This document shows positions 1 through 64,000 of a stretch of 64,000 nt of DNA, piece by piece. The stretch's first letter is position 1. Each line of letters starts with the position of its first letter. The notes beneath the pieces were generated by a model. That model had not been told where the DNA came from. It worked only from the letters and a program-made list of their open reading frames with translations, and made no database searches. Origin of the DNA: a virus; IMG/VR virus record IMGVR_UViG_3300032116_000013, positions 1-64,000 of that record. The stretch is one strand, 5' to 3'. A program made the position numbers and the translations under genes.

Positions 1-13
1 CTGAGATTTTGTT

Positions 14-709
14 ATGATTATTGGACTTGTCGGTAATATCGGAAACGGTAAAGGTACAGTTGCAGACATTCTTGTTGATCGCCATTCTTTCATTAAAGAA
101 AGTTTTGCCAACAGTGTGAAGGATGCCTGCGCTGCGATCTTCGGTTGGAATCGCAGTATGCTTGAAGGCGATACAGCGGGTTCTAGATCTTGGCGCGAGC
201 AAGATGATCCATGGTGGTCTAGAAAACTTGGTCGTCCGTTCTCACCAAGACTGGCATTACAATTAATGGGCACAGAGGCAGGTCGTGGAGTATTTCACCC
301 TGATCTCTGGGTTCATACAGTAATGCGTCGTTGCGATCGAGCGCCTCAGAATAATTATGTCATTGCTGATGTTCGTTTCCCAAATGAAATTCAAGCAATT
401 CGAGACTCTGGTGGCAAAATCATTCGCGTCAAGCGTGGACCTGATCCTGAGTGGTATTCTTGCGCATTTACTCAAAACACTACTGATGAAAATGATCTAT
501 GGATGCTTCAAGATTCAGAAGAACTCATGGAGCAAAAGTATCCACACGTTCATATGAGCGAGTGGGCTTGGATCGGTTCACACTATGACGTAGTGCTAGA
601 CAATAATTGTGATTTAGATACTCTAAAAATTAGAGTTGATTCTGTGTTGGATTCGTTATATAATAATCGTGTTGAAGCAAATGAGGTTGTAAATTATGAA
701 ACTTTCTGA
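14..709 (+). CDS. Deoxynucleoside monophosphate kinase (T4 gp1-like)
   Basis: Phosphorylates dNMPs to dNDPs for phage DNA synthesis (family role of T4 gp1). The 231-residue protein opens with a P-loop, GNIGNGKGT at residues 7-15, and has the ADVRFPNE segment near residue 120 typical of phage dNMP kinases, followed by a short GGKIIRVKR strand. T4 gp1 is about 241 residues, so this looks full length. It begins 13 bases into the window and overlaps the clamp gene start by 14 bases, placing it in the replication operon. The substrate range cannot be read from the sequence. Confidence 0.85.
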   Translation: MIIGLVGNIGNGKGTVADILVDRHSFIKESFANSVKDACAAIFGWNRSMLEGDTAGSRSWREQDDPWWSRKLGRPFSPRLALQLMGTEAGRGVFHPDLWVHTVMRRCDRAPQNNYVIADVRFPNEIQAIRDSGGKIIRVKRGPDPEWYSCAFTQNTTDENDLWMLQDSEELMEQKYPHVHMSEWAWIGSHYDVVLDNNCDLDTLKIRVDSVLDSLYNNRVEANEVVNYETF

Positions 710-1385
710 TAATACTGTGCAAGTCTTGAAAAACTTTTCTGGCATCAACCAGAGCCTCTTGTTCAAGCAGGGCAATAAACTCCGCACCATTTCCCCATTG
801 AGCACTATCTTTGTTGAGGCAACTGTTTCTGAGTCATTCCCCAAGGAGTTCGCTCTTTATGATCTGAACAAGTTGCTTGCTAAGATTTCTCTGTACAAGG
901 ATGCTGATCTTTCTTTTGAAGATGATCGCATCGGAATCATTGATTCTGGCAAGAAGAAGTCTGACAATATCAAGTATTGTTCTTCAAAGGTGATCAAGAC
1001 TCCGCCTGAGAAGGCTATTGCGCTTGGTGATGCTGATTGCTCATTCTCTCTATCACAAGAAGATCTTGAGTGGATGAAGAAGTCGGCTGGCATTTCTGGT
1101 TCACCCAATTTCGTTTTTGAGAGCGATGGAACAACCATCAAATTCACCGCAACTGATGTAAAGGATGATTCGGCTGACCAGTCGACCATCGAAATTGGTG
1201 CTGGTGATGAAAAGACAACTTTCAAGGTTGTAATGAAGGTTGAGAATTTCAAGTTGATGGATGGTTCGTATGATGTTGAGATTGCGAAGAAAGGTCTTGC
1301 CAAGTTCAAGCATAAGGAAATTGACATCACCTACTTTATCGCTATCGAAGCCGCTAGTTCAACCTTCGGCGAAGTTGGAGAATAA
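696..1385 (+). CDS. 45: DNA polymerase sliding clamp (gp45)
   Basis: Trimeric processivity clamp for the phage polymerase; in T4 it also activates late transcription. The 229-residue protein matches gp45 in length and in its N-terminal pattern MKLSxxTxxxLKNFxxIN and the AxYDLNxxL stretch near residues 51-58. The ATG at 696 lies inside the end of the dNMP kinase gene. The replication genes 44, 62 and regA follow after four small genes, close to T4 gene order. Confidence 0.93.
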   Translation: MKLSDNTVQVLKNFSGINQSLLFKQGNKLRTISPLSTIFVEATVSESFPKEFALYDLNKLLAKISLYKDADLSFEDDRIGIIDSGKKKSDNIKYCSSKVIKTPPEKAIALGDADCSFSLSQEDLEWMKKSAGISGSPNFVFESDGTTIKFTATDVKDDSADQSTIEIGAGDEKTTFKVVMKVENFKLMDGSYDVEIAKKGLAKFKHKEIDITYFIAIEAASSTFGEVGE

Positions 1386-1387
1386 TT

Positions 1388-1624
1388 ATGAAGATCGACA
1401 AGGCAAAGGTTCTCGGCTGTCTCCAAGAAATCTCAAACTCACTCACTCGCATCGAGTCAGAACGCGATCTAATCAAGGACATTCTACAGAAGATGCAAGA
1501 TGAGCATGAGATCCCTAAGAAGTTGTCACGCAAGTTGGCAAAGACTTACCACAAGCGTAATTTTGACGAAGAAGTCGCTCAACAGAACGATTTTGTCGAA
1601 GTTTACGAAACGGTGGCTAAATAA
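1388..1624 (+). CDS. Small helical protein, DsbA-like double-strand DNA-binding candidate
   Basis: A 78-residue, mostly helical, charged protein starting two bases after the clamp stop codon. The pattern NSLTRIExERDLIKDI then KKLxRKLxKxYHKxNF resembles the small dsDNA-binding protein DsbA of T4-like phages as I remember it; the identification is from recall and not certain. It has no membrane segment or cysteines. Tight coupling to gene 45 suggests a replication or late-transcription accessory role. Confidence 0.6.
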   Translation: MKIDKAKVLGCLQEISNSLTRIESERDLIKDILQKMQDEHEIPKKLSRKLAKTYHKRNFDEEVAQQNDFVEVYETVAK

Positions 1625-1630
1625 GTCTAT

Positions 1631-1702
1631 TGGGGTGCTCTTTCATAGAGACGGCACAATCCGCCAGACTGCTCGCCGTGGGAGTTCACCTTCTCCACCC
1701 CA
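1631..1702 (+). ncRNA. Cloverleaf-like structured RNA between genes (not a canonical tRNA)
   Basis: A 72-base segment in the 98-base gap between two small genes folds on paper into a closed multi-helix junction. TGGGGTG at 1631-1637 pairs perfectly with CACCCCA at 1696-1702. Directly adjoining are CTCT/AGAG (1638-1641 with 1647-1650), ACGGC/GCCGT (1651-1655 with 1675-1679) and a weak GAG/CTC hairpin (1682-1684 with 1693-1695). The topology and length resemble a tRNA, but the T-loop consensus, a 7-base anticodon loop with U33 and a CCA end are absent. It is GC-richer than its surroundings. Confidence 0.4.
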
Positions 1703-1722
1703 TCTTCTTTTGAGGTTTTGTT

Positions 1723-1935
1723 ATGAATGAAACTGAACAAAAAATAGAAGAATTAAACGAAAAACTACAAGACTGCTTAGTCATATTGACTCAAATAAAA
1801 ATACTTGAATTGACTACTGAGTCATCTCCAGATAAAATGCATGAAATTATGCGAAGATCTCAGATAATTGAGTCTTTAGTTACAACAATTAGAAATTGTT
1901 CTTTGACGGCAAAAAGGTTTAAAGGTTTGTTATGA
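1723..1935 (+). CDS. Hypothetical small coiled-coil protein
   Basis: A 70-residue helical protein with heptad-like leucines and isoleucines in its first 35 residues. No family was recognised. It follows the structured 1631-1702 element, whose 3' end lies 20 bases upstream of this start. Its stop codon overlaps the next gene's ATG (ATGA), so the two are probably translated together. Confidence 0.6.
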   Translation: MNETEQKIEELNEKLQDCLVILTQIKILELTTESSPDKMHEIMRRSQIIESLVTTIRNCSLTAKRFKGLL

Positions 1936-2093
1936 ATGATGAATTGAGACTATTGATCTGTATGATCATATTCTTTGCGTTTACAATCGCGAACGCATAT
2001 TTCTTTTGGCTTCCGCAGTCAGCACCCGCAGTTATGTTGGTGTTGGTGGCGGCGTTTTACTCTGTTATGGAGAGTAAAAAGAATATTGTTTAA
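1932..2093 (+). CDS. Small membrane protein, two predicted transmembrane segments
   Basis: A 53-residue ORF starting at an ATGA overlap with the previous gene. Residues 5-24 and about 28-45 are strongly hydrophobic (LLICMIIFFAFTIANAYFF; AVMLVLVAAFYSV), separated by a WLPQSAP turn, and the C-terminus is basic. This looks like a small inner-membrane protein; the function is unknown. Confidence 0.65.
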   Translation: MNDELRLLICMIIFFAFTIANAYFFWLPQSAPAVMLVLVAAFYSVMESKKNIV

Positions 2094-2111
2094 TTTATTG
2101 AGAATTATATT

Positions 2112-2471
2112 ATGAATACTGAGATTACTTACAAAAAAACGCCACATGCTGTTTGTAACACAATATATGGTACTACAGGCGTAGATGTTATTCATGCCTG
2201 GTGTTTTGAAAACGATGATATTAATGATCGATTAGTAAAGAAGTGGATATCAAAGGCTCAATGTTATGTACAATCTGGTTTACAAGAGTTACCAGATTAC
2301 CTTTTTAAAGAAGCATATATCAGAAAATATCATGTAGATGTCTGGAATCAAAAAGCAAAAAACTACAGAATTTACAATAAATTCTTAACTAATTATGAGT
2401 TACAAAAATATTTTCAGGAGGAAGAATCTAATAAAGTTGCTGCTGATATTTTGATCAATAGTTTTGAATAA
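2112..2471 (+). CDS. Hypothetical protein, 119 aa
   Basis: Soluble-looking protein with many aromatic and lysine residues (HAWCFENDD; KKWISKAQCYVQSGLQELPDYLFKEA as separate segments). I do not recognise a family. It sits 11 bases before gene 44 in the replication operon and is preceded by a short leader. It has higher AT content than the replication genes around it, suggesting an accessory insertion. Confidence 0.6.
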   Translation: MNTEITYKKTPHAVCNTIYGTTGVDVIHAWCFENDDINDRLVKKWISKAQCYVQSGLQELPDYLFKEAYIRKYHVDVWNQKAKNYRIYNKFLTNYELQKYFQEEESNKVAADILINSFE

Positions 2472-2482
2472 GGAGTTATATT

Positions 2483-3421
2483 ATGAATGAAGTGCTCTGG
2501 GTCGAAAAATATCGTCCGCATACTATTGCCGACTGCATCCTTCCTGAAGAATACAAGACCACATTCCAGTCATACGTGGATCGCAAGGAGATTCCTCATC
2601 TCCTTCTCTGCGGTGGTCCAGGAACTGGCAAAACCACAGTCGCTCGTGCGCTGTGTGATGAAATTGGTTGCGACTATCTGATGATCAACGGTTCGGATGA
2701 GAGTGGTATTGATACGTTCCGCGTCAAGATCAAGAACTATGCAAGCGCAATGTCTCTTGGTGGTGGTAAGAAAGTTATTATTATTGATGAGGCAGATTAT
2801 CTAAATCCAAATAGTACGCAGCCTGCAATGCGTGCAGCGATGGAAGAGTTTGCTCATAACTGTACGTTCATCATGACTTGTAATTACAAGAATCGTATCA
2901 TTGAGCCGCTGCATTCACGATGCGCTGTGATTGAATTCAAACTTCGCAAAGAAGATCGTCCGAAGATGGCTGCAGCGTTCATGCGTCGTGCTGCTGAAAT
3001 TCTAGCGAATGAAAAGATTCCTTATGACAAGGCAGTGCTCGTTGAAGTTGTCAAGAAACACTTTCCTGACTATCGCCGAGTACTGAATGAACTGCAGCGT
3101 TATTCGGTCAGCGGTAAGATTGATGCTGGTATTCTTACAACCATTGCTGATGTTTCACTCAATGATCTAGTGACTTCACTCAAGGATCAAAACTTCAGTG
3201 CGATGCGCAAGTGGGTTGCGGACTTTGGTGGTGATGATCCTGCAAAGATCTATCGTAAGATCTATGATAGTCTGTATGATATCATGGATAAGTCTACGAT
3301 TCCAAACGCAGTCGTTATTCTAGCAAAGTATCAATACCAGGCTGCATTTGTTGCCGATCAGGAACTGAATCTCACCGCATGTTTGACCGAAATGATGGTT
3401 GAGTGCAAGTTCAATGGCTGA
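2483..3421 (+). CDS. 44: Clamp loader ATPase large subunit (gp44)
   Basis: AAA+ ATPase subunit that opens and loads the gp45 clamp. Walker A GGPGTGKTT is at residues 44-52, Walker B with IDEAD at 101-105, and the clamp-loader SRC motif at 145-147 supplies the trans-acting arginine. Length of 312 residues agrees with T4 gp44 (319). A good ribosome site (aaggag) precedes the ATG. The 3' end overlaps gene 62 by 8 bases, as expected for the 44-62 complex. Confidence 0.95.
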   Translation: MNEVLWVEKYRPHTIADCILPEEYKTTFQSYVDRKEIPHLLLCGGPGTGKTTVARALCDEIGCDYLMINGSDESGIDTFRVKIKNYASAMSLGGGKKVIIIDEADYLNPNSTQPAMRAAMEEFAHNCTFIMTCNYKNRIIEPLHSRCAVIEFKLRKEDRPKMAAAFMRRAAEILANEKIPYDKAVLVEVVKKHFPDYRRVLNELQRYSVSGKIDAGILTTIADVSLNDLVTSLKDQNFSAMRKWVADFGGDDPAKIYRKIYDSLYDIMDKSTIPNAVVILAKYQYQAAFVADQELNLTACLTEMMVECKFNG

Positions 3422-3794
3422 CCTATTCAAAGAGATCATTCCGTCTATCCTGCAGACGAAAGAATATGCTCTCCTGACCGAACAGGACGAGAAGTCATAT
3501 TCAGCGTTTATGGTCAATCGTGCTTTATCGTATCACCGCGATACGGTCCTTTTGGCTAATGAAATGAACCGATACTCGACCCTTGACAATAAACTCAAGT
3601 ATGACTTTCTTATAAATATTGTAAGAGCCTCTAAGCGTCCATACAGTAAATGGCACAAAAAGGCTTCTAGCAGTGATTTGATTGCTGTCAAGGAATATTA
3701 TGGCTACTCCGATGCGAAAGCCGAGGAAGCATTAAAAATTCTATCTGATACTCAAATCACCGAGATAAAAAAACAATTATACAAGGGTGATTGA
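3414..3794 (+). CDS. 62: Clamp loader small subunit (gp62)
   Basis: Small clamp-loader subunit that, in T4, forms a 4:1 complex with gp44. The sequence is poorly conserved, but the position between 44 and regA and the short helical composition fit gp62. An upstream GTG at 3399 is possible; I chose ATG 3414 because it gives the usual start MADLFKEI and a short overlap with gene 44. The product of 126 residues is shorter than T4 gp62 (187), as is common in distant T4-like phages. Confidence 0.82.
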   Translation: MADLFKEIIPSILQTKEYALLTEQDEKSYSAFMVNRALSYHRDTVLLANEMNRYSTLDNKLKYDFLINIVRASKRPYSKWHKKASSSDLIAVKEYYGYSDAKAEEALKILSDTQITEIKKQLYKGD

Positions 3795-3795
3795 G

Positions 3796-4194
3796 ATGAT
3801 TGATAAATTAGTAGAAGTTACATTATCCAAGCAGGATGACTTCCTTAAAGTCCGCGAGACGCTCACTCGTATCGGCGTCGCAGCCAAAAACGAAAACATT
3901 CTTTACCAGTCTTGCCATATCCTCCATAAACAAGGAAAGTATTATATCGTCCACTTCAAGGAACTCTTTGAACTGGATGGTAAGCCAAGCAATATGTCAG
4001 ACAACGACGTCCAGCGCCGAAATACCATCGCCAATCTAATGGCTGAGTGGGGATTGGTGACGTTGGTGAATCCAGAAAAGACCAAGGACAATGTTGCGCC
4101 ATTGAGCCAGATCAAGATCCTTCCGTTCAAGGAAAAGGCTGATTGGCAGTTGGTGTCCAAGTATACAATCGGGAAGAAAAAGAAAGAGGCATAA
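3796..4194 (+). CDS. regA: RegA translational repressor
   Basis: RNA-binding repressor of early mRNAs. The 132-residue product matches T4 RegA closely in pattern: DDFLKVRETLTRIGVA, LYQSCHILHKQGKYYIVHFKE (as two neighbouring segments), AEWGLV and the end WQLVSKYTIGKKKK. An in-frame GTG at 3787 is possible, but ATG 3796 gives the typical short N-terminus. It follows gene 62 by one base. In T4 gene 43 comes next; here a 16 kb accessory block intervenes. Confidence 0.95.
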   Translation: MIDKLVEVTLSKQDDFLKVRETLTRIGVAAKNENILYQSCHILHKQGKYYIVHFKELFELDGKPSNMSDNDVQRRNTIANLMAEWGLVTLVNPEKTKDNVAPLSQIKILPFKEKADWQLVSKYTIGKKKKEA

Positions 4195-4197
4195 TTT

Positions 4198-4761
4198 ATG
4201 ATTCAATTGGGTATGTATCGAATGAGTGATGATGTGATTGTTCCGAGTTATGGAACTTCAATGTCAACTTGTTTTGATTTGAGTTTTTTCCCACTAGATG
4301 CAACGGTCAAGGGCTACGATCAACATAATAATCCGATTTCACAATACGTCAATGGTCATGGTGAGATTTCCATTTATCCTGGCGATCGCCTTTTGATCCC
4401 GACTGGAATTATTCTCAAGGTTCTACGAAACATGACCATTGAGACGTATTCTGATATTTCTAGGCATGATGTTCCTTTGAAGCACTATAGCATTCGCTTG
4501 CATGCGCGCTCTGGGCTTGCTCTCAAGAAGGGATTGGTTCTAGCCAATTCTGAAGGCGTGGTTGACGTTGACTATCAAGAACAGATTTTTGTCATTCTCA
4601 CAAACATTTCGTCCATGGGAACAGTGTTGAAGAAAGGCGATCGAATTGCTCAGGCTGAAGTGGTTTGCAATGAGCCATTTGAGTTTGTAGAGTTTGGAGT
4701 TGCTCCAGAGAAATATTCCGAAAGAGAAGGTGGATTTGGCTCCACTGGTGTCTCTGTCTGA
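4198..4761 (+). CDS. dut: dUTP diphosphatase (dUTPase)
   Basis: Hydrolyses dUTP to dUMP and diphosphate, keeping uracil out of DNA and feeding dTMP synthesis. All trimeric dUTPase motifs are visible: a degenerate motif 1 near the N-terminus, RSGLALKKG (motif 2), NSEGVVDVDYQ (motif 3), GDRIAQ (motif 4) and REGGFGSTG (motif 5) near the C-terminus. At 187 residues it is longer than bacterial Dut, with an inserted loop around residues 40-75. It lies three bases after regA. Confidence 0.92.
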   Translation: MIQLGMYRMSDDVIVPSYGTSMSTCFDLSFFPLDATVKGYDQHNNPISQYVNGHGEISIYPGDRLLIPTGIILKVLRNMTIETYSDISRHDVPLKHYSIRLHARSGLALKKGLVLANSEGVVDVDYQEQIFVILTNISSMGTVLKKGDRIAQAEVVCNEPFEFVEFGVAPEKYSEREGGFGSTGVSV

Positions 4762-4769
4762 TATAAATA
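4762..4769 (+). promoter_or_regulatory. Late-type promoter TATAAATA upstream of hsp20
   Basis: An exact TATAAATA octamer, the T4 late-promoter consensus read by the gp55-type sigma factor, in the 70-base gap before the heat-shock gene. A hairpin (4774-4796, TGGAA/TTCCA with an inner CCC/GGG) begins about where transcription would start and may cap the mRNA. Confidence 0.6.
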
Positions 4770-4831
4770 GAAGTGGAATGCCCGATTGGGGTTCCATAAC
4801 TATAAACTTGCTTATTTAAGGAGTAAACAAA

Positions 4832-5296
4832 ATGACAAATCTAAACGCACTATCATCTGTAAATTATGAGCGTTATCTTCCATCCCTTCTCGGATTCGAA
4901 AGCGCATTCGCCGCACTCGATAACGCCTCTCATCTACTAACGTCTGGCGCTTCTGCTTTTCCACCTGTGAACGTCGTCAAGAAAGACGAATATAATTTTG
5001 TGGTTGAACTTGCAGTTGCTGGATACAAACTAGATGAAATTGACATTACTGCAGAAAAGAACTCACTCAAAGTGTCTGGTAAGAAAACAGAAACCGATGA
5101 TCGTCAATATCTTGTAAAGGGTATTGCTGGTCGTTCATTCTCACGCCAGTTTGTTCTTTCTGATACAGTAGTCGTTCGTGGTGCTGAACTTGCTGATGGC
5201 ATTCTTTCTATTCAATTAGAGAACGTCATTCCTGAAGAACAGAAACCTCGTAAGATTTCAATTCAAAAGCCTGCGCTAATTACAGCAAAGGAATAA
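4832..5296 (+). CDS. Small heat-shock protein, Hsp20/alpha-crystallin family
   Basis: ATP-independent chaperone. The 154-residue protein has a crystallin domain from about residue 50, with FVVELAVAGYKLDEIDITAEKNSLKVSGKK compatible features (given here as the pattern VELAVAGY then LKVSG), GRSFSRQFVL and a late AELADGILSIQL strand typical of IbpA/Hsp20. T4-like phages of aquatic hosts often carry hsp20. An aaggag site precedes the ATG, and a late promoter motif lies 63 bases upstream. Confidence 0.93.
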   Translation: MTNLNALSSVNYERYLPSLLGFESAFAALDNASHLLTSGASAFPPVNVVKKDEYNFVVELAVAGYKLDEIDITAEKNSLKVSGKKTETDDRQYLVKGIAGRSFSRQFVLSDTVVVRGAELADGILSIQLENVIPEEQKPRKISIQKPALITAKE

Positions 5297-5312
5297 CTGA
5301 GTAAACTATATT

Positions 5313-5795
5313 ATGAATTATGATGAACTCTCGTGGGATGAATTGTTTATCTTACAGGCTGCTCTGATTTCTCAGAAAAGCAAGGATCCGTCGACAAAGG
5401 TGGGGTGTGTAATCGTCAATGATGATAACGTCATCTTGTCGACGGGTTTTAATGGCTTTCCTCGTGGCATCGAAGAAGATTGGAAAGATCGCTGGAAGCG
5501 CCCAGAAAAGTATCACTGGGTAGAGCACGCTGAACGTAACGCAATCTTCAATGCCGCTCGCGTTGGAGTTTCTCTCAACAACTCCCGCGCATATCTAAAC
5601 TGGGAACCGAAACCCTGCGCTGATTGCACACGCGCATTGATTCAGGCTGGCATCAAGGAAGTCATCGGACCAAACCGAAAGTTTACTGGGGCTGGTGCAG
5701 GTAAGCATTACTCGATCGACCACGCCGAAACCATGCTCCGCGAGGCAGGAGTTAAGATACGTTATTATGATGTAAACATGCCGTTAGAACCATAG
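5313..5795 (+). CDS. dCMP deaminase (zinc-dependent)
   Basis: Converts dCMP to dUMP for thymidylate synthesis. The HAERNAIFNAA motif (zinc His and catalytic Glu) lies near residues 72-82 and the PCADC zinc cysteines near 97-101. At 160 residues it is shorter than T4 Cd (193) but has the full catalytic core. It works with the dUTPase upstream and ThyX at 49.6 kb. Confidence 0.92.
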   Translation: MNYDELSWDELFILQAALISQKSKDPSTKVGCVIVNDDNVILSTGFNGFPRGIEEDWKDRWKRPEKYHWVEHAERNAIFNAARVGVSLNNSRAYLNWEPKPCADCTRALIQAGIKEVIGPNRKFTGAGAGKHYSIDHAETMLREAGVKIRYYDVNMPLEP

Positions 5796-5802
5796 GTGAT
5801 AT

Positions 5803-6405
5803 ATGAAAGGTGAATGGTGTTATTGGAACTATGCGTTTACTGTAGAAGAATGTAATCAAATTATAGAACTTTGTAAAAATCTACCAGAACAGTTGGCAAC
5901 TATAGGAATAAATTCGCAGATACCGCAAGATCTACAAAAATTGACTGATGCATATAGGAAAAGTATTGTAAGATGGATTGATAATACAACAAATCCTGAG
6001 TTTGATTGGGTGTATGATAAAATTTGGAATGTGACAAATAGAACCAATAGAGACTGGTTTCACTTTAATATAACAACTCTACCGCCTATGCAATTTACTG
6101 AATATGATGAAAATTATAAAGGTGAATATAAAATGCATCAGGACGTATTTTGGTTAACAAATACTAATAGGCACCGCAAACTATCAACTATAATTCAGCT
6201 AACAGATGAATCGAGTTATGTTGGAGGCGATCTAAAATTTCATCAGTTAACTGGATCACTTCCTACAGAACAAGATTATGCAAATATGAGAAAAATCGGA
6301 ACAGCAATCACCTTCCCGTCATTTATAAATCACCAACTAGAACCTGTGACCAAAGGAACAAGATATAGCCTAGTTGCTTGGTTCGAAGGACCGAAGTTCC
6401 AATAG
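5803..6405 (+). CDS. 2-oxoglutarate/Fe(II) oxygenase, prolyl-4-hydroxylase-like
   Basis: Predicted non-haem iron dioxygenase of 200 residues. The HxD pair is in KMHQDVFW; the distal His in NHQLEPVTKGTRYSLVAW, with Arg in the same segment for 2-oxoglutarate binding. This matches PKHD/PiuC-type hydroxylases common in aquatic T4-like phages. The substrate is unknown: a protein side chain, glycan or nucleobase are all possible. It starts seven bases after the deaminase gene. Confidence 0.82.
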   Translation: MKGEWCYWNYAFTVEECNQIIELCKNLPEQLATIGINSQIPQDLQKLTDAYRKSIVRWIDNTTNPEFDWVYDKIWNVTNRTNRDWFHFNITTLPPMQFTEYDENYKGEYKMHQDVFWLTNTNRHRKLSTIIQLTDESSYVGGDLKFHQLTGSLPTEQDYANMRKIGTAITFPSFINHQLEPVTKGTRYSLVAWFEGPKFQ

Positions 6406-6425
6406 AGCCATATTGGGCTTCTCTA

Positions 6426-6453
6426 CCCCAAACCCTATACCCTATCCCTACCC
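6426..6453 (-). other. Potential G-quadruplex / i-motif tract
   Basis: The plus strand carries five runs of three or four C (6426-6429, 6433-6435, 6440-6442, 6446-6448, 6451-6453) separated by 2-4 bases, so the minus strand has five G-runs fitting the G3 N1-7 quadruplex rule. It lies in the 164-base gap after the oxygenase gene and about 80 bases before an early promoter. Confidence 0.55.
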
Positions 6454-6504
6454 GAAAACCGACCCGCTGCAAACCGATTGCAGGAGGTTTTACACACTTT
6501 GTGC

Positions 6505-6575
6505 AAGTTATTGATTCTATTAGAGTTTTTACTATTGTGTTTTTTCGTTCTATAGGCTATAATTGTCTTATGAAA
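6505..6575 (+). repeat. Promoter cassette, copy 1 of a 71-bp direct repeat
   Basis: This 71-base segment is repeated at 6838-6908 with the same length and roughly 60 matching positions. Each copy ends in a promoter and the first six bases of a coding region (ATGAAA). Confidence 0.85.
6535..6563 (+). promoter_or_regulatory. Sigma-70-type promoter giving a likely leaderless mRNA
   Basis: TTGTGT at 6535-6540, a 17-base spacer and TATAAT at 6558-6563. The next ATG begins at 6570, seven bases after the -10 end, which is where transcription would normally start. The predicted mRNA would therefore begin at or within a base or two of the start codon and lack a Shine-Dalgarno. Confidence 0.72.
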
Positions 6576-6839
6576 TATGAAAACGCTGTGAAAATTGGTG
6601 ACGTGGTCAAGTCCCTGGACTTCGTTGGTATCAATGACTGCTACTATGTCGGTCTCGTTGTGGGCGTCAGCAAGATGGACGGTACGTTCCGCGCCAAGAC
6701 CATCAAGCGTGTGTGGCGCGGTGAGGTAGATTATAAGAAAATCTACAATGACTTCTTCGTTGCTCCGCTTCCTGGCAATCATCTTCTGGATGATCTGGAA
6801 GAAAATATTCGCGACCCTCGCATTCAGGTGGTTGCGTAA
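6570..6839 (+). CDS. Hypothetical protein, 89 aa, leaderless start
   Basis: Starts at the ATG seven bases downstream of a TATAAT box. The sequence contains VKIGDVVKSLDF and RAKTIKRVWRGE, a compact beta-rich pattern like small SH3-type or KOW-type domains, but no family is recognised with confidence. It heads a run of small accessory genes and probably is an early gene read by host RNA polymerase. Confidence 0.7.
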   Translation: MKYENAVKIGDVVKSLDFVGINDCYYVGLVVGVSKMDGTFRAKTIKRVWRGEVDYKKIYNDFFVAPLPGNHLLDDLEENIRDPRIQVVA

Positions 6840-6908
6840 GTTATTGATTCTTAACGGTTTTTTACTATTGAGTTTTTTCGCTCTGTAGGCTATAATATTC
6901 TTATGAAA
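6838..6908 (+). repeat. Promoter cassette, copy 2 of a 71-bp direct repeat
   Basis: Second copy of the 6505-6575 segment, placed immediately at the stop codon of the first leaderless gene. The duplication includes the entire promoter and the start codon, so both genes share the same initiation signals. Confidence 0.85.
6868..6896 (+). promoter_or_regulatory. Sigma-70-type promoter, second leaderless copy
   Basis: TTGAGT at 6868-6873, 17-base spacer, TATAAT at 6891-6896, and an ATG at 6903 with the same six-base gap as in the first copy. Confidence 0.72.
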
Positions 6909-7118
6909 ATCGAAAACACCCCATATTACGAAATGTTCTCTGACGGCGGCAATGCTGCGGTTCATGAGGTTGTCGAAATTGCTCGGCTCCACGAAATTCC
7001 TTGGAATCAGGTTCAGCGAATGTTGAACGATCTTAGCAAAATCGAAATCTACAGCGAAGCGTCTGATACCGCAGTTCGCGAGGCAGTTTACTTTGCTCTT
7101 TTTGCGGAGGTTGCGTAA
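6903..7118 (+). CDS. Hypothetical protein, 71 aa, leaderless start
   Basis: Acidic, helical protein. The HEVVEIARLHEIPWNQVQRML segment can be read as two helices like a small DNA-binding fold, but no family is recognised. It begins with MKIEN directly after the duplicated promoter. Its stop overlaps the next start (TAATG). Confidence 0.68.
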   Translation: MKIENTPYYEMFSDGGNAAVHEVVEIARLHEIPWNQVQRMLNDLSKIEIYSEASDTAVREAVYFALFAEVA

Positions 7119-7252
7119 TGAATTACACCGTTCTGTATTCTACTTTTCGCCGTCGGTCTGCCGAGCAGTATATGTCCGAGCGCAACATTCCCAACAGTGT
7201 GCTTTGGCTTAACGGCTCAGGCGAATGGCAAGTTCGCGTCTATTCGGAGTAA
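7118..7252 (+). CDS. Hypothetical small protein, 44 aa
   Basis: Short ORF beginning at a TAATG overlap, with GGAGG 14 bases upstream of its ATG. The product starts MNYTVLYSTFRRRSAEQY and ends GSGEWQVRVYSE. It has regular codon use and tight spacing to both neighbours, which supports translation; the function is unknown. Confidence 0.5.
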   Translation: MNYTVLYSTFRRRSAEQYMSERNIPNSVLWLNGSGEWQVRVYSE

Positions 7253-7257
7253 CATAA

Positions 7258-7605
7258 ATGCCCAAGAAGATTGCAGTAAATCTAAACGAAATCGGCAATT
7301 CCTGCTACGCAGTATTGTGTCCGAGCGTTGGGTATCTTAAGATTGTGTGGGAGCAAGTTCAATTCGAAAAGAACATACCAAGAGCGAGCGGCATCTTCAA
7401 TACTGAAGCGGAGGCGCAAGTTGCTTTGACAAATGCAATTGAAAACGCCGACAAAGAATATAAAAAAGAACTCGAGAACGAAGAGCGCGACAAGCGATTT
7501 GGTCGTTGGGTTCCTGGACTTTCTTTTGTAAAACGAAGCAAGGAAACACTCGATAATGCCAAGAGGGCGATAATCGTGAAGATTGGTGTAACAGCAGTTT
7601 CTTGA
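7258..7605 (+). CDS. Hypothetical protein, 115 aa
   Basis: Soluble protein with a beta-rich first half (YAVLCPSVGYLKIVWEQ) and a charged helix in the middle (NADKEYKKELENEERDKR). No family is recognised. It begins six bases after the previous gene within the small-gene operon. Confidence 0.6.
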   Translation: MPKKIAVNLNEIGNSCYAVLCPSVGYLKIVWEQVQFEKNIPRASGIFNTEAEAQVALTNAIENADKEYKKELENEERDKRFGRWVPGLSFVKRSKETLDNAKRAIIVKIGVTAVS

Positions 7606-7619
7606 TGAGGGATGGTAGA

Positions 7620-7844
7620 ATGAAAAAGCATACCGAAACGATTCTTTCTGAAGCAATTGATCTTGTGAGTGGCGTTGATCATGTTCTTTGTAATACGCAG
7701 ACACATTTTCAACTTAACTCTAAAAATTGTTACGATTTCGCGGAACGTCTTGAGCGTGCACGAAATCTTCTACTGGTGATTGGTGATCGCAAGCATCAAG
7801 ATGAGTTGAACAAAATTTCCATGCCTGAAGGAGTACCGTTCTAA
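7620..7844 (+). CDS. Hypothetical protein, 74 aa
   Basis: An upstream TTG/ATG at 7602-7605 is in frame, but ATG 7620 has GAGGG seven bases upstream and gives MKKHTETILSEAIDLV. The protein is helical (YDFAERLERARNLLLVIGD). Function unknown. Its stop overlaps the next ATG. Confidence 0.58.
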   Translation: MKKHTETILSEAIDLVSGVDHVLCNTQTHFQLNSKNCYDFAERLERARNLLLVIGDRKHQDELNKISMPEGVPF

Positions 7845-8065
7845 TGGGGTACTATAAAAATTTAGAATTTGATGTCATTCAAATGTACAAGGAAGATGGT
7901 CTACGCGAAGTTGAGATCGCAAAGGTCACTGGTCTTTCGTTGACACAGATTCACGAGGTTCTCTCAGCGTATGAGCGCCGAGAGATGGATTATGATGAGT
8001 CCGATGAGATCGTCAGTTACGACGATCTCTCATTTGAACCCTCGGAGCCTGAAGATTATGAATAA
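7844..8065 (+). CDS. Small helix-turn-helix protein
   Basis: The 73-residue product has a helix-turn-helix pattern, EIAKVTGLSLTQIHEVLSA at about residues 24-42, like sigma-70 region 4 or transposase-type HTHs, followed by a strongly acidic tail of about 25 residues. It may bind DNA or RNA polymerase as an early regulator; this is inferred from the fold pattern only. The start overlaps the previous stop by one base. Confidence 0.62.
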   Translation: MGYYKNLEFDVIQMYKEDGLREVEIAKVTGLSLTQIHEVLSAYERREMDYDESDEIVSYDDLSFEPSEPEDYE

Positions 8066-8264
8066 TGAAGTTGTATATCACCTGAAGGCACTTCGCGATC
8101 TTGGTTTTGCTGTTGTTGCTTTCACGCCTGAAGAATTGCGTGGTGCGGAGCCTGATCATGTTGAAGATCGTCTAATCGAAATTGGCTGGGATGTGATTGA
8201 CGCTTTGGCAACTGAACATCCGCATGAGCCTCATCAAATGCATTTTGATGGAGCACACTACTAA
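8058..8264 (+). CDS. Hypothetical protein, 68 aa
   Basis: I chose ATG 8058, which overlaps the previous gene by eight bases; the longer reading from 7971 would overlap it by nearly 100. The product contains FAVVAFTPEELRGAEPDHVEDRLIEIGWDVI, given here in parts: VVAFTPEELRG and DRLIEIGWDVID. This recalls a short conserved phage family in small-gene regions, but no function is known. Confidence 0.6.
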   Translation: MNNEVVYHLKALRDLGFAVVAFTPEELRGAEPDHVEDRLIEIGWDVIDALATEHPHEPHQMHFDGAHY

Positions 8265-8356
8265 TGCGTGACGCATACGATGCTGTTGTTTGGTTTGCTG
8301 CGGGATTTGTTTTTGCTTCTGTCCTGTGGTTTGTTTTTATTGAGTTTGGAGTTTAA
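8264..8356 (+). CDS. Tiny single-pass membrane protein, 30 aa
   Basis: ORF at a TAATG overlap encoding a charged N-terminus (MRDAYDAV) and one hydrophobic segment (VWFAAGFVFASVLWFVFI). It is typical of tiny phage membrane proteins. No function can be assigned. Confidence 0.45.
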   Translation: MRDAYDAVVWFAAGFVFASVLWFVFIEFGV

Positions 8357-8361
8357 TTCAT

Positions 8362-8496
8362 ATGGAACTTTTTCTTTTTGGGTTTTTCATTTTTCTAATT
8401 GTAGTATTTGCAATTATTCATCTTGTTGTTGATATTATTTCGTTTCTTTGGGTTTGGTCGATTCCCATTTTGTTGTTTTTAATTTTTGTTCTTTAA
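8362..8496 (+). CDS. Tiny very hydrophobic membrane protein, 44 aa
   Basis: Begins MELFLFGFFIFLIVVF and is almost entirely hydrophobic, enough for one or two membrane spans, with T-rich codons. It sits between two other tiny membrane ORFs in a row. Such runs are common in early regions of T4-like phages. Function unknown. Confidence 0.4.
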   Translation: MELFLFGFFIFLIVVFAIIHLVVDIISFLWVWSIPILLFLIFVL

Positions 8497-8509
8497 GAGG
8501 GTTATAATT

Positions 8510-8599
8510 ATGACTGATCCACTTATTGCTTTTGCTCTTGGTTTTCTCATGGGTCTTGTGCTTGGCGTTCTGATTACGATTCGTCTTCCGAGGGTCTAA
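8510..8599 (+). CDS. Tiny membrane protein, 29 aa
   Basis: Begins with an ATG about 11 bases after an AGAGG motif and ends one base before the next gene. The product is MTDPLIAFALGFLMGLVLGV followed by a short basic tail, forming a single membrane span with a GxxxG-like face. Function unknown. Confidence 0.42.
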   Translation: MTDPLIAFALGFLMGLVLGVLITIRLPRV

Positions 8600-8600
8600 A

Positions 8601-8822
8601 ATGACAGTCACCTATCGCAGTTCAGTTCTTGCGCCGAAGCCGCGAGTAACTTTTGATCCTAGCAATAACAAGCACATGCTTGATTTTGCTCGGTTTGTCA
8701 AGTATAATAACTGGAAGAATGGTTGCGCATATTATCTTGAAGATCCATATGGTGATATTCCTTCGATGATCCGCGCAAAAATTGCTGACTACACTCTTTC
8801 TAAACTTGTAGAGAAGGTCTAA
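8601..8822 (+). CDS. Hypothetical protein, 73 aa
   Basis: Soluble, mixed alpha/beta pattern with FDPSNNKHMLDFARFVKYNNW followed by CAYYLEDPYGDIPSMI in the middle. It resembles a widespread short phage family found near replication genes, though I cannot name it. Its stop overlaps the next start. Confidence 0.62.
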   Translation: MTVTYRSSVLAPKPRVTFDPSNNKHMLDFARFVKYNNWKNGCAYYLEDPYGDIPSMIRAKIADYTLSKLVEKV

Positions 8823-9142
8823 TGCTTGTATATTGTGCCTCGCGCTTCAAGCCCAAGAAGAAGCGCAAGCCCAAGGGTGTGATTGCGCAGAAGTATCGCA
8901 CTTCTAGCGCAATTCTTGGCGTTGAGAAACTGCCTTCGCTTTCCTACGGTCCTCGTGCTGGTGCTGATTCTGCTCGCAGCATTTCTTCTCTCAAGACAGA
9001 AGCATCATACACTGAGAAACGCGAAAGTCTCAAATACACTGGCACGTTGGTCAAGGGTATTGCCACAATGCATAAGAGCAACGCTGTTCCTGTGATTGAC
9101 GAAGAGCAGATGAAAGATATTTCACGGATGCGTCGAGGTTGA
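8822..9142 (+). CDS. Hypothetical basic protein, 106 aa
   Basis: The N-terminus is highly basic (FKPKKKRKPKGV), suggesting nucleic-acid binding or an unstructured tail, followed by Ser/Ala-rich and charged segments. It has a YxPRAGADSxRxxxSL motif and ends with the basic segment DISRMRRG. No family is named. It is cotranscribed with the preceding gene. Confidence 0.6.
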   Translation: MLVYCASRFKPKKKRKPKGVIAQKYRTSSAILGVEKLPSLSYGPRAGADSARSISSLKTEASYTEKRESLKYTGTLVKGIATMHKSNAVPVIDEEQMKDISRMRRG

Positions 9143-9143
9143 T

Positions 9144-9296
9144 GTGAAAAATATTCTTGCGCATGTGTTGTATTATTTGGGTCACTTTGTCAGCAAGTTT
9201 CTTACAATTACAAGAGGTTATGCTTATCCTCTTTACTGTAAGTTAATGTTGTGGAGTTTTGATCTGGATACACAAGGTAAAATTTGGAAAAGATGA
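9144..9296 (+). CDS. Small conserved phage protein, 50 aa, GTG start
   Basis: A 50-residue ORF starting with GTG three bases after the previous stop begins. The end pattern YPLYCKLMLWSFDLD then GKIW is like a small family in T4-like phages with the consensus LYxxYxxLMxxSxxLD; this recognition is from memory. The start lacks an ATG alternative. It could be membrane-associated through ILAHVLYYLGHFV. Confidence 0.5.
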   Translation: MKNILAHVLYYLGHFVSKFLTITRGYAYPLYCKLMLWSFDLDTQGKIWKR

Positions 9297-9297
9297 T

Positions 9298-9882
9298 ATG
9301 AATATGTTTATCAAGACTCCTGAAGATGGTTTTCATTTTAGCAGTGATGGAATTGCTATTATTGAGAAACAATATGGCGCCAAGTACATGGGATACTGGG
9401 CAATCCTACGGAAGTCTGGTTGGTCAGACACACCTGTTGATGTTTTCTATCAACCGAATGCCGATGCGAGCAAAGGTCATTCAAACTACTTTGGAATGTT
9501 TCGTCCCTACAAAGGACAAGTAATGATCACTGATGCTGCAAGTGCATTCAGCGAACCGATCACTGGTTTATTGACTGATGATGGTGAGGTGATTGTCAGT
9601 CGCTATCGTCATGATTGTGTTGTCAAAGGACAATACATGATTGATGGTGGTCGTGATTATTTGCGAACCAGTGGTAATGCTGATAGTGCGCTAGTGAAAA
9701 TTACTGTTGTGAATGGTGAATTCGTTTTTGATGAATACAAGTCGCAATCACAGGATCAACCGATTGGTGAGGCGTTGCGCGAGGTGTTGACTATTGACGC
9801 CAAAAACCAAAATGTCGGTTTGTTTGTTGAGCCTCCCAATAAGAAACTTGAAGTAGTATCGAAACAGGAGCAACCGAAATGA
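9298..9882 (+). CDS. Hypothetical protein, 194 aa
   Basis: An upstream in-frame start at 9259 lies within the preceding small ORF; ATG 9298 follows that gene's stop by one base. The protein is beta-rich and soluble, with KYMGYWAILRKSGWSDTPVDVFY (in parts: YMGYWAI and SGWSDTPVDVFYQP), typical of a small phage-specific domain. Family and role are unknown. Confidence 0.6.
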   Translation: MNMFIKTPEDGFHFSSDGIAIIEKQYGAKYMGYWAILRKSGWSDTPVDVFYQPNADASKGHSNYFGMFRPYKGQVMITDAASAFSEPITGLLTDDGEVIVSRYRHDCVVKGQYMIDGGRDYLRTSGNADSALVKITVVNGEFVFDEYKSQSQDQPIGEALREVLTIDAKNQNVGLFVEPPNKKLEVVSKQEQPK

Positions 9883-10280
9883 CAACTTTACGAGAAGCCG
9901 CACAGCAGGCGTTGGAGGCGTTACAGGCTCATGGTAGCCACGCTCCAAACTGTGATTATCTTGTGCTGCTGACATCATTGCCTCCGCAACGCAAACCGTG
10001 TTCGTGTGGGCTTGGTGCCAACATCACTGCCCTCCGCGCCGCGCTGGCAGAGCCAAACCACGACTACGAGCGTGGGTTCGTTGGTGGCATGAGTGAGCAA
10101 GTACGGCGCGACGTAGAAAGGGACGTAATGGCATCGCTTGAACGCTTCTACGCTATTGCCGTAACAACCGAGCGGGAGGCGTGTGCGAAGGTGTGCGAGG
10201 AAACCCGCTTTCCAGACAGTTACACAGCCATACGATGCGCCGCCGCGATTCGGGCAAGAGGCGAACAGAAGCAGCCGTGA
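9879..10280 (+). CDS. GC-rich accessory (moron-like) protein with a Cys cluster
   Basis: The 133-residue gene has clearly higher GC than all of its neighbours (near 57-60% by eye against about 40%). The product has REAAQQALEALQ, a CSCGLG segment, and a C-terminal TEREACAKVCEE...AIRARGE pattern common in phages of GC-rich proteobacteria. It is joined to neighbours by ATGA overlaps, so it is expressed with them. Recent transfer is inferred from composition. The function is unknown. Confidence 0.72.
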   Translation: MTTLREAAQQALEALQAHGSHAPNCDYLVLLTSLPPQRKPCSCGLGANITALRAALAEPNHDYERGFVGGMSEQVRRDVERDVMASLERFYAIAVTTEREACAKVCEETRFPDSYTAIRCAAAIRARGEQKQP

Positions 10281-10405
10281 TGAGAAAGTTTAATGTATCG
10301 TGGGTGAAGCAATGGTCTTTTGGATCAACTGTACGATTCAACAATGGCAATCCTTATCGTGATATTCGCATCGGACCAATCATGATTCGATATTTTTGGA
10401 GTTAA
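10280..10405 (+). CDS. Hypothetical small protein, 41 aa
   Basis: Begins at a TGATG overlap with the GC-rich gene and encodes MRKFNVSWVKQWSF then GNPYRDIRIGPIMIRYFW, a short beta-rich protein. A longer reading from 10181 would lie out of frame inside the upstream gene and is not preferred. Its TAA stop is followed in the same frame by a zinc-ribbon ORF. Confidence 0.5.
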   Translation: MRKFNVSWVKQWSFGSTVRFNNGNPYRDIRIGPIMIRYFWS

Positions 10406-10408
10406 AAA

Positions 10409-10552
10409 ATTAGATTTTCAAAAGAAATAATTTGGCATTTCACCTGCGACCAATGTAAGAATTGGTGGAGCATTGCAGCATCTGATGATTGGCAACCGAA
10501 GAAACTTTTTTGCCCGCACTGTGGGCATGAACATCATTATGGAGTTGAGTGA
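10409..10552 (+). CDS. Zinc-ribbon protein with apparent AUU start
   Basis: A 47-codon frame encoding two cysteine pairs (CDQCKNWW and CPHCGHEHH), a clear zinc ribbon. The frame has no ATG, GTG or TTG upstream of the first cysteine pair. An ATT codon at 10409 follows GGAG at 10398-10401 with ideal seven-base spacing, so AUU initiation is proposed. Alternatively the TAA of the preceding gene, in the same frame at 10403-10405, is read through. Its TGA overlaps the next ATG (TGATG). Confidence 0.55.
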   Translation: MRFSKEIIWHFTCDQCKNWWSIAASDDWQPKKLFCPHCGHEHHYGVE

Positions 10553-10845
10553 TGCCTATTCGTTACAGCACCAACTGGATGGGACCAATCAATATGGATT
10601 GGATAGAAAAGAACGGCAGTGATTGGGCTGGCGGTCGAATTGACATGCACGGCGGTGATTGGAGTTACCCAGAAGAAATTGGTTTGCCCATGATGAAGCA
10701 AGAAGATTTTAACAAATTCAGTAACTGGCTGGATACTATTGAGACTGATGATGTGTGGACATTACAGCAATTGGTTGAACAATACGAAAAAACAAATTCG
10801 AAAATCGTTTGGCATACAACACCAAAGTGGGAGATGGACAAATGA
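10552..10845 (+). CDS. Hypothetical protein, 97 aa
   Basis: Tryptophan- and glycine-rich first half (NWMGPINMDWIEKNG; WAGGRIDMHGGDWSYPEEIGLP as successive parts) and an acidic helical second half (FNKFSNWLDTIE; LQQLVEQYEK). This kind of protein is widespread in phage accessory regions, but I cannot give a role. Its stop overlaps the next start. Confidence 0.62.
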   Translation: MPIRYSTNWMGPINMDWIEKNGSDWAGGRIDMHGGDWSYPEEIGLPMMKQEDFNKFSNWLDTIETDDVWTLQQLVEQYEKTNSKIVWHTTPKWEMDK

Positions 10846-11066
10846 ACAAGAAGATTACAGTTGAACTTGATTGGGATACAATTGACAAGATTACAACTTG
10901 TTCGATGAAAAGTCTTGTTGAGAGTCTTGAAGACGATCTCGAAAAACGCAAGGCTGGAATTGGCATGGCAATCTTTGATAAAAATAAAAAGAAAGACATT
11001 GCTGAGATTCAGCGACACATTGATGCATTCAAGACTGTGTTGAAGTATTATGGAGAAGATAGATGA
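10842..11066 (+). CDS. Hypothetical small helical protein, 74 aa
   Basis: ATG 10842 overlaps the preceding TGA; the longer in-frame GTG-type start at 10809 would lie inside the neighbour. The charged helices SLVESLEDDLEKRK and DIAEIQRHIDAFKTVLKYY match a common short phage family that pairs LxxDL and H-x-x-A motifs. A related pattern occurs in the 11409 gene (MGIMDDIRLQQMAEIKEAI), so the two may be distant paralogues. Confidence 0.6.
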   Translation: MNKKITVELDWDTIDKITTCSMKSLVESLEDDLEKRKAGIGMAIFDKNKKKDIAEIQRHIDAFKTVLKYYGEDR

Positions 11067-11416
11067 GTGAAGTAAAAGCATGTCGTGAAAAAGAATGGTG
11101 GGAACACTATCCGCTACACAAGTGGTGGTGCAATGATCTCTGTCCGTTAGTTCCAAGGTTTCATTATTGGGAAGGCGATGAGTATAATGCTAACAAATTC
11201 AGCACTCATTGGTTGTTCTTTCATGTTTGGTCGTTGGAGAATTTCTCTTTTGGCGTAGATGCTGAAATCTCTTTTAATGAAGTTTATGTCGGAGCACACG
11301 TGCCTTATCTCAGAATTACTATTGGCATTCGAAGTTATTATACTGGATGGACTTGGAAGTTGACGCGATTCTTTCAGCGAAAGCCAGCAATGATGAAGGA
11401 TCCAGATTATGAGTGA
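11063..11416 (+). CDS. Hypothetical aromatic-rich protein, 117 aa
   Basis: Very rich in Trp, Tyr, His and Phe, including EKEWWEHYPLHKWWCNDLCP and FHVWSLENFSFGVD. No membrane segment is obvious. It lies in the ATGA-overlap chain. Its family and function are not recognised. Confidence 0.58.
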   Translation: MSEVKACREKEWWEHYPLHKWWCNDLCPLVPRFHYWEGDEYNANKFSTHWLFFHVWSLENFSFGVDAEISFNEVYVGAHVPYLRITIGIRSYYTGWTWKLTRFFQRKPAMMKDPDYE

Positions 11417-11606
11417 AGAAGAATACGATGTTGTTCTTGATGTGCTGCAAAAGCATCATGACAAACTTTGGGAAATGACGAAACGAAACATGGAATCTGA
11501 GTTTCTTGGAATGGGCATCATGGATGACATTCGATTACAACAAATGGCTGAAATCAAGGAAGCGATTCGTTGGTGGAAGGAACGAAAGGAGATGCTTGGG
11601 AAATGA
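11409..11606 (+). CDS. Hypothetical small helical protein, 65 aa
   Basis: Charged helical protein ending WWKERKEMLGK, with a central GMGIMDDIRLQQMAEIKE that resembles the 10842 product. It overlaps both neighbours by a few bases. Confidence 0.56.
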   Translation: MSEEEYDVVLDVLQKHHDKLWEMTKRNMESEFLGMGIMDDIRLQQMAEIKEAIRWWKERKEMLGK

Positions 11607-11782
11607 AAGCAAAAGAATATAATCTAATTGCTCAGTGTGTTGAGACTGGCGTAATGGTTGGCTGGAATCGGGCACATGAACACACCGAAACCCCAGAGCC
11701 GTATTATATCCACAAACATATTCAAGAAGCAGTATTAAATCAGATTTGTCATTGGTTTGACTTTGAGGAAGTGAAAGAATGA
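11603..11782 (+). CDS. Hypothetical small protein, 59 aa
   Basis: Starts at an ATGA overlap. The product MKAKEYNLIAQCVETGVMVGW continues with an HEHTETPEPYYI segment and a helical acidic end (FDFEEVKE). The pattern of a helix that includes GxxxGWxR followed by an HxH stretch is recurrent in phage small-gene blocks; no function is known. Confidence 0.55.
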   Translation: MKAKEYNLIAQCVETGVMVGWNRAHEHTETPEPYYIHKHIQEAVLNQICHWFDFEEVKE

Positions 11783-11979
11783 CACTTATAGAAACATTTG
11801 TTCTTGCGACAATCGCATTGACAGCGATATCATCCGTTTACCTGTTCGTCTATCGCAAGGATCAGTTTATCCTTTATTCGTTCACTTGGACATACCTTTG
11901 GATGACCTTGACTTTTGCTATTAATTCACTTATAATACCCTTTGGCGTTGCTCTTTATATCTTGGAGAAATTTGTATGA
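11779..11979 (+). CDS. Small membrane protein, two transmembrane segments
   Basis: The 66-residue product has hydrophobic segments at about residues 5-24 and 37-63 with a basic YRKDQ loop between. A strong promoter for the next gene is embedded in its last 75 bases. Function unknown. Confidence 0.6.
   Translation: MTLIETFVLATIALTAISSVYLFVYRKDQFILYSFTWTYLWMTLTFAINSLIIPFGVALYILEKFV
11908..11936 (+). promoter_or_regulatory. Strong sigma-70-type promoter inside a membrane-protein gene
   Basis: TTGACT at 11908-11913, exactly 17 bases of spacer and TATAAT at 11931-11936. It would start transcription about 35 bases before the ATG at 11976, leaving a leader with TTGGAG as ribosome site. Confidence 0.65.
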
Positions 11980-12278
11980 ACAACGAATTTGATGATATTG
12001 ATGACAAGTATGGTTTTGTCAAGAGTTCCTATGATCAGTTTGATTTTGAACAACAGATTATGGAATGCTGGCGCGTGACCAATGATCTTGAAGCCGTGTC
12101 TGAATACGTTATGGAAACCGATTCAAGTTTGCCTGAGTACAAGGACACCGTTGCTAACATGCTGATTGGTCTAGAAGCACTATATAATACAAAGTTCGAC
12201 AAATTGTTCCGCATGTTTGAATTGCAGAACCGCGAACGCTATGACTTGATGCGACGACTAAAGGATTTAGAACAGTGA
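11976..12278 (+). CDS. Hypothetical acidic helical protein, 100 aa
   Basis: Acidic protein (NNEFDDIDDKYGFV) with helices that include QQIMECWRVTNDLEAVSEYV and ALYNTKFDKLFRMFEL. The pattern IMECWxVxxDL is found in small conserved T4-like phage proteins of unknown function. It is likely driven by the promoter at 11908 and ends with a stop overlapping the next GTG start. Confidence 0.65.
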   Translation: MNNEFDDIDDKYGFVKSSYDQFDFEQQIMECWRVTNDLEAVSEYVMETDSSLPEYKDTVANMLIGLEALYNTKFDKLFRMFELQNRERYDLMRRLKDLEQ

Positions 12279-12769
12279 AGATTAGTATTGGCAATTATCC
12301 CAAAGATCCGAAAAAGACTCAAAAGAAGTCTATTCAGATTGACCCATGGGATACTTGGAACATGGCGCATACCCTTGCTGACATCATTCATCCGATGCTC
12401 AAGCAGTTGAAGAAAACGCAAATGGGCGCACCCTACACCGAAGATGAAGATGTTCCTGAGCATCTTCGTTCTACTGCAGCCAAGCCAAAGAAGAACGAAT
12501 GGGACACCGATGAATTTCACTTCAAGCGTTGGAACTGGATCCTTGGCGAAATGATTTGGGCATTCAACGAACTTGCCAAAGATCGTGATCCTGACTTTTG
12601 CATTGTCAAACCAAAATTCGAATGGCGAAAGGTAGAAGGTAAGGACTGGGCTGAAATGGTTACCATTCGCGAAGGTGTTTATGACATCGAAAAGCAGAAA
12701 GCATATCACGAGCGCAAAAAGAATGCCTTTCGTTTGTTTGGAAAATATTTTGAAAATCTCTGGGACTAA
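12275..12769 (+). CDS. Conserved T4-like phage protein, GTG start
   Basis: A 164-residue protein beginning with GTG at a GTGA overlap. It carries the patterns IDPWDTWNMAHTLADII, PMLKQLKKTQMGAP, DEDVPEHLRST and NEWDTDEFHFKRWNWIL, which I recognise as a widely conserved phage protein of unknown role found in many T4-like genomes. It has no catalytic motif I can name. Confidence 0.72.
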   Translation: MKISIGNYPKDPKKTQKKSIQIDPWDTWNMAHTLADIIHPMLKQLKKTQMGAPYTEDEDVPEHLRSTAAKPKKNEWDTDEFHFKRWNWILGEMIWAFNELAKDRDPDFCIVKPKFEWRKVEGKDWAEMVTIREGVYDIEKQKAYHERKKNAFRLFGKYFENLWD

Positions 12770-12771
12770 TA

Positions 12772-13524
12772 ATGATAAGAAACCTAGATCTTGTTGGTTT
12801 GCGAGAGCAATTCAACTCAGCAAAACCATTTGATCACGTTGTCATTGATGACTTCTTCGAATTAGAAGTTGCGGAGGCGATCAAAAACGAATTCCCTTCG
12901 CATGAAGATCCCGTCTGGACTGTTTCCTATGACAATCCAGTAGAAAAGAAAAAAGCCTGTTCTCATTGGGATAGGTTCCCAAAGTCCATTTATAATGCAA
13001 TATTTTATCTTTGCAGTAATGCCTTTGTAGAAAAGATCAATAGGATTACTGGTAATGATGTGGTGTATGCAGACTACGGTTTACATGGCGGCGGAATGCA
13101 TTCACACTGCAATGGTGGATTGCTGAACGTCCATAAGGATTACTCAATACATCCTAAACTTGGTCTGATGAGAAATTACAATCTCATTATTTACATGACG
13201 CCTGATTGGGATTCTTCATGGGGTGGTGGACTAGAACTTTGGAGCCACGACGAAGAAACTAACTTGCCGAAAGAATGCATTACAAAAGTTGAAAACAAAT
13301 TCAACCGAGCAATTCTTTTTGACACCACACAGAATTCCTGGCATGGTCTGCCCGAGCAACTGACTTGTCCTGAAAATGTTTCGCGTTGCAGTTTGGCTAC
13401 ATACTATGTAAGTGATATTTCTAACATGGCTGAAGATAGAAATCGCGCCTTGTTTGTTCCAAACCAAAAACAAAAAGGCGATTCAGAAGTTATTGAATTT
13501 TGTAAAAAAAGAAGTGGATTATAA
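12772..13524 (+). CDS. 2-oxoglutarate/Fe(II) oxygenase, first gene of glycan cassette
   Basis: A 250-residue 2OG-Fe(II) oxygenase. Metal ligands fit LNVHKDYS (HxD) and WHGLPE (distal His), with Arg in VSRCSLATYYVS for the cosubstrate. It resembles enzymes placed in glycan clusters that hydroxylate sugars or peptides. It joins the next glycosyltransferase gene directly and AT content rises from here, marking the start of the accessory cassette. The substrate is unknown. Confidence 0.8.
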   Translation: MIRNLDLVGLREQFNSAKPFDHVVIDDFFELEVAEAIKNEFPSHEDPVWTVSYDNPVEKKKACSHWDRFPKSIYNAIFYLCSNAFVEKINRITGNDVVYADYGLHGGGMHSHCNGGLLNVHKDYSIHPKLGLMRNYNLIIYMTPDWDSSWGGGLELWSHDEETNLPKECITKVENKFNRAILFDTTQNSWHGLPEQLTCPENVSRCSLATYYVSDISNMAEDRNRALFVPNQKQKGDSEVIEFCKKRSGL

Positions 13525-14237
13525 TGAAAGTTGCAGTAGTTACTCCAACAATAGGATCGCCTGATCTTAAAAAGTGTTTGTCTAGCGTACAAGAACAAAC
13601 ATATGAAAATCTAACTCATTACGTGTTTTTGGATGGACAAGAACACTATGATAAAATTCATCCGATGCTTTATGATGCAGCAGGCAAGCGAACAATTAAA
13701 ACTGTTCAGTTAGAAGATAACGTCGGCAAAGGCTGGTATGGTCATCGAGTATATGCTGCTTGTTCTTTCATTGTAAATGCCGATTTGATCATTTATCTAG
13801 ACCAAGATAACTGGATAGAACCTAATCATGTTGAGAGCCTAGTAGAATTAGTAGATAAAAATAATCTTTCTTGGGCATATAGCCTTCGCAAAATTTACGA
13901 TAAAGATGAGAATTTTATTTGTGAAGATAATTGCGAAAATTTAGGCAAGTGGCCAACTTGGTTTGATCACAGAGTTCATCACATAGATACCTCATGTTTT
14001 GCAGTAAAAACTGAAGTCGCAGTTCAAGTTGGACATTCTTGGTATGGAAAATGGGGAGCAGATAGAAAGTTTTTCTATACTCTTATGAATTACTTTAACA
14101 AATTTGAATGCAGTAAAAAGTACACCATGTGCTATAGATTGGGCGGAAATGAGGGATCTGTAAACAAAGAATTTTTCTTGGAAGGAAATGCCAAGATGAA
14201 TAAAATGTATAATGATAAGTTACCTTGGAGGGAATGA
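13524..14237 (+). CDS. Glycosyltransferase family 2-like protein
   Basis: A GT-A fold glycosyltransferase of 237 residues. The N-terminal VAVVTPTIGSPDLKKCL strand-loop binds the nucleotide sugar, and LIIYLDQDNWIEP supplies the DxD-like metal motif near residue 95. A later WGADRKFF segment is consistent with the acceptor side. It probably transfers a sugar to a cell-surface, virion or DNA acceptor; which cannot be decided. Confidence 0.82.
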   Translation: MKVAVVTPTIGSPDLKKCLSSVQEQTYENLTHYVFLDGQEHYDKIHPMLYDAAGKRTIKTVQLEDNVGKGWYGHRVYAACSFIVNADLIIYLDQDNWIEPNHVESLVELVDKNNLSWAYSLRKIYDKDENFICEDNCENLGKWPTWFDHRVHHIDTSCFAVKTEVAVQVGHSWYGKWGADRKFFYTLMNYFNKFECSKKYTMCYRLGGNEGSVNKEFFLEGNAKMNKMYNDKLPWRE

Positions 14238-14983
14238 TGAAATTTTCTGTGATAGTTCCAACAATGTGGATGGCTAATGACTATTTTCTTCAGATGTTGA
14301 AGTTTATGGTCGGTAACGATGCAGTCGGCGAAATAATCATTATTGATAACAATTCTAAAGATAGACCGACAGATGAGAATTTAACAAATGAAAAAGTTAA
14401 AATTCTAGATTTCGGTAAGAATTTATTTTTCAATAAAAGTTTGAATGTTGGAGTAGAAAATTCTAAGTTTGAATTAATTTGTTTGTTAAATGACGATGTT
14501 ATTTTTGATCCTGCAATTTTTAGTTCTTTGGCTGACGCATATAAATCTGAACAATTTCCCAGAGAGTCAGTGGGTATGATCTACCCACATCCAGCATTTT
14601 TTAATAGAATGGAAGAAAATATAGAACTAATTCAAAAACTTGAAATGGTTCCCTGCCACGAGACTATAGATGGATATGGCTGCTGTATGTTTGTGCATAA
14701 AAATAATTATAAGCCTATCCCTGAAGAACTAGTGCAGCATTTTGGTGATGTTTGGTTCCATAAAAATCAAGAAATGAACGGCAGAACAAATTTTTGGCTA
14801 TACAATTGGGTAGTTATGACTGTAATGCGCGTTACAACTGAGAAGGTTCACGAGGCGCATCAAAAAATTATCGAAGATTGGAAAATAGCACAAGAAGTTT
14901 TTGCAAAACATGGAATTCAAATAGAAGATCATTCTAGAGATTTTCCAGTATTTAAAGCAGGTCTTCTAACAAGATTTAATTAA
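14237..14983 (+). CDS. Glycosyltransferase family 2-like protein
   Basis: A 248-residue GT-A protein starting at TGATG with GGAGG upstream. FSVIVPTMW is the N-terminal strand, IIIIDNNSKD follows, and LNDDVIF carries the DDx metal motif. An ATG three bases earlier is equally in frame, but its spacing to the ribosome site is poorer. It forms a pair with the preceding GT and precedes the sugar nucleotidyltransferase. Confidence 0.82.
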   Translation: MKFSVIVPTMWMANDYFLQMLKFMVGNDAVGEIIIIDNNSKDRPTDENLTNEKVKILDFGKNLFFNKSLNVGVENSKFELICLLNDDVIFDPAIFSSLADAYKSEQFPRESVGMIYPHPAFFNRMEENIELIQKLEMVPCHETIDGYGCCMFVHKNNYKPIPEELVQHFGDVWFHKNQEMNGRTNFWLYNWVVMTVMRVTTEKVHEAHQKIIEDWKIAQEVFAKHGIQIEDHSRDFPVFKAGLLTRFN

Positions 14984-14987
14984 TATC

Positions 14988-15713
14988 ATGAATGTTATAA
15001 TTCCAATGGCTGGCAGGGGCGTTAGATTCCAAAAAGAATACTCAACACCAAAGCCGCTGATAGATGTTAATGGGACTCCGATGGTTGTAAGAGCAATTAA
15101 TTCTCTTGGCATACCTCAATGTAATTACTTTTTTTTGATTCGTAAAGACGAGTATCAGCATGAAATAGAAAAGGTATTAAAATCAACTAAACCTGGCTGC
15201 GTTATAATTGCAATAGATTATGTGACTGAGGGACCAGCCATTTCTGCTCTTTTGTTTGAAGATTACATCAACAATGATGAAGAACTTATTGTTGCTAACT
15301 GCGATCAAATAATGGAATGGAATTCTTTTCAATTTTTGCACAATGCTCGCTGCGAAATTTATGATGGGCTAGTTGTAACATATTACTCAGATACTGATAA
15401 AAATAGTTACGCTAAACTAGATAGTAATGGTTATGTTTGCGAGATTCGTGAAAAAGAAGTTATAAGTAATATCAGCCTTAATGGTATTCATTATTGGAGG
15501 AAGGGTAAATACTTCGTCGAAAGTGCAAGGGATATGATTGTCGCTCAAGATAGAGCACCTAACGGCGAATTCTATATCGCTCCTTCATACAATTATATGA
15601 TTAAGCGTGGCTTAAAAGTTGGGATTCATCATATACCAAACGAACAACATCATGCAGTTGGTGTTCCAGTTGACTTGGATAGATTTTTAAGATATGATAA
15701 AGCGAAACATTAA
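14988..15713 (+). CDS. Sugar nucleotidyltransferase (NTP transferase family)
   Basis: Activates a sugar phosphate with an NTP. The signature MAGRGVRFQKEYSTPKPLI near residues 7-25 is the nucleotide-binding GxGxRF...PKPL motif, and VANCDQI gives the metal Asp near residue 105. The 241-residue size fits short nucleotidyltransferases of surface-glycan clusters. The sugar is unknown; it may be the product of the neighbouring RuBisCO-like or ROK enzymes. Confidence 0.83.
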   Translation: MNVIIPMAGRGVRFQKEYSTPKPLIDVNGTPMVVRAINSLGIPQCNYFFLIRKDEYQHEIEKVLKSTKPGCVIIAIDYVTEGPAISALLFEDYINNDEELIVANCDQIMEWNSFQFLHNARCEIYDGLVVTYYSDTDKNSYAKLDSNGYVCEIREKEVISNISLNGIHYWRKGKYFVESARDMIVAQDRAPNGEFYIAPSYNYMIKRGLKVGIHHIPNEQHHAVGVPVDLDRFLRYDKAKH

Positions 15714-16017
15714 TGAATTTTGGCGTGGATGGTTCATTGGAAATTTTGAACCAAGCATATTAAAGACCTCAGAATTTGAGGTTGGTGTGTTGACTCATTT
15801 GAAAGGCGAAGTTTGGCCAAAACATTATCATGCAGTTGCAACTGAATATAATGTGCTGCTGTCAGGTAAGATGCGTATTTGTGGAGAAGTAATTGAATCT
15901 GGTGATGTTTTTGTGTTAGAGCCAAATGAAATTGCCAATCCAGAATTTTTAGAAGATTGTAAAGTATTGTGCGTTAAAACTCCTAGCGTGAAGGGTGATA
16001 AGTATGAAGTTTTTTAG
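15694..16017 (+). CDS. Cupin-domain protein
   Basis: A 107-residue single-domain cupin: KHYHAVATEYNVLLSG carries the metal-binding His pair and Glu of motif 1, and IESGDVFVLEPNEI is motif 2. It overlaps the nucleotidyltransferase by 20 bases and the RuBisCO-like gene by 14, so the three are likely made in ratio. It may act as a sugar-phosphate isomerase, epimerase or sensor. Confidence 0.8.
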   Translation: MIKRNINEFWRGWFIGNFEPSILKTSEFEVGVLTHLKGEVWPKHYHAVATEYNVLLSGKMRICGEVIESGDVFVLEPNEIANPEFLEDCKVLCVKTPSVKGDKYEVF

Positions 16018-17242
16018 AGAATTAACTCCAGCAGAACGAGATCGTTGTGTTGTAGTAACATACTACATTGAAACCTATAGCGAAATTGGCGATCTTAGAG
16101 ATGCCGCATGGAACCTTGCTATCGGACAGAGTGTGGGTAATCCCAAAGTCAGAAACCGTTGGGAAAGTGATGCGCTGTTTGAACTTGCTAGTTGTGTAAT
16201 CTATCATGATGAAAGTGAATTGGTTGGTAAACATTCTGGCGTAGTGCAGATTGGATTCCCCAAAGTAAATTCAGACTGGGAAGGCGACGGTATCAGCCAT
16301 CTCATGTGCCAGTTGATGGGCGGACAGATGGACATCGATGTATTCAAAGCCTGTCGCTTGAAGAAGATTGAATTCCCACCAGATGTAGAAGCCTACTTCC
16401 TTGGACCAAAGCGTGGTATCACAGGTATTAGAAAGTTTGTAAATCGTTATGACAAGCCTTTGTCAGGCGGCATTGTCAAACCCAAGACAGGTATTAGTCC
16501 TGCTACTTTGGCAGACATGGTTAAAGAACTACTGGATGGTGGTGTTGATTTTATCAAGGAAGATGAAATCCTTTCCAATCCCTCGTTCTGCCGTTTGGAA
16601 GATAGAGTTGAACTAATCAGCAATATCGTAAACAATTGCGGTCGTGGTGTAATCTACTGCTTCTGTATCAACGGTGATCATCACACTATTTTGGATCGCG
16701 CTAAGTTTGTAGCAGCCAACGGTGGTAATGGCATCCACATCAACTTCTGGAGTGGCTTGGGTGTATACAACTCAGTTCGCAAACTAGACTTGCCTTTGTT
16801 TGTACACTATCAAAAGAGTGGCGATAAGATTCTTACTGACAAGCGCAATCCTTTTGGTATTGATTGGGCTGTGCTCTGCGATCTCGCAGGACTATGTGGC
16901 GTGGATACAATCCATGCTGGAATGTGGGGTGGTTATCTCAGCGATGATATTGAGGAACTGCGAAATACGATGGAAGTGCTACACAAGCGCAACACTTTGC
17001 CAGCATTGAGTTGCGGTATGCATCCTGGAATTGTAAATCCAACTGCTGAGAAGTTTGGTACAGATTTTCTTGCTAACTGCGGTGGTGCCATTCACGGACA
17101 CCCAGGTGGTACACTAGCAGGTGCTCTTGCTATGCGTCAGGCTATTGACAAGACACCAGGACCAGAGTTTCGTGTTGCTATTGAAAAGTGGGGGTACAAG
17201 ACCGACGGTGGAAGTTTGCCTGAGTGGGTTTTAGAATTTTAA
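16004..17242 (+). CDS. RuBisCO-like protein (form IV large-subunit family)
   Basis: A 412-residue member of the RuBisCO large-subunit superfamily. By hand alignment to plant RbcL, the KPK motif (K159, K161 for K175, K177), the carbamate/metal triad (K185, D187, E188 for K201, D203, E204), H268 (H294), H304 (H327), S336 (S379) and G360-G361 are kept. R295 becomes Y269, K334 becomes Y311, and the E60, T65, W66 and N123 positions are changed, arguing against CO2 fixation and for a form IV enolase, decarboxylase or transcarboxylase. ATG 16004 is preferred to a GTG at 15995. Its GC is higher than that of its flanking genes. Confidence 0.9.
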   Translation: MKFFRELTPAERDRCVVVTYYIETYSEIGDLRDAAWNLAIGQSVGNPKVRNRWESDALFELASCVIYHDESELVGKHSGVVQIGFPKVNSDWEGDGISHLMCQLMGGQMDIDVFKACRLKKIEFPPDVEAYFLGPKRGITGIRKFVNRYDKPLSGGIVKPKTGISPATLADMVKELLDGGVDFIKEDEILSNPSFCRLEDRVELISNIVNNCGRGVIYCFCINGDHHTILDRAKFVAANGGNGIHINFWSGLGVYNSVRKLDLPLFVHYQKSGDKILTDKRNPFGIDWAVLCDLAGLCGVDTIHAGMWGGYLSDDIEELRNTMEVLHKRNTLPALSCGMHPGIVNPTAEKFGTDFLANCGGAIHGHPGGTLAGALAMRQAIDKTPGPEFRVAIEKWGYKTDGGSLPEWVLEF

Positions 17243-17260
17243 TTTTCATCGGAGAATGCC

Positions 17261-17920
17261 ATGAGCACATATTACGAAAACAATAAACATGTAAAATGGA
17301 AATATGATCTAATCAAAGATATTACCGTTAATAGTCAAGTGCACGTGGATCAGGATAGCGCAATATACTCAGGTCCTTTAATTGCTAAAGAAATTTCTGA
17401 CTGCAATTTAGATGCTTTCAGAAAACTATTTTCTTCTAGAGTTAAATCAACTGATGCTATTCTTGAAATAGGTGTTAACAGAATAGAAAAAGATGGCGGC
17501 AGCACTAAAGAAGGTGAAAGTTTTAGTTCAATTATGTTGGAATTGAAGCGCAAAAAGACAAAATACTTTGGTATTGATGTGATTGATAAAACATATTTGA
17601 ATGATATCAGCAACAACGTTCACATCATTCATAATGATTCTTCTAATTACAATACCAATGTTTCTGTTTTGAAAAGTCACGGAGTTGAAATTATAGATTT
17701 ACTGTTTATTGATGGTTGGCACAGTATTATGCAAGTTATTAGAGATTGGGAATATACTAATCTATTGTCAGATCATGGTGTAGTTGTTTTTCATGACACC
17801 AATTATCACCCAGGACCAAGAGAGTTTTGCGCAGCACTCAACAGAGAAATGTGGAACGTAGACTATCACTGCACAAACAATGATGATTGGGGTATTGCAT
17901 TCGTAACTAAAAAACTATGA
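17261..17920 (+). CDS. SAM-dependent methyltransferase-like protein
   Basis: A 219-residue Rossmann-type protein: AILEIGVNRIEKDGG is the SAM loop, YFGIDVID a second strand, and LLFIDGWHSIMQVIRDWEY with VVVFHDTNYHPGP matches the Methyltransf_24 / cephalosporin-hydroxylase-like group found in glycan clusters. It likely methylates a sugar hydroxyl. An aggag-like site precedes the ATG in the 18-base gap after the RuBisCO-like gene. Confidence 0.72.
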   Translation: MSTYYENNKHVKWKYDLIKDITVNSQVHVDQDSAIYSGPLIAKEISDCNLDAFRKLFSSRVKSTDAILEIGVNRIEKDGGSTKEGESFSSIMLELKRKKTKYFGIDVIDKTYLNDISNNVHIIHNDSSNYNTNVSVLKSHGVEIIDLLFIDGWHSIMQVIRDWEYTNLLSDHGVVVFHDTNYHPGPREFCAALNREMWNVDYHCTNNDDWGIAFVTKKL

Positions 17921-18372
17921 GAATAATATCACATCGAGGAAATGTTCAAGGACCAGATCCTGTTTCTGAAAACTCAATTTCTAGTATAGAATTGGCAGTC
18001 AGTCTTGGTTTTGATGTTGAAATAGATTTATGGTTTATAGATGGCAAATTTTTTCTAGGTCATGATGATCCTATCAATGAAGTCTCCGTAGATTTTTTGC
18101 AAAAACATAGCAAACAATTATGGATTCACTGTAAAAATGTTGATGCAGTAGTGGAACTACAAGAACTAAATACTTTGTATAACTACAATTACTTTTGGCA
18201 CGAATCAGATACGATTACTCTAACCAGTAATGGCTACATTTGGGCATATGTAGGCAAGCAGCCAATAAAAAATAGTATCGCAGTTATGCCTGAAAAATTC
18301 CCAGAGCAAGAAATTAAATCATGTTTTGGTATATGCACAGACTTTCCAATAAAATATAGAGAGGCAAATTAA
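17917..18372 (+). CDS. Short glycerophosphodiester phosphodiesterase-like protein
   Basis: The N-terminus has the GDPD signature: ISHRGN (catalytic His), SENSISSIELAV, EIDLWFIDGKFFLGHDDP (metal Glu, Asp and second His). At 151 residues it is about 60% of a usual GDPD; the C-terminal segments WIHCKN and YIWAYVG are present but the barrel is compressed. This compact type appears near surface-sugar genes and may cleave a phosphodiester in a glycan. It starts at an ATGA overlap. Confidence 0.72.
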   Translation: MRIISHRGNVQGPDPVSENSISSIELAVSLGFDVEIDLWFIDGKFFLGHDDPINEVSVDFLQKHSKQLWIHCKNVDAVVELQELNTLYNYNYFWHESDTITLTSNGYIWAYVGKQPIKNSIAVMPEKFPEQEIKSCFGICTDFPIKYREAN

Positions 18373-19055
18373 TGAACAGAAATCCTTGTATCATTTCAGT
18401 ATACATGCAAAATATTGATCAAAAGACTACTACTCTACAGAAAGCAGTAGTAGATAAATTCAATAAATCAAACATTACCTTTCATCAAGTTATAACTGGC
18501 GGGACTCATGGCGCCACTATGACTCTATTGATGCCTATGTTAGAGCAAATGGGTCATGATGCAGTATTATTTTTAGACGTTGACTGCGTTCCAGTTGATG
18601 ATTCTGCTATTGACTTTATGTTTGAAAACGTATATAACGGTAAACTGATCGGTGACGCGCAAAGAACCAATCATATTGACAATAATCAGCATGTTTTCTG
18701 TGGCGCTCATAATGTTGGATTCACTATGGATTTGTACTCAAGAATCGGTAAGCCATCATTTGAGCCAACTCCTAGAGGCGACGTTGCAGAAGAGTTGACT
18801 TATTTGGCTAGAGAGAATAATATAGACGTACATCTTCTAATGCCATTAAGTTACGATGCTCCTCCTTTAAGAATGGCATGGGAACCACAAAACCTACCAC
18901 CATATTGGTCTTTGGCTGATGGAATGCCTAATTTTGGTATTGGTACAACTTATGGAGAAGGTGATAAACCTTTGTTTTGGCATTGCTGGCAAATTTTCCA
19001 ACCTGGTCAGCAAGAACGTTTTTGGAATAAATGTGAGGAATTATTGAATGGCTAA
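18372..19055 (+). CDS. Glycosyltransferase-like protein with DVD motif
   Basis: A 227-residue protein with VLFLDVDCVPVDD at about residues 69-81, the DxD motif of GT-A enzymes, and a C-terminal PLFWHCWQIF segment. The N-terminus (PCIISVYMQNID) is an atypical GT-A start. Position in the cassette and the DVD support a glycosyltransferase; the acceptor is unknown. Confidence 0.68.
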   Translation: MNRNPCIISVYMQNIDQKTTTLQKAVVDKFNKSNITFHQVITGGTHGATMTLLMPMLEQMGHDAVLFLDVDCVPVDDSAIDFMFENVYNGKLIGDAQRTNHIDNNQHVFCGAHNVGFTMDLYSRIGKPSFEPTPRGDVAEELTYLARENNIDVHLLMPLSYDAPPLRMAWEPQNLPPYWSLADGMPNFGIGTTYGEGDKPLFWHCWQIFQPGQQERFWNKCEELLNG

Positions 19056-19254
19056 TAGATCAGATTTTTTTGGTGCAAAGTTGCCACGCGGATTCAAGCG
19101 CATGCTCGCTATGGAACAAGCGAATGGCTGGGTCAAAGACTCTCATGAGTATGGTAAGGTCAAAAAACTTTTTATTGATGCCCATGCCAGCCATGTGAGA
19201 CATAAACTCAAGCGCAACACTGAAAATAGAGATGCAAGCGAAGCAACTGAATAA
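19048..19254 (+). CDS. Small conserved phage protein, 68 aa
   Basis: Basic protein beginning MANRSDFFGAKLPRGFKRML, with KKLFIDAHASHVRHK near the end. I recognise the DFFGAKLPRGFKRM pattern as recurrent in T4-like phages, without a known function. It is unlike the glycan genes around it and overlaps the kinase gene by 23 bases. Confidence 0.65.
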   Translation: MANRSDFFGAKLPRGFKRMLAMEQANGWVKDSHEYGKVKKLFIDAHASHVRHKLKRNTENRDASEATE

Positions 19255-19990
19255 TGTTCTTGGAGTAGATGTTGGTGGTACATTCACTAAAATAGGATTA
19301 GTTGATACTTCAACTGGTGAATGTGAAACGATCTTTAAAATTAAAACGCCCAAAAACGAACATCCTGATGTTTTGTTTAAAAGCATAAAAGAACAAATAT
19401 CAGATCAATATGACGTAATAGGTTTCGGGATACCTTGCATAGTCAAAGAAGGTATCACGAAAACTGCACCTAATATTGGTAAAGAATGGTATGGATTAAA
19501 CATCAAGCAGTTAGCAACAGAATATTTTGGTGTTAACTGCGAAGTGTTAAATGATGCTGATGCTGCCGCGATGGCTGAAATAAAATTTGGTGCTATTAAA
19601 AATCTTCCAGGAGTTACGGTATTTTTAACTTTTGGAACTGGGATAGGAACTGCAATCTATCACAATAATTCACTATTGTTAAACACTGAATTCGGAAGAA
19701 TGGCATTACCTAACGGAATAGATAATGCCGAACTAATTGCATCAGCACTTTTGATAGAAAAGATGAATTTAACTTGGGAAGAATACGCTGAAAGAGTTAA
19801 TTTGTATCTAGAAGAAATCAATAAATGCTTTTGGCCAGATAATATTGTAATTGGTGGAGGAATAAGCGACGCTTGGGATCAATGGCATAAGTATTTAATT
19901 TCTCCGAGTAAAATTTATAAAGCAAAATATGGAAACAGTGCAGGAGTAATAGGTTCTGCAATATACGCTAGGAGTTGTTTAGATGAATAG
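19232..19990 (+). CDS. ROK-family kinase, polyphosphate-glucokinase-like
   Basis: A 252-residue sugar kinase. Phosphate loop LGVDVGGTFTKIGLVD is at residues 10-25, LNDADAAAMAE holds the catalytic Asp, FLTFGTGIGTAI is phosphate 2, TEFGR follows, and NIVIGGGISD is the adenosine motif. The NDADAA form and WEEYAERV segment match polyphosphate glucokinases more than NagK-type ROKs; the HxGH zinc motif is missing. It could phosphorylate glucose with polyphosphate or ATP, feeding the nucleotidyltransferase. ATG 19232 is within the preceding gene. Confidence 0.85.
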   Translation: MQAKQLNNVLGVDVGGTFTKIGLVDTSTGECETIFKIKTPKNEHPDVLFKSIKEQISDQYDVIGFGIPCIVKEGITKTAPNIGKEWYGLNIKQLATEYFGVNCEVLNDADAAAMAEIKFGAIKNLPGVTVFLTFGTGIGTAIYHNNSLLLNTEFGRMALPNGIDNAELIASALLIEKMNLTWEEYAERVNLYLEEINKCFWPDNIVIGGGISDAWDQWHKYLISPSKIYKAKYGNSAGVIGSAIYARSCLDE

Positions 19991-20246
19991 TCTATCTGAA
20001 TTAAAAGAATTCTTAGTTTCAAAAGAAATTCATATTAAAGAGTTCAATGGTTGGAGTTTAAAAGTTGGTAAGGATGTATGGACAATGACAAGTGGTGAAT
20101 ATTATAAGAATGGAATTGTCCAAAACATGAAAGATAAAAATCTATTTAAATCATACGAGAGGATGAAACAAAATGTCGAACATCAAAGCACTAAAACTAG
20201 GAAGTGGCGAGGAATTAGTTGTAGAAGTAGTAGAGCAGACAGATGA
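19983..20246 (+). CDS. Hypothetical protein, 87 aa, long overlap with next gene
   Basis: The N-terminal 64 residues (SELKEFLVSKEIHIKEF; GWSLKVGKDVWTM) look like a small folded domain. The last 24 residues, rich in Arg and Ser, are read out of frame through the start of the next gene for 74 bases. Function unknown. The tail may be an overprinted extension. Confidence 0.6.
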   Translation: MNSLSELKEFLVSKEIHIKEFNGWSLKVGKDVWTMTSGEYYKNGIVQNMKDKNLFKSYERMKQNVEHQSTKTRKWRGISCRSSRADR

Positions 20247-20469
20247 ATATCTAGTCGTTAAGAACGCAGTTGCATGCATGATGCAGCGCAGCGAGAAGGG
20301 TCCAGTTCTTGGATTTATTCCTTGGATGCAAGCAGCAGACGGTGACTTGTCGATCAAGAATTCTTGTGTTGTTATCGTTGCAGAAGTTGCCCAAGAAGTG
20401 AAAAACGGGTATAATCAAATCTTTGGAGCAGGACTTGTAGTTCCTCCACAGCAATTGATTACGGGGTAA
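20173..20469 (+). CDS. Sm-like fold conserved phage protein, 98 aa
   Basis: Beta-rich protein starting MSNIKALKLGSGEELVVEVVEQ, the typical opening of a small Sm/SH3-like family seen beside gene 43 in aquatic T4-like phages. FIPWMQAAD and VPPQQL complete the pattern. It ends three bases before the polymerase TTG start. It may bind RNA; this is inferred from the fold pattern. Confidence 0.72.
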   Translation: MSNIKALKLGSGEELVVEVVEQTDEYLVVKNAVACMMQRSEKGPVLGFIPWMQAADGDLSIKNSCVVIVAEVAQEVKNGYNQIFGAGLVVPPQQLITG

Positions 20470-20472
20470 TTC

Positions 20473-23013
20473 TTGGCAGACTTTTACACCAACGTCAGCG
20501 TTTCTGGTAAGTATATTCTTCTCAGAGGCGTTGAAAATGATAAGAGGGTCAGACGGAAGGTCGAATTCCGTCCGACCTTTTTTCTTTCCAGCCAGGAGAA
20601 GTCTGAATATACAACTCTTGCTGGAGAGTATGTAAAGCCCATTGAACCAGGAACCATTCCTGAGTGCCGCGAATTCTTGGAGAGGTACAAAAGTGTCGAC
20701 AATTTTCCTGTTTACGGGAATAATCGTTTTGAGTATTCTTATATTGCTGACGAGTATCCTGACGATATCCTTTGGGATATTAGTAAAATTTGCATTGCCT
20801 ATGTTGACATCGAAGTCGGATCTGAAAATGGATTCCCAGAACCCAGAGACGCTAACGAATCAATCACAGCAATCACTCTCAAGATCAAAGGTAATTATTT
20901 TGTGTTTGGTGTCGGCGATTATAGCAAGCACCGTGACGACGTGCACTATGCAAAGTGTCGAGATGAATCAGACCTTATACGAAGATTCCTTGACCTGTGG
21001 GCAAGATTCCACCCCGATATTGTAAGCGGATGGAACATCAAGACATTCGATATTCCATATCTTGTAAATCGAATCGTCAAGATCTTTGGTGAAGCAGAAG
21101 CCAAGAAGTTGTCTCCTTGGAATCGTATTTCAGAACGCAACGTCACGTTCATGGGTCGTGAACATCAGATCTTCGAGATTGATGGTGTTGCAACTCTAGA
21201 CTATCTGGAATTGTACAAGAAGTTTACATATTCGCAGCAAGAGTCATATCGCCTAGATCACATTGCAAATATTGAACTTGGCGAAAAGAAGTTAGATTAT
21301 TCTGAGTATGAAAATCTACATGAGTTGTACAAGCAAGATTATCAAAAGTTTATTGAGTATAACGTCAAGGACGTAGAACTTGTCGAGAAACTTGAAGACA
21401 AGATGAAACTTCTTGAGTTGGCATTGACTCTTGCGTATGATAACAAAGTAAATTATGATGACGTCTTCACGCAAGTGCGCATGTGGGATTCAATTGTCTA
21501 TAATCACCTAAAGAAAAAAAATATTGTAATCCCACAGATGAAGAAATCATCTAAAGAATCTGCATATGAAGGCGCATATGTAAAAGATCCAATTATGGGA
21601 ATGCATGAGTGGGTTGCTTCGTTTGACTTGAACAGTCTGTATCCGCATTTGATTATGCAATACAATATTTCGATGGAAACTCTCATTGAGCCAGCAAAAT
21701 ATAATGATAACATGCGTGGGTTTATTTCGAACAATGAAATCAATGTCGAAAACCTACTCAATCAAACTATTGATACGAGCATTTTAAAAGAACTGAACGT
21801 AAGCGCAACGCCAAATGGGCAATTGTTTACGAACAAGTTTCAGGGTGTCATGCCTGAGATTATGGATAGCATGTACAAAGATCGTACACGCTATAAGAAG
21901 TTGGCTATTGAAGCCAAAAAGAAAATTGAAACTGTTCTTGAGGATAAGAATCAAGTAGAATACTTGGAGAAACAAATTGCACGATATAATAATCTGCAGT
22001 TGGCGAAAAAGGTTACGCTGAATTCTGCTTACGGTGCGATGGGTAACCAATACTTCCGTTTCTTCGATACTCGGATGGCTGAGGGGATTACTACAGCAGG
22101 TCAGTTGTCGATTCGTTGGATTGAGAAGAAGATCAATGAGTATATGAACACTCTTCTCAAGACGCAAGATGGAGACTATGTCATCGCTTCTGATACTGAC
22201 TCGATCTATCTGAACATGGGTCCGCTGGTCAAGAAACTCTATCCAAATGTTTCTGAAACGAAGAAAGTCATTGACTTCATGGATAAGGTTTGCGATCAGA
22301 AGATTCAGCCATTCATTGACAAGTCTTATGGTGAACTTGCTGAATATTTGAATTGTTATCAACAGCGCATGGAAATGAAACGTGAGTCTTTGGCTGACAA
22401 GGCTATATGGGTCGCGAAAAAGAACTATGTGCTGAACGTGTACAACAGCGAAGGTGTTGCATACGCAAAACCCAAACTCAAGATGATGGGTATTTCCGCT
22501 ATTCGTTCTTCAACTCCTGCTATTTGCAGAGCGAAGATCAAAGAAGCAATCAATATCATCATCACAAAAGATGAGAGCACACTTCACAAGTTTATTGAAG
22601 AGTTCCGAGAAGAATTTAAAAAGTTGCCTGTAGAAGATATCTCATTTCCAAGAAGCGTCAATGGTCTTGTACAATACGCTGATGTTGCAAACATCTTTAA
22701 GTTCAAAACACCAATTCACACCAAAGGTGCTCTTGTATACAATCATTTCTTGCGAGAATTAAAATTAACAAAGAGATACCAATTGATCAAAGAAGGTGAA
22801 AAAATTAAATATGTGTATTTAAAGCAACCAAATATCTTCAACAATAACACTCTTGCGTTTCTTTCTGTTTTACCTAAACAATTTGACGCAGAACAGTACA
22901 TAGATTATGATTTGCAGTTCGAGAAGACATTCTTGGAGCCACTAGAGATCATTCTCAATCCTATCAATTGGACTTCACACCAAGTCGAAACACTTGATTG
23001 CTTTTTTTCATAA
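20473..23013 (+). CDS. 43: Family B DNA polymerase (gp43), TTG start
   Basis: Replicative polymerase with 3'-5' proofreading. Exo I motif YVDIEVG has D112 and E114; the palm motif A is in FDLNSLYPHL near residue 385 and motif C is ASDTDSIY near 573. At 846 residues it is close to T4 gp43 (898). The frame is closed by TAA at 20467-20469, so TTG 20473, giving (M)ADFYTNVSV like T4 MKEFYISI, is the only sensible start; this may lower its translation. A terminator-like hairpin lies inside codons 25-37. Confidence 0.95.
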   Translation: MADFYTNVSVSGKYILLRGVENDKRVRRKVEFRPTFFLSSQEKSEYTTLAGEYVKPIEPGTIPECREFLERYKSVDNFPVYGNNRFEYSYIADEYPDDILWDISKICIAYVDIEVGSENGFPEPRDANESITAITLKIKGNYFVFGVGDYSKHRDDVHYAKCRDESDLIRRFLDLWARFHPDIVSGWNIKTFDIPYLVNRIVKIFGEAEAKKLSPWNRISERNVTFMGREHQIFEIDGVATLDYLELYKKFTYSQQESYRLDHIANIELGEKKLDYSEYENLHELYKQDYQKFIEYNVKDVELVEKLEDKMKLLELALTLAYDNKVNYDDVFTQVRMWDSIVYNHLKKKNIVIPQMKKSSKESAYEGAYVKDPIMGMHEWVASFDLNSLYPHLIMQYNISMETLIEPAKYNDNMRGFISNNEINVENLLNQTIDTSILKELNVSATPNGQLFTNKFQGVMPEIMDSMYKDRTRYKKLAIEAKKKIETVLEDKNQVEYLEKQIARYNNLQLAKKVTLNSAYGAMGNQYFRFFDTRMAEGITTAGQLSIRWIEKKINEYMNTLLKTQDGDYVIASDTDSIYLNMGPLVKKLYPNVSETKKVIDFMDKVCDQKIQPFIDKSYGELAEYLNCYQQRMEMKRESLADKAIWVAKKNYVLNVYNSEGVAYAKPKLKMMGISAIRSSTPAICRAKIKEAINIIITKDESTLHKFIEEFREEFKKLPVEDISFPRSVNGLVQYADVANIFKFKTPIHTKGALVYNHFLRELKLTKRYQLIKEGEKIKYVYLKQPNIFNNNTLAFLSVLPKQFDAEQYIDYDLQFEKTFLEPLEIILNPINWTSHQVETLDCFFS
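20547..20583 (+). terminator. Intragenic intrinsic-terminator-like hairpin in gene 43
   Basis: GGTC-A-GACGGAA (20547-20558) pairs with TTCCGTC-C-GACC (20566-20577): an 11-bp stem with one A/C mismatch and a 7-base loop, followed at once by six T. It is as good as an intrinsic terminator, but lies 75 bases into the polymerase reading frame. Confidence 0.7.
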
Positions 23014-23026
23014 AATAATATACAAT
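22998..23026 (+). promoter_or_regulatory. Promoter for uvsX
   Basis: TTGCTT at 22998-23003, 17-base spacer and TACAAT at 23021-23026, overlapping the end of gene 43. The TTGCTT element is also like a T4 MotA box, but the spacing fits a plain sigma-70 promoter better. Confidence 0.55.
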
Positions 23027-23054
23027 ATATACATCGCCAAACGGAGATACAAAT

Positions 23055-24110
23055 ATGAGCCTACTCGAAAAACTCAAGAAAAATTCTACGATCAAGGACA
23101 CCGCTATTCTTGCGAAGTCCAAGTTCTTTGCCGCCAAGGATATGATTCAGACCAGCATCCCTGTAGTGAATGTTGCGTTCTCTGGTGATCTTGACGGCGG
23201 TTTCACTCCTGGTCTTACGATGTGGGCTGGTCCGTCGAAGCACTTCAAGACCGCATTTAGTCTTTTGATGGCGAAAGCCTATCAAGACAAGTACCCTGAT
23301 TCAGTAGTTTTGTTCTATGACTCGGAGTTTGGTACTCCGCAAAACTATTTCACGTCATTCGGAATTGATACAGATCGCGTTGTTCATACGCCAATCACAG
23401 ACGTTGAACAATTAAAATTTGATATTATGTCGCAATTGAGCAATATTGAGCGTGGTGATCGTATTATGATCGTCGTTGACTCAATCGGCAATCTTGCGTC
23501 AAAGAAGGAAGTTGAAGATGCCCTTGAGCAAAAGTCAGTCGGTGACATGACTCGCGCCAAGCAAATAAAATCCCTGTTCCGTATGGTGACGCCTCACCTC
23601 ACCCTGAAGGACATTCCTATGGTTGTTGTAAATCATACCTATAAAGAGATCGGTATGTTTCCCAAGGATATTGTCGGTGGCGGAACAGGTTCCTATTACT
23701 CAGCCGATAACATCTACATTCTTGGACGTCAACAAGAAAAGGATGGTGCAGAACTAATCGGTTACAACTTTATTATCAATGTTGAGAAGTCGCGTTATGT
23801 CAGAGAAAAAGCCAAGATTCCTGTTACTGTACGTTTCGATGGTGGCATTTCTCGTTACAGTGGCTTACTTGATATGGCTCTTGAATCTGGTCATGTAACG
23901 AAGCCAAACGTTGGCTGGTATGCCAAGGTAAACACTACCACTGGTGAAGTTGATAGCAAGAAGTGGCGCATGGCTGATACTGAGTGCGCTGAATTCTGGG
24001 ATAGCATTCTTTCCAGCGAAAGTTTCAAGCAGTGGGTTCGCGATAATTACCAGTTCAGTTCAGCGATTGCTGGCAATGCAGTAAGCGTAGATAGTGACGA
24101 TGAAGAATAA
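23055..24110 (+). CDS. uvsX: UvsX recombinase (RecA-like)
   Basis: Strand-exchange ATPase for recombination-dependent replication. Walker A GPSKHFKT is at residues 59-66, VLFYDSE and IMIVVDSIGN mark the B region, and VVNHTYKE with GGGTGSYYSAD are the RecA-family L2 region and surroundings. The 351-residue size and acidic tail DSDDEE are as in T4 UvsX. It has a cggag ribosome site and its own promoter upstream. Confidence 0.95.
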   Translation: MSLLEKLKKNSTIKDTAILAKSKFFAAKDMIQTSIPVVNVAFSGDLDGGFTPGLTMWAGPSKHFKTAFSLLMAKAYQDKYPDSVVLFYDSEFGTPQNYFTSFGIDTDRVVHTPITDVEQLKFDIMSQLSNIERGDRIMIVVDSIGNLASKKEVEDALEQKSVGDMTRAKQIKSLFRMVTPHLTLKDIPMVVVNHTYKEIGMFPKDIVGGGTGSYYSADNIYILGRQQEKDGAELIGYNFIINVEKSRYVREKAKIPVTVRFDGGISRYSGLLDMALESGHVTKPNVGWYAKVNTTTGEVDSKKWRMADTECAEFWDSILSSESFKQWVRDNYQFSSAIAGNAVSVDSDDEE

Positions 24111-24609
24111 AATTTTAGATCTCATTGCTAAAATTGAATTTTGGTACGCAGTCAAGCGAATCAAACTCGACAAGCACTACACGTTTTTCTTTGATCTTGC
24201 TGGTGAACCTGGTACGTTCGCAGTCAAACTTCTCAGAAAATATGATGGTGTGATTGTCGAGTATTCAAATATTCGTGTTGGTGAAAATAATCTATTAACT
24301 TTTGACATTGATGTTATTTCAAATGTGAACAATTGTGATGTAAAGTCAAAGGCATTCAACCGATTTACTTCTAACATTATGCGTAATATAATTACTAACT
24401 CTATCGAAACAGCGAAAAGGGAAAAGAATGAAAACGGAAACACTGATCTTGTCGAATCTGATTCGGAACGAACAATTCATGAGGAAGTCGTTGCCGTTTC
24501 TGAAAAGCGAGTACCTGAGCGAAAGCCACGAAAGAAAACTGTTCGAAGAAATAAAGCAGTTCATTCTCAAGTACAACAGTCCGCCGCCGATAGCAGCACT
24601 GGAGATTAG
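24100..24609 (+). CDS. Hypothetical protein with an overprinted basic tail, 169 aa
   Basis: Begins at ATG 24100 within the last codons of uvsX. The first 108 residues are a mixed alpha/beta domain (HYTFFFDLAGEPGTF; KSKAFNRFTSNIMRN). The last 61 residues (ERKPRKKTVRRNKAV) are read in another frame through the start of the helicase gene for 182 bases. A gene at this spot is typical between uvsX and 41 in T4-like phages. Function unknown. Confidence 0.62.
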   Translation: MKNKILDLIAKIEFWYAVKRIKLDKHYTFFFDLAGEPGTFAVKLLRKYDGVIVEYSNIRVGENNLLTFDIDVISNVNNCDVKSKAFNRFTSNIMRNIITNSIETAKREKNENGNTDLVESDSERTIHEEVVAVSEKRVPERKPRKKTVRRNKAVHSQVQQSAADSSTGD

Positions 24610-25807
24610 TCTCAAGGAATCTACAAAACTTACTGAGACCGAAGTCACTAAATCGCTTGAGTTACTAAAGGAAGTTGCAGTTGACAAATCCGAACAAAAA
24701 CTCGAATGGCTTCTTGACACGACCGAAAAGTTTTGTCAAGAAAAGGCTATCTACAATGCTATCATGGATTCCATTCAGATCCTGGACGGAAAAGATCAAA
24801 ATCGCGGCAAAGGAAGCATTCCTACTTTGCTTTCTGATGCTTTGGGCGTTAGTTTCGATCCTAATATTGGTCACGACTTTTTGGATAATTACGCTGATCG
24901 GTACGATTTCTATCATCGCATCGAAAAAAGAATCCCGTTTGATCTTGAATACTTCAACAAGATCACTAAAGGAGGACTTCCGCAAAAGACCCTTAATATT
25001 GCTCTTGCAGGTACTGGCGTCGGTAAGTCTCTTTTCATGTGTCATGTGGCTGCTTCTTGCCTGACGCAAAATTATAATGTTCTATACATCACGCTAGAAA
25101 TGGCTGAAGAGAAGATCGCTGAACGTATTGACGCGAATCTTCTAAACGTATCCCTTGATGATCTAATGAACATGCCGAAAGACATGTATGAAAAGCGCAT
25201 GGGCAAACTGAAGGAGCGTGTAAAGGGTAAACTCATCATCAAAGAATATCCGACCGCTTCGGCAAATCCAGCACACTTCCGTGCATTGATCAATGAACTT
25301 GCGTTGAAAAAGAACTTCCGTCCAGATATTATTTTCATCGACTACCTAAATATTTGCGCATCCGCACGAATCAAGGCTGGCGCGAATGTCAATTCCTACA
25401 CTTACATCAAAGCGATCGCCGAAGAACTGCGCGGACTTGCCGTTGAAAACAACGTGCCGATTGTCTCCGCAACTCAAACGACACGTTCGGGCTTTTCGAA
25501 CTCAGATCCTGGTCTGGAAGATACTTCAGAGTCTTTTGGTTTGCCTGCTACTGCTGATTTTATGTTTGCATTGGTGAGCACAGAAGAACTGCAGCAGTTG
25601 AATCAGTTGCTCGTGAAGCAGTTGAAGAATCGTTACAATGATCCGAATTTGCATAAAAGGTTTACTATTGGAGTAGATCGCGGTAAAATGAAACTCTATG
25701 ATCTTGAACAAAAAGCGCAAGATGCAGTCATGAAGGAAGCGGAATCAAAGCCTGTGTTCGATCGCGGTCGCAGCAGCACAGATAAATTCAAGAATCTCAA
25801 AGTGTAA
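24428..25807 (+). CDS. 41: Replicative DNA helicase (gp41, DnaB-like)
   Basis: Hexameric 5'-3' helicase of the primosome. Walker A AGTGVGKS is at residues 194-201, FIDYLNI is Walker B, and SATQTTRSG is the DnaB-family sensor motif. At 459 residues it matches T4 gp41 (475). Ribosome site AAAGGGAAAAG lies within the upstream overlapping gene. The primase partner is at 48.2 kb. Confidence 0.95.
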   Translation: MKTETLILSNLIRNEQFMRKSLPFLKSEYLSESHERKLFEEIKQFILKYNSPPPIAALEISLKESTKLTETEVTKSLELLKEVAVDKSEQKLEWLLDTTEKFCQEKAIYNAIMDSIQILDGKDQNRGKGSIPTLLSDALGVSFDPNIGHDFLDNYADRYDFYHRIEKRIPFDLEYFNKITKGGLPQKTLNIALAGTGVGKSLFMCHVAASCLTQNYNVLYITLEMAEEKIAERIDANLLNVSLDDLMNMPKDMYEKRMGKLKERVKGKLIIKEYPTASANPAHFRALINELALKKNFRPDIIFIDYLNICASARIKAGANVNSYTYIKAIAEELRGLAVENNVPIVSATQTTRSGFSNSDPGLEDTSESFGLPATADFMFALVSTEELQQLNQLLVKQLKNRYNDPNLHKRFTIGVDRGKMKLYDLEQKAQDAVMKEAESKPVFDRGRSSTDKFKNLKV

Positions 25808-26421
25808 TGCAACTTCAGCGAATTGAGAAGAAGGTCTATGCTCTTGCCGAAGATTGGGTTGGTGAAAAGAGCGTACCTTCTATCATTCGTAGTTTGAATC
25901 GAACATTCAATCGAAACATTGTTACTTTTGGCTCTGATAGATTTGACTCTGAGTATTATAAGGATCATAATATTATTGTCAGCGGTCATTATTGCAATCG
26001 TATTTCAGACTTTATTCCTGAGCACATCTTCATCAAGTTGAGTTTCCCGAAAGACTCTAAGAAGGCAATTATAACTGAGAAGGGTGCGGTGAATCTGGCT
26101 GTGAAGATCATTCGAGCCATTCATCATGAGTATCGGCACAAGTATCAGCAAAAAGGTCGTCCATTGCTTTTGCAAAAAGAATACAAGCCGAAGCCGAAGC
26201 AGAACAAGTTGAAGGCTATGTACTATGGCAATCCCGACGAACTGGATGCTCATGCATACGAAACACAGGCTGAGAAACTGAATATAAATAAATTACGAAA
26301 AGCGCATAAGATCAGTTGGCGCGAGTGTGAGGCGATCTTTATGTATCGCCAAACTTTTCGTAAACAGGACCCTAAAATTTGGAATAAATTTTTGAAGAAG
26401 GTTTATAAAAATAATTTATGA
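25807..26421 (+). CDS. HEYRH zinc metallopeptidase-like protein
   Basis: A 204-residue protein with IIRAIHHEYRHKYQ near residue 100, an HExxH zinc-peptidase motif, followed at about residue 146 by DELDAHAYE, which could provide the third ligand as in glutamate zincins. The tail is basic. It lies between the helicase and the sugar genes. A peptidase acting on host proteins is plausible; inactivity is also possible. Confidence 0.7.
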   Translation: MQLQRIEKKVYALAEDWVGEKSVPSIIRSLNRTFNRNIVTFGSDRFDSEYYKDHNIIVSGHYCNRISDFIPEHIFIKLSFPKDSKKAIITEKGAVNLAVKIIRAIHHEYRHKYQQKGRPLLLQKEYKPKPKQNKLKAMYYGNPDELDAHAYETQAEKLNINKLRKAHKISWRECEAIFMYRQTFRKQDPKIWNKFLKKVYKNNL

Positions 26422-27365
26422 CGACATTTGTGACTGGCGGTTTGGGATTTATTGGTTCTAATTTTGTAATCTCTCACCTGAAAAAATATCCTAGCGATGA
26501 GATTGTCGTTCTTGACAATCAGTCATACGCTGCTAACGGATCAAATCTAAACGGATACTACGACGATTGGCGACTTACCGTCAAGAAAGTCGACATTCGC
26601 AATCTAGATTCACTGGATGGGATCTATCACACCTATGAACCAGACATTACGTTTCATTTTGCTGCTGAGTCTCACGTTGACAATTCTATTCGTGGTGACG
26701 ATGATTTCCTCAGCACTAATATTAATGGCACTCACAACATTCTAAAGTGCATTCGCAAGTATGGCGGCAAGTTAGTCCATGTTTCGACTGATGAGGTCTA
26801 TGGAAGTCTTGGTCCTAATGATCCTGAGTTTAGTGAAACAACTCCATATGATCCTCGCAATCCATACTCAGCAACCAAAGCAGCCAGCGACCATTTGGTT
26901 CGTGCTTATGTAAACACACATAAGATTGACGCGGTTGTGACTAATTGTTCGAATAACTACGGTCCTCGTCAGCACAACGAAAAGTTTATTCCAACGATTA
27001 TTCGCCACATCAAAAACAATACACCAATCCCTGTTTATGGGCAGGGCATCAACGTTCGCGATTGGTTGTTTGTCGAAGATCACTGCGAGGCTTTGTTGAC
27101 GATCGGTCAGAATTTCAAATCTGGCGAGCGATACAATATCGGTGGTGGAGTTGAATTGACAAACATTCAAATGATCAAATTGATTCTTGAGATTATGGGT
27201 AAGGATGTCAATCGTTATACTGATTGGTTAAATTTCGTGACAGACAGAAAGGGTCACGATATGCGTTATGCTATGAATGCTGAAAAGATTTACAATGAAC
27301 TTGGATGGAAAGCGAAAACTAATATTATACATGGTCTTGAAAAGACAGTGGAGTGGTACTTATGA
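26418..27365 (+). CDS. rmlB: dTDP-glucose 4,6-dehydratase (RmlB family)
   Basis: NAD-dependent short-chain dehydrogenase-type enzyme converting dTDP-glucose to the 4-keto-6-deoxy sugar. GGLGFIGSNF binds NAD, HFAAESHVDNSI and VHVSTDEVYGSL are RmlB signatures, YSATK is the catalytic YxxxK, and NNYGPRQHNEKFIP follows. The 315-residue length fits. It forms a three-gene run with rmlA and a reductase. Confidence 0.92.
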   Translation: MTTFVTGGLGFIGSNFVISHLKKYPSDEIVVLDNQSYAANGSNLNGYYDDWRLTVKKVDIRNLDSLDGIYHTYEPDITFHFAAESHVDNSIRGDDDFLSTNINGTHNILKCIRKYGGKLVHVSTDEVYGSLGPNDPEFSETTPYDPRNPYSATKAASDHLVRAYVNTHKIDAVVTNCSNNYGPRQHNEKFIPTIIRHIKNNTPIPVYGQGINVRDWLFVEDHCEALLTIGQNFKSGERYNIGGGVELTNIQMIKLILEIMGKDVNRYTDWLNFVTDRKGHDMRYAMNAEKIYNELGWKAKTNIIHGLEKTVEWYL

Positions 27366-28234
27366 GAAAGGGAATTATATTGAGTGGTGGGTTGGGAACT
27401 CGTCTCTATCCATGCACGAAAGTTGTATCCAAGCAACTATTGCCAGTTTATGACAAGCCGCTGGTATATTATCCATTGTCGACGCTGATGCTTGCTGGCA
27501 TTCGTGATATTATGATTATCACTTCACCTGCTGATAGAGCACCATTCGAGAATCTAATCGGTAATGGAAATCAGTGGGGTTTACAAATATCTTACGAAAC
27601 TCAGTTACAACCTAATGGTATTGCTGAGTGTTTTCTAATTGCTGAAAAGTGGATTGGGAAGAGCGACGTTGCTTTGATTCTTGGCGATAACATTTTTTAT
27701 GGAAATGATCTAATCAATCGTTTCAATTTCGCACAGAGTAATCCTGGCTGTACATTGTTTGCCTATCATGTACATGATCCAGAACGATTCGGGGTTTTGA
27801 AACTTGATGAGAATGGCGACCCCGTAGACATTATTGAAAAGCCAGAAGTTGCTCCAAGTAACTATGCCGTTACTGGATTGTATTTCTATGACAACAAGGT
27901 TGTTGAGTATGCAAAACAACTCAAGCCATCTGCTCGTGGTGAGTTGGAAATTACTGATCTGAATCGAATGTATCTAGAACAGAATCAGGTCAACGTTGAG
28001 TATCTAAACCGTGGTATTGCTTGGATTGATACAGGTACGTTTGAATCATTGGCTGAGGCGTCAACGTTCGTCGGTTCAGTCCAGCGTAGAACTGGAACGA
28101 TGATTGCTTGCCCTGAAGAAATTGCATATCGTAATGAATGGATTTCTGCATGGGATCTTGAATATGCGGCGAATAAGTATAAGAAGTCGGATTATGGTAA
28201 GTATCTAAACAAAATTTTGACAATGAGGGTTTAA
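27362..28234 (+). CDS. rmlA: Glucose-1-phosphate thymidylyltransferase (RmlA)
   Basis: Makes dTDP-glucose from dTTP and glucose-1-phosphate. The N-terminus IILSGGLGTRLYPCTKVVSKQLLPVYDKP shows the GGxGTRLxPxT and KQLLP motifs (RmlA signature), and LGDNIFYG the metal Asp. ATG 27362 starts at the rmlB stop; the upstream GTG is not needed. The ROK kinase at 19.2 kb could supply glucose phosphate. Confidence 0.93.
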   Translation: MRKGIILSGGLGTRLYPCTKVVSKQLLPVYDKPLVYYPLSTLMLAGIRDIMIITSPADRAPFENLIGNGNQWGLQISYETQLQPNGIAECFLIAEKWIGKSDVALILGDNIFYGNDLINRFNFAQSNPGCTLFAYHVHDPERFGVLKLDENGDPVDIIEKPEVAPSNYAVTGLYFYDNKVVEYAKQLKPSARGELEITDLNRMYLEQNQVNVEYLNRGIAWIDTGTFESLAEASTFVGSVQRRTGTMIACPEEIAYRNEWISAWDLEYAANKYKKSDYGKYLNKILTMRV

Positions 28235-28236
28235 TT

Positions 28237-29028
28237 ATGATTATGCATTTTCTAGTAGTTGGTCGTGGTTGGACAGGTAAAAAGGTATTCGACAATTTGG
28301 TGGAGCGTGGATTTGTCGTAACAATGGCATCCCACAATTCTGCAATCAGTGCTTTACACAAAAACCGTTATGATTGGGTGGTAAATTGCGCTGGCGTAAC
28401 TGGAACTCCAAACGTGGATGCTTGTGAATTGGATAAGCAGAATACAGTTTACGGGAACGCAATTTATCCAGGACTTTTGTATGCCGCTGCTGAGGAAAAT
28501 GGCGTCAGAATGTCGCATTTTTCAAGCGGTTGTATCTATACAGGCGATATTCAAACCGTAGATGCCCCACCAAACTTCTTTGGCAGCACCTATTCAGTTG
28601 CAAAGGGCGTTTCAGACGTATACTTGGGCGATAAGGCTCAGGTCTATCGTATTCGTATGCCATTTACGGGTAAGGTTGAGCCAAAAAACTACCTATACAA
28701 GGTCTACAACTACGCCAAAAACGCAAAATTGATCGATGCAGGTCAAAATTCTTTGACAGATCTTGATGAAGCGGTCAATGTAGCCTGCGATTTGATGTTG
28801 GATGAGGCTCCAGATGGGTATTATAACCTAGTCAACAAGGGTTCTGTGAACATGCATGAACTCGCTGAGATTATGGGTATCCAGCCTCAGTGGTTTACGC
28901 CAGACGAATTCCGCGCTGCAACGGCGGCAGGTCGTTCTACTTGCACCATTCCAGCATATGACGCAATGTCAGATGTTCGTGATGCTCTTGTAAATGCTGT
29001 GAGTACAATGAAACCTAATCTATACTAA
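28237..29028 (+). CDS. NAD(P)-dependent sugar reductase/epimerase, RmlD-like
   Basis: A 263-residue extended SDR protein. The glycine loop is unusual (VVGRGWTGKKVFD), VVNCAGVTGTPNVDACE is RmlD-like, and STYSVAKG holds the YxxxK pair. It resembles bifunctional dTDP-4-keto-sugar epimerase/reductases, which would explain the absence of an RmlC in the window. Its TAA lies inside a CTAAATA late-promoter motif. Confidence 0.8.
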   Translation: MIMHFLVVGRGWTGKKVFDNLVERGFVVTMASHNSAISALHKNRYDWVVNCAGVTGTPNVDACELDKQNTVYGNAIYPGLLYAAAEENGVRMSHFSSGCIYTGDIQTVDAPPNFFGSTYSVAKGVSDVYLGDKAQVYRIRMPFTGKVEPKNYLYKVYNYAKNAKLIDAGQNSLTDLDEAVNVACDLMLDEAPDGYYNLVNKGSVNMHELAEIMGIQPQWFTPDEFRAATAAGRSTCTIPAYDAMSDVRDALVNAVSTMKPNLY

Positions 29029-29031
29029 ATA
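29025..29031 (+). promoter_or_regulatory. Late-type promoter CTAAATA before head-protein block
   Basis: TACTAAATA overlaps the stop codon of the sugar reductase, 31 bases before the first capsid-targeted gene. A CCAC/GTGG hairpin (29044-29054) and a GGAAGG ribosome site follow. The same heptamer recurs in other intergenic gaps of the window. Confidence 0.6.
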
Positions 29032-29061
29032 GATAATATTCTCCCACAGCGTGGAAGGGCA

Positions 29062-30201
29062 ATGCAACGATTTCGACTATTCGTAGAATCATTTCTATCA
29101 GAAGCCAAAGAAGCAGTTGGCATTCAGCACATAGAGCACCCTTCCGATCTGACGTTTGATGGTCCGAAACCCGCGCAACATGCTCTGACTACACTCAGGG
29201 GTGTTGCGATGGGTCGTACCCCAGCCACTCGTAAAATTGACGACAGAATGTCATTTCAAATCAAAAGAGATGACACAGGCAAAGTCGGAGTAAAGTATAA
29301 AGGCGCTGGTTCAAGTTATAATTATTCTAATGATGACATTGAACGTCAGCATGGACACAAGCCTTATCTAGCAAGTCCATTAAAGACTATTCTTGCACAC
29401 GCTCATAAAATTCTTCCTAATAGATCTGGAGAATGGCAGGGTGGGTTTATGTCCACACCTGAAACTCGTGAAGAAAAGGGTGGTCGTATTGGACACACAC
29501 CTAATACAGTCTCATATTCAGTCCCTAAAGATTCTTCAGAAGGCAAAAAACTTGCTAAATCTAGAGTCAGTATAGCACTTCATACTGAACTCAAAGGACC
29601 AAAGCGTAAGGCGACGCCTGTTATTGATCAGTCAGAATTCCGTTCTCACCCAGATGTGCATTTGGTTGATCACTCAGTTTCAAAAGAACAACAAAAAATT
29701 CCTGCTGCAGCAAAAAAGAAAGTCCTAGAACATATTTCTGCTGCTCAGTCTCTAATGAAAAACCATGACTATGGTCATTTAGCAGGTCATGAAACACACT
29801 TAAGAACTTATATAAACTCAACTCTTGATACTGGCGAAAAGCCAAGCGTCGAAGGTTATAAGAAACACCTCGGCGGAAGATTACAAAAAGAAATCGACAA
29901 AGTAAAAACTGAGAAGGCTAAGAATCAAAAAGCAGCGCAGCGCGATGCTCACATGGCTCACATTGATAATAACAAAGAAGCCTTCAATCGCTCATTTGAA
30001 ATTCATCACCACGTTCAGCAAGCAACTAACGCTCTTGCAGATGCTCTAAATAAAACTGCGCATGGCGGTGTCAAAACTGAAATCGCAGGAAAAGAATCAG
30101 GCGGCGAAGGGTTTGTTTCTAAGGGAATTAAACTTGTAAATCGCTTAGAATTTAGTAAAGCAAATCGTGCAAGAAGCGCACTATTAAGAGCAAAAATATG
30201 A
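29062..30201 (+). CDS. Putative internal head protein, DUF6267-like
   Basis: A 379-residue protein with the capsid-targeting-type N-terminus MQRFRLFVESFLSE (LSE at residues 12-14, then A). The segments QHIEHPSDLTFDG, GEWQGGFM, HTPNTVSYSVP and RVSIALHTELKG match a family (DUF6267, from memory) of T4-like phages that looks distantly like nucleotide-binding ligase folds. The second half is helical and charged. It heads the late head-protein block. Confidence 0.68.
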   Translation: MQRFRLFVESFLSEAKEAVGIQHIEHPSDLTFDGPKPAQHALTTLRGVAMGRTPATRKIDDRMSFQIKRDDTGKVGVKYKGAGSSYNYSNDDIERQHGHKPYLASPLKTILAHAHKILPNRSGEWQGGFMSTPETREEKGGRIGHTPNTVSYSVPKDSSEGKKLAKSRVSIALHTELKGPKRKATPVIDQSEFRSHPDVHLVDHSVSKEQQKIPAAAKKKVLEHISAAQSLMKNHDYGHLAGHETHLRTYINSTLDTGEKPSVEGYKKHLGGRLQKEIDKVKTEKAKNQKAAQRDAHMAHIDNNKEAFNRSFEIHHHVQQATNALADALNKTAHGGVKTEIAGKESGGEGFVSKGIKLVNRLEFSKANRARSALLRAKI

Positions 30202-32804
30202 GTAAAGCAACATTTACCTTTGGCAGGTTCAATCCTCCTACCGAACAGGGTCATGGTAAACTGGTAAAGGCAGTTCAGGATCACGCCGAATCAACTGGTG
30301 GAACTCATTATATTTTTCCTACTCGTACGCAAGATCCTAAGAAAAATCCAATGTCGCATGAGGAAAAAGTGGGCGCTATGCGCAAATTGTTTCCTGAGGC
30401 AAATGTTATTTCTCACGAAAAAGTTAGAACAGCAATTGATGCGATGAAACACCTAGAATCAAAAGGTCATACTCATGTGACAATGATTGTTGGTTCTGAT
30501 CGCGTTGCTGAGTTTCAGGGATTGCTAACGAAATATCGTAAAAAAGAATTTCCTGGAATTAAAAAAGTGGAAGTTAAGTCAGCAGGACATCGCGATCCAG
30601 ATGCCGAAGGCGCAGAAGGAATGTCAGCATCTAAACTTCGCGGTCTAGTTGCTGCTGGAAAGAAAGATGAGTTCGTCTCACACTACAGTGATAAAAAACT
30701 TGGCAAACAAATACACGACACAGTAAAAGCGGGAATGCAAATGGAATCAATCAATCCTATTGGAATCTTCTTACTTGGTGCACCTGGTAGCGGAAAAGAC
30801 TATGTTTTGAATAACATCTTTTCACGCTTTGATCTCACAGAGGTACAGGCTGATCAAATTCTAAATCAATCAGCAAATGAATTGTATGAGAGCAAAACTA
30901 ATCTCGTCATTAATGGCGCATTAGATGAATCGCGAATTGCTAAGATTCAAGACATGTTGCATGAGCACGGATACACCTACGATTTCGTTTACGTTTCTGT
31001 TACCAATAAAGTCTCACGTCTACGCAATGAACAACGCGAGAATCCTATTCAAGAAAACAAGCGTATTGATAAATTCCTAAAGACAGAAAAACTTGCTGCG
31101 TTTGTTGAGGCACATGTATTCAATAACTCAATCAATCTAAACGAATCTTCAGAAATGGAGAAAGTTTTCTTTGCTAGCGAAATTCAGAAACTCCTAGAAA
31201 GAGTTATCTCTCTAGGTTTAGAAATGAAAGAAATTGAAAAAAAAGATGAACCTAGACCAAAATCGCTAACTGAAATTAAAAAGGCTACTGGCGATCTAAA
31301 AAATGCATGCTGGAAGGGTTATACCGCAATCGGCATGAAAACTAAGAATGGGAAAAAAGTTCCTAATTGCGTTCCAGTAAAAGAGGAAGAAGAACTTCAA
31401 GAAGAACTACCAAAAAAACTTCGCAGACTACCTAGAAAGGGTAATAGAACAAAAGTATTGGCAGCAAGAGAAAACAATATTTCTGAAATGCAATTAGTAG
31501 GAACTGATGAGTATAAAAAACATGCTATTGCTATGACTCCTGGTCAAGAGCAAGAAATTGAAACTCCATTAGAAACAGATTGCGGATGCGGCGGCGATTG
31601 TCAGTGTAATGAAACTGCTGCTTATGCCAAAAAAGATTTTAGAAGTTTAAGAAAAGAAACTGTTGATGGAGTAGATGTCACTCCGACGCTAAAACCAAAA
31701 AAAACAAAATCTAAGCCACCTTCTCCAGACAGATTAAACATGACAGTGGATGGATTGCCAATCACTTCTGTTTTTACGAGAGAAGAAAAACTTAGAGAAG
31801 CCGTTGAGTACCATCTCGAGAATAAGATTTCGTTCACTGAAAACGTCTTCCGTCCAGGATCAGATATGTTCTTTGAGATGATAAACGAAGCCAAGCGTCT
31901 ATATGCAGAAGGACAATATACTCCTGCTGATGAATGGGAAGCCGATATGCTCAATTCAGACATCGGTGAAACGGCAATCTACGAAGGTCGGGAAGTGATT
32001 CTTGACTATCCATTCGAAGAAGATATGGAACAAATTGATGAGGTGTTCAACACAGTTTATCCACACACATATCACGGGACTTTACGCCCAGAAGACCCTA
32101 AAAGCGAAAATGGACCTGAACACCTGTACACATTCCGAATCCCAGGAAAAGGAAATCTACAACATACTTATTCTGTCTCAATTAATCGCTTTCAAGGTAA
32201 AAAGGGCAGTTTATCGTTCGGGTATCACGGAAAAAAACCTGCAGATTTTGTCCCAGTAGGTAAACATGGAGACAGAAAATATTTTGAAGCAGGGGAACAT
32301 GAAATTACTGGCGAAGGTGGTGGAAAGGCTTCTTCAATCATCTCAACAGTTAAGTCTATTGCACAAAAACACGCGAAAAAACACGGTTTAAAAACAATGG
32401 TATTTGCTGGCAGCAGCGATGAGCCATCGAGATCTAAACTCTACAATAGAATTGTAAATCGAATGGGCGGTAAAGAACACAGATCTGACGATGATGAGTT
32501 TGATCCGTATAGAGAGTATTCGGTTCCTATGAAAGAAGAATCCGACCCAACAGATGGTAAAGGTATCGGCAAGCCATGGCGCGAAGGCGGCGGCGGTGCG
32601 GTTTATGTCCGTACAGGCGATGGTGGCGTAAAGAAGGTTCGCTTCAGTCAATCTGGAATGGCTAAGAAATTTAATGATCCAGCCAGAGTTCGTTCTTTCG
32701 TCGCTCGTCATCGCTGCTTGACCAACAAGGATAAGACCTCGGCTTCGTACTGGGCTTGCAGATGGCCAAGATTCTTTAGCAACTCTGGGAAGACTTGGTG
32801 GTAA
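30198..32804 (+). CDS. Large multidomain protein: nucleotidyltransferase + P-loop kinase + C-terminal domains
   Basis: An 868-residue protein. Residues 6-20 (FTFGRFNPPTEQGHG) and 141-148 (GMSASKLR) are cytidylyltransferase/NMNAT motifs. FLLGAPGSGK at 191-200 is a P-loop of a zeta/AAA_33-like kinase domain. Residues 368-392 hold NACWKGYTAIGMKTKNGKK, a recurrent T4-like phage motif. A CxCxxxCxC cluster is at 462-470. LNE, ISE, INE and EQIDE (314, 428, 562, 611) are protease-like sites. The end contains SASYWACRWPR. The first two domains echo NadR, so NAD or nucleotide metabolism is a reasonable guess. Confidence 0.78.
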   Translation: MSKATFTFGRFNPPTEQGHGKLVKAVQDHAESTGGTHYIFPTRTQDPKKNPMSHEEKVGAMRKLFPEANVISHEKVRTAIDAMKHLESKGHTHVTMIVGSDRVAEFQGLLTKYRKKEFPGIKKVEVKSAGHRDPDAEGAEGMSASKLRGLVAAGKKDEFVSHYSDKKLGKQIHDTVKAGMQMESINPIGIFLLGAPGSGKDYVLNNIFSRFDLTEVQADQILNQSANELYESKTNLVINGALDESRIAKIQDMLHEHGYTYDFVYVSVTNKVSRLRNEQRENPIQENKRIDKFLKTEKLAAFVEAHVFNNSINLNESSEMEKVFFASEIQKLLERVISLGLEMKEIEKKDEPRPKSLTEIKKATGDLKNACWKGYTAIGMKTKNGKKVPNCVPVKEEEELQEELPKKLRRLPRKGNRTKVLAARENNISEMQLVGTDEYKKHAIAMTPGQEQEIETPLETDCGCGGDCQCNETAAYAKKDFRSLRKETVDGVDVTPTLKPKKTKSKPPSPDRLNMTVDGLPITSVFTREEKLREAVEYHLENKISFTENVFRPGSDMFFEMINEAKRLYAEGQYTPADEWEADMLNSDIGETAIYEGREVILDYPFEEDMEQIDEVFNTVYPHTYHGTLRPEDPKSENGPEHLYTFRIPGKGNLQHTYSVSINRFQGKKGSLSFGYHGKKPADFVPVGKHGDRKYFEAGEHEITGEGGGKASSIISTVKSIAQKHAKKHGLKTMVFAGSSDEPSRSKLYNRIVNRMGGKEHRSDDDEFDPYREYSVPMKEESDPTDGKGIGKPWREGGGGAVYVRTGDGGVKKVRFSQSGMAKKFNDPARVRSFVARHRCLTNKDKTSASYWACRWPRFFSNSGKTWW

Positions 32805-33073
32805 TGGTGTCAGCATATACCGACGAAAAACTAAATAATAAAACGTTCTTCAGAACATTCTCGAAGGACGTTTTGAACGAAGAATTAGTATGGCATCGCG
32901 ATAAAAATAATAGAATTGTGACTGTTTTGGAAGGAGAAGGCTGGGAAATTCAGTTCGAAGATGACCTTCCAGAGCCTTTGATAGTTGGGAAAGAGTATGT
33001 GATTCCGTCATATACCTTCCATAGAATAAAGCGCGGAACAACGGATTTAAAACTACAGATTAGCGAGTATTAA
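32804..33073 (+). CDS. Cupin-like conserved phage protein, 89 aa
   Basis: Starts at TAATG. WHRDKNNRIVTVLEGEGWEIQFEDDLP (the pattern WHRDxxxR, then GWxxQFxxxLP) and YVIPSYTFHRIKRGT form a double-stranded beta-helix pattern with His in WHRD and FHRI. This short cupin is common in T4-like phages. A CTAAATA heptamer at 32831-32837 lies inside it and may also act on the gene downstream. Confidence 0.72.
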   Translation: MVSAYTDEKLNNKTFFRTFSKDVLNEELVWHRDKNNRIVTVLEGEGWEIQFEDDLPEPLIVGKEYVIPSYTFHRIKRGTTDLKLQISEY

Positions 33074-33074
33074 C

Positions 33075-35108
33075 ATGGCAGATCCAACAAAAGCATGGGA
33101 TAAAGCATTTACTTCTGGTTCAAAAGTAATGCAAGACAGACTAAAGAAAGTTCATGCTAAGAATCCAGCATTTCAATCATGGCTCAAGTCAAGCGGTCAT
33201 GGGGCTGGAGAAAGCGTCAAGCAAGCATCCAAAGAAGTCAAGCCAACTGTAAGAGCAAAGCAACTTGCAGCAGCAAGCGCAACTGCCTATGGTGCTACGA
33301 AGGGTCTTGCCGTTGGCGGAGAACATGGTGGTGCTGGAGTTTCTCAGAAAGCCGACAAGGGCAGAGTTTGGTCGCCAGATGAAGTTGCTGCATTGAACAA
33401 ACAACGCGGAACTGAGCCAGTTCAACTCACTCCTGCACAAATGAGAATGGCAGCAATCAAGGCTGCTGCTGAGAAGTCGGTTGCCAAAAAAGCAAAAAGT
33501 TTTGATGTTCCAACTCTACAGCGTCAACACGATGACTTGCGCGATGTCCATGACAGCCTACATTCCAAGGTGACCAGATCATCGATGGATGAAGAAGTCG
33601 AACTCGATGAAATGGATAAATCTCAACCATCTTCAAGTCGTGGTGCTGAAGGATTAGCATTAGGAAAAAAAGCGAATCCAGTTAAACGCGATAAAGTTAA
33701 ATCAGGTGCATTGAAAATATTGCAAAAACAATATAAAAAAGTAAAAGAAGAAGTCGAACAGATTGATGAATTAAAAAAGAAAACTCTGCAATCATACAAG
33801 TCAAAGGCTCAGAATGAAATTGAGTCTATGGCAAAAGATTTGAGAGGTAAAGAATATCAAACAGTAAACCCGCAAAAGATAAAAAACAGAGCATCGGGTA
33901 TAAAACTCGCGACAGCAAAACTTAAAAAAGAAGAAGTAGAACTCGAAGAAGGCAAAATTGCAAAGGCACTCGCAGTTGGTGCAATGTCATTGGCTTCAAT
34001 GGGAGCAAAAGCACACACTGATACAACAAAGTCAGTTGCTCAACTTGCCGCTGAACGTCCAGCATTGGCTCAGCGTCTACAGGACATTGGTGCAACGGGT
34101 CAAGTTCCAGCATCCGATGTTCGTGCTGCAGAGTTGCAAAGAAAACAAGATCAAGAAATGCCAGCATCAGAACGTCGTGCGAAAGAGTTGAAGAAAGAAG
34201 AAGTCGAGCAGATTGACGAAGCCAACATGCGCTTCGATTATGAAGCAGCCGCTCGCCCAAAATCATCTGATGTAAAAAACTTCTTAAATCGCAATAAAAA
34301 TCGTCGCGCGGCTGCTGCTACAAAAAAATATATTCGCCGCATGACAAAACTTGGCGGTCTTGGTCCAAATCAAACCAAGAAAGACACCGAAGCGCACATG
34401 AAGGCTTATTTTGAAGAAGTCGAGCAGATTGATGAAGTTACTAAACAGGAAGCCGAGGCAGCGCTCGGTGGTCCAGTCAAGGAGAAGCCAACTATGCCAC
34501 CAGGAAAACAACCAGCGGGTCATCGCTATGTCCGTAATCTTGCTAGAAGAGCAATGAAGGCTGGACTCAAAAAAGAAGAAGCCGAGCAGGTTGATGAACG
34601 TAATTTAGAAAATAAAAAGAAAAAAGACAATTGGGTTCGTGCTAAGGGCGTCGAAGCAGCAATCAAAGGCAAGGTGCCATTCGACAGAGGACATTCACCA
34701 TTGCGCTCTGGTCGCGAAGTTTTAGCCAGGGAAGATATAATGAACGAAGAACCAAAAGACGCTGCAGATGCAGGCGAGTATGACTACGAAGGTGATATGG
34801 CAAAGTCTCAACTTCGCAGCATTATGCATAACGCCAAGCGCATGCATGATATGCTAGAAGATAATACCAACCTTCCAGAATGGGTGCAGAGCAAGATTAC
34901 TCTAGCCGAAGATTACATCTCGACTACTGCAAATTATATGCAAGGCGAGATGAATGAAGAGTCTGAAATCTCAGAAGAAGGTAAAATTGCTGTGACACCT
35001 AGCGAAAAATCTCTCGCTAAATATCATGGCAACCCTAACAAAATTACTTATGGCGACGTGATTAAAGCCCGTATCAGATCTGCCGCTAAAAAAGCAATAG
35101 AAGGTTAA
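33075..35108 (+). CDS. Polyprotein-like head protein with repeated protease-type sites
   Basis: A 677-residue, very basic and Ala/Lys-rich protein with six repeats of EE(V/A)E(Q/L)(I/L/V)(D/E)E: residues 173-179, 225-232, 286-292, 375-382, 447-454 and 501-508. Five contain (I/L)xE, the site cleaved by the T4 prohead protease gp21. Cutting would release basic peptides of 50-90 residues. The C-terminal part (571-627, DYEGDMAKSQLRSIMHNAK) is a domain seen in many T4-like phages. Probably packaged in the head. Confidence 0.75.
   Translation: MADPTKAWDKAFTSGSKVMQDRLKKVHAKNPAFQSWLKSSGHGAGESVKQASKEVKPTVRAKQLAAASATAYGATKGLAVGGEHGGAGVSQKADKGRVWSPDEVAALNKQRGTEPVQLTPAQMRMAAIKAAAEKSVAKKAKSFDVPTLQRQHDDLRDVHDSLHSKVTRSSMDEEVELDEMDKSQPSSSRGAEGLALGKKANPVKRDKVKSGALKILQKQYKKVKEEVEQIDELKKKTLQSYKSKAQNEIESMAKDLRGKEYQTVNPQKIKNRASGIKLATAKLKKEEVELEEGKIAKALAVGAMSLASMGAKAHTDTTKSVAQLAAERPALAQRLQDIGATGQVPASDVRAAELQRKQDQEMPASERRAKELKKEEVEQIDEANMRFDYEAAARPKSSDVKNFLNRNKNRRAAAATKKYIRRMTKLGGLGPNQTKKDTEAHMKAYFEEVEQIDEVTKQEAEAALGGPVKEKPTMPPGKQPAGHRYVRNLARRAMKAGLKKEEAEQVDERNLENKKKKDNWVRAKGVEAAIKGKVPFDRGHSPLRSGREVLAREDIMNEEPKDAADAGEYDYEGDMAKSQLRSIMHNAKRMHDMLEDNTNLPEWVQSKITLAEDYISTTANYMQGEMNEESEISEEGKIAVTPSEKSLAKYHGNPNKITYGDVIKARIRSAAKKAIEG
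33591..34598 (+). repeat. Six dispersed EEVEQIDE-type coding repeats
   Basis: The repeat units in the polyprotein-like gene are similar in DNA as well as protein, for example the gaagaagtcgagcagattg core at several copies. Spacing between units is 53-90 codons. Variants continue in the next gene (EEAEQIDA, EEVEQVTE) and in the 868-residue protein (MEQIDE). Confidence 0.8.
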
Positions 35109-35112
35109 TAAA

Positions 35113-35940
35113 ATGAAGTATCAAGTACAAATCAAATATACAAACCCTGCTCATGAGCACGTTTCATTACGTCGTCGTGTTGATACAGTTACTCGTCTAG
35201 TAGAGGCTAAAAGCGAACAAGAAGCCTTGAATCGTGCTGCAAATCAGCAACGCGCTCTTGGCTTTATGATCAAAGAAGCCTCAGTTGTCAAGTCTAAGGT
35301 GATCAAAGAAGAAGCCGAGCAGATTGATGCAGCAAGTAACAAATACGAAGTCACAAAAACAAAGAGCCGCAAAATGCCAATGGAATTTGATTCAGAGGCA
35401 AAGATGCACCATTACGATGTGCATCATAATGATAAACGTGTTGGAACTTTAACGCATGACACCTATTTTGGTGGAACGAACGGAAAACTGCACGGAAAAG
35501 ATTTGCCTAATATTAGAAATTATGGTGATAATCCCCATAATCAACTGCATAATTTTTTGAAATCTAAAACTGGGCAAAAGTGGGCAGCCAATCTTCACAA
35601 ATATCAAAAAGAAGAAGTCGAGCAGGTAACTGAAGCCGAACGCGAAGCAGGATACAAGATGTCACCTGCAGTTCGTAAGGCTCAGGCTGAATCTGACAAA
35701 CTTTCAAAAGTCGAAAAGCCAGCACAGGCTGGAACTCTTGCTGCGCAACGCGCTATACAACGTGCAATGGAACGCGAAATGAAACGTATGGGCGAAGAAA
35801 CCGTTAATACTAAAATAACAAAAGCAGTCAATCGAGTGGTAGAAGCAGCAAAAAATGCTCGTGGCAATAAACAACTAAACCCTAACAAGCCTGCAACTAA
35901 AATTAACACCAAACCTGAAATGGATGCAAACATAAAATGA
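35113..35940 (+). CDS. Putative internal head protein with cleavage-type repeats, 275 aa
   Basis: The first 50 residues form a small beta-alpha domain (YQVQIKYTNPAHEHVSLRRR). Repeats KEEAEQIDAASN at about residue 65 and KEEVEQVTEAER at about 168 are diverged copies of those in the preceding gene. The last 100 residues are helical and basic. Gene spacing and repeat sharing indicate the same location, probably inside the head. Confidence 0.66.
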   Translation: MKYQVQIKYTNPAHEHVSLRRRVDTVTRLVEAKSEQEALNRAANQQRALGFMIKEASVVKSKVIKEEAEQIDAASNKYEVTKTKSRKMPMEFDSEAKMHHYDVHHNDKRVGTLTHDTYFGGTNGKLHGKDLPNIRNYGDNPHNQLHNFLKSKTGQKWAANLHKYQKEEVEQVTEAEREAGYKMSPAVRKAQAESDKLSKVEKPAQAGTLAAQRAIQRAMEREMKRMGEETVNTKITKAVNRVVEAAKNARGNKQLNPNKPATKINTKPEMDANIK

Positions 35941-36392
35941 AAACATTTTTAGATTTTTTAAAAGAAGAGTCTATTGACGTTCCATTCAAGTTGAGCGATC
36001 AGAACGTTGATACTCTGAATTCTGAATTAGAAGTATTAACTGATAAACCATATCAGAATGCACCAATATTCTTAGCGCAACTCAGAGGCACATTTGAGCG
36101 TTATGGGGTATTGCTTCCAGCAACGATGACGGATCAATTCCTAAATCTAGATGCTGAGATAACCTATGCTCTTCCTCAAAACCCTGGTTTCTACATCTAT
36201 ATCGTGTACAATACTAATGATAGTGGATATGTTGATGGTTATGCTCAGGTTGTCAGTCAGGATGAATTGGCTGATCTAAAGAACATGAGCACAGAGGATT
36301 TATTGGGTGATGAAGATGAAGCACCAATGAAGCCAAGATATCTACCAGCAAGAAGAGACGACGATAGCGGAAATAGTAACGAATACGTCTAA
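35937..36392 (+). CDS. Capsid-targeted protein, 151 aa
   Basis: N-terminus MKTFLDFLKE followed by ES is a ten-residue leader ending in LxE, equal in length and pattern to the T4 capsid-targeting sequence MKTYQEFIAE. The remaining domain has FKLSDQNVDTLNSEL and PGFYIYIVYNTNDSGYVDGY, a compact alpha/beta fold conserved in T4-like phages. Acidic tail. Function inside the capsid is unknown. Confidence 0.68.
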   Translation: MKTFLDFLKEESIDVPFKLSDQNVDTLNSELEVLTDKPYQNAPIFLAQLRGTFERYGVLLPATMTDQFLNLDAEITYALPQNPGFYIYIVYNTNDSGYVDGYAQVVSQDELADLKNMSTEDLLGDEDEAPMKPRYLPARRDDDSGNSNEYV

Positions 36393-36395
36393 TTT

Positions 36396-36782
36396 ATGTT
36401 TGAAAATTTGACTGAACAAAATATAGCAATGTATGCAGTGAAGTGTTATGATAAACCTAACTGCGTAGAAAGCGAATTCGATGAAGATTATAAAAGAATT
36501 CGATATATAAAAAGGCTACTCTATAGATATAGAGTGACTGGTGACATAAAAGAACGATTGTTATTAAACCATTTGGTTGTGACACAGAATGTATTTGGTA
36601 TTGAAGCAAGTACAAGAATGTTATTCTTTCGCATAGATCCTAAAGACTATAGCGCATTGAAAACCTTTCTAGTCTACACTTCTGCTATGCCAAATATTGT
36701 AAAGGGTATTAGAGGGCAGAACATTATCTCAAGTGATATTAGTTTAGATAATAAACTTGTAGATATATTGAGAAAACTTTAG
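36396..36782 (+). CDS. Conserved T4-like phage protein, 128 aa (DUF7207-like)
   Basis: Helical protein: LTEQNIAMYAVKCYDKPNC, FDEDYKRIRYIKRLLYRY, KERLLLNHLVVTQNVFG and EASTRMLFFRI are patterns I recognise from a widely conserved T4-like family next to head genes. It lacks a targeting leader. No catalytic motif seen. Confidence 0.72.
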   Translation: MFENLTEQNIAMYAVKCYDKPNCVESEFDEDYKRIRYIKRLLYRYRVTGDIKERLLLNHLVVTQNVFGIEASTRMLFFRIDPKDYSALKTFLVYTSAMPNIVKGIRGQNIISSDISLDNKLVDILRKL

Positions 36783-36835
36783 AATCATTCATTATGCCAG
36801 ACATAGTTATTGTATCATAAAGTCAATTAAAAGTC

Positions 36836-36850
36836 AAACTCTTGGAGTTT
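36836..36850 (+). promoter_or_regulatory. Hairpin covering the ribosome site of the next gene
   Basis: AAACTC (36836-36841) pairs with GAGTTT (36845-36850) around a 3-base loop; the GGAG Shine-Dalgarno (36844-36847) lies in the loop and 3' arm, eight bases before the ATG at 36855. This could restrain translation until melted. Confidence 0.45.
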
Positions 36851-36854
36851 TTAA

Positions 36855-37910
36855 ATGTTTAAGTTTAAGCAATATATTGAAGAAGCCTACTCGAATATTC
36901 TTGTAGAAGCAGTATCCAATGACGACAAGGGTAAATTATTTGAACTCTTGCATGCCAGACATATGCACCCAGAGAAAACATTTCCAACTCATTATCGTGA
37001 TGAGATCTCTGGTAAGTCTCCAGAAGAAACTCATAACGCTATTAAAGCAAGAATTACACCAGCAGAATATAAAACAATTGATTCTCATGCTAAGTCTTCT
37101 GCTGAACATATGACTGCGCATTTAACCGAACAAGGTCACAATCCTAAGCATATTACTCATGTTGCTTGGACTAGCAATGGCGCTAAAGACGTTGCCAAAT
37201 TTACAGGTAAAGACGATCCAAATAACGATTCAGACGTTATGTATAGATTTAAGCATCCAAAAACTGGTGCTACAAAACATGTTGGCGTTGGATTAAAATA
37301 TGGTTCTCAAAAAGAGCCAAATATTCGCAATCCAGGTTTAGAAAGCCTCCAGTCCATGACTGGAGCCAAGACTTTATTAAGTAGATTTGCAAGCCATAAA
37401 AAGAAACTTTCTGCTTTAGGCTATACTGGTAGTGGAGAAAAGAATCACGAGCAATGGAAAAAAGAGAAAACATCAACTCGCGGTAAAGCAGCAAATGAAA
37501 GTAAACTTCAAACAACTCGAGCAATGGCTAAAGATATGCACAAAGCACTTTCTCAAAAATCTTCTGATGAATTGAAAGACTATGTTCGTGGAGTCGTAGC
37601 AGCAAAAACTAAAAGTCCAGTTTATAGAATGCATGCTCGCACTTCTCACAATGAGGCAGGATCAAGTGTGACGCATCATATCGATGAGCCATCAAAAGAT
37701 ATTGATACTCATTTGTCTCAATTTTCAGAATTAAAAATGGATAAACAAGGTAGCGGAATATCTGTTACTATTAAAGGCGTACACAAAGAAACTGGAAAAA
37801 CAGTAAATGTTTTGACGCATGCTGTTAAAGGTATAAGTGGACCAATGAAAGGTCTTGCTGCAACAACTAAACTCCCAGGATATCGTTCTGGAAATAAAAA
37901 GAAAAAGTAA
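36855..37910 (+). CDS. Capsid-targeted protein, possible nuclease, 351 aa
   Basis: Leader MFKFKQYIEE then AY is a ten-residue (I)xE-type targeting sequence. In the body, NNDSDVMYRF followed by HVGVGLKYG resembles a D...xLK pattern of PD-(D/E)xK-type nucleases, and NIRNPGLESL follows; this is a weak but suggestive match. The rest is basic and His/Ser-rich. If packaged, it would enter the cell with the DNA. The gap upstream has an RBS hairpin. Confidence 0.62.
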   Translation: MFKFKQYIEEAYSNILVEAVSNDDKGKLFELLHARHMHPEKTFPTHYRDEISGKSPEETHNAIKARITPAEYKTIDSHAKSSAEHMTAHLTEQGHNPKHITHVAWTSNGAKDVAKFTGKDDPNNDSDVMYRFKHPKTGATKHVGVGLKYGSQKEPNIRNPGLESLQSMTGAKTLLSRFASHKKKLSALGYTGSGEKNHEQWKKEKTSTRGKAANESKLQTTRAMAKDMHKALSQKSSDELKDYVRGVVAAKTKSPVYRMHARTSHNEAGSSVTHHIDEPSKDIDTHLSQFSELKMDKQGSGISVTIKGVHKETGKTVNVLTHAVKGISGPMKGLAATTKLPGYRSGNKKKK

Positions 37911-38275
37911 TGAAAACATTCAAAGAATTTCTGAGCGAAGAAGCGCCAGCAAATTCAGTTGGCGCTGGAATGCAAGGATTGGGTTCTGCTCAAGGACAAC
38001 CGATTGCGGGATATGACACAATCCTCGCAAAGAAAATATTGCGTAGAAAGCCTCATGATGTTTTTGGTGGAAAGCCAGTATTCAAAGTGAATTCTGAAGC
38101 CTTTAACAAGGCATTGCACGGAAAGAAACACAGAAAGCATTACTCCAGTTATGTTGGTAGGGATGAAGTTGGACAGGAGATCAAAGAGTATGCTCGACAA
38201 AATCCAAATTCTCCAATAATTGTCCAAGATGAAATAACTGGAGCGATGTATTACTTAAAACACGGAAAGAGGTAA
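37910..38275 (+). CDS. Capsid-targeted small protein, 121 aa
   Basis: MKTFKEFLSE followed by EAP is the closest match in the window to the T4 internal-protein leader MKTYQEFIAE. NSVGAGMQGLGSAQGQP is a glycine-rich linker found in T4-like virion proteins, and the C-terminal domain ends GAMYYLKHGKR. It starts at the stop of the previous gene (TAATG). Confidence 0.7.
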   Translation: MKTFKEFLSEEAPANSVGAGMQGLGSAQGQPIAGYDTILAKKILRRKPHDVFGGKPVFKVNSEAFNKALHGKKHRKHYSSYVGRDEVGQEIKEYARQNPNSPIIVQDEITGAMYYLKHGKR

Positions 38276-38278
38276 ACA

Positions 38279-38530
38279 ATGAAAGCAGTATCACTAATTC
38301 TTGCTGCTTTGTTATTGGTAGGTTGTGAAGGTGGTTATAGATATCCTTGTCAGGATCCAGAAAATAAGGACAAAGAAGAATGCAATCGTCCTGCTTGCGA
38401 GGCTGATGGATATTGCTACGATACATTGAATGGATTGCCACCAGAGCAATCAGAAACACAGGTTGAACAAGTTGAAGAAACACCAGCAGCACCTGCTGCA
38501 GATTGTAATTGCGAACAGAAAGGAGAATGA
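38279..38530 (+). CDS. Small lipoprotein with cysteine-rich mature domain
   Basis: Signal MKAVSLILAALLLVGC has a lipobox (LVGC, Cys at residue 16). The 67-residue mature part has seven further cysteines (PCQD, ECNRPAC, YCYD, CNCE), probably disulphide-bonded in the periplasm, and an acidic Pro/Glu-rich linker. It opens the lysis block. It could be an outer-membrane lysis or superinfection-exclusion factor. Confidence 0.75.
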   Translation: MKAVSLILAALLLVGCEGGYRYPCQDPENKDKEECNRPACEADGYCYDTLNGLPPEQSETQVEQVEETPAAPAADCNCEQKGE

Positions 38531-38532
38531 TT

Positions 38533-38865
38533 ATGTTTAAGGGTCCACGTTATACTGAAACTGAATTGATGGCTCGATTGAAGTTTACTGTCGGTCTATC
38601 ACTCGCATTCACGCTCACTGGAATTGTTTTTGTTGTTCTGTACTCACTTATCTTTGTGACACAGCCAATGACTCAGTCTCCAAATGATGCCAAGTTCTTT
38701 GAACTCATCACACCAATTGCTACGTTCCTAACTGGTATTCTATCAGGCATTATGCTTGGCAAGTCAGAAGATAAAAAGGAAGAGCCAAAGAAGGAAGAAC
38801 CAGAAGTTCTTGCTCCAGAGCCAATGAAAGACGTTGTTGATGAGGTCGATGATCATATCGCCTGA
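38533..38865 (+). CDS. Two-span membrane protein, holin candidate
   Basis: ATG 38533 has aggaga upstream; an earlier in-frame GTG-like start lies within the lipoprotein gene. The 110-residue product has membrane segments at about residues 17-40 (VGLSLAFTLTGIVFVVLYSL) and 60-77 (IATFLTGILSGIMLG) and a charged Lys/Glu tail of 33 residues. Position directly before the endolysin supports a holin role. Confidence 0.6.
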   Translation: MFKGPRYTETELMARLKFTVGLSLAFTLTGIVFVVLYSLIFVTQPMTQSPNDAKFFELITPIATFLTGILSGIMLGKSEDKKEEPKKEEPEVLAPEPMKDVVDEVDDHIA

Positions 38866-38874
38866 GGTTGAATC

Positions 38875-40026
38875 ATGAGTCTAGCAGCACTACAAAAGAA
38901 AATTGGAATTACAGCCGACGGTTCTTGGGGTCCAGGAACTTTCAAAGCAGCGATGGATTTTTACAAACTATCGCCTGTTCGCGCTGCACATTTCTTTGCT
39001 CAAACGGCTCATGAGACTGGCGGATTCAAAGCATTCGCTGAGAATCTGAATTATTCGGCAAAGGGTCTTCGTGGAATTTTTGGAAAATATTTTCCAACAG
39101 ATGCAATCGCAGCACAATATGAACGCAAACCAGAAAAAATTGCTAATCGAGTTTATGCATCGCGCATGGGCAACGGTCCTGAAGCGAGTGGCGATGGTTG
39201 GAGATATCGTGGTCGTGGTGCGCTTCAACTAACTGGCAAGGATAACTATAAAGCCTTCGCTGATTATTGCAAGCGTCCAGACGTCATGAGCAATCCAGAC
39301 ATCGTTGCAACTGAATTGGCTTTCGAGTCAGCAATGTTTTTCTTCGAGCGCAATAAACTTTGGGCAATCTGCGATCAAGGAGTAACCGATGCTGCGATTT
39401 TATCCCTTACTAAGAAAATTAATGGTGGCACACACGGCTTACAAGATCGCTCGGATAAGACGAAGAAATACATTGGCTGGGCAACATCAGCAACACCAGC
39501 GCCAGTAGCGAACGTCGTTGCAAGACCAGTCGCCGAGGCACTCACCGTAACGCCAGATATGCAGTTATCTACACATTTCAAATTGAATGAGTTTACGAAG
39601 TCCGAAACTGCAATTCGTAAGCGCATAGATAACACTCCTGGACCTGCCCATGCTGCAAATCTTAAAAAAGTCTGCGAAAAAATACTTGAACCTGTTCGCG
39701 CGCATTATAATAAGCCTGTCCGTATTAATAGTGGCTACCGTGGTGCTGCCCTTAATGCTGCTGTTGGTGGTTCTAGTAAGTCTCAACATTGTAATGGGGA
39801 GGCAGTGGACTTCGAAATCGACGGACTCCCAAATCCAGACCTTGCAAAGTGGGTCAGCGAAAATTGTGACTTTGATCAAATCATCCTAGAGTTCTATGAT
39901 CCGAAAGAAGGACCAAATAGCGGATGGGTGCATGCTTCCTATTCTGAAGGAAAGAATCGCAAACAAATTTTGACAGCAGTGACAGTCAACGGAAAAACAG
40001 TCTATAAACCTGGCTTCGTAGTGTGA
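38875..40026 (+). CDS. Two-domain endolysin: GH19 lysozyme/chitinase + M15 peptidase
   Basis: A 383-residue peptidoglycan hydrolase. The GH19-like domain (1-200) has AHETGGFKAFAENLNYSA with catalytic E47 and GRGALQLTGKDNY. After an Ala/Pro linker, the C-terminal domain has INSGYRGAALNAAVGG, SQHCNGEAVDFE (zinc His and Asp) and WVHASY (zinc His), typical of M15A D-Ala-D-Ala peptidases. One enzyme thus cuts both glycan and peptide. No signal peptide, so it needs a holin. Confidence 0.92.
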   Translation: MSLAALQKKIGITADGSWGPGTFKAAMDFYKLSPVRAAHFFAQTAHETGGFKAFAENLNYSAKGLRGIFGKYFPTDAIAAQYERKPEKIANRVYASRMGNGPEASGDGWRYRGRGALQLTGKDNYKAFADYCKRPDVMSNPDIVATELAFESAMFFFERNKLWAICDQGVTDAAILSLTKKINGGTHGLQDRSDKTKKYIGWATSATPAPVANVVARPVAEALTVTPDMQLSTHFKLNEFTKSETAIRKRIDNTPGPAHAANLKKVCEKILEPVRAHYNKPVRINSGYRGAALNAAVGGSSKSQHCNGEAVDFEIDGLPNPDLAKWVSENCDFDQIILEFYDPKEGPNSGWVHASYSEGKNRKQILTAVTVNGKTVYKPGFVV

Positions 40027-40030
40027 TATT

Positions 40031-40876
40031 ATGAAAACATTGGAGGAGAAAAAACTCCTAGTGAAAATGGCAAGAGCATTCGGTCAGCCAGTTGACCCTG
40101 CGCTCGTCGAGTCCATTCGTCGCGAAGAAGAACTCACAAAATTATTATTTAAAGAAGAAAAGAAGATAGTTGCCTACGAAGAAGGGACAACTTTTTTAAA
40201 TCGCAAACCTATTTTTGAAGAACCTCAAGTTTTAACAGAGATCGCTCCACTTGACGAACTTCCGCCGCAGCCAGCTAAACCAGCCGAAACTAATTTACAA
40301 CCTCCAAAAGAAGAATTGGTGCAGCAAGTCGTTAATGTTCTTGGTCCAAAAGCAAATACTGCCAATAACTTCTATAGAGACAAAGAGATCGAAGGCATTC
40401 GTAAAACTCTTGCTGAGATGATGCAGAAGATTTCCACTCTTTCTTGGGGTGGCGGTGGTACTGGTATTGTTCGCATTTATGATGCTGACGATTTTGCAAG
40501 ATCGACAATACAAGACCCAAAACAATTTGTAACGTGGCGTAATGGTTACTTTCAATTAGATTATATCAATCCAAATGAAATTGTAGCAAATACAGTTTAT
40601 CTAACTTCAAATACTTACCAGATAACAAACGATGATTATTATATTGGCGTCAACGTTGCATCAAACGTAGTTGTTACATTGCCACCATCTTCTGATATAT
40701 ACACTGGAAGAGAATTTTACGTCAAGGATGAATCTGGGACAGCGGGATATCCTTATCGCTATATCGACATTTATCCAACAGCGCCAGATAAAATAGATAA
40801 TAAGAGTTATGTTCGTTTAAATATTAACAACGGCGGATTGAAGTTTATTTACCGCGACGGCTGGAGAGTCATATAA
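40031..40876 (+). CDS. Fibre- or neck-like virion protein, 281 aa
   Basis: The N-terminal half is helical with Pro-rich linkers (PPQPAKPAETNLQPP) and a Gly turn SWGGGGTGIVRIYDADDF. The C-terminal half has repeated beta patterns: VVVTLPPSSDIYTGREFYVKDESGTA and NNGGLKFIYRDGWRVI, the ending typical of phage fibres and short tail or head decoration proteins. It overlaps the next structural gene by one base. Confidence 0.7.
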   Translation: MKTLEEKKLLVKMARAFGQPVDPALVESIRREEELTKLLFKEEKKIVAYEEGTTFLNRKPIFEEPQVLTEIAPLDELPPQPAKPAETNLQPPKEELVQQVVNVLGPKANTANNFYRDKEIEGIRKTLAEMMQKISTLSWGGGGTGIVRIYDADDFARSTIQDPKQFVTWRNGYFQLDYINPNEIVANTVYLTSNTYQITNDDYYIGVNVASNVVVTLPPSSDIYTGREFYVKDESGTAGYPYRYIDIYPTAPDKIDNKSYVRLNINNGGLKFIYRDGWRVI

Positions 40877-42093
40877 TGTCACATTTATACAATAGAGAAG
40901 TTGATTTTATCTATCAGAGAAAGGACGCATTCGGGCGTTTGCGCGTTTCAAATCCAGTCACTCTATTTGACAGTTTCAATCGTTACATCGTGAATGACAA
41001 ATTTCACACAGCCAACAGCGCCACTGGTTCAAGCACAAGTTTCAATGCAAACACCAGCATGATTTCGATGAACGTCAATACTACTAGCGGAAATTACGTT
41101 TACAGAGAATCAAAAAGAGTTTTTGCTTATCAGCCTGGTAAATCACTTTTGATTCTAAACACATTTGTGATGAATTCTGCAAAAACTGGACTTCGTCAAA
41201 GAGTGGGTTATTTCGGATCACAAAACGGAATATTTTTTGAATTGGACGGGACAACTCTCAATATTGTGAAAAGAACAAATATTACGTCAACGCCAACTGA
41301 TAATCCAATTGCTCGCAATGACTGGAATTACGATAAACTTGACGGTAATGGTCCTTCTGGAAAAACACTTGATATTACAAAAGCGCAGATTTTCTTCATA
41401 GACATTGAATGGCTTGGAGTGGGTTCCGTTCGAACGGGATTTGTCATTGACGGCGAATACTGTTTGTGTCACACGTTTGAACACGCCAATATTCTTGCAA
41501 GCACGTACATGACAACTGCATGTCTACCAATCCGTTATGAGATTGAGAACACTGCAGGAACTTCTGGTAGTTCTACGTTGAATCAAATCTGCTCTACCGT
41601 GATTTCAGAGGGCGGTTATCAAATTACAGGCAGACCAAGATCAGTCGGTCAAGAAATAAACGCACCATATAGCATGGCTACTGCAGGAACTGCATACCCA
41701 ATCGTAGCAATGCGACTAAAAGCCGCTACGTCAGACTGTATTGTAACTCCAAGAACATTCTCATTCTTGGGACTTTCGAATGGAAACTATAAAATAAAAA
41801 TTATGAAAGATGTAACTGTCTCAGGCGGAACTTGGGTTGATTATGGCTCAGATTCGAACATAGAATATAACATAACAGGAACTTCGTTCACAGGTGGAAC
41901 AGAATTATCCTCTGCCTTCCTTTCGACCACTAACCAAGGCACAGGCGTTTTGAACCCTGTTGCTGACATTTTCACTTTCCAATTAGAGCGTAATTCATTT
42001 ACTTCTACGCCTTCAGTGTTCGTCCTCGCAGCAATCGGAAGCACCGCGACTATGTCTGCTTGCGCTGCTATTGATTGGCAAGAAATCACCTAA
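40876..42093 (+). CDS. Virion structural/attachment protein, 405 aa
   Basis: DAFGRLRVSNPVTLFDS at about residues 17-33 is a pattern of structural proteins in aquatic T4-like phages. The remainder is beta-rich with many Ser/Thr/Asn/Gly repeats, as in tail fibres or head-fibre proteins. It probably contacts the host surface or decorates the virion. A terminator-like hairpin follows. Confidence 0.75.
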   Translation: MSHLYNREVDFIYQRKDAFGRLRVSNPVTLFDSFNRYIVNDKFHTANSATGSSTSFNANTSMISMNVNTTSGNYVYRESKRVFAYQPGKSLLILNTFVMNSAKTGLRQRVGYFGSQNGIFFELDGTTLNIVKRTNITSTPTDNPIARNDWNYDKLDGNGPSGKTLDITKAQIFFIDIEWLGVGSVRTGFVIDGEYCLCHTFEHANILASTYMTTACLPIRYEIENTAGTSGSSTLNQICSTVISEGGYQITGRPRSVGQEINAPYSMATAGTAYPIVAMRLKAATSDCIVTPRTFSFLGLSNGNYKIKIMKDVTVSGGTWVDYGSDSNIEYNITGTSFTGGTELSSAFLSTTNQGTGVLNPVADIFTFQLERNSFTSTPSVFVLAAIGSTATMSACAAIDWQEIT

Positions 42094-42121
42094 TCGGTAC
42101 AGTTTTAGCATGTATATTGAG

Positions 42122-42147
42122 GGGCGACGTAAAACCGTCGCTTCTTT
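42122..42147 (+). terminator. Weak intrinsic terminator after the fibre genes
   Basis: GCGACG (42124-42129) pairs with CGTCGC (42136-42141) around a 6-base loop, extended by two G-T pairs, followed by TTCTTTG. It separates the fibre genes from the next late promoter. Confidence 0.5.
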
Positions 42148-42166
42148 GACGTGCACCTTTCAATAC

Positions 42167-42173
42167 CTAAATA
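42167..42173 (+). promoter_or_regulatory. Late-type promoter CTAAATA before exported-protein block
   Basis: ACCTAAATA in the 112-base gap after the terminator, 33 bases before the ATG at 42206. Confidence 0.6.
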
Positions 42174-42205
42174 TGAGAACTGTAATTATTTTTTAGGGTG
42201 TTACA

Positions 42206-42790
42206 ATGAAATTAGGGAAATTGATTTGCTTGATGGTGATTTTAGTTTCTTCGCTATCAATAGCACAGGCTCAGACGACCACTACGAATACGACTGATCC
42301 AGTGCCTATTGTGACGGAATCTACGACGACGAGTACGGTAACAACGAACTCTACGTCGGAAACGACGCTAAAATCACCGCCACCATCTGCAATTTCCCCT
42401 ACCATCAACACCTCTAACAGCGACTTATGTACATTTGGCGTTGCGGGTGCTGTCCAAACTCAAATTTTGGGTCTCTCAACAGGGACTCAAGTTCGGGATA
42501 TGAATTGCGAAATGTTGAAGAATGCCAAGACGCTATATGATATGGGAATGAAAGTCGCAGCAGTCTCCGTTATGTGTCAAGATAGAAGAGTGTTCGATGC
42601 AATGATGAATGCGGGCACTCCATGTCCATATGATGGAATGATTGGTAAAGATGCGAAGGCTGCATGGAATGATAATCCTCAAATGCAGCCTGGTGTAAAT
42701 CAGAAGAAGCGTGGAGGCATGTCGGATGAAACTAAAACATTATTGGGCACTGGCGGCGTCGCTAGTTTGCTCCTCTTACTCTTACTCTGA
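42206..42790 (+). CDS. Exported Thr/Ser-rich protein, 194 aa
   Basis: Signal peptide MKLGKLICLMVILVSSLSIAQA is followed by a Thr/Ser-rich low-complexity stretch of about 45 residues, a domain with three or four cysteines (DLCTFGVAG; DMNCEMLKNAKTLYD; SVMCQDRRVFD) and a hydrophobic C-terminal anchor. First of five exported proteins in a row. Function unknown. Confidence 0.7.
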   Translation: MKLGKLICLMVILVSSLSIAQAQTTTTNTTDPVPIVTESTTTSTVTTNSTSETTLKSPPPSAISPTINTSNSDLCTFGVAGAVQTQILGLSTGTQVRDMNCEMLKNAKTLYDMGMKVAAVSVMCQDRRVFDAMMNAGTPCPYDGMIGKDAKAAWNDNPQMQPGVNQKKRGGMSDETKTLLGTGGVASLLLLLLL

Positions 42791-43604
42791 AGATCTAGTA
42801 TTCGGTCAGACGCAGAACGCAGCGTCTGCTGGATATAATTGGGTAATGAAGAATATTCTGCCTCAAGTGGCAGGATTGCAAATCAATGGCGTGGTGTATC
42901 GTTACACGGCTGAGAAGAAGCCTGAAGACGATATGCTCGTTCACATTTCAAATTTAAACGCGAAAGGCGATGGCTATATCTTTCGCAATACTGACAACTG
43001 GTCTAAATTGCCAGGAAACACGATTCAGAAGTCCGTTCCAGTTCCTATTGTTTTTGCCGATAACTGGGGCGATGGATCTATCGACGTTGAAGGAAACGGT
43101 AGAGTTCTAGACGCTTCTGTCATTTACACTTTTCAATATGATCCTTGCTTTGATCCGCAAAGCAGCCCAGCATGTCCTGGATACAAGAATCCAGAATATA
43201 ATGTTGAGACCACTGAAATTGACGATCCACTGAACGATGAATACATTCGTAAAGAGTTTGAGCGTAAAGCCTCTTTAGATGAAGAAGATGAAAAGGAAAA
43301 GCAACGCGCAAGAGCAGCGGCGAATGCCGAGCGAAGACAGAATCGTATGGAAGCAGCATTGAGTGCTGTGAATACTGCTTTACTTACCGCTGACGCCGCA
43401 GTCGCTGCACAAAACTTTTTTACTCTTGCTGAAATTCCAAGTAGTTATGAAATTACAATTCCAGGTGGAGAATATAAAGACGCAATTCGTCTAGTTGATG
43501 CAAAGTTGCCTGATAACACCAGAGCACTTCGTAACAACTTGGCGCAACAGTTACTTCATGAGCAAATGGTTGACCTTCAGTATGCTAATCTAGAAACCGA
43601 ATAG
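42726..43604 (+). CDS. Exported protein with central coiled coil, 292 aa
   Basis: ATG 42726 gives a signal peptide MKLKHYWALAASLVCSSYSYS; the GTG at 42711 would spoil it. The gene overlaps its neighbour by 65 bases. A beta-rich domain (NGVVYRYTAEKKPEDDML) is followed by a charged Ala/Glu/Arg helix (KEKQRARAAANAERRQNR) and a second small domain. It may assemble with the other exported products. Confidence 0.7.
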   Translation: MKLKHYWALAASLVCSSYSYSEDLVFGQTQNAASAGYNWVMKNILPQVAGLQINGVVYRYTAEKKPEDDMLVHISNLNAKGDGYIFRNTDNWSKLPGNTIQKSVPVPIVFADNWGDGSIDVEGNGRVLDASVIYTFQYDPCFDPQSSPACPGYKNPEYNVETTEIDDPLNDEYIRKEFERKASLDEEDEKEKQRARAAANAERRQNRMEAALSAVNTALLTADAAVAAQNFFTLAEIPSSYEITIPGGEYKDAIRLVDAKLPDNTRALRNNLAQQLLHEQMVDLQYANLETE

Positions 43605-43614
43605 GAGTAATTTA

Positions 43615-44121
43615 ATGTTCAAGAAATCACTAGCAATAGGATTTGTAATTGCTTTGTCTATGGTTACAAGGGCTTCTGCTGTAGAAGTTCCTATTGTTGG
43701 TAATGTTGCTGCGAAGTGCGTGATCGTTTCAGACACCTCAGGTGTTTATGGAAACCCAACCCCAGATAAACTCAGCACAGCAGCGGCAGATGGTGGCGTG
43801 CAACCAGTTGTACGTTTTGATGTATTACAGGCTAATTTTTTCAAGGCTGTAATCTCAACACCAAGAACATTCTCATCCAGCCCAGCGTTATCAGACGTTG
43901 TAAACTGGACAGGAAGCGTTTCTACTGCTCGTGTTTCTGATCCATTGATGTCAGCCTATGATACAAACAAGGTTGTATTCGATAACGTGACTGAGTTTGA
44001 TCTAACCGTTGCAGGAACCACCTGGTTCAAGGCAAGTTCAACTGCTGAATACGGTTATGATAAGGCACTTCCATCTGGAACATATCGCGCTGTGATCAAC
44101 GCAGAGTGCATCGCTAAGTAA
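43615..44121 (+). CDS. Exported beta-rich, fimbrial-subunit-like protein, 168 aa
   Basis: Signal peptide of about 22 residues ending TRASA. The mature protein is Ala/Val/Ser/Thr-rich with alternating beta patterns (VPIVGNVAAKCVIVSDTSGVYG) and an ending SGTYRAVINAECIAK with a possible Cys-Cys disulphide, as in spore-coat-U or fimbrial subunits. Identification is by general resemblance only. Confidence 0.65.
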   Translation: MFKKSLAIGFVIALSMVTRASAVEVPIVGNVAAKCVIVSDTSGVYGNPTPDKLSTAAADGGVQPVVRFDVLQANFFKAVISTPRTFSSSPALSDVVNWTGSVSTARVSDPLMSAYDTNKVVFDNVTEFDLTVAGTTWFKASSTAEYGYDKALPSGTYRAVINAECIAK

Positions 44122-44125
44122 TTAT

Positions 44126-44500
44126 ATGAAATATTTGTTATTTTTATTGTTCGGGTTTATGGGTATGCAGGCAGAGGGACACCAGTTCACCCCTGCATAC
44201 CCTAAACTCGAAGTATCCTATATAGATGATATACTCGTTGCTAAAATGGAGTTGTTCAACAGTAGAAACGACGTGACGTTCTACGAATTATCCGTGTTTG
44301 ATGGAAATTGGAATCCGATGCCATTCGCAACTACAGACAAAATAATTGAAGTTGGATATTTACAACGCAAGAACATTGAAATTTACGTTCGTGCTAAAGA
44401 CAAAGATAAAATTGTTTATATTTGCTCCAAATCTAAACTCAGTCCCGTTGGGGATCAGATTACGGTAATATCTTCGAGAATATGTTCGAAGGTAAAATGA
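44126..44500 (+). CDS. Exported beta-sandwich protein, pilus-chaperone-like, 124 aa
   Basis: Signal peptide MKYLLFLLFGFMGMQAEG. The mature 106 residues show FTPAYPKLEVSYIDDILVAKMEL and NDVTFYELSVFDG, an immunoglobulin-like pattern similar to one domain of periplasmic pilus chaperones. Paired with the fimbrial-like gene directly upstream, this hints at a small secreted fibre system; the function is inferred. Confidence 0.62.
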   Translation: MKYLLFLLFGFMGMQAEGHQFTPAYPKLEVSYIDDILVAKMELFNSRNDVTFYELSVFDGNWNPMPFATTDKIIEVGYLQRKNIEIYVRAKDKDKIVYICSKSKLSPVGDQITVISSRICSKVK

Positions 44501-44509
44501 GGATGTTTG

Positions 44510-44941
44510 ATGAAAAATGTGATTTTATTTCTCATCATGTTCGTTATTTGCAGCGTTGGATTTGCGCAAACAAGTTCATTAAATTTGGCAATCCCTAACG
44601 CTCCGCAAAACTTTCAGTCCGATCGAATTCGTGCTGGTGAACTTGAATGTGATGCTGCAATTGGTTCGGCGACCAACGTTGAATTCGGCGTTGTTGGAAT
44701 TATCAATAATGGAAGTCCATATGATAATCTATCAAACAATGTGATCGTGAATCCGAATATGTCGAGCCAGTTAGTAAAAGACGTCGGTGTGTACGCAAGA
44801 ATTACCATTCCCATCGGCGCACCAAAGCAGCGATTAAATTGTAATATTCTTTATGAGTTGGAATTAGAAAAGAAACGATTGGAAGTTTTCAAATTGAGAC
44901 AAGAAGTTGAAAGGCTAAAAAATCTAAAGTTTGAGAACTAA
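44510..44941 (+). CDS. Exported protein with C-terminal coiled coil, 143 aa
   Basis: Start at ATG 44510 (the TTG three bases earlier is not needed). Signal peptide MKNVILFLIMFVICSVGFAQ. The domain VEFGVVGIINNGSP and GVYARITIPIGAPKQRLNC is followed by a 35-residue charged helix (LELEKKRLEVFKLRQEVERL). Fifth exported product of the block. Confidence 0.66.
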   Translation: MKNVILFLIMFVICSVGFAQTSSLNLAIPNAPQNFQSDRIRAGELECDAAIGSATNVEFGVVGIINNGSPYDNLSNNVIVNPNMSSQLVKDVGVYARITIPIGAPKQRLNCNILYELELEKKRLEVFKLRQEVERLKNLKFEN

Positions 44942-44942
44942 A

Positions 44943-45452
44943 ATGGCAAAAAACCTAGACGAAAAAGTAGATGAGTTAGAAGCCGCTGTTGATCCGAACA
45001 CGGTCATTAGTATTGGCGGTTACAGTTTCACTCCAGCCAAACTCACGATCGCCGCTGGTATCGTTTCATCTGTCTTGGGTGGTCTTTACGGCATTTTTGA
45101 GTTTTACAAAGACTACATGGACATGAAACAGCAGATTCAAGAATACGTCGCCCCAGACCTATCTGGCATTCAAGAACGCCTGACCGAACTCGAAACAAGA
45201 ATCGAGAATACCGAAACGCTAGTCGCCGAGACCAACGATTACGTCGGTGAAATCCGCACCGATCTAAAGAACGATATCCGAGATATTCAAGCGACCGTAG
45301 ACCTAGCAGACCGTCGAAACAGAGAACTCGAAAGAGAGGTTCTGACGTCAATTCGCTCCATCGACAAGGAAAACGACGCCAATCTGAAGGCGTTGGAAAA
45401 GAAGGTCGATGAGAAGATTCAGAAGGCTCTGGACAATCCTTTAGCCAATTGA
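44943..45452 (+). CDS. Membrane-anchored coiled-coil protein, 169 aa
   Basis: One membrane segment at about residues 33-52 (LTIAAGIVSSVLGGLYGIFEF) is followed by about 100 residues of coiled coil (GIQERLTELETRIENTETLV; LEREVLTSIRSIDKENDANL). ATG 44943 begins two bases after the previous stop. It could be a structural spacer between membrane and wall, or a spanin-like factor. Confidence 0.65.
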   Translation: MAKNLDEKVDELEAAVDPNTVISIGGYSFTPAKLTIAAGIVSSVLGGLYGIFEFYKDYMDMKQQIQEYVAPDLSGIQERLTELETRIENTETLVAETNDYVGEIRTDLKNDIRDIQATVDLADRRNRELEREVLTSIRSIDKENDANLKALEKKVDEKIQKALDNPLAN

Positions 45453-45456
45453 AAAC

Positions 45457-45463
45457 CTAAATA
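45457..45463 (+). promoter_or_regulatory. Late-type promoter CTAAATA before holin-like gene
   Basis: ACCTAAATA five bases after the preceding stop and 60 bases before the start of the holin-like gene. Confidence 0.58.
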
Positions 45464-45522
45464 AAAGAAGATAATGTCTCTGTAATGGATAGTTGATTTA
45501 TTGGCTTTCCCAGGAGACAACT

Positions 45523-45747
45523 ATGAGTTTATTAGCAGGTCTACGATCAATGGTCGCTGACGGGTGTGACGGTTCCGTTTCATCCAAGCGTGTTATTACT
45601 GCATTGGCAACCTTTCTAGTTGCCCTAGCGTTTTTGTTAAATATGTTTTTTGGATTGACTGTAGATAAGAATATGTACGATTCTATGATGATGATTGTTA
45701 TTGCTGGTTTGGGTACTACTGTTGCAGAGAAATTTGCTAAAAAATAA
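45523..45747 (+). CDS. Holin-like membrane protein, 74 aa
   Basis: ATG 45523 follows a strong AGGAGA site; the TTG 30 bases upstream is disregarded. Two membrane spans (RVITALATFLVALAFLLNMF; MMMIVIAGLGTTVA) separated by a short polar turn, and a basic C-terminus KFAKK, fit class II holins. The late promoter and nearby spanins support a lysis role. The other candidate is the 38533 gene. Confidence 0.65.
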   Translation: MSLLAGLRSMVADGCDGSVSSKRVITALATFLVALAFLLNMFFGLTVDKNMYDSMMMIVIAGLGTTVAEKFAKK

Positions 45748-45764
45748 TATATTAGGAGTTTAAA

Positions 45765-46019
45765 ATGGGTACATTACTTGTTGTAGTATTGGTTGCTGTT
45801 GCTGCTTGGGTTGTCTGGAAACTATGGAAGAAGCCTGATCTCAATAACGATGGCGCATTCGATTCCAAGGACGTGGTTGCTGCTGTCAAGGAAGTCGCCG
45901 CTGAAGCCAAGGAAGAAGCCGTTGCCGTTGTCGCAAAGACAGAAGAAGCGGTAACTGAAGTGGTTGAAAAGGCTAAGAAGGCTCGTAAGCCACGCGCACC
46001 AAAGAAGAAAGCAGAGTAA
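45765..46019 (+). CDS. Membrane protein with EF-hand-like loop and basic tail, 84 aa
   Basis: N-terminal membrane segment (LLVVVLVAVAAWVVW), then PDLNNDGAFDSKDVV, a dockerin/EF-hand calcium-loop pattern (D-x-N-x-D-G-x-x-D), a Glu/Ala-rich helix and a Lys/Arg-rich tail (KKARKPRAPKKKAE). The pattern suggests a membrane-tethered helix binding nucleic acid or wall. Stop overlaps the next start. Confidence 0.65.
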   Translation: MGTLLVVVLVAVAAWVVWKLWKKPDLNNDGAFDSKDVVAAVKEVAAEAKEEAVAVVAKTEEAVTEVVEKAKKARKPRAPKKKAE

Positions 46020-46438
46020 TGCGTTACTTTATTGCATCCACACTTCTAGCGTTCTCAAGTGTAGCAAACGCCAATCCTTACGATTGGAAAATCATCAAAG
46101 TAGCCGATGGCGATACAGTGGTGTTCGAAGCACCATTTATGCCAGCACCACTCAAACCGCAACTCAGTTTGCGCGTTCTTGGTGTTGACACTCCAGAAAA
46201 AGGTGCACGTGCTGGATGCCCATCGGAAGCCGCTGCCGCTGAAAAGGCAAGCGCATTTACCAAAAATCTTGTCGCTAATGCTAAAAAGATTCAAATTGAA
46301 TTGAAAGAGCATGACAAGTTTGGCGGTCGTGTGTTGGGTGACGTGATTATTGATGGTCAGAAACTTTCTGAACTATTGATTAAAAATGGTCACGCTCGTG
46401 CATACTTTGGCGAAAAGAAAGCCAGTTGGTGCGAATAA
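46019..46438 (+). CDS. Secreted thermonuclease (SNase family)
   Basis: Signal peptide MRYFIASTLLAFSSVANA, then an SNase domain: IIKVADGDTVVFE (calcium Asp), RVLGVDTPEKGARAGC (catalytic Arg and Glu in R-V-L-G-V-D-T-P-E), HDKFGGRVLGDVIIDG (second Arg) and LIKNGHARAYFG. At 139 residues it is a complete domain. It would act in the periplasm, perhaps on incoming DNA of rival phages or on host DNA released at lysis. Confidence 0.86.
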   Translation: MRYFIASTLLAFSSVANANPYDWKIIKVADGDTVVFEAPFMPAPLKPQLSLRVLGVDTPEKGARAGCPSEAAAAEKASAFTKNLVANAKKIQIELKEHDKFGGRVLGDVIIDGQKLSELLIKNGHARAYFGEKKASWCE

Positions 46439-46605
46439 TGTACATCTTCGCGCAAGTTGCGGTTCCGTTCATTTGGATTCTTCGTTTACTTGCGGAATTG
46501 TTCCGAGGGTTATCAAATGGCTTTTTCTGGCTGTATGATAAATTCCTCGGAGCAAGCATTTGGCTGAATGATATCACTGAGGCTGAAGTCTGGCCAAAGG
46601 ATTAA
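46438..46605 (+). CDS. Small membrane protein, 55 aa
   Basis: ORF at a TAATG overlap with the nuclease gene. It encodes MYIFAQVAVPFIWILRLLAE, an aromatic GLSNGFFWLYDKFL stretch and an acidic end. It is amphipathic and may be an accessory lysis peptide. It is followed after three bases by the spanin gene. Confidence 0.52.
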   Translation: MYIFAQVAVPFIWILRLLAELFRGLSNGFFWLYDKFLGASIWLNDITEAEVWPKD

Positions 46606-46608
46606 TCT

Positions 46609-47160
46609 ATGTTGATTCCATTACCTTATAAGATCCTCGCAGTCGTTCTTATCGTTGGCGGCGCATTTGCCGCTGGATACAAAAAAGGCATTGCTCAAGG
46701 TGAAGTGGAAATTCAAAGAGCGGCAAACGAAGCAGAAGAACTTTCTATCGCTCTAAAGAAAGAGCAAGCAATGATTCGTGAAGTTGTCAAGGTCGAATAC
46801 GTCGACCGCATCACGAAGATAAAAGAAAAAGAAACGAAGATCATCGAAGCAGCAACCGACACCGTTCCTGGACAGTATGACTTGTCGAACGGTTGGGTTC
46901 ACACGCATAACGCAGCAGCATCACCATCGCTTGAACTTGATCTAAATCTTGCCGCTGATGCAAGCAGTTCATTTGTAAGAGACAACTCAGCACTTATAAC
47001 TGTAACGCAAAACTATGCAATTTGCTTACAAAACGCGCAGCAATTAACTTCACTTCAGAAGTATATCATCGAAGTAAATAATAAGATTGACGAAGAGAAC
47101 GAAAAGCGCGGAATAAATATTAAACTTCCTGATTTACCATGGAAGAAGAAGGAGGGATGA
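46609..47160 (+). CDS. Inner-membrane spanin (Rz-like), 183 aa
   Basis: N-terminal membrane anchor (ILAVVLIVGGAFAAGY) and a long periplasmic coiled coil (EVEIQRAANEAEELSIALKK) are the Rz plan. It ends with a basic KKKEG. The next gene overlaps its stop and encodes an outer-membrane lipoprotein, as in Rz/Rz1 pairs. Together they would fuse the two membranes in the last lysis step. Confidence 0.82.
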   Translation: MLIPLPYKILAVVLIVGGAFAAGYKKGIAQGEVEIQRAANEAEELSIALKKEQAMIREVVKVEYVDRITKIKEKETKIIEAATDTVPGQYDLSNGWVHTHNAAASPSLELDLNLAADASSSFVRDNSALITVTQNYAICLQNAQQLTSLQKYIIEVNNKIDEENEKRGINIKLPDLPWKKKEG

Positions 47161-47336
47161 TGAAATACCTTCTAGTGATTTTACTTTCATTCAGCCTCGC
47201 TGGTTGTGCAAAACAACTCACGAGATTGATGCCAAAACTTGAAAAATTGGAACCGCCAGCAGAATTGATGGTTCCACCGAAAGATTTGAAAATTATAGAA
47301 AAACCTACGGAGAAACCAAATGGCGACAACTTATAA
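47160..47336 (+). CDS. Outer-membrane spanin lipoprotein (Rz1-like), 58 aa
   Basis: MKYLLVILLSFSLAGC is a lipoprotein signal with lipobox LAGC (Cys 16), followed by a short Pro-rich mature peptide (EKLEPPAELMVPPKDL), as in Rz1 proteins. The start is in the TGATG overlap with the Rz-like gene; an ATG three bases upstream is also possible. GGAGG lies just ahead. Confidence 0.8.
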   Translation: MKYLLVILLSFSLAGCAKQLTRLMPKLEKLEPPAELMVPPKDLKIIEKPTEKPNGDNL

Positions 47337-47649
47337 ATGGGATTTTTATGCATTTGATGTTGCACCTTCAGAAAATGGATATACTGATTTGATTAAATCT
47401 ATAAGTTGGAAGATGATAGCCAATAACGGAACTCATCAGTGCGAAATGCATTCTAAGTTGCCACTAGAATACCCTAATCCTGAAAATTTTATTGCATTTG
47501 AAAATTTAACTGAAGAACAAGTTATTTCTTGGGCAGAAAGTAAAGTTAATGTTGCAGATTTTAAATCTTCTTTGGATTATAGTTTAGAATTGCTCACTAA
47601 TCCTCCGATAGTAACAAAACAAGCACCATGGAATTCTACTTCACCATAA
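47320..47649 (+). CDS. Conserved phage protein, 109 aa
   Basis: TYKWDFYAFDVAPSENGYTDLIKSISWKMIA (in parts: YKWDF, GYTDLIKSISWK) and NNGTH fit a short family of phages with W-x-F and TDxxxxVxW motifs, common in virion or tail regions. No further role seen. It overlaps the spanin gene by 17 bases. Confidence 0.65.
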   Translation: MATTYKWDFYAFDVAPSENGYTDLIKSISWKMIANNGTHQCEMHSKLPLEYPNPENFIAFENLTEEQVISWAESKVNVADFKSSLDYSLELLTNPPIVTKQAPWNSTSP

Positions 47650-47655
47650 TCTAAA

Positions 47656-47856
47656 ATGTCGCATCTGAGTAATAGCGGCTGTAATTATTTCACGCACCTA
47701 TTCCGTGCGTGGAAGTGGGCATTCATTTTGATTGTTCATGGCTTGTTTCCTTTTATTTGGGAAACAAAGGCGAGTGATGAGATTTGCAAAGATAAAAATA
47801 AAAGAGCGAGAGCATATCTCCTAAAAAATCACTACGGGATAGAAGAAAATGATTGA
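47656..47856 (+). CDS. Small DUF6356-like membrane-associated protein, 66 aa
   Basis: GCNYFTHLFRAWKWAFILIVHGLFPFIWET (in parts: NYFTHLFRAWKW and LIVHGLFPFIWET) matches the pattern YxxHLxxAxxxxxxLxxHxLxPF of a small membrane family I recall as DUF6356. Basic C-terminus. Function unknown. Confidence 0.62.
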   Translation: MSHLSNSGCNYFTHLFRAWKWAFILIVHGLFPFIWETKASDEICKDKNKRARAYLLKNHYGIEEND

Positions 47857-48193
47857 TTTCGAGGCAAGACTATTGAAAATAGAATCAGATATGGCTGCAA
47901 TGAAAGAGAAGGTTTCTTTCTTCACAGTCATTTATGATAAGTTTGACAAAACTTTAGACAAGTTAGATCAAAGAACTATTGAAGATAAAAAAGAACTTCA
48001 TGATATGATGGACGAATTGCGTTCAGATATTATGACTGAAATAAAAGCAATGCGCGCTGAAGTTGCTGATCAACATCTAGCGCAAGCGAAGAAGATAGAA
48101 GATTTAAACAAGTGGCGTTGGGTTGTAATGGGCGGTGCAGTTGTAGTTGGTTGGGTCCTATCAAAATTAGGGTTGCCTTTTCCTATCAAATAG
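47849..48193 (+). CDS. Coiled-coil protein with C-terminal membrane anchor, 114 aa
   Basis: Heptad-rich helix from residue 5 to about 90 (ARLLKIESDMAAMKEKV; LDKLDQRTIEDKKELHDMM) then one membrane span near the end (WRWVVMGGAVVVGWVL). Tail-anchored topology with the long helix facing one side. It may be part of the lysis or virion-assembly module. Confidence 0.62.
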   Translation: MIDFEARLLKIESDMAAMKEKVSFFTVIYDKFDKTLDKLDQRTIEDKKELHDMMDELRSDIMTEIKAMRAEVADQHLAQAKKIEDLNKWRWVVMGGAVVVGWVLSKLGLPFPIK

Positions 48194-48201
48194 TGTATAA
48201 T
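48173..48201 (+). promoter_or_regulatory. Sigma-70-type promoter for the primase gene
   Basis: TTGCCT at 48173-48178, 17-base spacer, TATAAT at 48196-48201, followed by TATAAAT. It starts inside the preceding gene and separates the late lysis block from replication genes. Confidence 0.6.
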
Positions 48202-48235
48202 ATAAATCCGTTGGTGTCATTATGATTTTATCTAT

Positions 48236-49297
48236 ATGTCTGTTTATATTGATCGCAAGTATTTGTCTTTTGTATCCACGCGATTAGAGCAGTTCAAGCA
48301 AAAGCAAACTGACCTGTATAATTTCCGTTGCCCATATTGCGGTGATTCCAAGAAGAACAAACTGAAGGCGCGTGGCTATGTTTATCGCAAGTCCAACGAC
48401 TATTTCTTCGTCTGTCACAATTGCAGCAAGTCAACAACTTTTGGAAAATTCCTCGAAAGTATTGATGGCGCAACCTACAAGCAATATGCCCTCGAAAGAT
48501 ACAGCAACGGGGAAACAAAACAGCACAACTACAAGAAGCCCGATTTTGCCGAACTCAAAGGCAATGCGTTCAGCCACTTCCAGTCCACAAGAAGTGGAGA
48601 GGCAACTGAGAAATTGGCGAAAAAATGGAACGAAACTTCACTTGATAGTGTAGAAAAACTACCCTCCGACCACTACGCCAGAGCCTATATAGAAAAGAGG
48701 CGAATTCCTAGCAAGTTTTGGAACGAGATATTTTTCGTTTCAAAATTCAAGGATTTTCTCGACTCTGAATTCCCAAATCACGGCAAAGACGAGGTCCCAA
48801 ACGACGATCGTATTGTACTCTTTTACACTAACGAAAAGGGTGAGATTACAAACGTCGCTGGCAGAGCCTTGTCTGACACCAAGATTCGGTATGTTACGAT
48901 AAAGGTTTCAGATGAGAAGAAGGTGTTTGGATTGCATCGCTTGCGCAAGCAAGAACGTATCTACGTCTTGGAAGGACAGTTTGATTCTTATTTTGTTGAG
49001 AATAGCGTTGCCAGCGGCGATAGTAATTTGGGCGGCGTGGCAGCAGTTCTTCCAGAGTTAGATGTTGTTCTTGTTTATGATAATGAGCCACGAAATCGTG
49101 ACATCGTAAAACAAATTGAAAAATCTGTTGATCTTGGTCACGCGGTTTGTCTTTTTCCTGAGAGTGTAAAAGGAAAAGACGTCAATGAAATGATACAGAA
49201 TGGCTTTACTTCAGACGAAATAAAAAGTATAATAGATACAAATACGGTCAAAGGTTTAGTAGCCAAATTGAGGCTATCGAGTTGGAGAAGGTGCTGA
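48236..49297 (+). CDS. 61: DNA primase (gp61)
   Basis: Synthesises RNA primers with the gp41 helicase. Zinc finger cysteines are C32, C35, C60 and C63 (CPYC and CHNC), followed by the TOPRIM domain with YVLEGQFDSYF and VVLVYDNEPRNRD. At 353 residues it agrees with T4 gp61 (342). It has a separate promoter upstream, which fits early/middle expression. Confidence 0.94.
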   Translation: MSVYIDRKYLSFVSTRLEQFKQKQTDLYNFRCPYCGDSKKNKLKARGYVYRKSNDYFFVCHNCSKSTTFGKFLESIDGATYKQYALERYSNGETKQHNYKKPDFAELKGNAFSHFQSTRSGEATEKLAKKWNETSLDSVEKLPSDHYARAYIEKRRIPSKFWNEIFFVSKFKDFLDSEFPNHGKDEVPNDDRIVLFYTNEKGEITNVAGRALSDTKIRYVTIKVSDEKKVFGLHRLRKQERIYVLEGQFDSYFVENSVASGDSNLGGVAAVLPELDVVLVYDNEPRNRDIVKQIEKSVDLGHAVCLFPESVKGKDVNEMIQNGFTSDEIKSIIDTNTVKGLVAKLRLSSWRRC

Positions 49298-49298
49298 A

Positions 49299-49553
49299 AT
49301 GAGTAACAATCTATCAGATTTGGGAATGGAGATCGTCAATCATCCTATTCTAAAAGTAAGATTACAATTTCACGCAGGTAAGTGGTACGTTGAGTATCAG
49401 CGCAAGCCAAAATATTTTTTTGACAAGTGGTGGTGGTTCGATGACAGCACGTTCACCGAATACAATGATGCATTTGTCAGAGCACAAACATTAGCAGCAC
49501 AAGGTGCAGTAAAAGAATTACAGCATAAGAAGCCAACAATATTTTTGACGTAA
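49299..49553 (+). CDS. Hypothetical aromatic-rich protein, 84 aa
   Basis: KVRLQFHAGKWYVEYQRKPKYFFDKWWWFDDSTF (seen as GKWYVEYQRKPKYFF and KWWWFDDS) suggests a small beta sheet with an aromatic surface. Starts two bases after the primase stop. I recognise no family. Confidence 0.62.
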   Translation: MSNNLSDLGMEIVNHPILKVRLQFHAGKWYVEYQRKPKYFFDKWWWFDDSTFTEYNDAFVRAQTLAAQGAVKELQHKKPTIFLT

Positions 49554-49562
49554 GGATTTATT

Positions 49563-50225
49563 ATGAAAGTAAAATTGATTTCGTATTCTAAACCAGTTTT
49601 AGAGGGATTGGAGACACCAACGGACCTTGTTGCTTTTTGCGCAAGAGTTTCCAATCCCTCTAATCAATTTAATAATGAGACCGCAGAAAAACTCATCAAG
49701 TATTTGATCAAGCATCAGCATTGGTCACCACTTGAACTCTGCAACGTTGTTCTTGAAATTGAAACGACACGCGACATTGCTCGCCAAATTTTGCGTCATC
49801 GCAGTTTTTCGTTTCAAGAATTTTCTCAGCGTTATGCTGATCCGACAAACGATCTAAAATTTGTAACACGTCAAGCACGTTTACAAGATCCGAAGAATCG
49901 ACAGAACTCTATTGCTGATGGTGTTGATATCATGTTGCAATATGAATGGGATGCACGTCAACGTGATCTGATTGCACTCGCAGAAACCACTTACCGTTGG
50001 GCTGTAAGAAACGGTATTGCAAAAGAACAAGCACGCGCTGTTCTTCCAGAAGGATTAATTATGTCTCGGATGTACATGAACGGAACATTAAGATCCTGGA
50101 TTCACTATATACAACTCCGTAGTGCTAACGGCACTCAACTGGAACACATGGAAATTGCTAAAGAATGCGCGAAAGTGATTGCTGAGGTATTTCCGCTATC
50201 GAACGAATTTATCGCACAAGAATAA
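49563..50225 (+). CDS. thyX: FAD-dependent thymidylate synthase (ThyX)
   Basis: Makes dTMP from dUMP with methylene-tetrahydrofolate, NADPH and FAD. The ThyX signature RHRSFSFQEFSQRY lies at residues 78-91; HWSPLE near 53 and RAVLPEGL with SWIHYIQLR near 165 complete the family. At 220 residues it is normal size. It works downstream of dCMP deaminase and dUTPase, and adjoins the reductase gene. Confidence 0.95.
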   Translation: MKVKLISYSKPVLEGLETPTDLVAFCARVSNPSNQFNNETAEKLIKYLIKHQHWSPLELCNVVLEIETTRDIARQILRHRSFSFQEFSQRYADPTNDLKFVTRQARLQDPKNRQNSIADGVDIMLQYEWDARQRDLIALAETTYRWAVRNGIAKEQARAVLPEGLIMSRMYMNGTLRSWIHYIQLRSANGTQLEHMEIAKECAKVIAEVFPLSNEFIAQE

Positions 50226-50235
50226 GGAGAAAGAG

Positions 50236-52125
50236 ATGACGACCAGACTTCCCAGCATTTATCAAGATTTTATTCACATTTCACGTTACGCAAGATTCAA
50301 CGATGAATTTGGTCGTCGCGAAACGTGGGATGAGACCGTTGATCGTTACATTAGTTATTTTAAAAATAAGACAAACAATAATAAGAACGTTCCATGGGAT
50401 GAGTTGCGTTCAGCAATTCTAAATCTTGAAGTCATGCCATCAATGCGTTGCTTGATGACTGCTGGTCCTGCTCTAGAAAAAGATCAAGTTGCTGGTTATA
50501 ATTGCTCTTACGTTGCCATTGATACGCCAAAGGCATTTGATGAAGTCATGTACATTCTTATGTGCGGCACTGGCGTTGGATTCTCTGTTGAATCAAAATA
50601 CACGAACAAACTTCCTGAAGTGCCAGAAGAACTTCATGATACTGCCACGACTGTTGTCGTTGCTGACTCCAAGATTGGTTGGGCTTCAGCATATCGCGAA
50701 TTTATTTCGCTTTTGTATTCTGGAAAAGTTGCCAAGTGGGATGTGAGCAAAGTGCGTCCTGCTGGTGAGCGTCTCAAGACTTTCGGTGGTCGTGCAAGTG
50801 GTCCAGAGCCACTCGTCGATCTTCTCAAATTTACCCTTAACATCTTTCAAAAGGCACGTGGTAGGAAACTATCCACGTTGGAGTGTCATGACATCGTCTG
50901 TAAAATTGCTGATATTGTCGTTTGCGGTGGCGTTCGCCGTTCTGCTCTCATTTCTCTTACCGACCTCAACGATGACCACTTGCGTCACGCAAAGTCAGGT
51001 GAATGGTGGACAGCGAACGGTCAAAGAGCGTTGGCAAATATATCAGCGGTGTATGATAAAAAGGTAGACATGGATACATTCATGAACGAATGGCATGCTC
51101 TATACATGTCACGTTCAGGTGAGCGTGGTATTTTCTCACGCGCTGCTTCACAGGCTGTTGCTGCCAAGTACGGTCGTCGCGATCCAAAGCATGACTTTGG
51201 AACCAATCCATGTTCCGAAATTATTTTGCGTCCATTTGAATTCTGTAATCTTTCAGAAATTGTTGTGCGCGCAGAAGATGATGTCGATTCATTGAAGCGT
51301 AAGGCACGTCTTGCCACAATCATTGGCACACTTCAGTCAATGCTTACTGACTTCCGTTACATCAACAAGCGTTGGAAGAATAACTGTGACGAAGAGCGTT
51401 TGCTTGGTGTTTCACTCACAGGCATTTGCGATAACAAGTTGCTCAACAAGCCATCACAGAAACTTGCTGACGCGCTCGATTCAATTCGTGAACATTGCGT
51501 TGCTGTAAACAAGGAGTTTGCTGATGAACTTGGTATTCCACAATCTGCTTCAATCACTTGCGTCAAGCCTTCTGGTACTGTTTCACAGTTGGTTGATTCA
51601 GCCTCAGGCATTCACCCTCGTTATTCTCAATACTATATTCGTCGCGTCCGCGCTGACATGAAGGATCCGCTTGCTCAGTTTATGATTAACAAAGGATACG
51701 TTGCTGAAGAAGATTTCTACAGCAAGAGCAACTGGGTGTTCTCATTCCCAATGAAGGCGCCAAAGAACTGCGTCACTCGTCACGATATGACTGCGATTGA
51801 ACAGTTGGAACTTTGGAAGGTCTATCAGGATCACTGGTGCGAACACAAGCCTTCGATCACCGTATACGTCGGTGATGATGAGTGGATGGATGTTGGTGCA
51901 TGGGTGTTTAAGAACATCGCATCGTTGTCTGGCGTTTCATTCTTGCCACGTGACAATGGTTCTTATCGCCAAGCACCATACGAAGAAATTGATGAAGCGA
52001 AGTATAAGGAACTTCTTGCAACTCAGAATGTTGACATCAACTGGATTGAGTTCATGGAAGAAACCGATACGACGACTTCAGCAAAGGAACTTGCTTGCAC
52101 GGCTGCAGGCGGGTGTGAAATTTAA
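50236..52125 (+). CDS. Adenosylcobalamin-dependent ribonucleotide reductase (class II)
   Basis: A 629-residue class II RNR of the monomeric triphosphate-reductase type: CGTGVGFSVE, FGGRASGPEPL, NPCSEIIL (catalytic Cys near residue 326), ASGIHPRYS, and C-terminal redox cysteines C621 and C627 in CTAAGGC. No second subunit is nearby, as expected. Start is ATG 50236 with AAGGAGA. It needs B12 from the host or environment, and no oxygen, so works in both oxic and anoxic cells. Confidence 0.92.
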   Translation: MTTRLPSIYQDFIHISRYARFNDEFGRRETWDETVDRYISYFKNKTNNNKNVPWDELRSAILNLEVMPSMRCLMTAGPALEKDQVAGYNCSYVAIDTPKAFDEVMYILMCGTGVGFSVESKYTNKLPEVPEELHDTATTVVVADSKIGWASAYREFISLLYSGKVAKWDVSKVRPAGERLKTFGGRASGPEPLVDLLKFTLNIFQKARGRKLSTLECHDIVCKIADIVVCGGVRRSALISLTDLNDDHLRHAKSGEWWTANGQRALANISAVYDKKVDMDTFMNEWHALYMSRSGERGIFSRAASQAVAAKYGRRDPKHDFGTNPCSEIILRPFEFCNLSEIVVRAEDDVDSLKRKARLATIIGTLQSMLTDFRYINKRWKNNCDEERLLGVSLTGICDNKLLNKPSQKLADALDSIREHCVAVNKEFADELGIPQSASITCVKPSGTVSQLVDSASGIHPRYSQYYIRRVRADMKDPLAQFMINKGYVAEEDFYSKSNWVFSFPMKAPKNCVTRHDMTAIEQLELWKVYQDHWCEHKPSITVYVGDDEWMDVGAWVFKNIASLSGVSFLPRDNGSYRQAPYEEIDEAKYKELLATQNVDINWIEFMEETDTTTSAKELACTAAGGCEI

Positions 52126-52142
52126 TTTTTGGGTGTATCTTT

Positions 52143-52976
52143 ATGGACTATAGCGAAAAGTTAAAGAATTTTCCATCAATAAATTTTCCGAGCCTAAAAA
52201 CATCTGAGGCTCGTAGAGACAATATGGTTAATCAGTTTATGAAATATGGGCTTACTAAAAGTAATTGTCTAATAACTGAACCATATGAGAAAATTAAACA
52301 AAACTATAAAATTCATTGCTGGTTTACAGATAGCGGATTTTCTGATTATTGTTCGCATGGAATTAATATAGCATTTTTAACTTTAATCAAACATTGGTAT
52401 GATATGGCTGAAGAAGAATATGCTATTTTCGTTGATGATGATACTGATATTTCTACTATTGATTATTGGTCTTTTACCTGGGATGAATTTGTTGCTAATT
52501 TACCTAAAGATTGGGAATGTGTTCAACTTCTAAGAGAAAATCATTGGGATGGAGATACATACATCAAATATGGGATAGAGGAAATTCCATCATTGTCTTT
52601 AAAACTAAAAAGATGGGACGACTTTGGATCATTTTTTATGATGAAAAGAAGTCACGCTAAAAAAATTCTTGACAGACACTATATTTCTAGAACCGAATTA
52701 GTTATGGATATTGTGCCACCAGATAGACCTGACGTGAGACTTTTTCCAATTGTTGAAAATATGCTATTTACTAATCACGGTACAATTTATAATTTTCCTT
52801 TATTTTTAGAGGCAGTTCAATTTTTAGATTCTTCTTTAAATATGAATAATGCTCCAAAAAATAGCGATGTTTACCAAAAATATTATAACTATCACATAAA
52901 ATCATATCAGTATTTTAAAAAATTGTGGGTTGAAACAGGATTAAACACTCCAATACAAAATATGATGAAACTCTAA
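52143..52976 (+). CDS. GT25-like glycosyltransferase, first of tandem pair
   Basis: A 277-residue protein. NFPSLKTSEARRDNMVNQF is like the R-R nucleotide-sugar loop of GT25, AIFVDDDTDIS gives an acidic DDD metal motif, SHAKKILDRHY and FPIVENMLF follow. It shares plan and several motifs with the next gene, so the pair arose by duplication. Very AT-rich. Probably modifies LPS-like or virion glycans. Confidence 0.72.
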   Translation: MDYSEKLKNFPSINFPSLKTSEARRDNMVNQFMKYGLTKSNCLITEPYEKIKQNYKIHCWFTDSGFSDYCSHGINIAFLTLIKHWYDMAEEEYAIFVDDDTDISTIDYWSFTWDEFVANLPKDWECVQLLRENHWDGDTYIKYGIEEIPSLSLKLKRWDDFGSFFMMKRSHAKKILDRHYISRTELVMDIVPPDRPDVRLFPIVENMLFTNHGTIYNFPLFLEAVQFLDSSLNMNNAPKNSDVYQKYYNYHIKSYQYFKKLWVETGLNTPIQNMMKL

Positions 52977-52981
52977 CAAAC

Positions 52982-53758
52982 ATGAATTTTTTAGATAAAT
53001 TGAAAAATTTTCCATCGGTCTATGCAATTAATTTACAAGAAAGCATAGATCGAAGGAAATACATGCTAGATCAATTTATAAAATACAATATAAAATATCA
53101 TATCTATGTAACTCCTAGGTTTTCTAGTTTTAAAGATAAAATTGATGTTGTAATTAATTCTCCAAGATTAGAAATCCCAAATCTACACATAGGGGCTACT
53201 ATCTCATTCATAAATGCAATAAAAGCGTGGTACGATAGTTCAGACGAAGAATATGCAATTTTTTGCGAAGATGATATCTCTTTCGAGAGTATAGAATATT
53301 GGAATTTTACTTGGGAAGAATTTTATAGTAAACTACCTTCTGATTGGGAGTGCCTTCAGTTAGTAAGAATGCATTCTGAAATTAACACCAAAACTTTAAG
53401 CGATTTACAGTTAGACTTTAGATGGGGAAGATGGTGGGGTTCTTCTCTCATGATTAAAAGGTCGCACGCTAAAAAATTGTTAGACATTATGTATGTTGGT
53501 CCTGGTAAATATAAAATATCCTCTCAAGATGGGCTATATGATCCTTGTGTTGAAAATTGTTTGATGTTTAATTATAATACTGTATGCAACTTTCCATTGC
53601 TTTTCGAAAATAACTTTGATCACGATCCAGTAGATGGAATAAACGATTCTAATTGGGTTGTTGCTGAAAGTAGAATGATTAGTAACTATATAATACGTCA
53701 TCAATGGAAAACTAAAGGAAAAAGTTTAAATCTTGATGAAATGATGATACTAAAATGA
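52982..53758 (+). CDS. GT25-like glycosyltransferase, second of tandem pair
   Basis: A 258-residue paralogue of the preceding protein. SVYAINLQESIDRRKYMLDQF is the canonical GT25/LPS opening, AIFCEDDIS the ED-D metal motif, and KRSHAKKLLDIMY and PCVENCLMFN the later motifs. Its N-terminus fits GT25 better than its neighbour's. Five bases separate the genes. Confidence 0.75.
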   Translation: MNFLDKLKNFPSVYAINLQESIDRRKYMLDQFIKYNIKYHIYVTPRFSSFKDKIDVVINSPRLEIPNLHIGATISFINAIKAWYDSSDEEYAIFCEDDISFESIEYWNFTWEEFYSKLPSDWECLQLVRMHSEINTKTLSDLQLDFRWGRWWGSSLMIKRSHAKKLLDIMYVGPGKYKISSQDGLYDPCVENCLMFNYNTVCNFPLLFENNFDHDPVDGINDSNWVVAESRMISNYIIRHQWKTKGKSLNLDEMMILK

Positions 53759-53782
53759 TGGTTATAATATAGGAGATACGAA

Positions 53783-53968
53783 ATGAAGAAGTTTATTCTA
53801 GTTAGTTTAATTGCTCTTGGTCTTGTTGCTTGTGGTGGAGAGGCTCCGGCACCTGCTGAAGCACCTGCTGCTGATGCTCCAGTGGTAGAGGCTCCTGCCG
53901 AAGAAGTTCCTGCTGAAGGCATTTCTGCTACAGCAACTCCAGCAGAACCAGCCGTTGCTGCTGAGTAA
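53783..53968 (+). CDS. Small Ala/Pro-rich lipoprotein, 61 aa
   Basis: Signal MKKFILVSLIALGLVAC with lipobox LVAC (Cys 17). The mature 44 residues are almost entirely Ala, Pro, Glu and Val (EAPAPAEAPAADAPV), an extended acidic peptide. Such phage lipoproteins can act in superinfection exclusion or outer-membrane change; that is inference. A good AGGAGA site precedes it. Confidence 0.75.
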   Translation: MKKFILVSLIALGLVACGGEAPAPAEAPAADAPVVEAPAEEVPAEGISATATPAEPAVAAE

Positions 53969-53978
53969 TAGGTGATTT

Positions 53979-54389
53979 ATGCGTAAATGGCTCTGGAGAA
54001 GTCTTGGACTGTTATTTGTAGGTTGTGCTTATATTGGCGCAATCGTTCCTGGCATTCCAATGACAACTTTTGCGGTATTAGCACTTTGGTGTTTCGCTAA
54101 AAGTTCTCCAGAACTCCATGACTGGCTGTACAATCATCCAAAATTTGGACCTTACCTGCAAGATTGGAAGTCTAAAAAGATTTATCCAACTCGCGTGAAG
54201 TTTATTATGTTGGGTTGTTGTGCAGCCAGTTACGCATGGCTGATATATATTAGTATGAAGCCAATTGCGTTAGTTTCTATTGGCTTGTTTATGTTATTCT
54301 GGTTAGTTTGGGCGTGGCGTTATCCAGGCAGTCACGAAGAATATGATCGTAGAGTAGCAGCAGGAAAGCGAATTGGTTGGTTAAAATAA
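53979..54389 (+). CDS. DUF454 (YbaN-like) inner-membrane protein
   Basis: A 136-residue membrane protein: GLLFVGCAYIGAIVPGIPMTTFAVLALWCFAKSSPELHDWL (seen in the patterns VPGIPMTTF, CFAKSSPELHDWLYNHP and FGPYLQDW) matches DUF454/YbaN, which has three or four spans. The role of YbaN in bacteria is not known. A phage copy is unusual and was probably taken from a host. Confidence 0.82.
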   Translation: MRKWLWRSLGLLFVGCAYIGAIVPGIPMTTFAVLALWCFAKSSPELHDWLYNHPKFGPYLQDWKSKKIYPTRVKFIMLGCCAASYAWLIYISMKPIALVSIGLFMLFWLVWAWRYPGSHEEYDRRVAAGKRIGWLK

Positions 54390-54407
54390 TATTATTCGGT
54401 GGTAATT

Positions 54408-55397
54408 ATGCAAAATTTTGTAAAATATGTATTAGATAATGGTGGTAAAATATCCCCTCTGGTCATTCCAGCCACATTTACAAATGGGACTGGGCTGTTT
54501 AACCCATCAATATACAAAGATGATACGACAAATTCATTGCTCTTAAATCTAAGACACTGTCAATATACGTTGTATCACTCTGAAAAAAATATCTATGAGC
54601 ATGAGTATGGTCCTCTAGTATACTTAAATCCAGAAAATGATATCACTCTAACTACAACGAATTACTTTTGTACTGTAAATAAAGATACACTTTTAATTGA
54701 ATCATTTTCCCCAATTAATACTAAAGCACTAGACGTAAAACCAATATGGGAATTTGTTGGTTTAGAGGATTGCCGTGTAGTAAGATGGGATAATAAACTT
54801 TACGTCAGCGGTGTTAGAAGAGATACGACGACTAATGGTCAGGGTCGTATGGAATTGTCTGAACTTGCCATACTTGACGGTGAAGTTAAGGAAGTTTCTA
54901 GATTTCGAATTCCTGCCCCAAAGAAAGATGATAGTTATTGCGAAAAGAACTGGATGCCAGTCACAGATATGCCATATCATTATGTGAAGTGGTCTAATCC
55001 AACTGAAGTTGTCAAGGTTGATCCAGTCACTAAAACTTGCACAACAGTTTATTTGGACGAGAGCAAGTTTGTAAAACTTCCTTACGATTACAGAGGAGGA
55101 AGTCAAGTTATTCCTTATGGCGAACACAGAATTGCTCTTGCTCATACAGTAAACTTGTTTAAAAGTGCAGCAGGAAGAAAGAACGCCACATACAGACATG
55201 CATTTATTGTTTGGGATAAAGATTGGAATGTGGTGAAGTATGGGAATCAGTTTGACTTTATGAGAGGAGAAGTCGAATTTTGTGCAGGTATGACAGAATT
55301 CGAAGATAATATTTTGATTTCTTTCGGGTTCCAAGATAACGCTGCATATCTTCTACAAGTTCCAAAGAAAATTTTTGAGGATTTTATCTATGAATAA
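54408..55397 (+). CDS. GH130-like five-bladed beta-propeller protein, 329 aa
   Basis: Motifs GLFNPSI, FVGLEDCRVVRW, EKNWMPV, GGSQVIPYG, YRHAFIVWD and EVEFCAGM are spaced like blades of the GH130 mannoside-phosphorylase/hydrolase superfamily and appear in surface-glycan clusters. An acidic GLEDCR replaces the usual GxEDPR. ATG 54408 is preferred to the GTG nine bases before. Function could be glycan phosphorylase, transferase or binding. Confidence 0.65.
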   Translation: MQNFVKYVLDNGGKISPLVIPATFTNGTGLFNPSIYKDDTTNSLLLNLRHCQYTLYHSEKNIYEHEYGPLVYLNPENDITLTTTNYFCTVNKDTLLIESFSPINTKALDVKPIWEFVGLEDCRVVRWDNKLYVSGVRRDTTTNGQGRMELSELAILDGEVKEVSRFRIPAPKKDDSYCEKNWMPVTDMPYHYVKWSNPTEVVKVDPVTKTCTTVYLDESKFVKLPYDYRGGSQVIPYGEHRIALAHTVNLFKSAAGRKNATYRHAFIVWDKDWNVVKYGNQFDFMRGEVEFCAGMTEFEDNILISFGFQDNAAYLLQVPKKIFEDFIYE

Positions 55398-55992
55398 TTT
55401 GACCAAAAAAGTTGTACAATTTGCTAACGATACAGAAAACGATGAAAGTAATTATGCGTTAGCAAATGAATATTACAATATAGGGCACACTGCTTCCGCT
55501 CTTTCTTATTATTTGAGATGTGCAGAGAGAACAACAAATAAACTTTTGGCGTATGAATGTATGCTAAGAGTGGGGTTGTGTTTTGAAGTTCAAGGTAATA
55601 GAGTTAACAGTGTGCGTGGAGCATACAAACACGCTATCAATATTCTACCTAAAAGACCAGAAGCATATTATCTTTTGAGTAGAATTAATGAGAGAACTAA
55701 TTGGTACATTGAATCTTATATGTATGCTGAAATAGGATTAAACACTATTGATTTTAGTGATGATGCTCAACTAAGAACTGATGTTGGCTATCCAGGAAAA
55801 TATGGATTAATTTTCGAGAAAGCAGTTTCTGCTTGGTGGTGGGGTAAAATTGAAGAGTGCAAGCAACTGTTTACAGATTTGAAATATAATTATGTTTTGG
55901 ATAAGATCCATCTAGATGCAGTAAACAATAATGTGGCAAGACTTGGAATCGACGAATCAATGTATTTGAAGCCTAAATTTGCTTTGACTTGA
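55390..55992 (+). CDS. TPR-like repeat protein in the glycan cluster, 200 aa
   Basis: Helical repeats resembling TPRs: LANEYYNIGHTASALSYYLRCAE, then AYECMLRVGLCFEVQGN and AYYLLSRINERTNWYIESYMYAE (each seen in part). Such proteins occur next to glycosyltransferases in phage and bacterial clusters and may hold enzyme complexes together. The ATG overlaps the previous stop. Confidence 0.65.
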   Translation: MNNLTKKVVQFANDTENDESNYALANEYYNIGHTASALSYYLRCAERTTNKLLAYECMLRVGLCFEVQGNRVNSVRGAYKHAINILPKRPEAYYLLSRINERTNWYIESYMYAEIGLNTIDFSDDAQLRTDVGYPGKYGLIFEKAVSAWWWGKIEECKQLFTDLKYNYVLDKIHLDAVNNNVARLGIDESMYLKPKFALT

Positions 55993-56001
55993 GGTTAATT
56001 T

Positions 56002-56802
56002 ATGGGTGACATGGCAACAGTAGTTATTCAAGGACCGTTTAAAGAATACTCGAACAAAGTAGTTAAATCGTTTTTGAATGCACCATTTATTCAAGAAGTG
56101 ATTGTTTCTTGTTGGGATGAGGATAATACTGACTCTTTATCTTCTATTGAAGATTCACGCATAAAATTAGTCAAAACTCAAAAACCAAGCAATCCAGGAA
56201 CTGATAATAGAAATCTACAGATAGTTTCTTCTATAGAAGGAATAAAGAGATCAACTAGTAAAGTAACAATTAAAACTAGAAGCGATCAAGTGTACACAGA
56301 TGAAAGTCTTGTACTGATGGATCAATACTACAAACAAACTAAAGTTGCTGGTGATAAGAGAATATTTGTTTCTGGAATTTATGCTAATCTTTTATATCAT
56401 CCATGTGATCATATCTTCTGGGGTGAAACTGCAGATTTGATTCACCTATTTGATATACCACTAGAAACAAATGGATTGATCGACAAGATAAGAGTAGATA
56501 AGTCAATTCTTCATGAGTATTATCCATTTTTTGTTAGAACTGAAACTTATATCTGCGCAAGATATTGTGCTCAATTTGAGCAGATAATTAACAAATATGT
56601 TTTGCAGCCAGAATTATATCTTTATGATAATTCTCCTAGATGGAACGAGGCACATCATTTTAGCAAAAATGTGATGCCTAAATGTTTTAAATCATTTCCA
56701 AGAACTGGTTTAAGTATGTATTGGGAAGGAAAAAATACAGAATACAAATATAGTTATCAAAGAAAACATAACAATCAATATTGGGCTGAAGAAGGCTATT
56801 AA
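56002..56802 (+). CDS. WavE-like lipopolysaccharide synthesis protein
   Basis: A 266-residue protein: TVVIQGPFKEYSNKVVKSFL, EVIVSCWDEDN, SNPGTDNRNLQIVSSIEGI and VTIKTRSDQVY match the WavE family (LPS core synthesis, probable glycosyltransferase). The RSD triad is the metal motif. It lies between the TPR protein and the methyltransferase-oxygenase fusion. Confidence 0.78.
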   Translation: MGDMATVVIQGPFKEYSNKVVKSFLNAPFIQEVIVSCWDEDNTDSLSSIEDSRIKLVKTQKPSNPGTDNRNLQIVSSIEGIKRSTSKVTIKTRSDQVYTDESLVLMDQYYKQTKVAGDKRIFVSGIYANLLYHPCDHIFWGETADLIHLFDIPLETNGLIDKIRVDKSILHEYYPFFVRTETYICARYCAQFEQIINKYVLQPELYLYDNSPRWNEAHHFSKNVMPKCFKSFPRTGLSMYWEGKNTEYKYSYQRKHNNQYWAEEGY

Positions 56803-56805
56803 AAT

Positions 56806-58182
56806 ATGAATGAAGCAATTACACAATTAAACACAGACTCTATCCCCCAAACAATTAATCCGAACTTACTAGATGAAATGAATTGGGGTCCTAATGAACC
56901 AAATTTTGTAAATCTACTGAAGTCTGAGATTTTAATTGAAAAAATATATGAGAAATATTTTGAGGTTAGAGAAGGTGATACAGTAGTAGATGTTGGCGCC
57001 AATGTTGGCGCATTTGCAGCCTCTATTCTACACAAAAAACCTAAACATGTTTATTGCGTAGAGCCATCTAATGTCTTGGTAAAGTGCATACAAGAAAATG
57101 TTCTGAAATACTCAGAAAAGAATCCAGTTCCAGTTACAATTGTAAACGCTGCTATTTCTAATGAGAATAAACTCGCAACTGAAATCCCAGATAATGACGG
57201 AGTTTTTGTATATTATAATGAAGGTAATTTATACAATAAAATAACTTTCAAAGAACTATTATCTGTAACAAATATCAAAAAGATAGATTTCTTAAAATTC
57301 GACTGTGAGGGCGGCGAATACGACATCTTTACTAAAGAAAATTATGATTTTATTTCTAACAACGTAAAGCATATGGTCGGTGAGTGGCATATCAATGACC
57401 ATAAAAACGCTGTGGAAAGGTTTATAGAATTTAGAGATTTGTATTTAAAAAATCATAAGAATTTTAAAGTCTTGGAAAGAGACGGTAAGGATGTAACTTT
57501 TGAGATTTTTGATAACAATTTTTTATACAGATTCCAGGAATGGTATCGAGAAACTCAACACGGACAATTTTTTATCTATATGAACAACGACAAACCAGAA
57601 GAAGCATTTCTAATTAATAAAAACTCTAACTCTAAAATTTGGGTTGTAGAAGATTTTTATGTGAATCCATTCATGGTAAGAGACTTTGCTTTAAAGCAGC
57701 AGTACATGGAAGGTGGATTCGGTAGAGGATTCATAGGTAAGAGAACATATCTACAGTTTCTATTCCCAGGTCTGAAAGAGCGTTTCGAAGAAATTATGGG
57801 AGTTAAGATTACTAGATGGGAAGATCATGGAATGAATGGCAGATTCCAGTTGTCTTATGCTGGAGAGCCATTAGTATATCACTGCGACGAACAGAGATGG
57901 GCTGCTATGCTGTTTTTGACTCCAGATGCTCCATTTGAAGCAGGAACAACAATGCACGCGCACAAGAAAACTAGAATGCGCCACAAAGATCACCCTGAAG
58001 TTTATTCTGTATTCACAGGGCATACAACTCTAGATAAAACACCATACGAAGAAGTTGATGTTATCGGGAATGTCTTTAATAGATTAGTTATATTTGACGC
58101 TGGAAACATACACTCTGCTTCTCAGTATTTCGGATACAATAATGATAACTGCAGATTGTGGCAAATGTTTTTCTTCGACTAA
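56806..58182 (+). CDS. FkbM methyltransferase fused to a 2OG-oxygenase-like domain
   Basis: A 458-residue fusion. Residues about 55-200 are FkbM: VVDVGANVGAFAASIL, YCVEPSN, IDFLKFDCEGGEYDIF and VGEWH. From about residue 275, WVVEDFYVNPFMVRDFA, GEPLVYHCDEQRWAAMLFLTPDAP and NRLVIFDAGNIHSASQYFG form a jelly-roll dioxygenase-like domain (DUF6445-like). It would methylate and perhaps hydroxylate the same glycan. The FkbM half has a stand-alone paralogue at 59135. Confidence 0.8.
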   Translation: MNEAITQLNTDSIPQTINPNLLDEMNWGPNEPNFVNLLKSEILIEKIYEKYFEVREGDTVVDVGANVGAFAASILHKKPKHVYCVEPSNVLVKCIQENVLKYSEKNPVPVTIVNAAISNENKLATEIPDNDGVFVYYNEGNLYNKITFKELLSVTNIKKIDFLKFDCEGGEYDIFTKENYDFISNNVKHMVGEWHINDHKNAVERFIEFRDLYLKNHKNFKVLERDGKDVTFEIFDNNFLYRFQEWYRETQHGQFFIYMNNDKPEEAFLINKNSNSKIWVVEDFYVNPFMVRDFALKQQYMEGGFGRGFIGKRTYLQFLFPGLKERFEEIMGVKITRWEDHGMNGRFQLSYAGEPLVYHCDEQRWAAMLFLTPDAPFEAGTTMHAHKKTRMRHKDHPEVYSVFTGHTTLDKTPYEEVDVIGNVFNRLVIFDAGNIHSASQYFGYNNDNCRLWQMFFFD

Positions 58183-58185
58183 AAA

Positions 58186-58192
58186 CTAAATA
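58186..58192 (+). promoter_or_regulatory. Late-type promoter CTAAATA
   Basis: AACTAAATA four bases after the stop of the fusion gene. It precedes a 53-codon ORF, the structured RNA at 58381-58532 and the 58551 gene. Confidence 0.58.
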
Positions 58193-58221
58193 GGGTTTTC
58201 GTATCATGGAAATTTATTCCC

Positions 58222-58383
58222 ATGAAAAATCCATTTCGTGTTATCAAATCAAAAATTTTAAAACTGAAAACTCTGTTCACATACTTCTCAATAGTAAAAG
58301 AACAGAAAGGGTTCACTGCAGCCGTAAAATTTATTCCTAAAGCATACAGAAGAATAAACAGAAAAAATACCTATATAAAATAG
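58222..58383 (+). CDS. Small very basic protein, 53 aa
   Basis: A 53-residue ORF in the 368-base gap between larger genes. It has 15 Lys/Arg and few acidic residues (MKNPFRVIKSKILKLKTLF; KFIPKAYRRINRKN). The TAG stop forms the first bases of the structured RNA. It lacks a clear ribosome site, so translation is uncertain. It could be a DNA-binding or head peptide. Confidence 0.42.
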   Translation: MKNPFRVIKSKILKLKTLFTYFSIVKEQKGFTAAVKFIPKAYRRINRKNTYIK

Positions 58384-58532
58384 ATGTCTGCCGTGGTGCG
58401 CACGGAGTGGCTGAGAGGAAGCTGGAGGGGCACAATAATAACCCTGCATATCTAAGGCAATTTCCGCCTCAGTGGTAAGGAGTCTGATACTGGCTCACTG
58501 CGGCACCCCGAGAGGACGAGCCTCTACATCTA
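58381..58532 (+). ncRNA. Structured RNA of about 150 nt in the leader of the 58551 gene
   Basis: TAGATGT (58381-58387) pairs with ACATCTA (58526-58532). Inside, TGCCGTGGTG (58389-58398) pairs with CACTGCGGCA (58496-58505) over ten positions, two of them G-T. A hairpin AGAGG-ACGAG-CCTCT (58511-58525) abuts the closing helix. CTGAG/CTCAG (58411-58415 with 58468-58472) adds another helix. GC is well above the neighbours. It could be a riboswitch-like leader or an independent RNA; no known class was recognised. Confidence 0.55.
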
Positions 58533-58550
58533 TTGTATGGAGATATTTTT

Positions 58551-58892
58551 ATGTCAACTCTACCGAATGATGACTATGATTTCGGATTCAGTTTTGCTGA
58601 TGAAGAAACACTGCCATCTGCACCAGTTAAGAATAACAGCAATGATGAAATTGCTGTGCTCCAGGCTAAAATTGACTCTCTATTAGACTCGCAAGAAAAA
58701 GTTATTCAGTCAGCCATGAGTGCTGCTATAGAAGAAAAATATAAGTCTAAACTGCGAGAAGTAGAAGGTTTAATTATGCCGCTACTTTTAAATCTAAAAA
58801 AGAATCCAGACAAAGCGTATATAAATTGGCCAAATAGAGTGCCAGTAATTGATAAGCAAATAGAAAAAATTACTGCAGTAACAAGGAGTTGA
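58551..58892 (+). CDS. Conserved T4-like phage protein, 113 aa
   Basis: ATG 58551 follows the structured RNA; the TTG at 58533 is not needed. DYDFGFSFADEETL near the N-terminus, a coiled coil (IAVLQAKIDSLLDSQEKV) and LIMPLLLNLKKNPDKAYINWPNR match a small T4-like family conserved in aquatic phages. Its role is unknown. Confidence 0.72.
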   Translation: MSTLPNDDYDFGFSFADEETLPSAPVKNNSNDEIAVLQAKIDSLLDSQEKVIQSAMSAAIEEKYKSKLREVEGLIMPLLLNLKKNPDKAYINWPNRVPVIDKQIEKITAVTRS

Positions 58893-58894
58893 GT

Positions 58895-59110
58895 ATGCCA
58901 GATCTAAAACTAACATGTGATAATTGCGGTTCTATGTTCGTGTTGTCTTATGACAACGACGAAGTTAGTTATTCGCCTAGCCATTGCCCATTCTGCGGCG
59001 ATTTCTATGATAATGAGAATGAAGAATTGGATTTTAATGATGATGGTGAATATGATGACGACATTCTTGAAGATCCTTTAGATGATGAAGACGATTTACG
59101 TCGTCATTAA
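58895..59110 (+). CDS. Zinc-ribbon protein with acidic tail, 71 aa
   Basis: Two CxxC pairs (TCDNCG and HCPFCGD) form a zinc ribbon in the first half; the second half is almost all Asp and Glu (NENEELDFNDDGEYDDD). The ATG has aaggag upstream. The arrangement suggests a nucleic-acid or polymerase contact modulated by a DNA-mimic-like tail; that is inference. Confidence 0.72.
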   Translation: MPDLKLTCDNCGSMFVLSYDNDEVSYSPSHCPFCGDFYDNENEELDFNDDGEYDDDILEDPLDDEDDLRRH

Positions 59111-59134
59111 CATTAAAAATACAGGAGTTATACT

Positions 59135-59845
59135 ATGAGTGGTTCAGCATTTTTTGATTGGGGGTGGATGCATATCAATGATGTGACTCTAATCACAAAA
59201 GAAATTTTTGTGGATAGGATTTATGAGAGATATAGAGAAGTTAAAGAAAATGATATTGTTATGGATATTGGTGCAAACGTCGGTGCATTTACGGCTTCTA
59301 TCTTAAAAAAGAAACCTAAAAGAATTTTTGCAATTGAACCTTCTAATACTCTAATTAATTCTCTTTGGACTAACACCCGATCAGAATATGTAACCTACAT
59401 AAATGCTGCTATAGAAGATGAAAAAAGAGAAAATGTTGATTCAACTGGAAGAGATACATTTGTTTATAATAACAATGGAAATTATTATAATGCAACAACT
59501 TTTAAGTCTATAATTGATGCGCATGATATCAAAACCATAGACTTTATGAAGGTTGACTGCGAAGGTGGAGAATATTCAGTCTTTAATGAAGAAAACAGAG
59601 AATTTATTTTAAACAATGTTAAATACATTGCTGGAGAATGGCATTTTGCTCCGAGCATACCTCAATTTGCACAAAAATTTAGATTGTTCAGAGACTTGTA
59701 TCTTGCAAATCACAAAAATTTCCACATATTCAATAATTCTAATATAGAAGTAACCGAGCATATTTTTAATGAATATTTTATGGATCTTTACGATTCGCAA
59801 CTTAAAGAAGACGCGCAACTAATGGTATACATTATTAACGAATAA
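59135..59845 (+). CDS. FkbM-family methyltransferase, 236 aa
   Basis: Stand-alone paralogue of the first half of the 56806 fusion: IVMDIGANVGAFTASILKKKP is nearly the same as its counterpart (given here as IGANVGAF), with FAIEPSN, IDFMKVDCEGGEYSVF and IAGEWHF. It likely O-methylates a sugar. Tandem-like duplication within the same cluster suggests two related acceptor sites. Confidence 0.82.
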   Translation: MSGSAFFDWGWMHINDVTLITKEIFVDRIYERYREVKENDIVMDIGANVGAFTASILKKKPKRIFAIEPSNTLINSLWTNTRSEYVTYINAAIEDEKRENVDSTGRDTFVYNNNGNYYNATTFKSIIDAHDIKTIDFMKVDCEGGEYSVFNEENREFILNNVKYIAGEWHFAPSIPQFAQKFRLFRDLYLANHKNFHIFNNSNIEVTEHIFNEYFMDLYDSQLKEDAQLMVYIINE

Positions 59846-60402
59846 TGATTTACGTTGGCATAGACTACAGTTTAACTTCGCCTTGCGTTTGTATCTCCAG
59901 AGACAAAACATTCTCAAATAGTTTCTTCTACTTTCTGAATGATCGTAAAACAGTTCTAGGAAAATTTCACAATATTCTTGGCGAACAACACGAAGAATAC
60001 CTAACGGACCAGGAGCGATATGAAAATATTGCTTCCTGGGTTCTAGGAATTCTTGCCGATTTTAAGAAAGAAGAAGTGATGGTCTTGATTGAAGATTATT
60101 CTTTTGGTTCCAAAGGCAGAGTTTTCAACCTTGCCGAAAATTGTGGAATTCTAAAGTACATGCTTTACAAGCAAGGATATAAATTCTTTACAGTTGCACC
60201 AACAGTTATCAAGAAGTATGCAACTGGCAAGGGTAATGCTACGAAAGAAAAAATGTATGATGCGTTTTTAAACGATACTTTTGTAGATTTACATAGTATA
60301 ATAAGTCCTACGACAAAACTGGGCTCACCGACAACTGACATCGTTGACGCTTGGTACATTGCAAGATATATGATAGACAAGACGGAAAAAGAAAAAGTAT
60401 AA
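59845..60402 (+). CDS. RuvC-like Holliday-junction resolvase
   Basis: A 185-residue RNase H-fold nuclease. MIYVGIDYSLTSP has the first catalytic Asp (D7), VLIEDYSFGSKGR the Glu, and SPTTDIVDAWYIARYM the C-terminal Asp pair, as in RuvC and related phage resolvases. It would resolve branched DNA before packaging, replacing T4 gp49. It starts at the previous stop. Confidence 0.82.
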   Translation: MIYVGIDYSLTSPCVCISRDKTFSNSFFYFLNDRKTVLGKFHNILGEQHEEYLTDQERYENIASWVLGILADFKKEEVMVLIEDYSFGSKGRVFNLAENCGILKYMLYKQGYKFFTVAPTVIKKYATGKGNATKEKMYDAFLNDTFVDLHSIISPTTKLGSPTTDIVDAWYIARYMIDKTEKEKV

Positions 60403-60424
60403 CACATAAAAGAGGAGCGTTACT

Positions 60425-60805
60425 ATGACCGAAAAGGAAATAAACGAAATAGATGGCGCTTTATGGGGACTTACACTTTCCCCTGATGGACAAGAAATTG
60501 AGTGTGACACTACAGTATACAAGTTTAACGACAAAGAAACTCCAATGAATGAGGATATTGGTTCACACAAATATAATATTTTCACGTTCAAGCCTAATGA
60601 GCCAGCAAACACTGCAGAGTTTATGAAGGCTCATATTGGCGATGTGCGTAGATTTATTGACAATTATGCGAAAGCAGGGTATAATGGTCTTATGGTAAAG
60701 GAAGGTTGTATACCAAAAAAGACAATCAAAGACATGATTAAAGTTACTTGTAAGAATTTTGATATTCCACAAAAAACATTGAAACCAATTTTAGCGCAGG
60801 TGTGA
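60425..60805 (+). CDS. Hypothetical protein, 126 aa
   Basis: Soluble alpha/beta protein (EIDGALWGLTLSPDGQ; NTAEFMKAHIGDVRRFIDNY; IPKKTIKDMIKV). It starts after an aggagcg ribosome site. I recognise no family. Next gene's alternate start overlaps its stop. Confidence 0.62.
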   Translation: MTEKEINEIDGALWGLTLSPDGQEIECDTTVYKFNDKETPMNEDIGSHKYNIFTFKPNEPANTAEFMKAHIGDVRRFIDNYAKAGYNGLMVKEGCIPKKTIKDMIKVTCKNFDIPQKTLKPILAQV

Positions 60806-60810
60806 TACTT

Positions 60811-61071
60811 ATGACTATGTTTACTCGTGATGGTTTAGTTGATATGCTCAAGAACAACGTCGTGGTTGTTACGTTCACCAAGGTCAATGGTGAAGAGCGA
60901 GTGATGACTTGCACACTTCAAGCAAGTCACATTCCAAATGCTCCGACGCAAAAGGGTGAACTTGTGGTTGAAAAGAAAAGCAATAGCAATACTGTTTCAG
61001 CATGGGATGTAAATGCGAATGGCTGGCGTTCTTTCCGAGTGGAAAACGTCAAGTCAATTTCAATGGGATGA
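60811..61071 (+). CDS. WYL/SH3-like small protein (DUF2693-like), 86 aa
   Basis: VVVTFTKVNGEERVMTCTL and WDVNANGWRSFRVENVKSIS are the two halves of a small Sm/SH3-like fold widespread in T4-like phages. ATG 60811 is chosen over the GTG nine bases earlier. It may bind nucleic acid; the function is not known. Confidence 0.75.
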   Translation: MTMFTRDGLVDMLKNNVVVVTFTKVNGEERVMTCTLQASHIPNAPTQKGELVVEKKSNSNTVSAWDVNANGWRSFRVENVKSISMG

Positions 61072-61075
61072 AATA

Positions 61076-61082
61076 CTAAATA
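61076..61082 (+). promoter_or_regulatory. Late-type promoter CTAAATA
   Basis: TACTAAATA six bases after the previous stop, heading a 119-base non-coding leader. Confidence 0.58.
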
Positions 61083-61088
61083 ACGAAC

Positions 61089-61195
61089 CAGCCGCACAAC
61101 CTTTCGGTGTAGTGTTTGTCGCACAGCGATGGCTGCTTTTGTAAAAGAGGAATCTAGGACGCATTGCGCAGTGCGTGACGATAGATGAACCGAAA
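61089..61195 (+). ncRNA. Structured leader RNA before the 61201 gene
   Basis: CCAGCC-type helix CAGCC (61089-61093) with GGCTG (61131-61135); a strong hairpin ACGCATTG-CG-CAGTGCGT (61159-61176); and a perfect seven-base long-range pairing TTTCGGT (61102-61108) with ACCGAAA (61189-61195) that ends five bases before the ATG and could hide the start region. No ORF is seen here. No T-run follows, so it is not a terminator. Confidence 0.5.
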
Positions 61196-61200
61196 CCTTT

Positions 61201-61398
61201 ATGATTCTACAACCAAAAACAAAATACGGACTGCAGTTCTTGCAGATGTACGGAAGCGAATGGTTTCTCATTCGCAAAATGGACTCTCACTATTCTTCAA
61301 AACGTCCAGGACCATGGGGTTATGTTCAGCAAGTTGATGGGCTGAAAACTTTTTTCGTACATTTACAAGATGACCCCCATTTCGTAATACAACGGTAA
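61201..61398 (+). CDS. Hypothetical protein, 65 aa
   Basis: Beta-rich short protein (YGLQFLQMYGSEWFLIRKMD; GPWGYVQQVDGLKTFFVH). It has no clear Shine-Dalgarno: AACC and a folded leader precede the ATG. Function unknown. Confidence 0.58.
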   Translation: MILQPKTKYGLQFLQMYGSEWFLIRKMDSHYSSKRPGPWGYVQQVDGLKTFFVHLQDDPHFVIQR

Positions 61399-61417
61399 TA
61401 TCTTTTCTCTATATAAT

Positions 61418-61433
61418 GACTCCATCAGGAGTC
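61418..61433 (+). promoter_or_regulatory. Hairpin hiding the ribosome site of the LpxH-like gene
   Basis: GACTCC (61418-61423), loop ATCA, GGAGTC (61428-61433): a perfect 6-bp stem. The AGGAG Shine-Dalgarno sits in its 3' arm, five bases before the ATG at 61438. A TATAAT-like box lies directly upstream at 61412-61417 without a good -35. Confidence 0.6.
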
Positions 61434-61437
61434 TCTA

Positions 61438-62211
61438 ATGCAATACAAATCAATCTTTATCTCCGATGTCCATCTCGGCTCCAAGGGATGCAAGGCTGAA
61501 TTACTTTCTGATTTTCTAAAAGAAAATACTTGCGAAAATCTATTCCTAGTCGGTGACATTATTGATGGCTGGCGACTCAAGAGAAAATTCTTTTGGTTGC
61601 AATCACACACTGATGTGATTCGTAAAATTCTCAAAGCAGCAAAAAATGGAACGAAGGTTATCTATGTTGTAGGCAATCACGATGATTCTTTCCGCGATCT
61701 TCTGCCGTACGATATTCATTTTGGTAATATCGAACTAGTCAATCAATGCCGCTATAATGCAATCAATGGCAAGAGATATATGGTAATTCATGGCGATTTA
61801 TTTGATGCTGCTCTTGCAACAAAACTTTCTTGGTTGTATCATGTTGGCGATTGGTTTTATGATATACTTTTGAGCATCAATCATGGATTGAATAAACTCC
61901 GCACTAAACTCAATATGCCATATTGGAGTTTGAGTGCATATCTAAAAAATAAAACAAAAGAAGCAGTTGCATTTATGTCTGATTTTGAAGTTCTCATCAC
62001 AGACTACTGCAGGAAATATAATACACAGGGTGTTATTTGCGGACACGTTCACAAAGCAGCAATCAAGGAAATCAATGGTATTGAATACATGAACGATGGT
62101 GACTGGGTTGAATCATGCACAGCATTGGTCGAGAATCATGATGGATCTTGGGAGATTGTGAATTATCTTCACAATATCGATAAGCGTAAAAAAATTGAAA
62201 AATTTTTGTAA
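61438..62211 (+). CDS. LpxH-like metallophosphoesterase
   Basis: A 257-residue calcineurin-like phosphoesterase. Metal motifs: SDVHLGS (D10, H12), GDIIDGW, GNHDD, IHGDLFD and CGHVHKA. The gaps and the DGDWVESC end match the UDP-2,3-diacylglucosamine diphosphatase (LpxH) type of lipid A synthesis rather than DNA-repair Mre11 forms. It might alter the host's lipid A supply, but related family members hydrolyse other pyrophosphates. Confidence 0.82.
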   Translation: MQYKSIFISDVHLGSKGCKAELLSDFLKENTCENLFLVGDIIDGWRLKRKFFWLQSHTDVIRKILKAAKNGTKVIYVVGNHDDSFRDLLPYDIHFGNIELVNQCRYNAINGKRYMVIHGDLFDAALATKLSWLYHVGDWFYDILLSINHGLNKLRTKLNMPYWSLSAYLKNKTKEAVAFMSDFEVLITDYCRKYNTQGVICGHVHKAAIKEINGIEYMNDGDWVESCTALVENHDGSWEIVNYLHNIDKRKKIEKFL

Positions 62212-62236
62212 TATAATCTAAACGAAGGAGTCAGAA

Positions 62237-63271
62237 ATGAAAAAATTATTAGCAGTTATTGCATTGTCAACATTATCTGTTGCATCATATGCGCAAGGCA
62301 GAGATCAAATCGCAGTAGTCGGATCATCAACAGTTTATCCATTTACAACAACAGTCGCTGAGCAGTTCGGTCGTGCTGGAAAGTTCAAGTCACCTAAAGT
62401 TGAATCAACAGGCACAGGTGGTGGCATCAAGTTGTTCTGTAACGGTGTTGGTCCACAGTTTCCAGATGCTGTCAATGCATCACGCCGCATGAAGGCTGGT
62501 GAATTTGTTACATGCTCACAGAATGGTGTGAAAGATATTATTGAGATCAAGATTGGTTTCGATGGTCTTACGATTTCAGAATCAAAGAAAGGCAAACTCA
62601 GTGCGCTTACTCGCAAGGATGTTTACCTTGCTCTCGCAAAGCAGATTCCAAATCCATCAAATCCAACTGAATTGATTGCCAATCCAAACAAAACATGGAA
62701 GGATGTAAATCCTGCACTTCCAGCAATGAAGATTGAAGTTCTTGGACCACCGCCAACTTCTGGCACACGCGATTCATTTGCTGAATTGTTTATGGAAGCA
62801 GGATGCCAGCAATTCTCTTGGATCAAGTCACTCAAAGATATTGATGAAAAAAGATACAAGAGAGTTTGCCACACTATCCGCGAAGATGGTGCTTATATTG
62901 AAGCAGGTGAAAATGATAATTTGATTGCGCAAAAACTTGCAACCAATTCAAACGCTGTTGGTATTTTCGGTTTCTCATTCTTGGAAGAGAACGCAGATAA
63001 ACTAAAGGGTTTGAAGATTGATGGGATTGAGCCTACTTTCGAAACAATCGCCTCCGCTAAATATCCTACATCTCGACCATTGTTCGTTTATGTCAAGAAA
63101 GCACACATCGGTGTGATTCCTGGTTTGAAAGAATTCATGGCTGAGTATGTGAGTGATAAGGCAATCGGTGAGGAAGGTTATCTAACTGACCGTGGTCTTG
63201 TTGCTCTTGAAAAGTCAGCACTTACGAAAGTGCGTGCTGATGTCAATAATATGAAAAACTTTAAGCCATAA
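62237..63271 (+). CDS. pstS: Phosphate-binding protein PstS
   Basis: High-affinity periplasmic phosphate-binding protein. Signal peptide of about 20 residues (MKKLLAVIALSTLSVASYA), then VVGSSTVYPFTTTVAEQF and ESTGTGGGIKLFCNG, the PstS phosphate-binding loops, GPPPTSGTRDSFAELF and VGIFGFSFLEEN. At 344 residues it is complete. No Pho box was seen upstream. pstS is a known auxiliary gene in marine phages. It is followed by a porin gene 26 bases later. Confidence 0.93.
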   Translation: MKKLLAVIALSTLSVASYAQGRDQIAVVGSSTVYPFTTTVAEQFGRAGKFKSPKVESTGTGGGIKLFCNGVGPQFPDAVNASRRMKAGEFVTCSQNGVKDIIEIKIGFDGLTISESKKGKLSALTRKDVYLALAKQIPNPSNPTELIANPNKTWKDVNPALPAMKIEVLGPPPTSGTRDSFAELFMEAGCQQFSWIKSLKDIDEKRYKRVCHTIREDGAYIEAGENDNLIAQKLATNSNAVGIFGFSFLEENADKLKGLKIDGIEPTFETIASAKYPTSRPLFVYVKKAHIGVIPGLKEFMAEYVSDKAIGEEGYLTDRGLVALEKSALTKVRADVNNMKNFKP

Positions 63272-63297
63272 TTTCGTGGCGCAACAAGGAGAAAGAT

Positions 63298-64000
63298 ATG
63301 CGTAAAGCAATTCAATCATTAGTTATTTTGGGATCATTACTCGTCGGAAGCGTGACACATGCTGCAGACTCTGCTGAAATTCAACAAGCAGTAGATGGTT
63401 TGTCAGATGCGTTCGCTAAAGACATTGCACTTCGCTGGAAGTGGAAAGGTGATTTTCGTGTAAGAAACGAGAACATCGATCAAGCACTTGCAGTTGAGCG
63501 CAATCGTAGTCGTGTTCGTGTTCGTCTTGGTTTTGATGCTGAAGTAAATCCAACTGTAAGAGCAGGTTTTCAATTTGCTACAACAGAAAATGGAGATGCT
63601 CGTTCAAGCAATCAAACACTTGGTGATGTCAATTCACGAAAGGCACTTGATCTCGATCTAGCATATGTTGAGTGGGCACCAAACGCAGTATCCAAGGTTA
63701 CACTTGGTAAGATGAAGCAACCTCTTGTTACAACGACATCTTATTTCGTTGACAAGGATATTAATCCAGAGGGTGCTGCTCTTGCGTTTAATCACGCACC
63801 AACAGGCGCATTTGTAAATGCTGCAATGTTTGATCTCGTTGAGCGTGGCTCAGCAGTTGATTCAACAGCAGTTGCAATGCAAGTTGGTCTACGTGGAAAA
63901 CTCAATGACGAAACTGCTTATGTTGTTGCCGTTGGTCAAACAAACCATCGCGCAGTGAAGAATCAAGCAGTTGTGCAGTCAGGTGCTGCAGGTGGTTTCT
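63298..64000 (+). CDS. Outer-membrane porin, partial (cut by window end)
   Basis: Signal peptide MRKAIQSLVILGSLLVGSVTHA, then a short helical stretch and alternating beta strands: ALRWKWKGDFRVRNENI, NRSRVRVRLGFDAEVNP and VRAGFQFATTENGDARSS. The strand pattern, YVEWAPN and LGKMKQP are typical of 16-strand putative porins of proteobacteria. At least 234 residues lie within the window, without a stop. A cggag-like AAGGAG site precedes the ATG. It probably forms a two-gene unit with pstS. Confidence 0.82.
   Translation, partial: MRKAIQSLVILGSLLVGSVTHAADSAEIQQAVDGLSDAFAKDIALRWKWKGDFRVRNENIDQALAVERNRSRVRVRLGFDAEVNPTVRAGFQFATTENGDARSSNQTLGDVNSRKALDLDLAYVEWAPNAVSKVTLGKMKQPLVTTTSYFVDKDINPEGAALAFNHAPTGAFVNAAMFDLVERGSAVDSTAVAMQVGLRGKLNDETAYVVAVGQTNHRAVKNQAVVQSGAAGGF

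Follow-up and report, generated by a model that had tools for sequence, protein, structure and literature searches.

A clade of RuBisCO-like proteins encoded beside a sugar nucleotidyltransferase in phages, bacteria and archaea

Described relatives of the phage protein

Known roles of RuBisCO relatives are carbon fixation, the salvage of methionine and the breakdown of apiose. In D-apiose catabolism, OiaX (3-oxo-isoapionate-4-phosphate decarboxylase) keeps the Mg-carbamate triad and K175, as does the RuBisCO-like protein (RLP) of a phage described here, and it acts on a keto-sugar phosphate, as the phage protein probably does. OiaX differs in belonging to another clade, in keeping K334 and H294 and in lacking K177; in the one annotated 7.2-kb region viewed, its gene stands among transporter and aldo/keto reductase genes, with neither a sugar nucleotidyltransferase (NTase) nor a GDPD gene. 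MtnW (2,3-diketo-5-methylthiopentyl-1-phosphate enolase) is a non-carboxylating, enolising RLP, which the phage protein would be too, and the MtnW-like row of our tree has lost K334 as the phage clade has. However, the phage RLP reaches only 146.6 and 110 bits against MtnW cut-offs of 409 and 513.6, and the single MtnW-like row falls outside the phage clade, on a long branch. As the NCBIfam cut-offs are missed and the clades differ, the phage protein is an ortholog of neither OiaX nor MtnW.

An RLP and a cupin form a known functional pair in the MTA-isoprenoid shunt of R. rubrum (PMC6302742, PMC4958253), where the MTRu-1-P 1,3-isomerase, a Deep-Ykr RLP, isomerises a ketulose phosphate in the service of sulfur salvage. 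A shunt-type pair, L175, served as a control, its cupin matching 3jzv (Rru_A2000) with E 9.4e-44 and its RLP matching 3qfw with E 1.1e-78. The phage RLP is 24% identical to the L175 RLP, and BLASTP (E up to 100) does not align the two cupins. In the tree the L175 RLP (row L344) and a similar sequence, L341, belong to another clade, with His at the position of E204.

The Global Ocean Sampling survey placed 65 RuBisCO homologues in new groups outside the four forms, and its passages on them name no phage or NTase link (PMC1821046). Like the phage RLP these homologues are marine, metagenomic and outside the four forms; their sequences are absent from the collections compared. A phage parallel is found in cyanophage islands of the glycan/NDP-sugar type, as described in PMC7824862. 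The Synechococcus phages Bellamy, S-CAM9, S-SKS1 and B23 carry NTase relatives, which in the four cyanophage regions viewed lie among glycosyltransferase or epimerase genes, and Bellamy and SynMITS9220M01 also carry a relative of the cupin. These islands differ from the present locus in having no RLP, which was found in 0 of 50,697 deposited phage records, and in Bellamy the NTase lies within a longer protein annotated as a phosphatase. No description of an RLP/NTase module was found among the matches listed in searches of open-access PMC papers, which do not extend to preprints, so an earlier account may exist.

The phage cassette and its conserved core

The window, meaning the whole 64,000-nucleotide stretch analysed, is part of a T4-like phage contig in which a glycan gene cluster encodes an intact RLP at 16004-17242. 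The first-pass annotation had described ten genes at 12772-19990 as a contiguous, overlapping run; all ten are open and on the + strand where it had placed them. Overlap was borne out at six of the nine junctions; at the other three the genes are separated by gaps of 4 bases (second GT2 to NTase), 18 bases (RLP to methyltransferase) and 176 bases (DVD-motif protein to ROK kinase). The genes are:

12772..13524, +, 2OG-Fe(II) oxygenase, local gene (Pfam PF13640, 54.5 bits)
13524..14237, +, GT2 glycosyltransferase, local gene (Pfam PF00535, 36.6 bits)
14237..14983, +, GT2 glycosyltransferase, local gene (Pfam PF00535, 32.3 bits)
14988..15713, +, sugar nucleotidyltransferase of the NTP_transferase type, module core (PF12804, 31.3 bits, cut-off 27)
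15694..16017, +, small cupin of 107 aa, module core in most phages (AlphaFold pLDDT 96.7)
16004..17242, +, RLP of a separate clade (PF00016, 143.5 bits, cut-off 30.1)
17261..17920, +, methyltransferase, frequent but inconstant neighbour (PF13578, 35.3 bits)
17917..18372, +, compact GDPD-like protein, module core (model pLDDT 96.5, best match GDPD 1v8e)
18372..19055, +, DVD-motif protein resembling a glycosyltransferase (from sequence; homologue in L059)
19232..19990, +, ROK-family sugar kinase, local gene (PF00480, 79 bits)

For the RLP, ATG 16004 is the more likely start over GTG 15995, since relatives start there. The "DVD" glycosyltransferase has no Pfam, NCBIfam or PHROG match, and the ROK kinase is nearest to a polyphosphate glucokinase model (NF045942, 208.5 bits, below the cut-off of 250).

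The conserved unit is narrower than this cassette and consists of the NTase, the small cupin, the RLP and the compact GDPD-like protein. Gene counts were made by tblastn on three samples, each consisting of the best 80 stretches from a larger set (262 for the viral RLP, 529 for the cupin and 88 for phosphomannomutase, PMM), with some contigs shared among the samples. While NTase, cupin and GDPD recur near RLP copies, the oxygenase, the GT2s and the ROK kinase vary. Within the best 80 of 262 viral RLP loci, relatives of the oxygenase are confined to L036 and the 100% identical copies L002 and L003, those of the ROK kinase only in L002 and L003, those of the GT2 at 13524..14237 only in the 100% copies and L059, and those of the GT2 at 14237..14983 only in the 100% copies, whereas methyltransferase relatives are present in 27/80. 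The ROK kinase and the oxygenase were thus rejected as core genes, not being conserved across viral RLP loci, and the proposal that the whole run is a single pathway does not hold, as relatives of the oxygenase, GT2s and ROK kinase lie near few other RLP copies.

The search of other neighbourhoods that the first-pass annotation had called for supports the view that RLP, NTase and cupin belong together, and it shows these neighbours in related phages. After exclusion of 5/80 viral and 3/23 cellular loci too near a contig end, a same-strand NTase no more than 1.5 kb away accompanies the RLP in 75/75 judged viral loci (47/47 RLP clusters; best 80 of 262) and in 18/20 judged cellular loci. In the same viral sample the cupin is near the RLP in 64/75 loci and GDPD is in the locus in 62/75. 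The cupin is absent from 11/75 judged viral loci (best 80 of 262) and from 13/20 judged cellular loci, among them SAR11 L083, L084, L090-L094 and L096 and three Legionella pairs, so that it is either dispensable or replaced by another gene. In the reciprocal search from the cupin (best 80 of 529), the 75 loci with both flanks hold NTase in 74, RLP in 61 and GDPD in 59; the 14/75 that lack RLP while keeping the other module genes imply that some versions of the operon can do without it.

The pathway had also been taken to be one of phages, but cellular copies exist as well, and an RLP adjoining a sugar-activating gene is carried by many uncultured phages and by some bacteria and archaea. Cellular carriers include SAR11, Legionella, Azospirillum, Elusimicrobia and others, with counts that are lower bounds from a scan with two peptide patterns. 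Complete GDPD-RLP-cupin-NTase runs are found on contigs of Azospirillum oleiclasticum and of an Elusimicrobia MAG, while three Legionella species have the minimal RLP-NTase pair; at the single Legionella locus examined, a LicD gene lies upstream in divergent orientation. An apparent RLP-NTase fusion in Azospirillum proved to be two separate genes, the 706-aa frame being largely an out-of-frame reading of GC-rich DNA; choosing ORFs by length is unreliable in such loci, and one of the surveys behind the association of RLP, NTase and cupin depends on that choice, unlike the tblastn counts given above. Several cellular loci are short single-cell or metagenome contigs that may be viral (L082 is surely suspect), and any count of transfers between cells and phages is therefore soft.

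In one phage lineage the place of the RLP gene, flanked by cupin and GDPD, is taken by a PMM (PF03332, 80.6 bits, cut-off 22.4; PDB phosphomannomutase 5ue7, E 4.4e-20; alignment A4, 8 of 9 PMMs), an exchange suggesting that the substrates are sugar phosphates. The order NTase-cupin-PMM-GDPD occurs in 27/80 PMM loci (best 80 of 88; not dereplicated). RLP and PMM never co-occur in the cupin sample (0 of 54 non-redundant loci; best 80 of 529) but do so in 7/80 loci of the PMM sample (best 80 of 88), and strict mutual exclusion was rejected. Operons with PMM group in a single clade of the cupin-NTase tree, which amounts to roughly one replacement event, and a small P value for exclusion is not independent evidence.

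Residues, folds and families of the module proteins

The phage RLP is a member of the RuBisCO superfamily (PF00016, as above; PDB 2cwx, E 6.1e-39) and, as a homologue with carboxylase residues replaced, an RLP of Form IV in the broad sense. The placement in a superfamily tree suggested earlier was carried out: one RLP clade gathers 35 of 73 rows with support 100/100, and the rows tested of Forms I, II and III and of the OiaX-like, MtnW-like and methylthioribulose-isomerase-like types lie outside it. None of the characterised clades represented includes the phage protein, on a tree without named IV-Photo and Global Ocean Sampling rows. Neither of the two outcomes that the first-pass annotation had set as refuting its reading, placement in a well-studied clade and lack of the neighbours in related phages, was thus obtained. 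The 73-row tree, the second of two, omits L097 and L100 for their long branches; in it L082 repeats L042, and L174, L339 and L341 stand on long branches. Alignment A1 comprises 18 rows, the window and 17 of 79 at <80% identity.

K175, K177, K201, D203, E204, S379 and G403 are kept in 35/35 clade rows, and with the metal-site residues retained throughout, an active metal site is to be expected. E60, N123, H294 and K334, active-site positions of bona fide RuBisCO (Forms I-III), are replaced in 35/35 rows, H294 by Q and K334 by Y in every one. Strong purifying selection acts on the RLP: in nine viral comparisons, out of 14 loci compared overall, 59-69% of four-fold degenerate sites differ at 85-89% residue identity.

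The NTase matches PDB 4evw ("nucleoside-diphosphate-sugar pyrophosphorylase", E 2.5e-15), although its NCBIfam and PDB matches do not reveal which nucleotide or sugar it uses. The cupin lies below the Pfam cut-off (20.5 vs 27 bits), but its AlphaFold model has the cupin fold; its best VIA match is the archaeal phosphomannose isomerase 7zvy (Z 13.4), with cupins of unrelated functions at 12.0-12.5. Alignment A2 holds 33 of 46 non-redundant cupins, and a search started from the Azospirillum cupin recovered no relative in viruses. The GDPD-like protein is also below its Pfam cut-off (14.5 vs 23.6 bits), and its predicted structure best matches Thermus GDPD 1v8e (E 8.7e-4). H6, R7, N19, E35, D37 and H49 are invariant in the 31 aligned rows (A3; 31 of 56 non-redundant GDPDs, with L057, L062, L067, L068 and L075 omitted). 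They include the pattern HR...E-x-D...H, presumably the catalytic residues of the GDPD phosphodiesterase, so that residues and modelled fold together suggest a GDPD-type protein shorter than the full barrel. The alignment yielded no searchable pattern.

A proposed route to nucleotide sugars and its alternatives

We infer that the RLP represents a distinct non-carboxylating clade working in nucleotide-sugar biosynthesis as a ketose-phosphate isomerase or epimerase that feeds the NTase, and give this explanation as a whole a probability of roughly 55%. In the RLP, Mg2+ would be bound by carbamylated K187 (Form I K201) together with D189 and E190. K161 and K163 (K175 and K177) would assist the enzyme in enolising a ketose phosphate, which it would re-protonate elsewhere, so that the sugar phosphate would be isomerised or epimerised without fixation of CO2. 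The NTase would convert the product to an NDP-sugar (or NDP-alditol). For the cupin, isomerisation of a sugar phosphate is the most likely reaction, while the GDPD-like protein may act on a phosphodiester. Glycosyltransferases that differ between phages could then transfer the sugar onto a glycan of the surface or the virion. Linkage of the genes, the clade, the residue pattern, the predicted folds and selection are observed, whereas the chemistry, the part played by each partner, the destination and the sequence of reactions are inferred; the order of these steps cannot be derived from gene linkage alone.

As to destination, a scan of six cellular loci found GT17 and GT61 genes at L094, GT2s at L087, GT25 at L100 and LicD at L101, and these adjoining genes favour surface glycans. 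Nothing among the neighbours of the six loci points to DNA, and DNA modification, one of the roles first proposed, finds no support.

Among other readings, the RLP might shift the keto group, turning a ketose 5-phosphate into a ketose 1-phosphate which the cupin would convert to an aldose 1-phosphate for activation by the NTase, while a sister route of PMM and cupin would move the phosphate instead. The PMM found in the RLP slot, the nearness of the cupin to archaeal phosphomannose isomerases and the R. rubrum RLP, which shifts MTRu-1-P to MTXu-5-P (PMC6302742), all fit such a scheme. Against it stand the loci that hold both RLP and PMM, the single PMM clade, the existence of cupin-less loci with RLP and NTase, and the position of the shunt-type RLP rows outside the phage clade. 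We regard it as unlikely, and the same holds for its wider form, in which the whole clade would work for nucleotide-sugar synthesis and not for carbon or sulfur metabolism. Carbonyl migration would there replace the phosphate migration of a phosphomutase, bringing a central ketose phosphate into a form whose phosphate an NTase can use, and phages would carry the clade from host to host and build a glycan sugar with it. The first-pass annotation had left rearrangement and decarboxylation side by side. Isomerisation is favoured and decarboxylation appears less likely, because the loop-6 Lys334 is lost in 35/35 clade rows and kept in 17/17 OiaX or OiaX-like rows. An OiaX-like decarboxylase or transcarboxylase, which would take CO2 off a 3-keto sugar-acid phosphate and leave a short ketose phosphate for the NTase, is accordingly a rather improbable candidate. 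The RLP does match the NCBIfam OiaX model (NF042437), plasmid genes annotated as OiaX are 28.7-31.4% identical to it among the matches listed, and N123 is G in 6/6 OiaX rows as in the RLP clade; yet its 147.5 bits are far below the cut-off of 700, and the OiaX rows form another clade in which H294 is kept besides K334.

Sulfur salvage as in the R. rubrum shunt, with RLP and cupin acting in sequence, can draw on the described pairing of the two proteins, but the phage pair is not of the 3qfw/3jzv type seen in the control, the clades differ and no salvage gene was present among the recurrent neighbours scanned, which makes this reading very improbable. Hardly credible is a true carboxylase providing the phage with auxiliary carbon fixation: although Form III RuBisCO (rubisco_III) is the top NCBIfam match with 188.6 bits, its cut-off of 497.45 is missed, and the replacement of the four carboxylase positions in every row of a separate clade led us to reject a carbon-fixing phage RuBisCO.

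In phages, bacteria and archaea alike, the RLP clade combines a fixed active site of its own with linkage to a sugar-activating enzyme, and this arrangement suggests an undescribed route to the precursors of sugars on surfaces or virions. The four small proteins make a defined set for bench tests of an unassigned group of RuBisCO homologues. If the proposed route is correct, anabolic nucleotide-sugar chemistry would be added to the RuBisCO superfamily, and RuBisCO-family matches in viral metagenomes need not signal carbon fixation.

The recurrent core of the phage cassette

The IMG/VR virus record that contains the window is 197,424 bases long, with the window as its bases 1-64000. Judged by its genes, the region is phage DNA, since the window encodes a block of T4-like replication proteins (DNA polymerase phrog_262, UvsX phrog_97 and the DnaB-like helicase phrog_19), a ribonucleotide reductase and virion proteins. 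The first-pass annotation had placed a RuBisCO-like protein (RLP) in a sugar cassette:

12772-19990, + strand throughout: 2OG oxygenase, two GT2 glycosyltransferases, sugar nucleotidyltransferase (NTase), small cupin, RLP, methyltransferase, compact GDPD-like protein, DVD-type glycosyltransferase and ROK kinase
16004-17242, + strand: the RLP gene

All of these genes were confirmed, with the RLP intact (PF00016, 143.5 bits) and the only PF00016 match in the whole record. Elsewhere in the window, an 868-aa protein (30198-32804) has an N-terminal part resembling phage cytidyltransferase families (phrog_3041, E 2.4e-42, and phrog_395) and may add a second activation step to this phage's glycan building. 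A 458-aa protein (56806-58182) joins a methyltransferase-like N-terminus (phrog_8156) to a C-terminus resembling phrog_1644 (minor coat protein), a family that the 2OG oxygenase at 12772 also matches weakly.

That the cassette forms one unit was borne out for part of it. A scan of IMG/VR gave 264 stretches, 262 of them with an encoded RLP relative, and when the window's genes were mapped on the best 80 of these 262, the NTase, cupin and GDPD recurred alongside the RLP, whereas hardly any locus other than the 100% identical copies had a relative of the 2OG oxygenase, a GT2, the DVD-type glycosyltransferase or the ROK kinase. Clustering of neighbours within 7 kb across 103 viral and cellular loci gave RLP in 103, NTase in 95, GDPD in 76 and cupin in 71, with the next family in 43. 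Under a strict rule (same strand and at most 1.5 kb from the RLP for NTase and cupin, GDPD counted anywhere in the locus), the judged viral loci from the best 80 of 262 had the NTase in 75/75, the cupin in 64/75 and the GDPD in 62/75; after clustering of the viral RLPs at 95% identity, the NTase was found in 47/47 and the cupin in 40/47.

No RLP was found in 50,697 deposited phage records, among which NTase relatives occur in 19 and the cupin in 3, these being Synechococcus phage records. The four cyanophage regions viewed are glycan islands. In Synechococcus phage Bellamy (157642-169953), for which the same search found no RLP, the module's cupin is gp207, annotated as hypothetical, directly after gp206, which is annotated as "phosphatase" but matches the NTase in its first part.

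Active site and constraint in the RLP clade

A maximum-likelihood tree with 68 rows of the RuBisCO superfamily puts the 35 RLPs of the module on one side of a branch with support 100/99, and they group again at 100/100 in a second tree of 73 rows, to which Deep-Ykr-like and other rows were added and from which two long rows were left out. All 35 module rows keep RuBisCO's carbamylated lysine and its two acidic partners, both catalytic lysines (K175 and K177), S379 and G403, in Form I RuBisCO numbering. Six positions are replaced in every one of them (E60 by G, T65 by N, N123 by G, H294 by Q, K334 by Y and G380 by C), and R295 is K in 33/35; the 38 other tree rows have H294 in 38/38 and K334 in 34/38. 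This residue pattern fits an enolising, non-carboxylating enzyme. Sequence tests rejected the carboxylase, the apiose-pathway OiaX, the methionine-salvage MtnW and the RLP of the R. rubrum MTA-isoprenoid shunt as identities for the phage protein. The shunt control was an RLP-cupin pair (L175) in a genome from the same phylum as the Legionella locus, with a cupin matching Rru_A2000 and an RLP matching the 3qfw protein; the phage proteins are not of its type.

In nine comparisons, 85-89% of RLP residues were kept while four-fold sites were near saturation and the partners were 38-65% identical, so that selection appears to hold the RLP more tightly than its partners. Six viral loci (L004, L005, L007, L010, L018 and L058) have RLPs 86-88% identical to that of the window, but NTases and cupins only 37-48% identical. 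Either the partners were exchanged or the RLP is much more strongly constrained than they are; constraint is favoured, because the RLP four-fold sites are near saturation in L005 and L007, the two of the six loci compared.

Cellular copies and the phosphomannomutase form

The genome collection yielded 32 loci, of which 23 score at least 302 bits with the viral profile and the other nine at most 203; of four scanned among these nine, three score above a cut-off for RuBisCO of Form II or III. The 23 include SAR11, another alphaproteobacterium, three Legionella species, Azospirillum oleiclasticum and Bacteroidota as well as Elusimicrobia, Verrucomicrobiia, Patescibacteria and nanoarchaeal MAGs. 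By the same strict rule, judged cellular loci have the NTase in 18/20, the cupin in 7/20 and the GDPD in 13/20. The two exceptions for the NTase are a Patescibacteria locus (L087), where it lies nearby on the opposite strand, and a Woesearchaeota locus (L104), where the contig ends within the RLP. The complete GDPD-RLP-cupin-NTase run occurs in Azospirillum and Elusimicrobia. Legionella has a bare RLP-NTase pair, and in L. nautarum two genes lie upstream of it on the opposite strand, one for LicD and one that matches Wzy weakly (16.4 bits against a cut-off of 31.7). Six loci (L090-L094 and L096, five of them SAR11 SAGs or MAGs) have a GDPD, an NTase-like gene, the RLP and a second NTase, and L094 has GT17 and GT61 glycosyltransferases close to the module. 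A ThyX-like gene lies close to the module in the SAR11 loci L090-L093 (of which L093 was scanned, giving PF02511 at 190 bits), and members of this gene's cluster are found in four cellular and three viral loci.

Within the clade, rows from viruses and from cells are mixed, with at least four changes forced on the second tree, so that genes have moved between phages and cells, with stray viral contigs as a caveat. One 3.3-kb Bacteroidota contig binned as Crocinitomicaceae (L082, DORI01000002.1) may be such a contig, because its RLP domain is identical to that of a viral locus (L042), and other short single-cell contigs may be as well.

A reverse search from the cupin, of which the best 80 of 529 stretches were examined, gave 75 loci with both flanks, where the NTase is present in 74, the RLP in 61 and the GDPD in 59. 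The RLP is missing from 17 of these 80, once because the contig stops there, and in 9 of the 12 RLP-less loci read, its slot between cupin and GDPD is taken by a eukaryotic-type phosphomannomutase (PMM), identified by Pfam scans of two of the nine and by a PDB match. Locus L211, which has cupin and GDPD but lacks both RLP and PMM, encodes a 367-aa protein (480-1583) in which a HAD phosphatase-like portion comes after an NTase portion, perhaps a third way of supplying the NTase. Among the best 80 of 88 stretches from a PMM search, 27 have NTase-cupin-PMM-GDPD, three begin inside the PMM and continue to the GDPD, seven combine cupin, RLP and PMM, and 43 have the PMM without other module genes in the sequence examined. 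A quick tree built from cupin plus NTase, with 91 non-redundant loci (72 with RLP, 15 with PMM, 3 with both and 1 with neither), groups the PMM form in a single clade (SH-aLRT 98), so the swap happened once or a few times. The seven loci with both genes (L285, L287, L288, L290, L291, L293 and L320) argue against simple replacement of RLP by PMM; in the four read (L285, L288, L290 and L293), the starts of neighbouring proteins look by eye like SGNH hydrolases, sugar dehydrogenases and DegT aminotransferases. No PMM of the swap family was found in the window's phage record. The swap links the module to sugar phosphates, which does not prove a common product of RLP and PMM.

A candidate sugar-phosphate pathway

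By sequence (E up to 0.01), the NTase has one solved relative, 4evw, deposited as a "nucleoside-diphosphate-sugar pyrophosphorylase", a match that leaves its substrate unfixed. The cupin model is confident (pLDDT 96.7), and its closest matches, narrowly ahead of others, are phosphomannose isomerases from archaea. The GDPD-like protein resembles GDPD structures but is much shorter, with H6, R7, N19, E35, D37, G48 and H49 kept in 31/31 rows.

According to PMC6302742, known RLPs work on ketose or keto-sugar phosphates, which they enolise. MtnW catalyses a tautomerisation, the R. rubrum enzyme moves a carbonyl group, and the apiose enzymes carry out decarboxylation or transcarboxylation. As the RLP-NTase pair is near-constant, the RLP would produce the substrate of the NTase or share its pathway, and the loss of K334 makes it likelier that the RLP isomerises or epimerises. 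Cupin and GDPD would come next, adjusting the product or handling a phosphodiester, and the glycosyltransferases of the neighbourhood, which vary between phages, would use the activated sugar.

No description of the clade's gene context was found in the open-access papers searched. The Global Ocean Sampling report gives 65 RuBisCO homologues in new groups, role unknown (PMC1821046), some of which the module clade may include. We regard the module RLPs as a new clade of a known superfamily and, probably, part of a new kind of pathway.
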